From Branchiostoma floridae (lineage: Eukaryota > Chordata > Leptocardii > Amphioxiformes > Branchiostomatidae): 64,000 nucleotides of DNA. The position numbers and the translations under genes are program-made. The notes beneath the pieces were generated by a model. That model did not search any database and was not told the origin of the DNA. It worked only from the letters and a program-made list of their open reading frames with translations. Shown in pieces: positions 1-64,000 of the stretch (within the stretch, counting starts at the first letter, position 1; each line of letters starts with the position of its first letter). The stretch covers positions 13,615,526-13,679,525 of the forward strand of contig NC_049993.1 of assembly GCF_000003815.2 (NCBI RefSeq), read 5' to 3'.

Positions 1-1039
1 ATAATAGATTAGCTCTTCAGCGACCTTAACTGGTCCTAGATCACTTTGCAGGTTTTGATACTGTTGTATGATATGCTGGTTATGTTATTCAGAAATGCAC
101 TTATTCCTGTCACTACTAAGACTTACGGCAAACAAATATTCTGTATCTTTCACCAGTTCTACACTTTATGCACTCCAGACTTTTACAAACATACGGATGT
201 GTTAGTCATCTTTAACTTTGGCAATGAAATTCCCAGCACAGAGATGTATAGAAAGTAGAGAAAAACGGAATATACCACTCAACAAGAGTCTTTCAAGGCA
301 AGCTCTTCTTAATTTCTTTGCTTAAAAATAGCCACTAAAATCTTTGCTTGTGTTTCGGTCAATTAGTTTTTATCTACATAAAAACAGTGGAGGGTCCATA
401 CAAGTGGATCTGTATTTATTATGACTGGAAGGTAGTGAAAAACGATACTGAAAATAAAGTTCAATTAGTGGATTTAGGCTCTTGTTTGATGTCATTTGCA
501 GTGTTTGTTTGCTGTGGGTTTGAACAGAGTAGAGTATGGAAACAAACAAAAGGAATTAGTGTTTTTCCTAACTGGCAACTGGCTTCTTAAATAGGTCTAA
601 GAGTCCAACATTGTACCAGTGGCATGCATGGGAGTATTTTAATTTGCGAGCATAAGTTGCAGTGCTGCATTCATGGAGGGTGGGGGCTCTTGCAACACTG
701 TAAATTTAGGAGAACTAGGATTAGAATTAAGATAGTATGCATCTTCCAGTATGACCTTGCTAAGATGGGATACCCTTGGGAGGGGGTGGAGAACAAAGCG
801 AATACTGATATGCGTCAAGAAGGATGAACTATGACACAGTTACATTGTTAAAAACACACTGATGGAAGTATACAAAAATAAGACAGCCTAAAAGGCTTTC
901 GACAGTGTGTTTAAGTCCTAACTCTTCAACAACACAACAGTTTGTGGTAACAAGTGACAAGCACAATCTGGCTGCTTACATGCTCTTCTCACTATTCCTG
1001 CCAGGTGTCTCTTTTACAAAAGGAAAAATATTGCAGTAC

Positions 1040-2196
1040 CTTTCTCCCTCTGCGATGAGTTTTCTCTGTCCGTAGACCACCTCGGGTGGAGTCATCAGGC
1101 GACGCCCATCCCTGGTTAGGTAGTAGTTATCTGACAGCTTATGGCTGATGCCTTCTGGTAGATTGGCTGGAGGGGGTGATCTGTGACAGATGATGGTCAG
1201 AGATACAGTAAACCTAGCTTGGTATCCATCATATTCCAACATCTGACCGTTTCCAAAATGATATCAAGTTGCTTGGGTAACTGCTTTTATGGCGTATCTT
1301 ATTACCTGAACGTCTAATCTTCATCGACACACGTTATTTTAATAACCCTGTGAAAATGTAGTTTCAACAGTGTCATGTCATGAAGTTCAGATTTTTTGGG
1401 TGGATGGGTTAAAACAATTTCCATTCCAACAAGCAAATTTCCATCCTGGGGTGAAGGGACGGGTTCTGGAGACAGCACTGGCTAGTGCTTGGTGTGTTGC
1501 TGGCAAAACATCTGTCCTAGGTATGATACCAAGTTTCCCTGATTTGCTAGGTACTAAGTTGTAGGTAAGTAAAAGTTGAGTAGCCAGGGTAGTGTTCTAT
1601 CAAGTTATATATATAATAATAATCAAGGTTCTATTTGCTGAGTTGAAATCTGGATAGGGCAAAACTGAAGCACCAAAGGACCAAATTTTGAACTGATTGT
1701 TTCACCTGGTGGCCACGTCTTCAGCATATCTCAGTTGCAACTGTCGTGCCCCCTGAAACAGTAAACAAAAACAAAATCGCCTTAAAATTATGTGACTTGA
1801 AGTTTTACATGTCAAAATTGGACCCGTGTACACAGGTAGCTCTAAGTATTCACAGCAGATCATATGTGTTATTACACATTTACATACATTTTTGACTGGC
1901 TTCCTTGCTACTTTTCTGAAAGATTATTCGCTAGCCAAGCTTCTCCTTGCGCACGTAATAGGGATACAAATTTTTTAGAGTAAATAAATTTCGTCCTTCA
2001 ACCCCCCTCCCCCTTTCTTACCAAATATTGTACTGACAACAATGAAACATGGCCAACACTCAATCTCAAAGAAGGAAAAAGGTCCTACAACACTATAGCT
2101 ATCTGTCTATACAGGATAGAAGCCACAGAACTGCACAATATTTACCCCTGCGAACCAGTTTCTAAGCGACCTGATGAACGGACTAGCAGTCGCCAT
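1040..2196 (-). CDS. NDUFA7: NADH:ubiquinone oxidoreductase subunit A7, 3' end missing
   Basis: NDUFA7 (B14.5a) is an accessory subunit of mitochondrial respiratory complex I. Three exons were assembled on the minus strand. Exon 2196-2146 encodes MATASPFIRSLRNWFAG, close to the family N-terminus, and ends in phase 0 before GTAAA. Exon 1752-1706 encodes GARQLQLRYAEDVAT and ends in phase 2. Exon 1180-1040 encodes the diagnostic run SHKLSDNYYLTRDGRR and is followed by GTACTG. The phases agree at both junctions, giving about 79 residues against about 113 in the human protein. The short C-terminal exon was not found in bases 1-1039 and probably lies before the window. The start ATG sits in AAGATGGCGAC, a YY1-like context. 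The gene is divergent from RPS28, with 528 bp between start codons. Identification is firm; only the 3' end is open. Confidence 0.9.
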
Positions 2197-2690
2197 CTTG
2201 GACCTTACAATGTCAGGGACAGATCGTTACTGTTTCATAACAAAGGCTGTGATGCTTTTATTGGTGCAATTTTCGACTTTAAGTGGCTTTTATGAAGTAA
2301 AATCATTTTTAGATCACAATGGTGATCCCTTTGTCTAAAATTTGCCTTTTGTTCATCCCTTACAAGACAGTTTACCTAAGGTGAAATCCAAGTATCAAAG
2401 GTAGAACAATAAATGGTTTATCCCTCTTTTTGTGACCTTCTGGGTTAATAGTTACAACCACTATAGATTTTAGGGGTGGTAAAGGTAATATGAAACAAAA
2501 CGTGCTACAAATTTTAACAACTTAGAAGCTACAATTTAAGATAAAAATTATTTCTAAAAGTATTTATAGAAGATTTATCTTAATTTCTACACATGCTGCA
2601 AATATTGTAGCTTTCAGAATTATTTGCCTCCCCTTGATTTATATTAGACTATTCCAAGCCCCTGAAAATTAGCGCGGAAACCCCGACAAT

Positions 2691-2701
2691 CTTTCTCTTT
2701 C
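2691..2701 (+). promoter_or_regulatory. 5'TOP-like pyrimidine tract of RPS28
   Basis: The tract CTTTCTCTTTC lies 24 bases before the RPS28 ATG, just after a short GC-rich stretch. Ribosomal protein mRNAs normally begin with such a terminal oligopyrimidine tract, so the transcription start is probably here. No 5' end data are available. Confidence 0.55.
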
Positions 2702-2724
2702 GCACCCGCCATTGCTCAGTCAAA

Positions 2725-5026
<2,302 letters not shown>

Positions 5027-5351
5027 GGGGACCTTAAAGAAATACAAAAAAAAATGTAAGAATGAAATTCTATATTTTGTATTCATTGTCAATTCCCAAG
5101 AACCAACTTATCAAGTTATTGTTAAGGTGGTTTGATTAATGTAGACATTCAAATATTTGCCATTTAAGTTACCACCCAAAAGTTACACCACCATGAGTAT
5201 GCTTTGTGTTGTTGCTTTAACCACAAACTTAAAATCAAATCCCTGCCAAAATAATAGACTTCACAGGAGTAAATTCTATGTATCATTCCTTTCTTTGCAA
5301 CTCTGTGCCAAATTTGAGAAGTCATATCTCACTTCTTCTCTATTCCTTACA

Positions 5352-5530
5352 GATTTCTTGGAAGCGTATCTTATGCAACTGAAGAGTCGGCATCTTCTAG
5401 TGGTTGTACAGGAAGACTGGAGCTGCTGGACGATGGCTGCTCTGACAACAGCAAAGCAGACTGAGACAGCTGATGTGTTGACCAGACTTCTGTTCATGCA
5501 AATGTTGTAATAAAACACTGCTTCCAAACT
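5352..5530 (+). other. RPS28: Probable 3'UTR exon and poly(A) signal of RPS28
   Basis: A good acceptor (TTCCTTACAG) ends at about 5351 and AATAAA stands at 5509-5514. The coding exon ends at 5026 and is followed by a possible donor (ATGTAAGA) near 5055. A separate non-coding last exon would explain this arrangement. The 117-codon open frame over this region (5157-5510) shows no family resemblance and is probably accidental. Confidence 0.45.
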
Positions 5531-5607
5531 ACATGGCCATCTGTGTACTTCTCTTGTGTGCACTATTAGTAATACATATAACAAACCATTGAGGAACATA
5601 TATGCTA

Positions 5608-5719
5608 ATCTCCAAGCAGATCATACTGTGGCCAATGAAACTCCTTTGCCGGCTTAACTCCTTCCCCAGCTTATGATATGACATTGTATATTATGCCACT
5701 ACAAGATCTGCTTGGAGAT
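5608..5719. mobile_element. MITE, CTCCAAGCAGA family
   Basis: The 15-base ends ATCTCCAAGCAGATC and GATCTGCTTGGAGAT are exact inverted repeats enclosing 112 bp in total. Related copies lie at 11706-11814 and 45590-45700, and a single end lies near 61945-61980. Confidence 0.75.
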
Positions 5720-6767
5720 AACATATACATGTTTGTATTATATTCACCAAGGTCTGGTGATTCAGCATATCATGGGATGGGGTTGCAATAGGTTTCTAGT
5801 TTCGCAAGTCTCTTAGAGATGCAGGTCAGGTCACTTTAAAGGTTACTGAGTGAAAGGTGTACTAATCTGCACTTCAAAAATGCTGATGAATTAGTAAGGA
5901 TAATGGGTGGACTGATCATGTACTAGTTTAACTATGCTACACATCTCTTCCCAGTGATTATTGTGGCTATAAAGCCAACGGGATCATGTTCTCACTTTTT
6001 TCCACAAGATGCAAAGATGATAATGAATCAAGAATGTCCCCATCCATTCTTTTTGTCTGTATTTTGTACAGAACGACCATAACCAACGGGTAAAGAACAT
6101 ACCAAGACAAAATGATTTTTAAAAACTTAATTCCAACAGTAAAAATTAGCAAATAAACCAGTACATCTAAACGAAATACAAAAACTACTCTATTTGTAAC
6201 ATCGGCATGTAGCTGCCATACCTTGCCTTAAAAAAAAATACAAAAAAAGGTTGTTTCATGGCAGTTCTAAGCTCTGGTTCTTGACAAGAAGAAACATGAG
6301 GAACACAGAAGCAAAGACAATATGATTTTCCCTATACAATAACATTGTATTGTGTTAGTTAGTTAGTCCCATAGCCTTTTAATCAGCCGTAGGCTGATTA
6401 ATCGGCCGTAGGGGCAGCATGACAACTGTCATGCTGACTCAGCAGGCTTTTAGTCCCCTGGCGGCGCCCATCTCCTCTCCGGGGCGTTTGTATTGTGTAC
6501 AATTGTATTGTGTACAAAGAGGTAAATTTCACAAACATGATTTTAACACAACTGTTTTATTCCAATGAAGATTACAGCCCATCTCTCAAACATGTACACA
6601 TGATTAAAGTCTTGCTTGAACTGCTCTATATCAAAAGGACGTGTATGGTCACCAACATTAAGCATAAGACAATGTGATCTCTCTACATGCACAGATTCTA
6701 ATAGTTCGATTTGCTTACATCTAATTCTGCCTCAACGATCTTATTACAGTGATCATTCACAATAGGC
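5720..6767. other. Convergent intergenic spacer, RPS28 to SREK1
   Basis: No credible coding exon is seen. The complement of AATAAA at 6556-6561 is a candidate poly(A) signal for SREK1 on the minus strand. Bases 6361-6487 hold a GC-rich palindromic repeat that includes AATCAGCCGTAGGCTGATTA. Confidence 0.5.
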
Positions 6768-6907
6768 TAGTTCACAGTTTGAGGTGTCATGCAGTGTTGC
6801 TGTGTGGGTAATATGTCAAAGTTCAAGGCCCCTGTCAATACAGAAAGAGGTCCCTCAACTTTGACATGATATCCACACTGTGCATGCACACTTCAACCTA
6901 TGAACTA
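6768..6907. mobile_element. MITE with TAGTTCACAG ends, family 2
   Basis: The left end TAGTTCACAGTTTGAGGTGT pairs imperfectly with the right end at 6888-6907. The core contains GGGTAATATGTCAAAG. Relatives occur at about 10290-10400, 18200-18395 and 49518-49679. It lies in the SREK1 3'UTR region. Confidence 0.65.
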
Positions 6908-6974
6908 CCTTACTTCTGCAAAAGTAAAAAAAGCACATCTACTACATGTATTTTTGACTAGAGACAGTATTGAC

Positions 6975-9900
6975 TTAATCGCTATCCACGTCCATATCAG
7001 CCTGGCCCTGGCTACCCGAGTCTCCGAATTCCTCGCTGGAGGGCGGGGCTTCCGCGGGCTGTTCCACGGGTGCCTCCGGTGCGGGGGCTTTGGCCACTTT
7101 CTCCTTCTCACTGTCGTAGCCTTGTTCTTCCTCGTCATAGTCACGGGTAACCTGGGAGGAAAAACAACAAACTTGTCAACAAATGTGCATACTTAAAAGG
7201 AAAGCAAAATCCTACTATACCATGCTAGATATACTCCAAACAAGGGTATTAGCCAGCATCCCTTGATGGAATTTTGCTGCTGGGGATGGACAAAAATTTT
7301 GCCCATTCCTGTGATGGCCAATAATCAGCATTTTAAGATATCAATTTAGTCTACCAGCAAAACTTGCCCCCCAAAATAAAGCAAACAGCATTTCAGAGGA
7401 TCTAGATTTCAACATTTTCCTGGGAAGCATGCCCCCAAAGCCCTCAAGGATCATCACGCCTTTGAGAGGATTTCCATTCAAAGTCCAGGGGACGGAAAAA
7501 AATTCAGGCTGACTACAATTGCTCCAAAGCCAATTTCTCATCTGCTGGGTAATCATACCTTGGCCTCTTTCTTTTCCTCCTCTTGCTCCTTGCTCTTGCC
7601 TCTGTGTTTCTCCTTGTCCTTCTCACGCTCGCGATCCTTGTCCTTGTCTTTGTCCTTCTTCTTCTTCTTACTCTTGGTGGTGTCTCGCTCCCGGCTACCG
7701 CTGCGGTCACGATCTTTATCTTTATCCTTCTTCTTCTCCTTCTTATGCCTAGAAAAGATCCTACAAGTTATTTTCCAGCTAAATACCAAACTCAGGTCTT
7801 ATGGTTAACAAAGAAACATATTGATTATGTGAACATTAACCATTAAAAAGTCCATGGTAAAATTGAAATCTTTTCCACACTATTTGCTATATAGGGTGGT
7901 GTTAATCTGTTTCTATGGCCCTTGGGCCACACAGCTGTGGAAGCACTATTGCAGGGTCTAGTCCACTGGTAGTGGTAAGTGTTAAACGGAAATACTCTTT
8001 GTCATGAATGCTAAGAAGAGAAAGCATTATGTACTACAGTAAAAGCCGCTTAATTGCACAGCCTATTTGCCAGCGAATTTGGTGCAATTATCCGGCTGGT
8101 GCAATTATGCGAAGTTATCTAGCTGGACCGCACCGGTTTGGGATTTTGTGATTCCGTGCAGTTAACAGAAGTGTGCGTTAATCCGATGTGCAATTAACTG
8201 GCTTCCAAAGTACTTGCAAAGTCTTCAAGTGTGATCTGCCTGGGATTTGAACCTGCCATGAAAAAGTCTTTAATAGATAAAGAGAGACTGATGGCATCAA
8301 AGTGCTTACTTGGAGGAAGATGTCCGTCTTGCCGGGGATTTGGATGGCGACCGTTTGGGAGTGCGCGAACGTCGTCTTGGGGACCTGTGCGAATCAAAAC
8401 AAGTCAGCTCATGGTCAGAAAAAACAAGCACAGCTCAGCAATAACTATAATTTCATTCATATTCAAAAGCCAGTCTATTATCATCTTTTACATAATGACG
8501 CTGGATTCTTAAGTTCTAAAATTGGAAATTAGTGGCAGAAAGTGCTCTTGGGATAAGCACTTTTCATCAGTTTTCTCACTGGATTCAAAAATAAGTACCT
8601 TGCCATCCTCTCAGATGGGGCGTCCCGTGTCTGAGGACAGCCACAACTAATGCATGTTAAAGAACACCACACTTATTATAAAGAGTAGGGAGTCATCCTT
8701 GTGTGAGTGGATCAAACCTTAGAGTCTGGTCTTCCGCAGCTTGTACTTGCTTATGCAAATCTGGTGTGTTACACCTAAAGACCGTTTACTGGTTATGCAA
8801 ACAAACAAACAAGCTTACCTGCTCTTGCTGCGGGATAATCGACTGGTGGTGCGGTAGCTACGAGGTGGGGTACGGGTGCGGGAGCGTCGTCTACCCCTGA
8901 AACAGACACAGCGAGAACAACACGGTTCATCATTAACAACTCATGGACTTTTCAAGATAACTTCATTCTTTGAATTTATGTCGCATTTACCATAATTAAC
9001 AATAATGTTGGCTTCACTTTGTATTCTTTTAAAATGACTTCTTTACGGTTTTTGATGATACCAAATATTTGTAGATTTTGTCGTTTTATCTAGAACACAA
9101 ACAAATACATGTGACATATGTACCCGTGTATTTTTGCCCAAAGCCAAGGTACTTCAGTGCTTTTTGACAGCAAGTCTAAATAAATCTGAGTAGTCCTTTT
9201 GAAAGACATACAATATTCTTTAAATTGTGCCTTACCAGACAGATAACCAAATAAAAGTTGAAACTATTACAATCTGATTTTCCTTATCCTAAACCGAATG
9301 AGGTAAGAAATTTGTTTGTGTTGAATGACAGTTATAAACTCCAACATAAAGTGATCCTTTAAGAGAGGAGCATCTGTGGAAAAAAAAGAGAAACATGGTA
9401 CAAAGCAACACCCAGGAATGTTCCACATACGATCATAGGGAGTTGCAATAAAACATCAAACGTTAGGGTCTCATTCCCTTTAGATTTTACAGATCTTTTT
9501 CCTTTCAGTACTGTTTCAGGATTGCTACATTCAAAAGACTTTATTGCAATGCCTATATGATCTTTTATGGTCCATTCCTTATGTGCTTACTTGGCTGTTG
9601 CCGAGTGTCGTCTGGCGGGTGATTTGGATGGTGACCGTCTATGTAAGATTGAGAAAACAGTCAGCACCCTTGTTATATACTCTAGTTTAGTCAAGGCACC
9701 AGGGAATAAGTACACAGTCTGAGTTAAGAAGTCTCCATCCTGGAGGCGATGCCAAAATATGTCTTTCTCTGGATAACAGGTTCTTTGTTCACAACTTATT
9801 TCAAATATATTACAACCAATCTTTTGGTTACTGTATTTTACCTTCCTCAGCAATTTACTACAGCAATACTGACCAGGTTCTATTTTGCACTGCAGCTAGG

Positions 9901-12900
9901 TGGCGCTGCTAACAATGCGGTCCCAAACATTACCTATTGTCACATATACTGTTTAGCAGCAATAAATAAGAGATTTGGGATCTGTTAGCAACGACACCTA
10001 GCTGCAATACATAAAAGTTGTTTTAGTTGTATACAAAAAAGTTGTGAATGAAGAACTTTGATATCAATTCATTTTCCAACCTGAATGAATTATTTCAGAT
10101 ACATTTTCCTTTGAAGAAGAAATTACTATTTGGACTAGTCTTACTTATCAGTGTTACTTAGTACATTGATGATTACAGTAGCAATTGTTTAGTAAAGCAT
10201 ATAAGAAAGTATTAGTCAATGGTAAATTTGTCAAAATAACAAAACGTTAAACCGTTGCAAAAACAGAGAAAAAAGCAATGCTATAAGCATAGATTACCGT
10301 GCACATGTGCAATGTTATGCATTGTTGGTAATATGTCAAAGGTCAAGGCCCCTGGCAACACATGAAGATTGGCCAGTAGCCTTCAACTTCGACAATTTAT
10401 AATTTGCACACTAATTCTTAACCAGTTTATTGTAAGAAGCTTGTTGTTTTCAGTATGTTATGTCTTTATGGACTATTTCTCGGTCAACTTCCAGTCAGTT
10501 GAAATGCCTTACCGGGATCGGGAGCGTGACCTTCGTTCGCGGGAACGAGACCTCCTTCTGCGAGGGGACCGAGAGCGTCTCTTCGGGGACCGTGACCTGG
10601 ACCGTCGATGTCGGCTACGGCTGCGTGAACGTCGGGACCGGGATCTACATGATTTGAAGGGTAGTAGGTTAGAGTCAATCTAGTAGTTAAGTCATGTCTG
10701 CACCATTCAAAAGTCAAGAAAATACACTAGCAGTTAGCACAGATAGAGTGCTAAGGCTCCGTCCCCCATTGTAATTTGGACACCCATGCTGTAATTTAGG
10801 CCCCTACACTGTATTTCAACTAGCTCAGAAGTCAATGACTCATAGAAAACCTTGAACTTTTAATCTCCATACAATTACTTGTTGGAGTGTTTGCAGTGAA
10901 AATGTTGTGATTTATCCAGCTCATGTACACTTTGCCTTAAACATATACCTAAAAACATTACATCAACAGTATCAATAGTTTATTTTCACAGGGTTTGATT
11001 TTGCAGAAGTGTCGTAAGTTTGTTGCTGAAACAATTCTATGGCACAGTAATAATACAATGGAAATGCATATATTTACTGTGTCATAATTTCGGGGAGAAG
11101 AGGTTATGGCAAAAATATTGCATCACAAACATTTCTCGATGTACGGCATTGCTTACCTTCGGGGTGACCTGGACCTCGAGCGCCGTCTCCGAGAGTAGGA
11201 TCGCGATCTGGACCGGCTTCGGCGCCGCTTGTCGTCCTTCTTTTCTGAAATCTCTGAAGACCGTAAGGTTGGCTTTTCTAGAACCAAAGTTTCAACAGCA
11301 GGGCATTTATTTCAAAATTCTTCATTCAAAATTTCAGAAAGTCAGAAACGACCATGCTTTATTATATTAGAGTTAATCGTTCAATATAGCACATCACTGC
11401 AGAGAGAGAGAGAGACACTTTAGGCTAGCTGGAGAATGTACCTATGGCTGGGATTTGCAACGTGGCCGCCGTCATAGTTCCTGCATTTGGGTTGAGTGGA
11501 ATATATTACACATATAGCCCAATTCTAACAATACTAAACAACCTGGAAAAGATCTGGAAAGCTATAACTATACTATAAGTAGAGGAAGAATTTGTACTTT
11601 TTTGGGGGGAGGGGGGCTGACATATATCTTTCTATTTGTATATCAGAAGGATGCCAAAGATGATTTTTCTTTGAATGAATCTTGTAAGCAATTTTGTGGC
11701 AGACACTGATCTCCAAGCAGATGTTGGGGTATCCAGAAAAAACATTAAGATTGAGCTCACTGGTCAATCAGAAAATGTTACAATCTTTCACCCCAACATC
11801 TGCTTGGAGGTCAGAAACAGCTTTCCAGTCAGTACCAGTCTTAACATACTTTGACAGATAATTTCGGATTATTAATTCCTTCCACATTAGATTTTAAAGT
11901 GTTATTAAAAATAGAAGACTGTACAAGAGTTTGAGAAAAGGGTGGAAAATTTGTTGTCTTCAGAGTTGTGATGTACAGATGGATTTGAAACTTGGTCTGT
12001 TACATAATAATTTCACTGTACTTTTCACTAATGCTTCAAAGACAAATGTTTGGTGTGATTTTGAATGATTTCACAGTAACATGAATATATGATGGTAAGA
12101 TATGAAAAATATCAGATTTAAGAATGTTGTTTTCCTTTACCAATACTAAAAACAGAAGTTGCATGAAACTGGTGAAGAGAGAAAAAGATGAAAAGTACCA
12201 ATGGTTTACAACTGTAGTGTGATAGGTGTAAGGTCATTTGAATGATTCATATTCATACCTGACAAAATGTGAAACATGCCTTAGTTATCACTCTTAGTAT
12301 ATTCAACTAAAATTGGATTCTGTCTTTAAGCTACAATAATTTCAACAAGGATATAGTAATTATACACATTCTTGCCGTAATAATGATGTGTTACCATATG
12401 ACACTAAACAATTTTAAAGTCTAATCTATAAGTAATATTTTCATTTGCAAATAAAACAAATATGTTTCATTAGTTATGTGAAGACATTTATATATTAAGT
12501 CATGCCAATATATATTTTCATTTTAACTATGCAGGCAAGGACCTAGAAGTAGAACCTATTTCTGAATATTCTACAAATTTTCAAAATCAATATTCATTTC
12601 TAACAATAGATTACTTGATTCTAAAGCAGTTTTTTTATCTCAGCGAACTCCTGTTAACATACACCAAACATCCTGACCACCCCTTTGTTTGGTTCGTCCG
12701 AGAACATCAATCAAGAGACTGTGGGACGCTCCACAGTTGCCGTGGGGGGTGGCCAGGCTTGTTAGCAAAAAACCAAGACACAGCACAAGAGAATCCAGCC
12801 AAGCATTAATTTACAGTTGCAGTGTTTCGTAGCTAGCATGCTGTCAAACCATGTGGGGTCAGTCCATTCGTTGTTTTCACGGTTGTTTTATTTCCTGCTA

Positions 12901-15900
12901 GGAGGTTTTGTACATGATTGGAAGTACTCAGTTGGAACATGTTCCTAGTTTCTCAATTTTGTGGTAAGATGCCATAGCGAAAAACTTGGAAACAAAACCA
13001 CCGCGAAAATTCCAAAATTTACAGTATTTCTTCCTCTTGTGTCAAACACCAGACCAGCTAGTAACATATTTTGATCCATTCCAAATAGTGTAACTGCTTT
13101 ACAATACATCAAATTCTTGGCTCATTCCTTTAAAATACACATATTTTTGCAAAGCAGAATGCTACTAGCATTTCTCAATGATGTACATAAAGGGTATTCT
13201 ATTAAAAAGATTTTTGGGTAGGGCAGTTACTTTTCTTTCCATGTTCTGTCCTTTTTTTTAATGAGTGGTGTTTAAAAAGATCTTGGTATAAAATATATCA
13301 AGTAGAAAGATCCGGTCTGTGCTTTCAACAAGGAGGAAGAACTGTCAGTTCCGTAGTGGAAGTGTGTAAAAAATGTCCTGAATTCCCTAGAACTCGGGAG
13401 TGCTGGGTTAAAACTCATGTAGATACAATGGAAGATTATATAAAAGTCAGAGATGGCATCCTTGGTTCCATCCTGGTTGTCAGGAGTGGGAGTGACACGA
13501 GGGTGTGCCTTGGTTATGTAAGCGAGGAAAACTATGCAATCACTGAATGCCTACTGCTCTCTGCCATGCACCTTGACTCTCAGCCCATGCAGTTGTTGGG
13601 GGTGGGCATCCTGTGGTTCATGGTACCGTGCTCTGCTAACTAGAGTTTGCAAAACCATGTCGCAAAGACTGAAAAAGTTGCTTGAAGCAAGACACACAAT
13701 TTTTCCCAAAATTTCGTGGGATAGTAGCAACTGGTTTAATGCCGAAGATCCAGTTTTAATTGTTGAATTTTCAAATTCTAGCCCAATTTTCAAATTTTAG
13801 CTAAATTTTCAAATAATCCCAGCATTGAAATTTCAGCCCAATTCTTACATTCTATCAGTATTTTTTCTAATTTTGGCCTATTTTTTTCTTTATTTAGCCC
13901 AGTAAAATGTAAATTTATCTTCTATTCCTCGAAATTTTTCTGCTGTTCCATGCCTTATAACAGCAAACAAATCCAACAATGCACAACAGACGTGAACGTA
14001 ACGCACAACGAGAGCGGAACACCACACCATGAACCCGGCGGATCAGAGTCGACAGAATGCCCGGCTAGTTCCACACCTGGGACATCAGGCCCAAACAAAC
14101 ACAGAGGTAGTAGTAGTGCTGTTCTCCTTGATATTGACCACTTGCCTGCATTGAGGGCGGACGAGATATGACTCTGTGCTTCTCGCACTTGGTTCAAGAC
14201 GGCGTCAATCTGGGCCACGTGGGGGTTGGTCAGGGCCACAGGTTTGTTTAGGGCGATGTTGGAGTAATTAACCCTAATATGCGACATACCAAAGGATTAG
14301 AGAGAAATGGAGAATACAGTAGGAAGAGAGAGGTTTGGGCGCACCTGGCTCGATGGCGGCTGTGATTAGAGCCTCCGCATCGCGGACACGTTTCATGGCC
14401 TCCTCGATTTCCCGGCGCTGTGCCTCGGGAGTCTGAGTCTGGGGCTTGACGATAGCATTGTTGGAATGGTTAATCCTGGAAATTAAGGTTTAGAGCCTAT
14501 GAGACATTGGGTGGTGTGTCGCCGGCACACTAGCAAACCATAAAGTAATCATATGCTAAATAGGCTATTGCAGGGGAGCCCTTCCTTCCGGGATGTAAGA
14601 AAACCCCATGTGGAGCCTCAACAACAATTTCTTTTGACCTAAAGCAGCAAAACCCCATGTGAAGCCTTGATAATCATTTCCTTTCTATATCAGAAAAACC
14701 CCAAGAAGAGCCTCTATGAATTATTTTTCATGTGCATCTGCAAAGCCTTTGCAGAGCCTCAAAAAGAATTTTCTTTCACTGTATCAGCAAATCTGATTAG
14801 ACAGCAGTTCAGGTTTCACACAGAGGGGGCGCTGGTGCACATCCGAGAAGGAAGGAGTTGACAGAATGGTAGTTTGTGTTGTTAAGTGTGAATGGGGGGA
14901 AACTCCCTGTAGGGCTCGTGGCAGCCTTATTCACGGCCTTGCTCTCACCGCCGAGCCTGGAGTAACAATAACAGTCACATTACTTTCCACATAACAGCCA
15001 AATCTTCAGGAGATACCACCTTTAAACAAGCACAACAGGGTTTGCAATGTGATGTTCTATCATTATCCATGTGTAAAACATTCATACTCGTAGTTTTGTC
15101 GGTAAAAATACTTCACTCATCTTGTCTTAACTTATATCACGATTGCAAACCCCGTGCCCATCGTACTTTGTAACCACTTTTAGAAATTAGAGGGAACAAA
15201 ATTTAACAAACAACAACAACACTCTGCCAAAAGCCATTATGCCTCCCGAATGGAAGCATTTCTAGTAGCTTCAGTATACTACTCATACATTTAACATGTG
15301 CTTTCCTTTGGACACTATCATAATATATTCTTGTGACAACTATGTCAGATCATTTTACAACTTCCTACTAATAACAACAATATATACAAAAAATGTAAGG
15401 TCAATGAGATAATTGATAAGTTGTTCTTAATATGTACATAAAACCCTTACATCTAAATGATCAATACGTGAAAGACAGTTTCTTATAGTAAAACATCTAT
15501 AACATTAAACAATCAATGATCATATAAAAAAAACTAAGAAAGGAAAGCATGTCACTTTCCAAACAATCATCACAGAATGCTAAAAGATGTTGTTCTATAA
15601 ATCATACAATGTACTTAAATTTCATGTTAAATCATATGGAACTTATCAAGCCAAAATAATCTTAATCATAATCATATCAAGAAATGCTAGGATAATTTCA
15701 TTAAAAACTGGTATGCTAAAAAATCAAAATAATACGATTTTGGTATCAAGAGAAATACCTTTTTACAAATAAATACAACAATTCAAAGTATATAATTACA
15801 TATTCTCATCAGATTGAACAGGTAGCCCATGAATAGGACATTGTAAGATGTCTTACAAAATAATCTTAAAAGCTTCCAAAGAAAGAAATACGTGTGAATG

Positions 15901-18900
15901 TTTGCATACTTGAGTGGTCGGTTCCCGAACATGATGCCGTTATACTGCAAAGCCTTTGCCACAGACGTCTGGTCGGCGAACTCGACAAACGCAAAGCGCG
16001 TGGGCTGGGTCTCGTCCCCCGCCATGCGGACGTACTTGACCTCGCCCACTTGCTGGAAGAAGTTCAGGAGCTGCTCGGCGGTAACCTAGGACAACAGGGT
16101 CATAGGTCAAAGACACTGAACAACTTGTCTGAAAGGGCTGTCAATCAAAAGGAAGAAACAGGAAGGAGGCAGAAATGAAGAGTTCTGATTAGTTACTCAC
16201 TAATTGTATTACTTTTCTCATTAAAAATTATTCTATTTTTTAGAAGACACAGGAAGTAGTTTTTCTTTATGAACTAAGAGGATAAAAGTGTATTTTTTAA
16301 TTATAGGTAAACTTGTTAGTCCAGGGAAAGGAAGTAGTTTTGCCACACAGAAGGTTATAAAGCGGGGAGGTAAGTTAGAAGAATAGGTTGTGGATCGTAA
16401 AAAAGTACAATATACGTCACCCCTTCAACTTACAGTGGCGGAGTCCAAGTTGCCCACATAGACTGTCCGTCGGATCTCATCAATTTTGGAAGGGTCCACA
16501 TTGCCAGGCAGGGGTGGAAGCTGGGTTACGGCAAAAAAAACACAAATTTTAACAACATATTTGTATGACTTACAGTGGCAGAGTCCAAGTTTCCCACATA
16601 GATGGTCCGGCGGATCTCCTCTATTTTGGAAGGGTCCACATTGCCGGGTAGGGGTGGAGGCTGGGGTAGGCCAAGAGCTGCTAATGCAGGGTCATACTGT
16701 GGGGCTAACCCTGCACCAGCAGCAACCCCGGGCTACTGGAACACAAGACAAGGAAAAAACGCAAAACAGACGGAACAAACCTCCTGGTTTAAGCCGCCGT
16801 CACACTGTCAACAATCTTTGTTTGAATGTGTTGTTCACCAGAGAACGTTGGCGAATTTTGAAATTTTTTTTTATTTTTTTTTTTATTGAGATTCTCCATA
16901 TACCTATGGAGGGTATGGTGAAACAGGTATCAAAGACGCCTTTTCAAAGCCACCATACCGTTGGCTTTGTTGTTCGGAGTTTCCATCTCCTAGGAGGACT
17001 TCCGACCAAGGATGCAAGGGGTTCCTCCTACCCCTGACTCGTGTGTCATGGCGGGTGCGTCATGCCCGAACATGCCCCTATGGCCTGTCACCACAACAAA
17101 GGCCTGTCACTGCCACTAGCCGCAGCTATGTACTCATTTACACCTGAGTTAGGTGAGGAAAGTCGTGTAAAGTGCCTTTCCCAAGGGCACAAGATCGGTG
17201 ACACGGCAAGCGGATTTGAACCCGGGACCTCTCGGGCCTGAGACCAACGCGCTCCCGATCGTGCCACGCGGTCCCACCGTGCCACGCGGTCCCACTTGAG
17301 TATATTTTTCTGTGAAAATTTACCATATGACATTGGATGGGGCTTAGTGACTGTGAACATTGGTTCACATCATCATCATCACATTGGCTGATCACTACAA
17401 GTTATGCAGCAATCGAGGAAGCAGCATTTTGCACTTCTTTAGGGTTTATTTTTCAAAATCAGGGCAAAGTTCATATTATATAGTAAACATCTTTGGCCTA
17501 GAACAATTGTTTTTATGGTTGTTTTTTCTCTTCTGACAACTAAACTTCTATGTGGAGAAACTTAGACTCAAGCATTCAGACCATATTACAATAAACAATG
17601 ATGCATACCCCATTTGGAAAGTTATTTGTAGTTCATAGTTCTATTGTCTGCATTTGAGTAGCACTCTTGCAAAACTAGTTATACCACTTGGGGTTATTGT
17701 TGCAATGGTAACATGATGTGTCTGGAAGAATATTAGCATTCAAACATAGATTTAATAATTCGCATTAAAAAGCATGCACTATCATTATATAGCAAGGTTT
17801 CCAACAAAAACAACAGAGCATATTAGTTATTGTTTTTGATATAGATATTGTAACATGATTGAAAATGTTTCAAGCTTTACAGAGGTTTGCTGTGTCAATC
17901 TATGACACAGAAGAATTGGGAGTCATACTAGAAAATTTTGCAACAGGGTGATATCCAGTAATTCATTGACTCGCTGTTTTAGTAAGAAAAGGGATTTTTT
18001 AATCATAGTTTGTGAACATTGAAAAATAAAATGTACAATGTCGATGGATGGGAAAATCTTATCAATTCACCACTGGGAATATATTTTTGGCAAGAGCTCA
18101 AGTGTGAACTCATTTAATAATCAGTTTTCTCAATAACACCCTTATTCAGACAACTGAGTTCAAATCAAAGCATTGAAAAAGCATCAATTTAATAAGCCGT
18201 TTCACAGGTCAAACTGCACATGAGATGTGAGATGCATTGTGGGTAATATGTCAAAGGTAAAAGCCCCTAACAGTTTTTTCTAGACCATGCTTGATACATA
18301 TTGAGACATGTTTTTAAGTCTCAGGGACCTTCAACATTAACATATTACCTACAACAAATCATATTCTGCATGTGCATTTGGAACTATGTACTGGCTTATT
18401 ACTTTCTACCCAACACCATGCAGTTGATAGTGAGACATTAGGTTAAGGTAATACAAACCTGGTCTCCCATACCGGATCCGAGAACGTCCTACATGGGTGA
18501 TATGAAGCATGCATGTCTATGGTTGGCTGACCACACACTAGTAGTAGTACAAGTATTTTTTAAACGAAAAACTAAGGCACAATGACACACGGTCATGTAA
18601 GACCCAACTGTGCTGTATGCAAGCTTCTAGCAAGTCTAAATCTAAACATGCACAAATACAGGCTGATAGGGCTCAAAATACTAGTACGTTAACACACATA
18701 TACAGTTGTTTTCAACACATTACTGTAATTGTCTTATTTTCTATACTGCTAAATTTAGCCTCCTTCACAGCTTTCTAAGAGCGGTGGCGTTTATTGGGGG
18801 AGGGGCAAATACGATATTTGTAGGATAAAATTCTGCCTATATGCTGAAAATTGCAAATCATTGCGCACACCACCTCCCCTCAAAAAAAAAAGAAAAAATG

Positions 18901-21900
18901 CTCCTGCAAAGGAGGTTAGTTAAAGTAGCCATTGTTATAATGTTGATGTTGTTTTAAGTGTAAATTTAACTAGTTCAGACTTTAAGTTTGAATAAATGGC
19001 AAAACAAAGAGAGGATTTGTAAATACATTTGTATTAGCATTTTGAGCCCTAAAAGCTACCACAACACAATTACAAGGTTTTCAAACAAAATGCAAACACA
19101 TTACAAGATGCTAGAACAGCTCTAAAAGCCACACACGTTAACGTTACATGTCAAATAGTAGTCCCTGGAAGCACGCTCTTACAACAGAAAATCCCATCTT
19201 TTTCCATCAAAGATCAAGATAGGATTAACATAGTTTGCAAGGAAAGAATTGAGCTTCTCTTCAGAATGGGTAGAAACATAACATTACAAAACATGGGATA
19301 GAAATCACAGTACAAAATAACAAGCCGAAACAAAGGAGTACGGTAGAGTACAGTCCACTTTTCTCACTGACAGGTTTCAACATAACATCGGATACAGGAA
19401 TAGCCACAAACCTTGCTCACACTTTCAGGAAAAAATGCTCCAAGTATGTCCTATAGGAGGGTAAATAGCATGCAAGTTACATTCATTATTGTCACTTCAC
19501 TCATTGTTATTAACAGTTATCATCACAATGTCAGTAGCATTCACTGTGCATTATTATCAAACCAAGTCAACTCTCTGTTCATCAAACCATACAAAGAATT
19601 TTAACAGAGAAAGCGTTTCCTTTACGTGAATTTCAATATTTTGTTACGTCTATGTCACACGTGAAAAAACACACATTGCAATTTGATGCATTATTGGGTT
19701 GCTTAATCGTTAGTACTTAATTAAGAAGTGTAATTAACACACCTGGTCAGCCAGAGTTGCCCCCAGTACTTCCTATAATGGGTGAAATGAGTGCAGTTTA
19801 GTAGAGGAAATATCAACTTAGTTGCTGAGAGCGTAACGTTACCATTTAGAGTGAAAATAGATATGTTCATAGCTTCACAACTCAAGCGGTGTATTTGTCA
19901 GTGAAACACAAAAACCAACTAGAGTCAATTCCGAGTCACCGAGAGGATTTTGAAATAATGTTTGTCATAAGTTTGAACTATTCTAAGCAAAAGAATATTT
20001 CAGTCACTAAAGTTGTAAATTGTTCAAACAATTAAAAATGAAAGTTTGAACATGTTTGAACCTACCTACATATGTTGGAAACATTGGGAAAGTAATGGTA
20101 CAAATATCTCTTTATTTAGAACAATTTAGAAACATCTATGTGTTTTTGTTATTGTTGGAACATGTGATCATATGTTCCAACGATTTGTGTCATTTTTTCC
20201 CTCCATGAAAACTTTTATTACCCCCATAAACCAAGCTGCTAAGCTGGGCCTTTTGTTTGGGTCTTGTATTTTTAGATTTACTTTAGTAGACAATGGTGAC
20301 TCCTTTGTCAGAAGGTGTCAGACAGACACAATTTCCTGTACTTGGCAGGGATGTGTGAATTGCCCTCTTCCCAGCCCACTGACCCAGTTTCATCATATTG
20401 TTTCCATGTTCGAACATGTGATCACAAATGATGAATCTATGTTGGAACAGTTTAGAAACTATCAGAAATAATGACTTTGATGTTAGAAATGTTTCTAACA
20501 TGTTTGAATACTGTAGAAAATATTTAGAACATCACAATGATGTTATAAACAGTTCTAAACACTTACTTATCACAATTATTATGTTATAAAGATTTCCAAA
20601 ATGTTGGAACAAAAGGCAAGAAACACCCTCTTGGTAATGTGGAATTGACTCTATGTCACATTTGTTCAATCAAAAGCAGCATGTACTATTTCACACAAAA
20701 ACTTATATATTACCTATCAAGCATATATTAACAGGACAAAGTCATTGAATGACAACTAAAAGGATCCTGTATAAATTTGTCCGATTTAATCTACAAGGTT
20801 CTGAAATTTTGACAATTTTGTGTACAACAATGTCACAATACAATATCATACAAGAAATATGATTTCAAACTTGTGTATACCAACATACCAGAAGTTTAGT
20901 TTCATACATGCCAATCTTATAATAATATTTACAGTTCAAAGAACAAATTATAACAGCATCACGTGTATCTTGTATACTATAAAGTGCCAAACACAGTGGT
21001 TTTATTCTTGCAGTGAATGCTCCACTGTGAATTCATTACATTGCAAATATGCATTTCTACAAACAAATGTACTACTGCACTACACAATTGTTTCAACCAC
21101 AGATTTTGAAACACCACAAAATCTCATTTTCTTTCCATTGAAAAATAAAAACACAGTGAAAGTAAATAAATTTACGGTAAGAAAGTATAGCCGATACATA
21201 CCCCTCCTGCTACCCCTGCAGCTGCCAGAAGTGGGTTGGCTATAGGTGCTGGGGTGGGGAGTAGGGCGCTGGCCGCAGGTGCTGCCCCCCCAGGGATCAT
21301 ACCAGCCACCGCATTGGCTGGTGCTGCCAACTGAAGGGCCTTAGCTTCATCTGGAATGATGCCTGTAGAAGCCACATAACAGTAAACCCTATTAGCTCCT
21401 GTTAAAACTGCATAGAATAGGTCTATATACACATAAATATTACAGTAAAGGTAGACCAATTATATATCTATAATGTTGCAGTTTGGCAATTTCTGTTATG
21501 CAGTATCTGTTACAAATTTCATGCAAAATGTCTGGAATACAGCTCTTTGCTTTAGGAATACTAGCTTGGCTTGGCGTGTGTTACAGTGTGTACTGTACTG
21601 TCTGTAGCAGGAGATTTGACACTCCCATGTCCTTATTTGGACTTTCAACAACAGATCTGTCTCTATGAGTCTATCTGTCTCATTGTACATCTGCCATTTT
21701 TAGCATTATTGTGTCAAATACTTTTTTTTTTAGACGGACAGAGTTAAAGTTTTCTCCGTCCGAAGAAGAAGATTAACGCAAATGAACATCACAATCCCTG
21801 TACGAAGGAACGGGTCCTGTTCTACAATCATACGCACCATCCTGACAAGGGACAACGATCAGCGCCCTGTCGATGAACACGGTGTTGGTGAGGTGCTGTG

Positions 21901-23030
21901 CAACGCCGCAGTTTGTCGGGTCGTCGTATTTCACGTAACACACCTTGGAAGTCACCGGCACTGAGATATCCCTAAAGACAAAGAGGAACGTTGTAACTTG
22001 TAAGGTTGAAACAATACATGTAACACAACTACACTTTACGCCTCATATTTCAGATTCCCGTCTTAGAATTGAATCACATGTAGCCTGAGTACCATTCTCC
22101 GTAGTGACCGCTGGCTCAATACTTTCGCTTGCTAACCGCAGTATTGAGCCGGTCACGCAGAGGATGGTACTCAGGCTCTCAGTGACCTTAAGCTAGACAT
22201 GAATACTTAGAACCATGATCTCCTTTGGCTTATTATCTACTGGAGATTTGTTGCAGGATTTGTTTTAGGTACAATTAATACCTCTAAAATTCTCATGGAT
22301 TTGGCCTAAACTAAAAGTATGGAGAATAAATTGAATAGGGTTTAGCTCCAGTACATGTGTACACATACATAATAATATGCAAGTTTGCAAATAACACAAG
22401 TACTACTAGTATACTTATAGATGTGAGTGCAAGTTACTGTGCAAGTAAAATTTGGAGTATCTACTATCTTGATAATTTGTCATGGAATACACATCTTATA
22501 AAATGATAGGGAAAAGAAATAATAAATTATAAGTCATGATGATTCAGGAATCAGGAACATAATCTTTATAATTTCTGTTTACACTTTAGAACATATACCC
22601 TGGCATGATTTCATGTGAATATGATCAAAATGATATCAAAGGCTTAAAAGTTATGATTGATTGATGTACAAAACAAAAACATAATTTTGCACCGAAAACG
22701 TCCGAGTGCACATGTAACTTGCAAGATTCAAGTCCAACACAATCCTTGATGGCAATGAAAACAAACTCTCTAAAGTACAAAATAGGAAGACCCACAGCCA
22801 GATTGCACAGTTCCATTCCGGGAAGATGCTATAAATAACCCAGCGAAAAATGCGGGCCACAAAATCGATCCAAGTGAAACCGCACGGCTAAAGAAACACA
22901 GACGATGGACTCACTCAGGGTACAGTTTGATCTCGTCAATCTTGCCCAGGAAACTGAACAACGTCTGCATCTGCTCCTTGGTGGCGGCCGGCGCCACGTT
23001 CGTCACCTGGATCACCTTCGTTTGCGTCAT
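6975..23030 (-). CDS. SREK1: SREK1/SRSF11-type SR splicing regulator (two RRMs and RS domain)
   Basis: This is a nuclear SR-related protein that modulates splice-site choice. Core exons (high-low): 23030-22915, 21971-21838, 21362-21202, 16732-16574 (A), 16085-15910, 14475-14345 (C), 11244-11157, 10644-10513, 9638-9591, 8896-8819, 8384-8310, 7748-7559 and 7151-6975 (stop). They total 1665 nt, or 554 residues, with all phases matching. RRM1 is at residues 6-80 (VIQVTNVAP.., HLTNTVFIDRALIVVP). An Ala/Pro linker follows. RRM2 is at about 176-250 (RRTIYVGNLDSAT, RMAGDETQPTRFAFVEFAD). The RS domain covers about 294-432, a Lys/Asp/Glu exon about 433-496, and the tail (TRDYDEEEQGYDSEKEK) ends in DMDVDSD. 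Alternative exons are listed separately. An upstream in-frame ATG at 23129 exists, but family alignment favours 23030. A 5'UTR acceptor just before that ATG (CCCTCAG) is possible. Confidence 0.93.
8037..8207. mobile_element. Pogo/Tc1-like MITE remnant
   Basis: The ends CAGTAAAAGCCGCTTAATTG and, inverted, GTGCAATTAACTGGCTTCC pair imperfectly, with internal GTGCAATTA repeats. CAGT..CTTAATT-type ends resemble pogo/Tigger elements. It lies in a SREK1 intron. Confidence 0.45.
9884..10018. mobile_element. MITE with GCAGCTAGGTGGCGCTGC ends, family 3
   Basis: GCAGCTAGGTGGCGCTGCTAAC-like ends are inverted at 9889-9912 and 9984-10009. GTCCCAAACAT in the core is shared with copies at 26713-26856 and 39110-39300. 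Confidence 0.6.
11442..11480 (-). CDS. SREK1: Candidate 39-nt cassette exon of SREK1
   Basis: The stretch is flanked by AAATGCAG and GTACATTC. It is 39 nt long and open in the phase needed between exon C or D (ends with one base) and the RS exon 11244-11157 (starts with two bases). It would insert 13 residues (around TMTAATLQIPAI) without shifting the frame. No equivalent is known to me in vertebrate SREK1 or SRSF11. Confidence 0.5.
11706..11814. mobile_element. MITE, CTCCAAGCAGA family
   Basis: The ends CTCCAAGCAGATGTTGGGGT and its inverted copy ACCCCAACATCTGCTTGGAG are perfect over 20 bases. It sits in the SREK1 intron upstream of the 39-nt cassette. Confidence 0.8.
13955..14145 (-). other. 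Open read-through region after SREK1 exon D
   Basis: The reading frame of exon D continues past its GC donor for about 62 codons to a stop at 13955-13957. The stretch is more GC-rich than the surrounding intron. If the intron were retained, the protein would end here without an RS domain. It may equally be chance. Confidence 0.3.
14146..14273 (-). CDS. SREK1: SREK1 exon D, alternative copy of exon C
   Basis: 128 nt, acceptor ATATTAG, donor CAG/GCAAGT (GC type). It encodes VNYSNIALNKPVALTNPH followed by VREAQSHISSALNA. This is alignable with exon C (INHSNNAIVKP.. VRDAEALITAAIEP) and with the vertebrate segment that follows RRM2. It enters in phase 2 and leaves in phase 1, exactly like exon C. 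Using both copies (131+128 nt) would break the frame. Confidence 0.75.
14345..14475 (-). CDS. SREK1: SREK1 exon C, canonical copy
   Basis: 131 nt, acceptor TTTCCAG, donor CCAG/GTGCGC. It encodes the end of RRM2 and the helical segment EIEEAMKRVRDAEALITAAI, which is strongly conserved in SREK1 and SRSF11. It is separated from exon D by a 71-nt intron. Confidence 0.88.
14590..14790. repeat. Imperfect tandem repeat, unit about 48 bp
   Basis: Four degenerate units each contain AAAACCCCATGTGGAGCCT or a variant, followed by a T-rich tail. They start near 14600, 14648, 14694 and 14742. Confidence 0.5.
16434..16520 (-). CDS. SREK1: SREK1 exon B, alternative copy of the RRM2 start
   Basis: 87 nt in phase 0 at both ends, acceptor GTAACCCAG, donor GTAAGTTG. 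It encodes LPPLPGNVDPSKIDEIRRTV then YVGNLDSAT. It differs from the last 29 codons of exon A at three residues only: Leu/Pro at the first, Asp/Glu at residue 14 and Val/Ile at residue 20. It contains the first RRM2 beta strand (RNP2). Confidence 0.85.
16574..16732 (-). CDS. SREK1: SREK1 exon A, longer copy of the RRM2 start
   Basis: 159 nt in phase 0 at both ends. The first 24 codons (YDPALAALGLPQ region) match the SRSF11/SREK1 linker, and the last 29 codons are the copy of exon B. The acceptor is a CAGTAG pair; only the second AG keeps the frame open. An internal CCCCAG at the A/B homology boundary would give an 87-nt short form (16660-16574), also in phase 0. Confidence 0.85.
16895..17290 (-). 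repeat. tRNA-derived SINE-like repeat
   Basis: On the minus strand, GTCCCGGGTTCAAATCC resembles a tRNA B box. It is followed by sequence found in other repeats of this window (AAGGCACTTTACACGACTTT, complement at 17160-17190). A short direct repeat GTGCCACGCGGTCCCAC occurs twice at 17262-17296. Confidence 0.55.
18200..18395. mobile_element. MITE family 2 copy
   Basis: It contains TTGTGGGTAATATGTCAAAG and an inverted counterpart near 18335-18350, as in the copies at 6768-6907 and 49518-49679. Confidence 0.5.
18459..18488 (-). CDS. SREK1: SREK1 linker microexon 3 (30 nt)
   Basis: It is flanked by CACCCATGTAG and GTTTGTAT, in phase 0 at both ends, and encodes DVLGSGMGDQ. It is related to the microexons at 19412-19450 and 19743-19772 through the shared E/D-V/I-L-G start. 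Confidence 0.65.
19412..19450 (-). CDS. SREK1: SREK1 linker microexon 2 (39 nt)
   Basis: It is flanked by CTCCTATAG and GTTTGTGG, in phase 0 at both ends, and encodes DILGAFFPESVSK. Its donor resembles that of microexon 3. Confidence 0.62.
19743..19772 (-). CDS. SREK1: SREK1 linker microexon 1 (30 nt)
   Basis: It is flanked by CACCCATTATAG and GTGTGTTA, in phase 0 at both ends, and encodes EVLGATLADQ. Its acceptor is nearly the same as that of microexon 3, which suggests tandem duplication including flanking intron. Confidence 0.65.
19921..20652. mobile_element. 0.73-kb inverted-repeat element in SREK1 intron
   Basis: It starts AGAGTCAATTCC and ends GGAATTGACTCT, an exact 12-base inverted repeat. 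The interior is rich in GTTGGAAC/GTTCCAAC-like words in both orientations. No coding capacity is recognised. Confidence 0.55.
22082..22177. mobile_element. 96-bp hairpin MITE
   Basis: AGCCTGAGTACCAT at the left and ATGGTACTCAGGCT at the right are exact inverted repeats. Pairing continues inward through TGACC and GGCTCAATACT. Confidence 0.8.
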
Positions 23031-23591
23031 CCTGAGGGAAAAAATCGCGTAATTTGCGGGAGAAATTTGCCTGGAATCTTTCCTAGAATGAATCGCTCGC
23101 CATCTTCCCGAAAATGGCGTCGTCCTCACGTTCTGAAATTACCCACGATGCACTCATGACGGGACCATCCATTTCTCGTTCTTGAGTTTTAAAAAAAAAT
23201 GAAGGCCCCCTCCTTGAAAACACATAAAATATGAGAAAAAAAGCATCCATTTGAATGTCCTATTCAATTCATTCTTAATACAATAGGGCTACTTCAATCG
23301 TTTGATTTAAAAGATATTGAAACCAACTCACAACTTAGTCTGTGATTTCTGATTATGACATTAAAAAGATATTAAATGAAGATTTACCTAATTTAGCCTT
23401 TATTGACTTGTTAAGGATTTTGAAATTGATTTTATGTTTCCGTTTTGTATGACACGAAAGCCACTATTTTTGTTGCATTCTTTAATTTTTAGAAATCAAC
23501 CATACACAGAAACATAATGTACTACCCCTGCATAATCGTGGTGCATGTTGGGTCAAAATTTGCATCATCCCTCAACTTCCGCCCTGTCAAC
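23031..23591. promoter_or_regulatory. Divergent promoter region, SREK1 and NCSTN
   Basis: The two start codons are 561 bp apart and point outward. Near the SREK1 side (23090-23125) two GATGGCG/AATGGCG words resemble YY1 sites. The NCSTN ATG itself lies in AACATGGCGG. Bases 23180-23510 are AT-rich with nothing recognisable. Confidence 0.5.
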
Positions 23592-26214
23592 ATGGCGGTG
23601 CCAAGGAGCGTTTTGCCACTTCTGTTCTTGTGTTTTCCCCTGTGTTGGGCGCAGTTCCGCAGCGTTCACGACATGATCTACGTGAACATCACGGCCCAGG
23701 CCCCGTGTGTCCGCCTGATGAACGCCACGCACCAGATCGGCTGTACTTCGGCTGTGAGCGGGAATGTTGGAGTGCTTCACTACTGTGCTGAACAGGTAAC
23801 CTTACACATAGACTGAGTCATACTCTAATGATTTTATTCATTATGTCTAGTCTTGGAGCGGATATTGAAGAGGGAGATTGTAATATTTTCTTCCTGCTTC
23901 GTTTTTTATTCATCAAAGTCTGCCAATATGTACTTACTGATACCATTTAGCTAAGTAACGTTATGAAAATAATTTCCCACCACAACAAAGAGGAAGTAAT
24001 GTGATTACAACTTGGGTTTACTACTGTAAATGCATTTAGGTTTATGGTGGTTTTATTTTGCAGTAGCGGGGCTTTCTTAGTAAAGTTCACGGTTGAAACT
24101 ATTCTATAGTGCGGTAGAATTACGTTGCGGTGTTAAGATTTCATGGTAAGCGGTGTCCATGAAAACGAGAAAATAAAAGCACCACACTGACCGCAGACAT
24201 TTCAAGATTCATGGTATATATACTATATTTGATAACTAATACATGTATGTGTTCCCTGTTTTTATAGAGTGACGTTGACTGGCTGATCCAAAGTGCAAAG
24301 AACAAGCCCTACATGCCCCTCATGGTGCCGCGTCTGTTCACGTACGAAAACGTCCAAGGCCTCCGAGCGTCCGGTAAGATCAGCGGAATCCTGGTCGCGT
24401 ACGGGAACCGTTCCGACCCCCAACCTCCGCAGGCCGGCTTCTCTCCTGTCCACAAGTGTCCGAACGACGGCTACGGTATGTACAGCGATCACCCAGAGTA
24501 CGCCCACTGTAAGAACACCACGTGGAATCCCTTGGGTTCTGGGCTCTCGTACTTGGATTACGACTTCCCGATGTCCCTCCTGGTGAACCAATCGGACATC
24601 GACTACCTCATCGACTGTCACAATAGGTTCAACAAGTACGACAACGACAGCAACCAAGCGTACCCGCTGTGCGCTGTGCAGATCAAGGATCGTATGGACG
24701 GAGCCAAGGATTCCATCACTTGTATCAGGAGGAGCAACCTAAATATCAACCTCAACCCCTTCGTGTACTGTGACGCGCTCGGAGACAAAAACGTCTGGGG
24801 CACGCTGCGTCCTCTCAACAAGTCGACTCCGTTGAACGACAGCAAGGAACTGATCGTGGCTTCAGCAAAGATCGACACGTGGTCCCTGTTTCACAACGTG
24901 GGTGGAGTCGGAGCCAACGACGCAACAGGATTCATCGCACTCCTGGCTGCAGCAGAGGCTCTTGGGAAACTGGATCAAGTAGAGAAAAATGCCATGAAGG
25001 ATTTGATGTTTGTGTTCTTCCAGGGGGAGACGTTTGATTACATCGGCTCGTCTCGGATGGTGTATGACATGCGGCGAGGAGAATTTCCCGCGAAGCTGAA
25101 CGACAAGGTCCCGTGGCAGCCCTCATTGGTCAACACGACAAACATCCAGTACTTTTTGGAGGTGAGCCAGGTTGGTCTATGGGAACAGTCGGGAGGACTG
25201 TGGGCTCACAGCGACCCCGTCTCCCAGAAGACATCCGCAGTACGCGACAACGTCAACGCCATCTTTTCCGCCATCGAAAACGCGACAGATTCCACCAACA
25301 TCTCGATCGGAAAGCCGCCATCATTCCAAGCATTGCCCCCGGCGTCTCTGCAGCGCTTCCTACGGGAGGATCTGGGAGTCCCGGGAATCGTCCTGTCCGA
25401 CCACATGGCAGCATACAGCAACAACTACTTCATGAGTCGTCTAGACCTGCCCGCCGAGATCGGCATGGACATTCCCGCGAATCTTAAACCTGACGAGGCC
25501 TACGACTACACAACCAAGCAGGGCGAGAGCCTGACCAAAGTGGCTACAGTCATAGCGAGAACTCTGTACCAACTGGCCTCAAACAAGTCTCCTTCTGAGG
25601 CTGCAAAAATTACAGCTAGCAGCAGTACCATCAACCACCTCCTGTACTGCTTCCTGCAGCATGCCAATTGTCCGCTGTTCGCCGAGGTTCTCTCAAGCAA
25701 GTCCGTGGCCGCGTTAAAGTCCCTGCCGGGACCGCTACCGCGTTACGTCAGCGTCCCACAAAACGCAGCCAATCAGATTAGCCAGGTTGTTGCGAATCTC
25801 CTCACCTTCTACCTCGGCGAAAGGCTTCCCAACCTGAACACGCCGACAGAATGCAAGACGCCCAGATACGACCACATCAACAGCTATATCTTCATGAACG
25901 GCCGTCCCGTGGTAAACACGACAGATAACACGACGTCGTACGCGAGCTTCTGCATGCGCGCGTCCGTGCAGTTCTCCACTGCCGTCTCGCCAGCGTTCTT
26001 GTCAAACGAGATGTTGCACTCGAACGAGTATTCCACGTGGACAGAGAGCCGATGGACCGTCCTCAACGCGAAAATATTCCTCGTCTCGAGCGAGGCAGAA
26101 CAGACCATCACGTTGTCTGTGGGGGTGGTGGTCATCCTGGTGTCCCTCGTACTCATGTATTTCGTGAACACTAAATCAGACGTCCTGTTCACAGCTCCTG
26201 AAGCAGAATATTGA
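23592..26214 (+). CDS. NCSTN: Nicastrin, gamma-secretase subunit
   Basis: Nicastrin is the type I membrane glycoprotein of the gamma-secretase complex that gates substrate entry. Exon 1 is 23592-23795 (68 codons with signal peptide VLPLLFLCFPLCWA). Exon 2 is 24268-26214, joined in phase 0. The protein is 716 residues against about 709 in human. The hallmark GETFDYIGSSRMVYDM lies at residues 321-336. The fold is related to M28 aminopeptidases but inactive. One membrane helix (ITLSVGVVVILVSLVLMYFV) precedes a short tail. Many N-glycosylation sequons are present. The first in-frame ATG, at 23517, lacks a good context and would delay the signal peptide, so 23592 was chosen. With only one intron, against many in human, this is an intron-poor or retro-derived form. 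Confidence 0.97.
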
Positions 26215-26286
26215 TTAGCAAAACAGCCCGAACAAAATTGAAGTAATCTGGGAATAGTTTCATCAGGTTGGTTAATAGCTGGATAC

Positions 26287-26671
26287 TAGGGGTGGGTACC
26301 GGTACCCCAGACCAGAAAAAATCAATAGACCAGAAATTTTGGACCAACTAGAAAATGAACACTCTATATCGCTCGGGGTCCAAATGTTTTGGGGCTTACC
26401 TGTCCAAGAAAATAACAAGAGCATTTCTACCAGGTTTCTACAGTCAAACGTACAGAGGCTGTTAGCCTTATTAACACGAAAATAGGGTTTTAACACGTCA
26501 ATGAGAGTCGAATACCCCACCAAACAGATTCTTTTGTAGCAAAATGGACCATTGTATTGAGTATGATTGTCATACATGTTTTCACAATCATGTCCAGGTC
26601 CGGACCTGTACCTGATCCTGTGGACTTGAACTAGACCTGCATCTGAATTTTCTGTACCGGTACCCACCCTA
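26287..26671. mobile_element. hAT-like inverted-repeat element
   Basis: The left end TAGGGGTGGGTACCGGTAC pairs with GTACCGGTACCCACCCTA on the right. The interior has TCCAGGTCCGGACCTG. A related fragment lies at 52010-52085. The TAGGGGTGGG ends resemble hAT elements; the family call is tentative. Confidence 0.65.
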
Positions 26672-26712
26672 AGATGACAAAGCCCCCTGTACACAACCAG
26701 TGAGTTGATGCT

Positions 26713-26856
26713 TGACCAACATTTCTGGTGACAGTCCGGATATAAAGTCACGTTTGGGACTGCATCACTCACAATTGCAGTAGCGCCACCTACATGCAGT
26801 GCAAAGTAAAACCAGTCAGTACTGGCCTGAGGAAGGTCACAGAAATGTTGGTTAGG
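26713..26856. mobile_element. MITE family 3 copy
   Basis: GACCAACATTTCTGGTGAC and GTCACAGAAATGTTGGTTA form imperfect inverted ends. The core GTTTGGGACTGCAT is shared with 39110-39300. Confidence 0.6.
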
Positions 26857-29545
26857 TTTGAACTTACTGGTTGTATACAAAGAACTTTGACACCCAAGGT
26901 TGAAATTATGTTTTGATGAATTGACTCTACATTCAGGGTATTCTAATGTATGCAACAATATTGATGTACATGTTGTAGTGTAAAGAAACAACTCTTGAAC
27001 ATCAATGATTTTAATGTGAGCTACATATTGTACATAGGTGTGCTTAGATCCAGTGTATCTATAAACAGAGATTTGTTTCATTATTGTTGAATACAAAATA
27101 TATCTCCTTGATGTAAATCCTTTGTTTGTATGAAAGGGCATCGTAAATTTCTGATTCAGTGCAAAACATTGTAAGAGAATTATGTAATGTTTAATCATGT
27201 AAATGACAGGCTACATGTAAAATTATGTTTTTTGTAACCCTAAGAAATGAAAATTTGTAGATCATTTCTACCACCCTTAAGAAGTTGTTCAGATTGTTTA
27301 TGCAAATTCTACATATACATGTACATGTATATGTGTGTATCAACATTTATATGTCACAGACAAAATATCTAACATAAGCTTGTTTTGGTTTGGAAATTGG
27401 TCTAATCATGAAAATCTGATCCTTGAAAAAGAATAGTTTCATCAGATCAAAATCTGATTATATCATGGGAGTTTGTAATTTTTTTCTTGAATTTGAACAT
27501 GTTGCAATATCTAGACAATTTACCAATTCAGTCATATATATTTCAAAAAATTGCATTCCTAACAGATTCCCAAGTGCATTTATGTATTTATTTCAAAGTT
27601 GTAACGAAAAAAGATTTGTGTATTTTTGCTGATCAACTGCCAAATGTTGAACTGGATCCTTTTCTTTCAAATTTAGCAGTTAGAATTTAATCAGGGTCGA
27701 ATATTTGTATATTTAGCAGTTCATTTCTAAACTATCATTCGATAAGGCTGTATTACATGTATTATGCTTAGATTTGACTTTCCAAAGAGCAGAAGTATGC
27801 ATTGTTATTAAGAATGTACGATTGAAATGCTTTTGTTTTTGTGCAGCTTGCATTCCAAGGTTTTTGGCATGAGGGCTAGACCAAAGGAAAAGTCTAGAGC
27901 TAGAATAGTCTACTTAAACTAAGTTGCACAGCCAAATGCTACGAAAAATGCAGTTGCTATTTTGTGACATTTGAAAAGAAATGTGAATAATCGTAATTTG
28001 TACAATACTTAAGTAGCAGTTTGTACATGTATCATTTGCAAGTTGATTATGCCTCAAATGTCTTAATAAACTGTCTCAAAAATTTGTAAAATGTCTTACT
28101 TTTTCCAAACATACTGAAGGCTGTTTTCACAAGTTGTAAAAACAATTAATGTTACAGCTGGTAAAAAAAATCATCAGCCAGAAAATATGAAAGTTGAACT
28201 ATGGAATAAATTTGGTAAACTTGAAAATTTTGAAATATGCCTAAAAAACACTTGTACATGTACATAAGTCCACAGCAATAGAGGCATGGTCAATGGTGCC
28301 ATATGACTATAGTTTTGAAGAGAAGTACACAATATCGATCAATGACGTATTGCAATGTAAAAGTAGAGAGGTAACAAAATGCTCCAGGTAATGTTAACCC
28401 TAGGATGATTGTGGATATTGCAAGTAGTAACAAGAAAAATCTATGTCGCTTGTCCCTTCTTTGGGTTTTCAATGAATGGTGTATAAAGACCTTTTTTTTG
28501 TTTTTAAGTGCACCATAAGTAATTTTGCAAGCTTAGAGATGTAAATTGTATATATGCATTAAGATTAAAGATGTTTACTGCATATCTTGTTTGTATTTTG
28601 TGTGAATATTTACAATTATAAAAGACATCAAGCAGTGAAGTTTTAATTTTTTCTCCATGCATATCAAAATCCTCAGAAACAGTGTCTGACATAATGGCAA
28701 TAACATTACACATTTTAATAGCTGATGATGAGGCCTCTAATATTGGTGGTTCCAAAGCTTTTTATAAGTCATCAACTTCCTTTAAAGGTGCACTAAATGA
28801 TTCTTGGAAAAGTGAAGAAGACAACCAAAAAAATACAGATCACTGTTCATCAAAAAAAAAAAAAAAATTGCAGATAAACGAGTCAAATTTTAGTGGATGA
28901 AAGGTGAATGTAATTCTTTGTGCAATAATTATAGATTTTCTATATTTGGTACCATCTGGAAGTTGGTATGAGTGAGTATGAACTAACCAAGATGGTATTT
29001 GGCCTATGTAAAATTACCACAGGGAAGCAGCTGGCTATGCAGTTTTTTTGGTAAAACTCTAGGCTGTTTTTATTTTTTTCAAAGTCGATGAAGAGTTACT
29101 GAAATGCAGGTAACGTTGAATCGATAGAAAAACATAGTCTATGAAAAATATAATTTGTCGACTGGATTTAACTGTTGCAATCAGGCAAGTTCAAGTTTTG
29201 CAAAATCTGACTTCATACGAATGATTCTACCCCTAAAATTACATTTATGATATCATTAACACTCCTGTCCTAAGGGATCATCACACCTGTTATATACATG
29301 ACATCATTCACACCTGGTGTGGCCTAATTATCTAAACAACAATGCCATTGTTTTTTACGAGATAATTATCCTTAGATCTAAAATATTGCCATCAGATAAA
29401 CATCAAATCATTCATACAAATGTCCTTTTTTGACAAATGGCATCCGCTGGTGCCTGGGGTGTCAAATTTATGAATCTATAACAACGATTACATCAGGCAT
29501 GAAATATTATTTTTGAACAGACAGTCCCTTGGGGCCTTATTCAAA

Positions 29546-29572
29546 ATGGCGGACGAAGTGATGGCTGTTTGA
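29546..29572 (+). promoter_or_regulatory. Upstream ORF before LRRC40
   Basis: ATG GCG GAC GAA GTG ATG GCT GTT TGA is an eight-codon frame in the likely 5'UTR, 69 bases before the LRRC40 start. AAAATGGCGGAC also resembles a YY1 site, so the ATG may mark the promoter rather than be translated. Confidence 0.35.
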
Positions 29573-29640
29573 ATGGATGTTGCCGAAAATTCTTGATCTT
29601 TTCTTTGTGTTTGGCCGCAAAAAAGTAAATTTTAGGAACG

Positions 29641-44426
<14,786 letters not shown>

Positions 44427-44794
44427 CAGCCTTGTCGTAGTCCGACAGAAATGCAGCTTCGCAAAGGAGAAGCAGTATAGAAACCACACACAGGACGATA
44501 TGCAATAGCTTTCGTGTTTTTTGCTTTTTTTGCACAATGTCAGTGTGGTAGATGGTGTTCTGTTTTAAGAGCATTTGAAAACTCGTTGACTTACATGTAC
44601 CCAAATCATGTCTTGCTTTCATTGTTTCAATTGTTTCTTACAACTCTAAGATCTGTGACTGTACATGTGGGTAGAATGGAGTACTAGTGGTTAAATGAAC
44701 ATCTTGTCGGGCAAGCACTGGTAGAACACATTAGATCCAGGAACAATTACATTACCAGTACTATGGGTGTTTGTGTTAGATTGCTTACTTTTGT

Positions 44795-45040
44795 GGTATT
44801 AATTGGAGAAAGGATCAAGAGGTCACAGGTTTGATTCCCAGCTAAATAGTGTGTCTAATGGAAAGGCACTTTACACGACTTTCCTCACTTCAACCTGGTG
44901 TAAAAATGGGTATGTGACTTCTTTTGGGGAAGTAAAAGGCAGTGGAAAGAGAGGGATGGGCTCCACTTTCCAATACCATACATGCCTGAGTCATGACCCC
45001 AAAAAGGCTATGGGACCTTTTACTTCAGGTCAGTTACATT
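44795..45040 (+). repeat. tRNA-derived SINE-like repeat
   Basis: GGTCACAGGTTTGATTCCC resembles a B box. The body (GGAAAGGCACTTTACACGAC, then GGAAAGAGAGGGATGGGCTC) is shared with the SINEs at 51210-51480, 51530-51720 (inverted) and 16895-17290. Confidence 0.65.
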
Positions 45041-45589
45041 TGATATGTAGCAAAGTTCATCATCTCCAAAATAATTGGTCATGCAGCCTTATGCTAGGGT
45101 TGTTTTCTACGGAATGCGTTCCATATATTATACTTGATAATTCAAGACATACATGCAGTATGTTTGAAATTCTGAAAAAAATTCTGTAAAACAGAAATGC
45201 TGGATTTTATTATCATATATTATGATCTACTATCATTATTTTGTGTGGAAACATTTTGGACAATTTACTGGTAAAAATGGCCAGATATACTCTATAGGAA
45301 TTTTCATTTTTCTTTTGTTGTTGGGTTAATTATGCAGTATTGAAAATAATTTTGAGATGGTTATGGTTATTAACACGAGGAAAGAGGTATTTTGGAATGA
45401 ATTTGATACTAAAACCAGATTATGGGAACTATGTGGTTTTCAGGCTTGTTGAGCAATAATGTAGTTTTCCCCACCGACCTATTTAGTAATTACTTTGTTC
45501 TGCATACATGTATGCGATGATGTTGGAGTGTGGCTACGTGTTGAAGCAATCCACAGTATTTTTCCAGCAAGGCCACACCAATATACATA

Positions 45590-45700
45590 TACTCTCCAAG
45601 CAGAGGTCGAGTCGCAGAGATATAGCAGTAGTCTGGAAATTTATCAGCACGCTCCTCTTACCATATCTCTGTGACTCAACCTCTGCTTGGAGAGTAGATA
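45590..45700. mobile_element. MITE, CTCCAAGCAGA family
   Basis: ACTCTCCAAGCAGAGGTCGA and its inverted counterpart near 45675-45698 enclose the element. AGTCGCAGAGATAT pairs with ATATCTCTGTGACT further in. Confidence 0.75.
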
Positions 45701-46244
45701 TGTATTGGTTTGCAGTCTGCTCCATTGTTTCTCTGCAAAATTTGATAACCAAGATATTAAATTTGTGTGGCCTAGCCATTAGACTTCGTATCAGTCCTGT
45801 GAATTTGGATTTTTTTCCTGTACTGTACATTGTCCAAAAGTGGGATTTATGGTAATGTTATCCCTTATACTGTAAAGCTGCTATTGATTCTTGTGTGTCT
45901 GTTTGTTGTGTTCAAGTGTTGTGCAACCCCACCAGTGCAAGTAATAGTCTTGGTTTAGACAAAGATCCCTTAAATGATGAGTTTCAATAAAAAAGAATGC
46001 ATGCCTTATATGAGAATCAGTGATTTAGGGATCATAATCATATTTGATATCCAAATATTTAAGTTAGGAAATCAGTGTACGTTTGAATATGATAACTTCA
46101 CGTTCAACAAGGAATGATCATTAGGAGTTGATCAGAAGCTGCATTGATGTGATGTAATAAAATGTAACAAAATAGCTTGTGGTTGCTTATTGTCACTTCT
46201 TTGTAAGCCTGTTGATTGAAGACTATATAGTATACAAGAAACAA

Positions 46245-46735
46245 AAGATTTCATGCCCCATGAAATATTTAGTTTCCAATTACGTTCTAATTTACATGTC
46301 ATTGTGTACATCTGTCTAAATGAGCTGCATGATGATTATCGTGGGAATTCCTCATTCATTTTAGTTATCCTCCTTGAGATGATTTACAAAAACGCCCCTG
46401 CAGTTCCAGCCCAAGCTGCTAGGGGACTGAAACAACTACATGTACACCACTTCTTCCTTATAAAACTATCTGCCACCAAAATATCAAGACCATAGCATGT
46501 CCTTGTCAAAATATATGTAAATTCTGCTGCAGTACCAAGGTTACACACCAGGGGGCCCAAAATTTACTTTGATTTTCAGCTTCCCAGCACTTTCCCACAA
46601 ACCAAATATTATTACAATCCATTTAGACTTTGAGGTTCTAAAGTTAAGCTGACCCCAACTATCCATAAACACAGACAGACACCACCAAACTATACCTCTA
46701 TCTTTCATGGAGGTAGCAAAACCTCTTATTTTACA
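46245..46735. repeat. Possible interspersed repeat between LRRC40 and CLPP
   Basis: The stretch CCTGCAGTTCCAGCCCAAGC followed by ACACACCAGGGGGCCCAAAA reads like a dispersed repeat rather than a gene; its open frames have no family resemblance. I cannot confirm copy number from this window. Confidence 0.3.
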
Positions 46736-46967
46736 GGATTATAAAAAGGACAAGAGACAAAAGTGAGAACTCTTTATCACTTTATTACAACTTTGTATCA
46801 TACTATGTTTGTACTATGGGATCTCACATTAGATAATAAATGGAATTGACACTATAATGAATGATTCCTCAAAATAATTAGCAGAAATATTGGACACTTA
46901 AATTCTGTTTAAACCACCTTATAAATACACAAACAAATGGTGTGAATCTGAGTCTGCCATTCATGCA

Positions 46968-49900
46968 CTAGGAAGAAGGGACGTCGGCGCCGGCTTTGTC
47001 GAGCGGTGGGTGTTCCAACACCTTGTCAATCAAACCAAATGCCTCCGCTTCTACAGGACTCATGAATCGGTCTCGGTCCATGGATTCCTCTGTAAAACAA
47101 GAAATCAAAGATCTCATTCCTCCATGAGTTTTTGTGAATATCTTGTTCCTAATTCTGTCAATGTATTTTCCCATAAGGCAACATGCAAACATAGAAAGAA
47201 TTTGAAGACAGGAAGTGTGATAACATCTGACAACTTTTTCTGGGACCTTTGACCTAACTTCCTGTCAGTGTCCTGACATGCCTAGCATAATTCCTCCCAT
47301 TTCACATATGAGACATTAGAAGGCCAACATTCGTGAGCAAATGTAGAATATCTCCCGTTAACAAAAAAATGAATAAGGCAATTTGAAAGTAAATGGTATT
47401 CAGAGAAAAACATTACAAAATGTAATAAAGCAACAGCTAATTAAACTATGTACAAACATTTTTCTTATCTTTTCTGCAAATACACCTATAGTAGACTACA
47501 CTATTTCATACAGATAATACATACCAATAACAGAAAGCTCCTGTCCAGTGTGTTTTACATACAGCTTGTTCATTTGTTGTTTCAACTTGCTGATTTCTTC
47601 TGCCTGGATGAGGATATCTGATGCCTGGCCCTGTGGAAAGTTGCAAAACAACAAGATGCTTCAGTACTGTAAAGATCTGATACCATGTTACTGATTTCAG
47701 AGTTTTTTCCTTCTGAATATTTGAGTCTTTAGAGTGCAGTATTATATAAGAAGTACAGCTTAACTAAAAAAAATACCTCCATTTGTGTCTGGAAAAAAAA
47801 GGAAGAATAAGGGGGGCTGTGTCCCCTTCCTGGGTCATTCATTCATTGTTCACCTTATATCGTTTTTAAGAGAAAAGTGAAAACAGGAAAAGAGATAACC
47901 TATACAGAGACCTTTCACCTAACTTCCTTTCAGTTTATACATTTCCCACTGGCTTCCATATTGTAATACAAATGCACATGCATGTAACAGGAAATAGGTG
48001 ACAGGAACTGAAATAACCTTTGATTCTGAGATCTTTCAAGGACCTTTGGCCTAACTTTCTTTCAGTGTACCAGATATGCCTAGAATGTGGAAATAATTTA
48101 AGAACACAAGAAAAACTACCTACCGCTGCCTGTCCGTGCGGCTGGTGTACCATGATGCGAGAGTTGGGTAGGGAGTGTCTACAGCCAGGTGTGCCAGCTG
48201 CCAGTAGTAGGGAGGCCATGCTGCAGGCCTGCCCCACACACCAGGTGTTCACAGGTGGCAGGATGTACTGCATGGTGTCATAGATACCCAGCCCTGCTGT
48301 CACCGAGCCACCTGGGGGGAGGGGGGCATACCAGTTCTTACAAGTCAAACTCAAGGCTGCAAACACCATAGTACAACAACAGTAATGGATATGTTATGAA
48401 TGGTGAATTACTAAACAATGCTCTACAGTAAGTCCAATATCTACAATGCATGTGTTTGCTATTTCATTCATCAGTTTCCTACAAGTACATAATATTAATA
48501 AAGTACTAGTATCATGATCAGAAAGCATCTATTAGGAGACATTGTGTACATTATTTTTCATATGTTTGTGTCTGAGATAATACCTATTTTGCATAGAACA
48601 CTGGATATTGGATTATATACTAGTACATGTAGTATCAGGAAATCAGTATTGCATAAGCAGTACATCATCAAATGTAAAAAAAAATCATGAAAATTCAGTC
48701 TAGAGAGTCTTCTTCAGTAACCCCGTTTTAAAGTTTCAAAGTAAAACAACCCTGCAGTTCCACAGAAACGTGCATAGGGGGAGTTGCGGATTGAAATATG
48801 TTTGACTGACCAGGACTGTTGATGTACATGTGAACTGGTTTCTTGTTGCTCTCTGACTGCAGAAACAGGAGCTGGGCCACTACAAGACTGGACATCTCGT
48901 CTGAAATCTTAAGAAAAACAAGGAGTAAAAATGGTCATTTTAGCGATTACTTCAAGAGAAATATTTGTTTCATGACTTGAAACATCATTTTTTAAACATC
49001 ACTTTTAAAACATCAAATTAGCCCTCTTGTTTGAAAAGTATTGAACCCTAAAAGATACAATGCAACAATAGACATGTGATTTCCAAAGAAACAATACCAT
49101 GTCAAAACAAATATGATATTAACAGTCTCAGAATTTGTCTCTACTCACTGGGCCCATGACACAGATGATCCTCTCCTTAAGCAGACGAGAGTAGATATCA
49201 TAGGCTCTCTCTCCACGCCCCTAAACAACAAAATGAAAAGATCAATATTCTTTGGATGTCCCTATGGCTCAATTGGTAGTGTACTCAAAGTTAAGCTCCT
49301 GGTTCCTATTAATACAATTGAGAGAGAACATCCTTCTTGGAGCTGCATTCGTCTTTTGGAAGGCACGTAAAATGGTGGCCCCGTGTTCGAGGACGGCAGA
49401 TGCCTCGAGCACATTGAAACACGCATATTATTCAGGTGGGTACCTACTGCCTGCACTACAAGATGAATAAATCTTAACAATGGCTGACACAGTAGAAAAT
49501 CATAAATATTGCATATGATAAGCTTGTTCACAGTTTGAAGTATGTATGAGCAGTGGTTTCCAGAGAGGCCGGTGAAGGAGGCTATGTTGCCAGGGGCTTT
49601 CAACTTTGACCTACTAGTACTACCCACAATACACAACACAGCACATGGGCATAGCAAACTGTGAACTAGCTTATCACAAATAGATTAAACTATAAAGTGA
49701 CAATTTGTAAGACTTACCGTTTGTTCCACCACAATCGGCACCATTGGCCGAAGGGTCTGTGCAGAGCTCTGGAACCCTCGGCAGCTCTGTGCTGGAGACA
49801 GGACCACCAGGCATCTCGGTAACCTCTGACTCTGAGTAATAAACAAAACATACAGATGTACAGGTAAATATCAATACACTAAATAACTTGAAGCACATTA

Positions 49901-50593
49901 TTGTCATTATTGTCTTTATTTCAACTGAGTGTTATAACATGCTGGACAATCCTATTTAAATAACATACAAATGGGGTCTGCATGGGGGGATCCTGGTAAC
50001 ACTTAAAGGCAAATTAAAGAGGGCCAACAGTGATTGACCATCAATTCCCGGGGGCTAGTATTACTGCCACCTGGTAATGCTAGATGGTACGCTACCTTGT
50101 TCTTGCAAAAGGCTTGGGAATGAGTTCACTGGATTGTTTCATTTACATTCATTGGGTGCCTGGCACAACAAGACGGTAAACACAACCTATATGCCTTGAA
50201 TTGACATATTTATATCTGGCATTCAAATATACGATACAATGAAATATTTTGTCAATAACACTTGAATTATGAATTCAGGATAACAAATAACTTATACTTG
50301 CGACGTAAAAGAATTAAGGTGACCAATTACAATGCATGAATAACTTACAGTATTTTACTACAAATAACAGCTGACAGAAAAATTCGTGTAGACCCTCATA
50401 CCCGTTACATATTGCCTCTGATTTAATATCTTTACATAAAGTGTTGCATAAGCCTGCATAAAATCTGCCCCCCTCCCCAACCACAAAACATTTATTTCTA
50501 CATCTATCTTCAAGCGATTTTACGCAAACAAGTCTATTCTTTGTAACCCAACACTACTCCTAAACTAGAACTTACTGTCAGACTCCTGATCAT
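46968..50593 (-). CDS. CLPP: Mitochondrial ATP-dependent Clp protease proteolytic subunit
   Basis: CLPP is the serine peptidase that partners CLPX in the mitochondrial matrix. Seven exons (high-low): 50593-50576 (MIRSLT), 49831-49718, 49220-49145, 48900-48811, 48311-48124, 47630-47525 and 47089-46968. They total 714 nt, or 237 residues, with phases consistent; human is 277, with a longer transit peptide. Exon 2 supplies a basic transit sequence and VPIVVEQT. The catalytic triad is intact: Ser130 in [14 protein letters not shown], His155 in IMVHQP, and Asp204 in MDRDRFMSP. The spacings equal the human ones (25 and 49). The residue before the catalytic Ser is Cys, where human has Ala. A repeated intronic segment follows three exons. 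It is divergent from IMP3. Confidence 0.96.
49253..49470 (+). repeat. tRNA-derived SINE-like repeat in CLPP intron 2
   Basis: CCTATGGCTCAATTGGTAGT resembles a tRNA A box, with a degenerate CCGTGTTCGAGGAC B-box-like word about 120 bp later. The limits are approximate. Confidence 0.45.
49518..49679. mobile_element. MITE family 2 copy
   Basis: GATAAGCTTGTTCACAGTTTG at the left and its inverted counterpart CAAACTGTGAACTAGCTTATC at the right match except for one base. It is the clearest copy of this family. Confidence 0.8.
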
Positions 50594-51209
50594 GGTGATG
50601 ATGTGTCTACAAGACAGCTCACACGTCTCAGGTTAGTTAGATAAAAACAGGGTCACGACTATCAACTGGAGCTCCAGATGCTTGCCCTTTAACCTACGGA
50701 CTGCGCCATTCGAGATATAGGATACTAAATTTCTATAAGGTTAAAGATAATTCGGACTGAAATAATTTTGTTGAAAACAATAATCTTTAATGTAATCGAA
50801 CATATGATCATTATAATGCTGTAGTACTAATATCTGCTAAATTTGGTTATTGTTGACGAAGAAATTTTGCGATACTTTCAAGCATCCCTATTTTTTTATT
50901 ATGTGCTCATCCAAGATGGCAGCGATCATGCAAAACCATGCGTGCAGTTTCCGTCTATAATTTTCATGGTTTTGTTGAACATTTCGACGTTGTGAAGCTT
51001 AGCAGAGCAGATTCACATACCAATATACAAAAGTGACAGGCAGCCCCAACAGTTACAGGTATTTTTATTGTACTTATTTTCGGTTCTGAAATCAGAGGCA
51101 TATGTACGCATGCATCAAGGAGGATATGTTTATGCATCAACTTTTATATTACTGTATTACTTGCTATATATCATCATCTTGTCCTCTATATGGTATTATA
51201 TATTTGGCA

Positions 51210-51480
51210 TCGTGTTGGCTTAACGGTTAGGAAATTCTGGCACCAGAGGTCCTTGGTTTGAATCCCTTGACATGCCACCAAAATTATGTTGTACCATTGG
51301 GAAAGGCACTTTCCTCACTCAAACAAAAAAACAAATTCCGCCCAGGTGTAAAACTTTGGTACCTGACTTCGGTTGGGGAGGTGAAAGCTGGTGGAAAGAG
51401 AGGGATGGGCTCTGCCTGCCAATACCGTGCCCTAAACACCACTGCCCCTATGGCCTCATAAAAGCTATCAGCTGTATACT
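51210..51480 (+). repeat. tRNA-derived SINE-like repeat
   Basis: TTGGCTTAACGGTTAGG (A-box-like) and GTCCTTGGTTTGAATCCC (B-box-like) lead into a body with GGGAAAGGCACTTTCCTCAC and GGAAAGAGAGGGATGGGCTC. Confidence 0.7.
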
Positions 51481-51529
51481 TAAAGATATGCATGATCATG
51501 AAATATAAATATGTAAAGGCAAAGGCAAA

Positions 51530-51720
51530 GGTATAGCCCTTTTGAGGCCAGTGGGTTGTTATCCACTGTGTTTAGGGCACGGTATTGGGAGGTCAAGCCC
51601 ATCCCTCTTCTTTGACTGCTTTTTACCTCCCTGACGGAAGACAGGTAGCATTACAGGATTCAAACCCCAGACCTCTGGGTTCTGGGCTAAACAGCCTGCA
51701 GTTATGCCTCACGACCCAAC
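51530..51720 (-). repeat. Inverted partner SINE
   Basis: It is the reverse complement of the same family: GGGCACGGTATTGGGAGGTC matches the 3' body, and GGATTCAAACCCCAGACCTC is an inverted B box. It faces the copy at 51210-51480 and could form a hairpin in the primary transcript. Confidence 0.65.
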
Positions 51721-51840
51721 TACATACATTGGTAACATATGGTGAAGTCTGAAACAACTTACTGTACTGAACAAACTTGACAAAAATACATGGTTTTCCC
51801 TCCAACAGGTCAACTCAGATTTTGAGAACACTCCTCCAAG

Positions 51841-53848
51841 ATGCGTCGGCTGAAGTTCCATGAGAAGAAGCTCCTGAAGAAGGTTGACTTCATCTCCTGG
51901 GACGTGGACAACAACCTTCAGGAGGTCAAGGTCATGAGGAAGTACCACATCAACAGGAGGGAGGAGTATACCAAGTAAGGGAGATGTTTGGGTTTGAATT
52001 ATGGTTGGGTAATGGTACAGAAAATTCAGATCCAGGTCCGGTTCAGGTCCAGAGGATCAGGTCCAGGTCCGGACCTGAACCTTGACAAAGTTGTAAATGG
52101 GCAATATTAAAAAAAACAAGGGTCTGTTTCACTACAAAAGAAACTATTTGGTGGGAGTATCTGACACCCATTGGCATTTTCAAATCCTATCTTCATGTAC
52201 TAAACATCAGTCACAAAGTTTGACTGCAGAAACTTGGTAGCAGTAAGACTATAAACCCTACTATCACACCCATGAAAATAATTGTAGCTTTCCCAATCAA
52301 CTCTTGCTCTGGGCAATAGGGCCAATGGGCTTGTCTAACCCTGTAGACATTTTTATAGCTATAGAGTCAATATTTATCACAACAATCACTTGTGTTCACT
52401 TCTTTTTTCTCAGGTATAACAAACTTAGCCGAGAAGTCAGAGTTCTGGTGGAAAAAATAAAGGAGTTGGATGTACAGGTGAGTGTTTGTAAACTACAAGT
52501 TGGTATATTACACTTCAAGTTCTTTGATTCAGAAAGAAATGAGCCCCCTCCCTTTCACAACTCCTTTTAACCAACCAAACTTAAAGGGAAGACCTGAAGG
52601 TAAAGTGATCTTCATTTAGTTTTAACTTGCTGAATTGAAGACTATCAAATTGAAGAGCTAATCTCCCTCTTGTTGTTACAGAGAAGACATACACAATATA
52701 TACTTATATACAGGTTCATTCTGCCTGGGAAATTCCCCCAGACAAGAACAATGTCCTGAACAGTGGACTACGGCTTAACGTCTCATCAAAAAAAGACAAT
52801 AACCCTTTCCAGTTGCATGTTTGGTAAGTGACTACTATAAGATTTAACTCCCCAACTCAATGTGGATCCAGAGGTATTTATTTGTGTGATTTTGACGTGT
52901 TTTTCTGTCCGAAGGATCCGTTCCGTACGGAGTGTAGCGAGCGCCTGTTGGAGAAGATGTATGTTCTCGGGCTGATCCCCACCAAGAGGAACCTGGGTAA
53001 CGTGACCAAGGTGTCAGCCTCCAGCTTCTGTAGAAGAAGACTTCCTGTCATCATGGTCAAACTACGGATGGCTCAGACTTTACAGGTGAGTTTCTACAGT
53101 CAAGAGGCTAGTACTGGTAGTCACTGTTTAAAAAAGTGGAATATCTGCTAGGGTGATGGCAATAAAGTCATTTTACTGACATTTTCAGTGCTTTTTTCTG
53201 TCAACATTTTGCAAGAACTATTCTAAATTTTTAGACAGAGGGTTTTTCAAAGAAAAGTTCTCCCCTCTATTTCCAGTGGTCTTATACCTTTATAAAGTTT
53301 TGAATAAACTTGGAGTCTCTGTTATTTTTTGTTGACTTAGGCATGGTCACATAAATCATGCAATCATTGTACAATTTTGATGCCGTAGGATTTTCAAGCA
53401 GGCTATGACAGAACCAACCATCGACAAGGATTTAAAACAGACTTCTGTGTAGCAAGACAGCTGAACTTTGCAGGATGCATATACTAGTATGTGCATGGCT
53501 GTCCCCCAAAATGCCCTAAGTGAACTATTTTATGACAATCACACACCCTACAAATGTATGTGACCATGCTCTAAGTTGAAACTTTTTCTTTGAAACGGTT
53601 CACTGAACTTAGGATGTGCTATTTTCAGTTCTATTCAGTGGGCATGATTTTGTTCCAACCTTGTTTTCCAGATGGCTACACAGTTTATAGAACAGGGGCA
53701 CGTTCGCGTGGGCCCGGAGCTGATCACTGACCCCGCCTTCCTGGTCACGCGCAACATGGAGGACTTCGTGACGTGGGTGGACACGTCCAAGATACGACAG
53801 CACCTCATGGAGTATAACGAGGCGCGGGATGACTACGATTTAGCGTAA
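51841..53848 (+). CDS. IMP3: U3 small nucleolar ribonucleoprotein IMP3
   Basis: IMP3 is a nucleolar protein of the small-subunit processome. It binds U3 snoRNA and helps base-pair it to pre-18S rRNA; it is related to ribosomal protein S4. Exons: 51841-51974, 52414-52477, 52915-53085 and 53672-53848. They total 546 nt, or 181 residues (human 184), with all phases matching. The N-terminus [20 protein letters not shown] is typical. The S4 domain covers [20 protein letters not shown] and [20 protein letters not shown]. The C-terminus [22 protein letters not shown] matches the family. The start follows a candidate UTR acceptor and is the first ATG after it. Confidence 0.97.
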
Positions 53849-54925
53849 TCTACAACCGCGACAGACTTCTCTTCTTTTTATAACTCCATTTATTTCCACT
53901 CTCAGTCTGGCATTTTATTTCCACAGTAGGGTTAGAAAGGAGGTATTTTATTTACATTCATGGTCAAATACTGTAACACAAAACACAGGTTTCATGATTT
54001 TGTGGTGAAATGACACCAAGAAAACTGTGAAATTAAAATTGCAGCAAATATTTCAAGATTTACAGTACAGTGACTTATTTTACATGTTTTGTATGGAAGC
54101 TGCCAAGTAACATATTGTCATATAGTAAAAACTATAAAGTCAAACCTGTACAAAGCCAGTATCACACAGTAGGCAGATAACTGGTCTGAGATTTACATGT
54201 CTAACAAAAAGGAATATCATGTATCATATGAACGCTGTTCGAAGAAGTTTCTTTGTCATTCTAGCTGATTAGATTGTTCTGCAAGTACACAATGTGTACG
54301 ACATTTACAGTAGGATATTTGACAACGTGATATTCCTGTAAATACCAATTATGTAACATTGCCATTTCTAGAGAAAGGGCTATATTGTGTACCTCCATGG
54401 TTTACATCATTCAGAATAAACAAAACACAAAAAGTTTGGAAACAGGCCTGATCATATCGTTGTTAATATGTTATCAAATAATATATGATAGTAATTGTCA
54501 GTTACATGAGCCAGTAAAAAGCCATGGTCATCTTATTCAAGGTTAATATTATCCAGTTATTTAGGAATACTGTATGGTTAAGTTATTTCTTCCCATCAAA
54601 GTTACCTTTAATGCAGTATTCCCTACTACTTTCAACAAAAACAACTCATTGGTAACAATTGTCAGGGCAACCGGCACCTTCTCTCTGTGTGTCAAGGGCG
54701 CCGCTTGGCGAATTAAAAAATAACGACAGAGGGTTAATACTGCAAATACGATTTTACATTGATAGTTTAAGAGCGACCCCTAGCAGTCAATGAGATAAAT
54801 GCTGCAGCTGGACCAGAGTGTAATAGTAGCTACATAGTGATTGGTCAGTCAATTCTGCTTAGCCAATCAGCACGTAACATTGTTTGATATGCAGTACTAT
54901 ACCAATAAGATTATCTGAATATACA

Positions 54926-55020
54926 TGCACACGACCAATCAGCGTCAATACCACCTGCAGACCGCACAACACAGTTGTTATCCGCGGTACAAAGTAGTAC
55001 GACCGAAATCTTGAAAATAT
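54926..55020 (+). repeat. Direct repeat, copy 1
   Basis: It includes CCACCTGCAGACCGCACAAC and ACAGTTGTTATCCGCGGTAC. A second copy at about 55188-55285 differs at scattered bases. Confidence 0.75.
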
Positions 55021-55187
55021 TAACCTTGTTGTTATATAATTACCACCATTTGTACACCATTTACTAACACTTCAACGTAAAATACAGCGAGGCTTGAACT
55101 TGACTGTGTGGTGGTATAATTAGTCAGCTTTTAGATCGTATGTAGACTGTCATTGTAGCTGCACATTGATTGATAGAATCATCTGAA

Positions 55188-55285
55188 TGTACATGCCGCG
55201 ACAAATCCGCGTGAATGCCACCTGCAGACCGCAGAACACAGTTGTTATCCACGGTACAAAGTAGTGCGATCGAAATCTTGGAGCT
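55188..55285 (+). repeat. Direct repeat, copy 2
   Basis: This is the partner of 54926-55020, in the same orientation, including CCACCTGCAGACCGCAGAAC and the CAAAGTAGTGCGATCGAAAT region. Confidence 0.75.
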
Positions 55286-57094
55286 ACTCACCAAGTTTCG
55301 CTAATGACCTAGAATCAACTTTAAATGCTAGTGGGTTTGTCAGAGTGTTGATGATTCTCGTGGGCTCTGGACAAACGTTGGGCGGTATGGCATACATTGC
55401 TACACTTGATGCAATGATACTTTTGGTCACTAGTCGCCGCTTTTGATCCATCTGGTTTATCGTCGCACAAGCTGGCTTGTCTACAAAACCATAGAGGCTA
55501 CTTTAGTGAGCTGTAGCATGTCACATGAAAGCGTAAGAACAGCATCAAACTGGTCTCTTGTGAAGATATGTAACGTTGGCTGTGTTAAAATTCTCAAAGT
55601 CCTCGCAATTAACAATGGATCACAATTCTGGTTATGATAATAACAGCTACAGTTCATGTTTGAATGGATTTAACGTTACACTTGTTACAGACACGTGCAA
55701 TCGCAAGGAGTGATCAGAGGAACGAAACAGGGCCAGTATAGGGTGGCCTTTGGGCTAGTTTATCACATTATAAACAAGAGATCTAATAAGTTATATCACT
55801 GTTCCTTCATCAGGAGGAACGGTTTAGTTGACCAATAAGGTCCTTGGTTTGACCGCATTTCAGGAGAGGTAGGGCCGGGGGTAACGTTAGTGTGTGCCTT
55901 GAAAACGTATCCCGTTTTTTGGAAGTCGTGGTGTTTGGAACCGCCGCACAACCGGCACCACAACCTCTTCTCTTGCCTCTTTTAATATACTTTATTTAGT
56001 GGACTTAGTATTTTTGATGTTCCTAAAAATGTGGATGCATTCCTGTACTTACATCAACATGCAATATAGGTCAGCACTGTCTAGTTTTATTTCAGGTAAC
56101 GTGTAATTCAAATAGTGACAAGTAATACAATTACATGTGTTGTTGGAAGTACTCGAGGATAATAACCGTCATTTGCATATTTTGTAATTAATGAAGACTA
56201 CAAAAATACTTCAGCTTTTAATGATTAGTCTTACTTGGAAGTAGAAACGTGAAGTTCTTTCTCAAGCTTGTAACATGTTTAAGAAATGCAGATTAATTGA
56301 ATGGTACTATTGTGGATGCGTAAATTAATTAGGGTTAATTAGGATTAATTAATACAAAGTGAAGATGATATGTCAAGAAAACAATATGATAGTCTGTCCA
56401 GTAGTATTATCTTCAAGTGCTGAAAATTTGAAGAACATTTGTTAAAGTGTTTGGAAGATACATTAAAAAGTGTGTAAATAACTGAGTGTGTGCTTGTGGT
56501 CATTTTCGGTGCCATGTCGAGGTCAACTGTTCCCATAGGGCTAATAGATAAGCCTTTTCTAATAAAAACGTTCAACTTTTCAACTTTGAAAAATTCTAGA
56601 AAATTTCAACGTTGTCCGATTTCAACACAATAAAAAGCATTGTAATCAGAAGACTCTGATCTGTAATTTGAAAGCAGTTTCAGCAACTTTAACCTTAACC
56701 ACAATTTTGGTGTGACATGCCTACTATTAGTAACAGTCGCAAAGGCGTATTGCCTATCAACTACGTTAACACGGAAACAACGTTATCAACTTATGATTAA
56801 CAAGTACAAGCAAACAGCAAAAGTCTCTGACAGACCCTTACCCCATGGCGAAGTGAAAGGCCAAAGGTGTTAAAGGAAGGGTGCGTGATGTCAACATATG
56901 TCTATGATCTGCTTATTTTTATTACCAAAAAGATATGATGTATGCATTAATGCACGGTGATGAATATAGGTGGCAAACAAGGTGTTGCAGGGGCTCCGGT
57001 GCTCGCTCGACATTTAAAAATCGATCCTTCTTATCTTATGTCGACTATCAGAAACATCATCGCATTTGTTCAACCTCACCTTGTACATGTTTCC

Positions 57095-57690
57095 CAAAAT
57101 GGTATTGAAATTTGGATATGGTAGCCCAGTAGACAATTTACAGGACATGCGCCCTATAACTTCTATTGGTTCAAGGAAACATGCATGTCGTTTCTGACCT
57201 GATAAGTAATATTCCTTAGTTTTGTTGATGAACTGTCTTAGATATTGCCATTTTAAATCTCAAACGGGTCATATTTTGGAAGACAAAGTCCAGTAAGCCA
57301 CAAAAATTCAAACCCCTTTGCGAGCCTTTCACCATTTCACCATTCCTGAAAACAGGGAAAGTTGGCAATTTGATGGTCGTTTAAGCCACTTTTCAGGACG
57401 CGGCCGGGAGCGGTACTGCAGCTTGGGCTCTCATAGGGTATGTCGTCCCGACTTGTAAAATGTGAAAATGACACGAACTTATGCTTAAAGCCTGTAAACA
57501 CTTTTACAATTAGGTCCAGGCATATTTACACGCATCTAGAATGACATTTAAGACACAAGTTGATATAAAAAGGATAGTTTTTAGGCATTGCGCGAGAAGC
57601 CCCTGAAGCACCATGTCCGCCCGTTGAAGCGCCGCCTACATTCACGCCTCATTCATATACTTTACGTATTGACCGGGCCCCAGGCTGGGA
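57095..57690 (+). repeat. Outer esterase-flanking direct repeat, left copy
   Basis: About 570 bp are closely related, in the same orientation, to 61270-61835. Shared words include CTGATAAGTAATATTCC, AACCCCTTTGCGAGCCTTTC and CACTTTTCAGGACGCGG. Confidence 0.8.
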
Positions 57691-58144
57691 ATTGCGACCT
57701 AGGCCTAACGGTATTCTTTCTATGTTTATCAAAAAAGCACGAAGACTTAACTTCAATCATATCTGAGTTTGTACTGTATCAACTTTACCTGTCTATATGT
57801 GTTGGAAAGCTTTTTATTATACTCTTCAAGATGATACCTTTTCGTTATGCTTATACATTTGCGAGACAAGCACTAGCACTTCGAGCTCGAGTGGACTGAA
57901 GTCATGAAGTTTCTCTCGTCTCTTAAATTCAGCATGATATTGCACTGCAATGAACCTTTTTTGCGAAAAGTTTACTTTGAACTTATTCCTTTTCAAACTA
58001 GTTTCATACAAGCTACGTGGGCCAAGAAAACACTACCGTCCACACTAGTTAGTACGGCCATATGCATATTACTGCAAATGTAAACAGGGAATACAAAGCC
58101 CCGGCCAAACTTTACGGACAATGTACGTCCAAGCTGTATTTCGT

Positions 58145-58335
58145 AAACTTTAAATGACCCTTGGTACACCGGTACATTGCGGACTGGACTTTGCTCAAGA
58201 GACGAAGCATGACCTAGATATACCTTATCAACTCATAACTCCAACTAGAATCAACCTAAACTTGGTCCGCCATGAGGGAAATCTAATTCAACTTGAGACT
58301 AGTCGTGGAAAGAATCACTACACATGTAACGTTAT
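58145..58335 (+). repeat. Inner esterase-flanking direct repeat, left copy
   Basis: It matches 60475-60660 in the same orientation, including CTTATCAACTCATAACTCCA and ACTTGAGACTAGTCGTGGAA. It ends about 250 bp before the esterase start. Confidence 0.8.
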
Positions 58336-58555
58336 ATGTATCTTTATACCTGACTCTGAAGGCAACCAGTAGCTCACGGTTCTGTTAGATCTATGATGCG
58401 CACATACTGTACATGTTTACATTATTCGTGGTTAGATAATGTTCATTTGCATAGTTTGTCATTTATACAAACACCAACTGTTTGAATCAGCAGGTATGCA
58501 CAACGCCCACGTGGATACAGGTAACAGTTTAACACTTGCCTGACACACTTTAATC

Positions 58556-58567
58556 TGACCTGGGTCA
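58556..58567. promoter_or_regulatory. Nuclear-receptor-like everted half-sites
   Basis: TGACCTGGGTCA holds two outward-facing AGGTCA-like half-sites, 16 bases before the esterase ATG. Such a site could be a hormone response element, or a chance match in the 5'UTR. Confidence 0.3.
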
Positions 58568-58582
58568 GGATAGAACACAGCC

Positions 58583-60244
58583 ATGGCCCTCCTGCCTCAT
58601 CCTCTGCTCGTAGTTCTGGCAGTACTGGGTTGTAGTAACTGCGGGGGTAGTGCGTCGGATGGTCCGGTCGTCCAGACGTCGCACGGCCCTGTCATGGGAA
58701 TCTATGTCGAGGAAGGGAAAATCTTTTACGGTATCCCCTTTGCAGCTCCTCCAACGGGAAACCTAAGATGGCGCCCGCCCCAGCCTGCTAAACCATGGGG
58801 ACCTGACACCTATAATGCCACCAAACGGAGTCCGATCTGCATCCAGGCTACCTGTGGCCCCAATGATCCGGATTCTTCTGCCCAATGCCCTCCTGTCGCG
58901 GAAAGGGTAAGAAGCGAGGACTGCCTTTACCTCAACGTCTTCGTACCTACCACCGCCAGTCCCAAGTCAAAGAAACCAGTCATCGTCTTCATCCATGGGG
59001 GGAATTTCTTTGAATTCTCCGCCATGGGTGTCATCTATGATAGCAGGTTCTTTGCTAACAAGACTGACGCTGTTGTTGTGGCAGCCAACTACCGACTTAG
59101 CTCTCTGGGCTTCCTCCGGGCGGGGACTGGAAAGGACGCCGCCATGGGCAACTACGGCCTCCGCGACCAAGTAGCAGCGCTTCAGTGGGTACAGGACAAC
59201 ATCGCAGCCTTCGGTGGGGACGAGAACCAAGTCACACTGTTCGGGGAAAGTGCGGGCGCGTACTCCGTTCTATTCCACCTGGTCAACAAAGGAAGCGAAA
59301 AGCTGTTCCACAAAGCTATCGTGGCAAGCGCACCTACAGGCCTTTACTTCAGAAGTCAGTTAGAGGCTATCATCTTTGGTGACGACTTTGCCGCAGCCCT
59401 GAACTGTTCAGTCGGAGACATGGCATGCATGCGAGCAGCTGACGCCTCAAAGATCAGTCACACCCAACAGGCTATCGAAAATACGATCGTCAATCCGCTC
59501 CACTTGACTGAAGTAGCCAAGCCCTGGGGACCTGTCGTTGACGGTGACATGATCACAAGGCAAATGGTGGAAAGCTTCTCGACTGGAAACTTTCAGAAGA
59601 AGCCTCTCATCATCGGAACAAACACGGAAGAGGGAATCCTGTTCACTCACGAAGCCTCGTCATCCCCCCTTGCAACAAGTAGATATCAAGAAGCAATGCT
59701 GGCAATCTTTAAGACGTCAGGCTTCTCAGTTCTTAGGACGTACCCACCCTCCAATACGGGAGACGAGCGTCCGATCCTGGGAACACTGATCACCCATTTC
59801 ATATTCGCATGCCCGACGCGTAACATTCTGAAGAGCGCTCTGAACTACGGCCATACGAACACATGGCTGTATGTCTTTGCTCATCCCTTATCAGTCCATG
59901 CTGCTTGGAAAAGCTACCCGTACTGTGAGGGCCACGTCTGCCATGGCGCCGATCTACCCTTCGCGTTCCAGTCTATTTCGCTGAAAGGTTACGAGTTCAC
60001 CGCTGAAGAGCAGGTCCTAGCTGACTCCGTGGCGTACTACTACGGAAACTTCGCTCACACAAGCGACCCCAACTCTCCCGGCACCCGACACACCAGCCTA
60101 TCTACCACTGGCCTGGATTGGCCTTCTTTTGGATCTACCCAGAACTACACCCACCTGGTCTTCGATGTTCCAAAGAACAGCATTAGTCAAGGCTACCTAC
60201 AAGACAAGTGTGACTTTTGGGACGAGGAGAACCAGTACCCGTAG
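58583..60244 (+). CDS. Secreted type-B carboxylesterase, intronless
   Basis: This is an alpha/beta-hydrolase of the carboxylesterase/cholinesterase family, expected to cleave carboxylic esters. It has a single open frame of 553 residues. A signal peptide is present (LLVVLAVLGCSNC). The family block YGIPFAAPPTGNLRWRPPQP is at about 49-68. The EDCLYLNVFVP motif is at 112-122 and the oxyanion loop HGG at 138-140. The nucleophile is Ser223 in GESAGA, the acid probably Glu350 in GTNTEEG, and the base His454 in CHGADLPF. No membrane anchor or ER-retention signal is seen. The ATG lies in a strong context (CAGCCATGG). Direct repeats on both sides suggest it belongs to a duplicated esterase cluster. 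The substrate cannot be told from sequence. Confidence 0.95.
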   Translation: MALLPHPLLVVLAVLGCSNCGGSASDGPVVQTSHGPVMGIYVEEGKIFYGIPFAAPPTGNLRWRPPQPAKPWGPDTYNATKRSPICIQATCGPNDPDSSAQCPPVAERVRSEDCLYLNVFVPTTASPKSKKPVIVFIHGGNFFEFSAMGVIYDSRFFANKTDAVVVAANYRLSSLGFLRAGTGKDAAMGNYGLRDQVAALQWVQDNIAAFGGDENQVTLFGESAGAYSVLFHLVNKGSEKLFHKAIVASAPTGLYFRSQLEAIIFGDDFAAALNCSVGDMACMRAADASKISHTQQAIENTIVNPLHLTEVAKPWGPVVDGDMITRQMVESFSTGNFQKKPLIIGTNTEEGILFTHEASSSPLATSRYQEAMLAIFKTSGFSVLRTYPPSNTGDERPILGTLITHFIFACPTRNILKSALNYGHTNTWLYVFAHPLSVHAAWKSYPYCEGHVCHGADLPFAFQSISLKGYEFTAEEQVLADSVAYYYGNFAHTSDPNSPGTRHTSLSTTGLDWPSFGSTQNYTHLVFDVPKNSISQGYLQDKCDFWDEENQYP

Positions 60245-60474
60245 CAGCCACGCATAGTAAACATGTAACGGGCCACATTACATGTAAAAAGCATGCCTGA
60301 ATGGATTATCATCAATGTGAAATCCTCTCCAACAACTTACATTTATTTTCTTGGAACTGCCTTGATAAATTTGACACGGACAATAATTGTATCTGTGAGT
60401 TGACAGTTTCCCTCATATGACAAGTAATATACTTTAAGATTTTTAAAAAGTCCAACCCGTGTATTTCATAAGCT

Positions 60475-60660
60475 TTAAATAACCCTTAGTACACAGGTAC
60501 CCTTCGGACATTGTACTTTGGTCAAGAGACGAAGCTATACTTACATGACCTAGATATAGCTTATCAACTCATAACTCCAGCTAAAATCAACCTAACTTTG
60601 GTCCGCAATGAGAGAAATTTAATTCAACTTGAGACTAGTCGTGGAAAGAATCACTTTTTA
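60475..60660 (+). repeat. Inner esterase-flanking direct repeat, right copy
   Basis: This is the partner of 58145-58335. It lies 230 bp after the esterase stop, where the promoter of a second, now absent gene could have been. Confidence 0.8.
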
Positions 60661-62485
60661 TGTCTTAAGTTAATGGTAAAAACTACCTTTCAATGACGAT
60701 ATAGGAAACCATTATGTAGGTTATAATATTACCTACCTTTCGTAGAAATTCGTAGCACGACTCGTGAAGTCCGCTCGCCGACGCGACGCTGTCTTCCGAT
60801 GACCTCGAATATCAAAGTACGAAGTATACGAACTAGCTTTGTCAGTACACATTGAAGGAGAGGGAGACTTTAGTATAGTTTCTTGTATTATAGGAATTCA
60901 TTAGGCAGGAGATAATTTTTATTCAACAATTTTTAATCAGGTTTGCTTTAATTCTGTGTGTGCGTGTGTGTTGTAGATTTGTTTACACAAGTTTTGAAAA
61001 GAGAGAAGAGACTCTGTAGTTTTTAGATGATATAAGATGTAACCTCTTTCACGTATACTTAATTATAATAAGTTATCTAACTCAATGCATTTAGCCCATG
61101 TTGGGCAGGAATATGCAATAAAGATCATTGTCATTTGAAGTTGTGAAGGGTAATGTTACGGGAGGGCGTAATGATAGTCGCACGAGCGAGGCAGACATTT
61201 TATTACTTTTATGGCCAATGGCGAAAATTTTTACACGATGACGGAAAAAAAATTCGAGCTGGCTAGAGCCTTGCCCAAAATATAATTGAAATTTGGATGT
61301 GACCACTCTGTAGACAAATATACAGGACAAGCGCCCGATCACTTCTATTGGTTCAAGGAAACGTGTTGTTTCTGACCTGATAAGTAATATTCCGTGGTTT
61401 TGTTGGTGAACTGTCCTAATCATTTTTAATCTCAAACGTTCATATTTTGGAAGACAAAGTCTAGTAAGACACAAAAATACAAACCCCTTTGCGAGCCTTT
61501 CACCATTTCCCCATTCCCGAAAAGAGGGAAAGTTGGCAATTTACGGTCGTTTCAGCCACTTTTCAGGACGCGGTCGGGAGCAGTATTGCAGCTAGGGCTC
61601 TCATAGGGTATGTAGTCCCGACTTGTAAGATGCGAAAAGGACACGAACTTATGCTCAAAGCCAGTAAACACCTTTCCAAATAGGTCCACCATTTAAAGTT
61701 ACGTTTAAGACACAAATTTCACATAAAAATGGTAGTTTTAGGCGCCACGCTAGGAGCCACTGTAACACTATGTAAGCCCGTCGAAGCGCCGCCTACATTC
61801 CCGTCTTATTCATATACTGTACGTATTGAATAGGTGGTCATCACCAGTTTTCTTTTAACGACTTTGGCCTTTTACCCAATTGTTTATCTGTTAACATATG
61901 GAGAAAAGAGACTGTCCGAGAAGCCCGTCGTCACTTAGAAAACATTACGATCTTTCATCCCAACATCTGCTTGGAGAGTTTATCCGATTTGCTTTAACAA
62001 CTTTGAGGCATGGCGGTAGTATTAAACAACTTACCCACACTGCAAACACCATAATTACTTCACGGAGAATCGTGTCCTGTTTTACATTTTTAATGATATC
62101 CTGTTTATTACAATCATACATTCATGGATTGAGCACCAGGGTTACTTGTGTACAGAAAAACAGTACCGGAATTTCTTTTGATCATATATCTCTAGCTAGT
62201 GTTCGAATATATATTCAGTTTCACGGTGTCATTGTAAAAAGTAATAAATAAAGTTTTCAATGATACATAATACATACAATAGTGGAGTTAACGTTATGAG
62301 TGATGCCGAGTGTACATTGTATTTCCGTTTTGTGCTTGCTTGAAAAAAATCAATTGAACAATCATTGATTCACGAAAGGACAAATGAGTAACAAATGTAT
62401 TTTGAAAGTCTAGTCATCTTCTGAGTCGTCCTGAAAAGTTGGTAAGTATTCGACATATATTGTCCACTAGTACTTGTTATGAATA
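60661..62485. other. Spacer after the esterase
   Basis: Apart from the outer repeat and a lone MITE end near 61945-61980 (CATCCCAACATCTGCTTGGA), nothing coding was recognised. Confidence 0.5.
61270..61835 (+). repeat. Outer esterase-flanking direct repeat, right copy
   Basis: This is the partner of 57095-57690, with scattered small deletions. It is followed near 61945-61980 by a single CTCCAAGCAGA-type MITE end. Confidence 0.8.
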
Positions 62486-63390
62486 TCAGTGGACGGGTCC
62501 ATCATATTGAGATTCGTCATCACTAGAAGTGCTCTCATGTTCGCGCATGAGGAGACGGTTCCAGGCATTATTTCTGTGATTCTGACATGCTAGCAGTTCT
62601 TCCTCGTCTTTTTTGTTCATTTGTGAGAAAGATAGAATTTCGCCCTTGTCCCCGTCATTCCAAGCACCGTGTACGTTGTGCATCTGTGCGTCCTTCTGTC
62701 GTCCAACTTTGCTGTCAATCATGCAGTCACCCCAAGATAGTGCGTCTACGGAAACCTCCCATTCCTAGAGACAGTTTAATAAAGATTCATAAAATACAAT
62801 ATAGAAAAATGTCCTACTGATATATTTGTCACAAGGTCTGTAATAGAACAAGTTCACAGAAAATCTTAACACTCGTGAATTGTGATGGGTGGGGGATACA
62901 ATCTACACGTTTTGGATCGCATACTTCCAACCGAGACAGCGACATCTAGCTGAAGTGTGAAGTTTAGGAAGGGACTTTGAGACTTATAGGAAAGGTTTTG
63001 CGTTTCCGAATACTGTCCTGAAAGGGTCAGTCATAGATAGCTTCTTTTTCATAGATTTCGGCTGAAGTAATTAAAAAAAGTAAAGACGAATTCGAATACC
63101 CTATTCTTGCTCACTTCATGGTTGTCACTCTTGGTTGTTTTAGATGACTCGACTTCTTCTTGGGATGTGCTCTGTTGATTTGAAGCTTTCTCCAAGTTTT
63201 CATTTCTTCCCTCCTCTAACAGCTCTTTGACTTCTGTCTTCTCCGGTAATGTTAGCACGCCAAGACGTTGGTACACAAGAAGTCTGAAGACCCTACTCTT
63301 TTTATTTCTTCTAGGAGGGGCGTTTTTCTCTTCTGTACTTGAAAAATTTGACTTGAGCTCCATCTTGAAATCATTTACGTACCACCACAT
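62486..63390 (-). CDS. Unrecognised two-exon protein
   Basis: Two open stretches join in phase 0. Exon 63390-63100 ends NHEVSKNR before GTATTCG. Exon 62764-62486 starts after GTCTCTAG with EWEVSVDALSWGDCMI and ends SQYDGPVH then stop. Together they encode 189 residues from the ATG at 63390, which has an in-frame TAG six bases upstream, or 180 from the ATG at 63363. The protein is hydrophilic and charged. It has a basic N-terminal region (PPRRNKKSRVFRLLVYQRLG), a Gln/Ser/Glu-rich middle, and an acidic Ser-rich end (ESTSSDDESQYDG). There is no signal peptide or membrane helix. I do not recognise the family, and further upstream exons are possible. Confidence 0.5.
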
Positions 63391-64000
63391 CTGCTACACT
63401 GTAGCAAGGTACCGGAGTGTTTTCTTTTGCATTTCTGTGTTCTGTTCGGATCATCTCGTTCTAGAATTTCGAAGAACAACATTCTACACAAATTACTTTC
63501 AGATAAGATCACACTGCTTTGACGTGGTTTTATGGATGCTTTGAAAGCTAGATCCGACTGGACTGTCCACGCCCAGTGTAGAACAACGTGGCGAGAACTG
63601 TCTGAACTATTTTTACCCAAAATATTATTTTTTTACCCAAAATATTCATTATCCGCAATTTCCTTGTCGATCATATTTTGAATATGCGTGGGTTATGTCA
63701 ACTGGCCAAATTGTGTTGTGAACAGATCAAAAGTTACGGGCATGTAACTGCTTGACTGGGCAATCCGCAGGTGTCACAGGCCTTAAACTGCATGCCTGAG
63801 TTGGGGTCCGAGTACAAATGCGAGCGGGTTCACATGCGGATTCAGTACCCTTATTGGATTTGACCATTTTCTTGAACACTCATTACAGGAAGACTTAGAT
63901 TCAATCTCACTGAACACCGTTCTGTGTTTCAGGTGGTATGACCACCATTATTACTTGTACGCCGGCTGCACACTGCGTTCAATACTCACCATCACACCTG

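Follow-up and report, generated by a model that had tools for sequence, protein, structure and literature searches.

A duplicated exon pair at the start of RRM2 in a lancelet SREK1-like gene, and the probable one-at-a-time use of its members

If a gene carries two adjacent exons that encode almost the same piece of an RNA-binding domain, are both used, only one, or either one at a time? This question is raised by an SREK1-like gene of the lancelet Branchiostoma floridae, which lies on the reverse strand of the window, the whole stretch of 64,000 nucleotides that was analyzed. Our analysis confirms that the two exons, A and B, are a real tandem duplication at the start of RRM2. As to their use, we put a probability of roughly two in three on the reading, drawn from the sequence, that A and B are chosen one at a time.

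The gene and its duplicated exons

All exons described here are predictions from sequence, and all lie on the reverse strand. E1 (22915–23030), delimited by an open frame and splice sites, carries the start of RRM1 from its ATG and ends in phase 2 at GA/gtgagt. The remainder of RRM1 is in E2 (21838–21971), placed by its open frame and the spliced model. E3 (21202–21362) encodes an Ala/Pro-rich linker and ends in phase 0 at GGAGGG/gtatgt, a donor that would be common to A and B. Exon A (16574–16732; 159 nt) comprises 24 linker codons followed by 29 codons at the start of RRM2, and exon B (16434–16520; 87 nt) encodes an alternative version of those 29 residues, without the linker. The rest of RRM2 is encoded by exon C (15910–16085), which was identified by Pfam and the spliced model and ends in phase 2. 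Farther downstream are D1 (14345–14475; 131 nt) and D2 (14146–14273; 128 nt), both entered in phase 2 and left in phase 1, with a gap of 71 nt between them (14274–14344); D2 has a GC-type donor, CAG/gcaagt. In spliced translation, the model E1-E2-E3-(A or B)-C-(D1 or D2) is open throughout. RS-, KE- and KD-rich stretches near 11290, 10673 and 7780 are downstream of the D exons and outside the spliced model.

The architecture is that of SREK1 (SRrp86), with RRM1, a linker, RRM2 and an Arg/Ser-rich tail; RRM2 was recognized by Pfam and the RRM1 exons by reading only. The RRM_1 family is matched by A+C (1.3e-16) and by B+C (7.7e-17). The gene name rests on what we take to be the human SREK1 protein, which is closely matched by exon C, by D1 and by the last part of the linker; SREK1 is absent by name among the best 60 of 72 solved-structure matches. 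A search of the genome (513 Mb, 431 contigs) with exon A/B and RRM1 + linker queries found no second copy of the gene, and the four matches to the RRM1 + linker query are all in the SREK1-like gene itself. The RRM_1 profile has at least 118 matches in the same genome (150 of 263 candidates scored). On the opposite, forward strand, 23493–26214 contains open frames, one of 648 codons (24268–26214), that are nicastrin-like by eye only. A nicastrin-like gene at this position would stand head to head with the SREK1-like gene, about 0.5 kb from E1.

The first-pass annotation described A and B as adjacent exons for a near-identical 29-residue RRM2 start, and its description of their structure is borne out: 26 of the 29 residues are the same, both exons keep phase 0, both end at GCCACT/GTAAGT, and the gap between them is exactly 53 nt (16573–16521, gtaagt...cccag). 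The 24-residue linker comes with exon A only, as had been stated. The E/D and I/V differences between the copies are also real, and P/L is a third residue change. A mechanical repeat search reports the pair as a direct repeat of 107 nt with 88% identity. The 29 shared codons contain 10 nucleotide differences, seven synonymous and three non-synonymous (those at P/L, E/D and I/V), with dN/dS 0.13, dS 0.37 and a synonymous difference of 0.29 per site. The two exons are interchangeable, in that either gives an open model through RRM2 in spliced translation.

Lancelet heterozygosity is about a few per cent, far below the synonymous difference between A and B. With that difference, and with the copies 53 nt apart on one contig, the pair is unlikely to be an assembly artefact of merged alleles.

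B would have arisen when about 107–140 bp from the 3ʹ side of exon A were duplicated in tandem. The shared part begins within exon A at CCCCAG/CC, and the B acceptor seems to derive from A coding sequence; such an origin would explain why B has no 24-residue linker. Beyond GTAAGT, no similarity is detectable between the intron stretches that follow A and B (P 0.92), so these introns provide no neutral yardstick for the divergence of the exons.

How might A and B be kept apart?

We propose that A and B compete through their acceptors for the E3 donor; the competition is placed at the acceptors because A and B do not differ in their donors. Once A had been taken, B would be passed over, since the A donor and the B branch point would be too close for both to be occupied. 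The products would be RRM2 with a long linker and E/I, from A, or RRM2 with a short linker and D/V, from B. We infer that both exons are used in RNA and that their acceptors compete; the choice may also affect RNA binding, which the first-pass annotation suggested could be tuned by the E/D and I/V differences.

The proposed crowding depends on where the B branch point lies. There is no AG between the A donor and the B acceptor except the one in A's GTAAGT, and the B branch point is therefore expected within the gap. A branch point can be allowed 15 nt to its acceptor, which bounds the distance from the A donor to the B branch point, by gap length, at no more than about 38 nt. The skipping of B after A would follow from this distance, set against a mammalian limit of ~50 nt. 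This limit is used in work on OGDH (PMC7969005) and in a survey of human mutually exclusive exons, which reports a distance from donor to branch point below 50 bp in 57 of 629 clusters (9%) (PMC5740500). The best branch-point candidate in the A-B gap is TGTTAAAA, 28 nt from its end, with a score of 3.4 on a branch-point weight table. This is not a strong match, compared with 4.8 before A and 5.5 before C.

How unusual is a gap of 53 nt in this genome? We made approximate estimates of 142 gaps that separate neighboring exon matches in three conserved families: CCT (60 rows, 28 gaps), myosin (142 rows, 61 gaps) and kinesin (134 rows, 53 gaps). The median gap is 383 nt and none is 71 nt or shorter. 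The smallest, of 87 nt (on contig C6), is inside one 551-aa open frame and is probably not an intron; the next is 107 nt. Short introns could hide inside match rows, and row excesses were therefore inspected. Seven kinesin rows have excesses of 33–63 nt, of which the four largest (51, 54, 54 and 63 nt) are continuous frames; those of 33, 36 and 36 nt were left out of the frame reading. CCT excesses of 48, 48 and 99 nt are in match rows without an internal stop. The larger excesses (132–408 nt in kinesin, 198–309 nt in myosin) are presumably longer introns that were read through.

The first-pass annotation argued that a gap of 53 nt would alone be enough to force a choice. The gap is far below the usual intron size of the genome, which suggests that the B branch point would crowd the A donor. 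The claim is weakened by human introns of 43, 49 and 56 nt that are reported to be spliced (PMC4463651), a 56-nt intron being served by SPF45 (PMC8363638). A parallel to the proposed crowding is the human OGDH gene, whose exons 4a and 4b are described as kept exclusive by branch points 25–41 nt from the donor (PMC7969005). OGDH resembles A/B in having a branch point very near the donor of the upstream exon, but it is an enzyme gene in which the branch points were mapped experimentally, whereas the distance for A/B is bounded by gap length. A and B each have a U2-type donor, GTAAGT, and a YAG acceptor, so U2/U12 incompatibility is rejected as the enforcing mechanism. Inverted repeats of at least 12 nt, which could serve docking/selector pairing, were not found in 16100–16900 by a search that also missed the exon A hairpin described below, whose stem contains G-U pairs.

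The same gene contains what looks like a second pair. The peptides of D1 and D2 align with a score of 60 (z about 8); shuffles average -11.7 (sd 9.0), and none of 5000 scores as high. The two lengths are both 2 modulo 3. Joining D1 to D2 leads to a frameshift, with a stop a few codons later. The frame is likewise shifted when both are skipped, as C ends in phase 2 and D1 and D2 end in phase 1; the next exon is outside the model. Provided that D2 is indeed an exon, the frame would be kept only if one of the two is used and the other left out. The D1-D2 gap has a single match to the simple branch-point motifs tried, TCTAATC at position 48, which is 23 nt upstream of the acceptor. The presence of the D1/D2 pair makes exon swapping at A/B more credible.

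An unlikely alternative to one-at-a-time use, although one with evidence in its favor, is that B is silent or barely used: only A would be used, and B would still be recognizable because the duplication is not very old. The differences between A and B argue against free drift of both copies (P 0.0065 in an exact test, 0.014 in simulation), but they do not reject a history in which exactly one copy was unconstrained (P 0.084 and 0.117). The B acceptor is preceded by pyrimidines at 15 of 21 positions, compared with 18 of 21 and 16 of 21 for the upstream and downstream AG of A, respectively, and the weak branch-point candidate in the gap is also as expected for a silent exon. On the other hand, B has no stop, and its AG and GTAAGT are intact. 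With what we take to be the human SREK1 sequence as an outgroup, A accounts for two of the three residue changes (D to E and V to I) and B for one; the P value for constraint is 0.014 for B alone and 0.040 for A alone. B keeps the D and V of this presumed human sequence and A does not, which means that, in protein sequence, A has changed more than B, with identities to the same sequence of 25/29 for B and 23/29 for A. Taken at face value, B is not visibly decaying, in an exon so short that statistical power is low.

Could A and B instead both be constitutive, with the 53-nt intron spliced and the linker extended by 29 residues that include a second copy of the first strand? We consider this quite improbable. 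It was suggested earlier that inclusion of both exons would disrupt the fold, and this is not supported: as far as the reading frame is concerned, A+B+C is in frame and B+C is a whole RRM2, so the 29 residues of A would only lengthen the linker. Thus, unlike D1/D2, A and B have no frame backup to their choice, and their joint inclusion would be tolerated by the frame. Even for frame-breaking pairs in human, reads joining the two exons are reported in 83 of 377 clusters (PMC5740500). Splicing of ultra-short introns in human cells (PMC4463651, PMC8363638) also speaks for constitutive use of both. So does vertebrate COE/EBF, in which H2d-H2a is described as a short domain-encoding exon that, like A/B, was duplicated in tandem, and in which both copies are constitutively included (PMC2394523); COE/EBF is the model for such an outcome at A/B. 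Against it, the A-B gap is smaller than every gap in our sample, and the distance from donor to branch point is as short as the bound given above. The gap is also not G-rich, unlike many human ultra-short introns (PMC4463651).

The acceptor of exon A

Exon A has a tandem acceptor, CAGTAG (16733–16738, reverse strand), recognized from the sequence and spliced translation. Since RRM2 sets the reading frame, splicing to the upstream AG makes an in-frame TAG the first codon of the exon. Exon A may for this reason be partly unproductive; it may also be held back by structure. A hairpin is predicted by RNA folding over the linker part of exon A and the acceptor (16661–16738, reverse strand), with a free energy of -43.3 kcal/mol (z -4.57; none of 200 dinucleotide shuffles as low). 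The linker alone (16661–16732) folds at -39.1, with P 0.017 against synonymous-codon shuffles and P 0.0007 against shuffles of codon order. When longer contexts are folded, CAGTAG has several bases that are mostly paired. The B acceptor is more open upstream of its AG, with its final G largely paired too. For the two contexts that span the entire gap, the A donor comes out as mostly paired and the B donor as less so.

On a further and improbable reading, A is mainly stop-bearing, such that A turns the gene off and B turns it on, and this splicing factor may regulate itself. Stop-bearing exons are reported to control the level of most SR-protein genes (PMC11791180), and at A both the position of CAGTAG in the frame set by RRM2 and the predicted hairpin over the acceptor fit it. 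In mammals, the upstream AG of a tandem acceptor is described as generally preferred, the more so with a longer pyrimidine tract and a more distant upstream AG, while a pyrimidine at -4 and a tract close to the site favor the downstream AG (PMC3250501). These rules conflict at CAGTAG. Pyrimidines occupy 18 of the 21 nt before the upstream AG and the nearest AG before that is 45 nt away, as expected for upstream use; yet there is a C at position -4 and the tract runs right up to the site, and both features point to the downstream AG. The rules were, moreover, measured in mammals, and the hairpin signal is modest relative to synonymous codons. The linker and the RRM2 part of exon A resemble preserved coding sequence, and the linker has a pattern, DP..A.LG..PQPP, that we take to be common to human SREK1. 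This preservation implies that the downstream AG is used at least sometimes, and a mainly stop-bearing A is the least probable of the alternatives that we consider.

Separately, a recent interspersed repeat (16890–17300, reverse strand) lies about 150 nt upstream of exon A. By eye it is tRNA-derived-SINE-like, with a box B-like GGTTCAAATCC and an A-rich tail; no tRNA gene was found in the window by ARAGORN. The repeat has 97–100% identity at 40 scored places (of 2243 candidates), its own copy included. A young insertion such as this, possibly polymorphic, may affect the use of A from its position near the A acceptor.

Other duplicated exons and the vertebrate counterparts

The U2AF1 exons Ab and 3 lie within the UHM. 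These exons (also 3b and 3a) are described in vertebrates as tandem, near-identical and mutually exclusive, giving isoforms that differ by seven residues (PMC6821156, PMC5224494). Like A and B, they are tandem-duplicated exons in a splicing factor with an RRM-like domain (the UHM). U2AF1 is a different gene, and exon use has been shown there in RNA, whereas use of A and B is predicted from sequence; in addition, double inclusion in U2AF1 is reported to lead to nonsense-mediated decay (PMC6821156), whereas lancelet A+B stays in frame. Human SREK1 is likewise alternatively spliced, but the event described is inclusion or skipping of exon 10, in the EK-rich region (PMC8927159), rather than a choice between duplicated RRM2 exons. 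We found no report of the A/B and D1/D2 pairs in the literature on mutually exclusive exons of amphioxus, on SREK1/SRSF11 or on exon duplication in Branchiostoma, and the accessible part of an SR-gene survey that includes Branchiostoma floridae does not mention these exons (PMC3173450). Hence, swapped duplicated exons in splicing factors are already known from U2AF1, the other such splicing regulator found in the literature, and lancelet SREK1 would be a further case.

The linker of exon A also includes DPALAALGLP, which we take to be a stretch of human SRSF11. SRSF11 is not known to contain a full RRM2. This presumed SRSF11 stretch, together with the single locus in the genome, suggests that the lancelet gene may be the common counterpart of SREK1 and SRSF11. 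A more extended reading, which we regard as decidedly doubtful, is that this single-copy counterpart combines a three-way RRM2 switch (long linker, short linker, or off by way of the stop-bearing acceptor in the hairpin) with a two-way choice between D1 and D2. The protein may set the switch, and the alternatives were perhaps divided between SREK1 and SRSF11 at the vertebrate duplication.

What would one-at-a-time use of these exons mean? If the pairs are used in this way, a single gene could give rise to several forms of an RNA-binding protein. If true, the presence of two pairs in one gene, of which one has a strict frame logic, would make the cost and the enforcement of exon choice comparable side by side. 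The lancelet gene would also serve as a reference, from before the duplication, for vertebrate SREK1 and, if our assumption about the SRSF11 stretch holds, for SRSF11.
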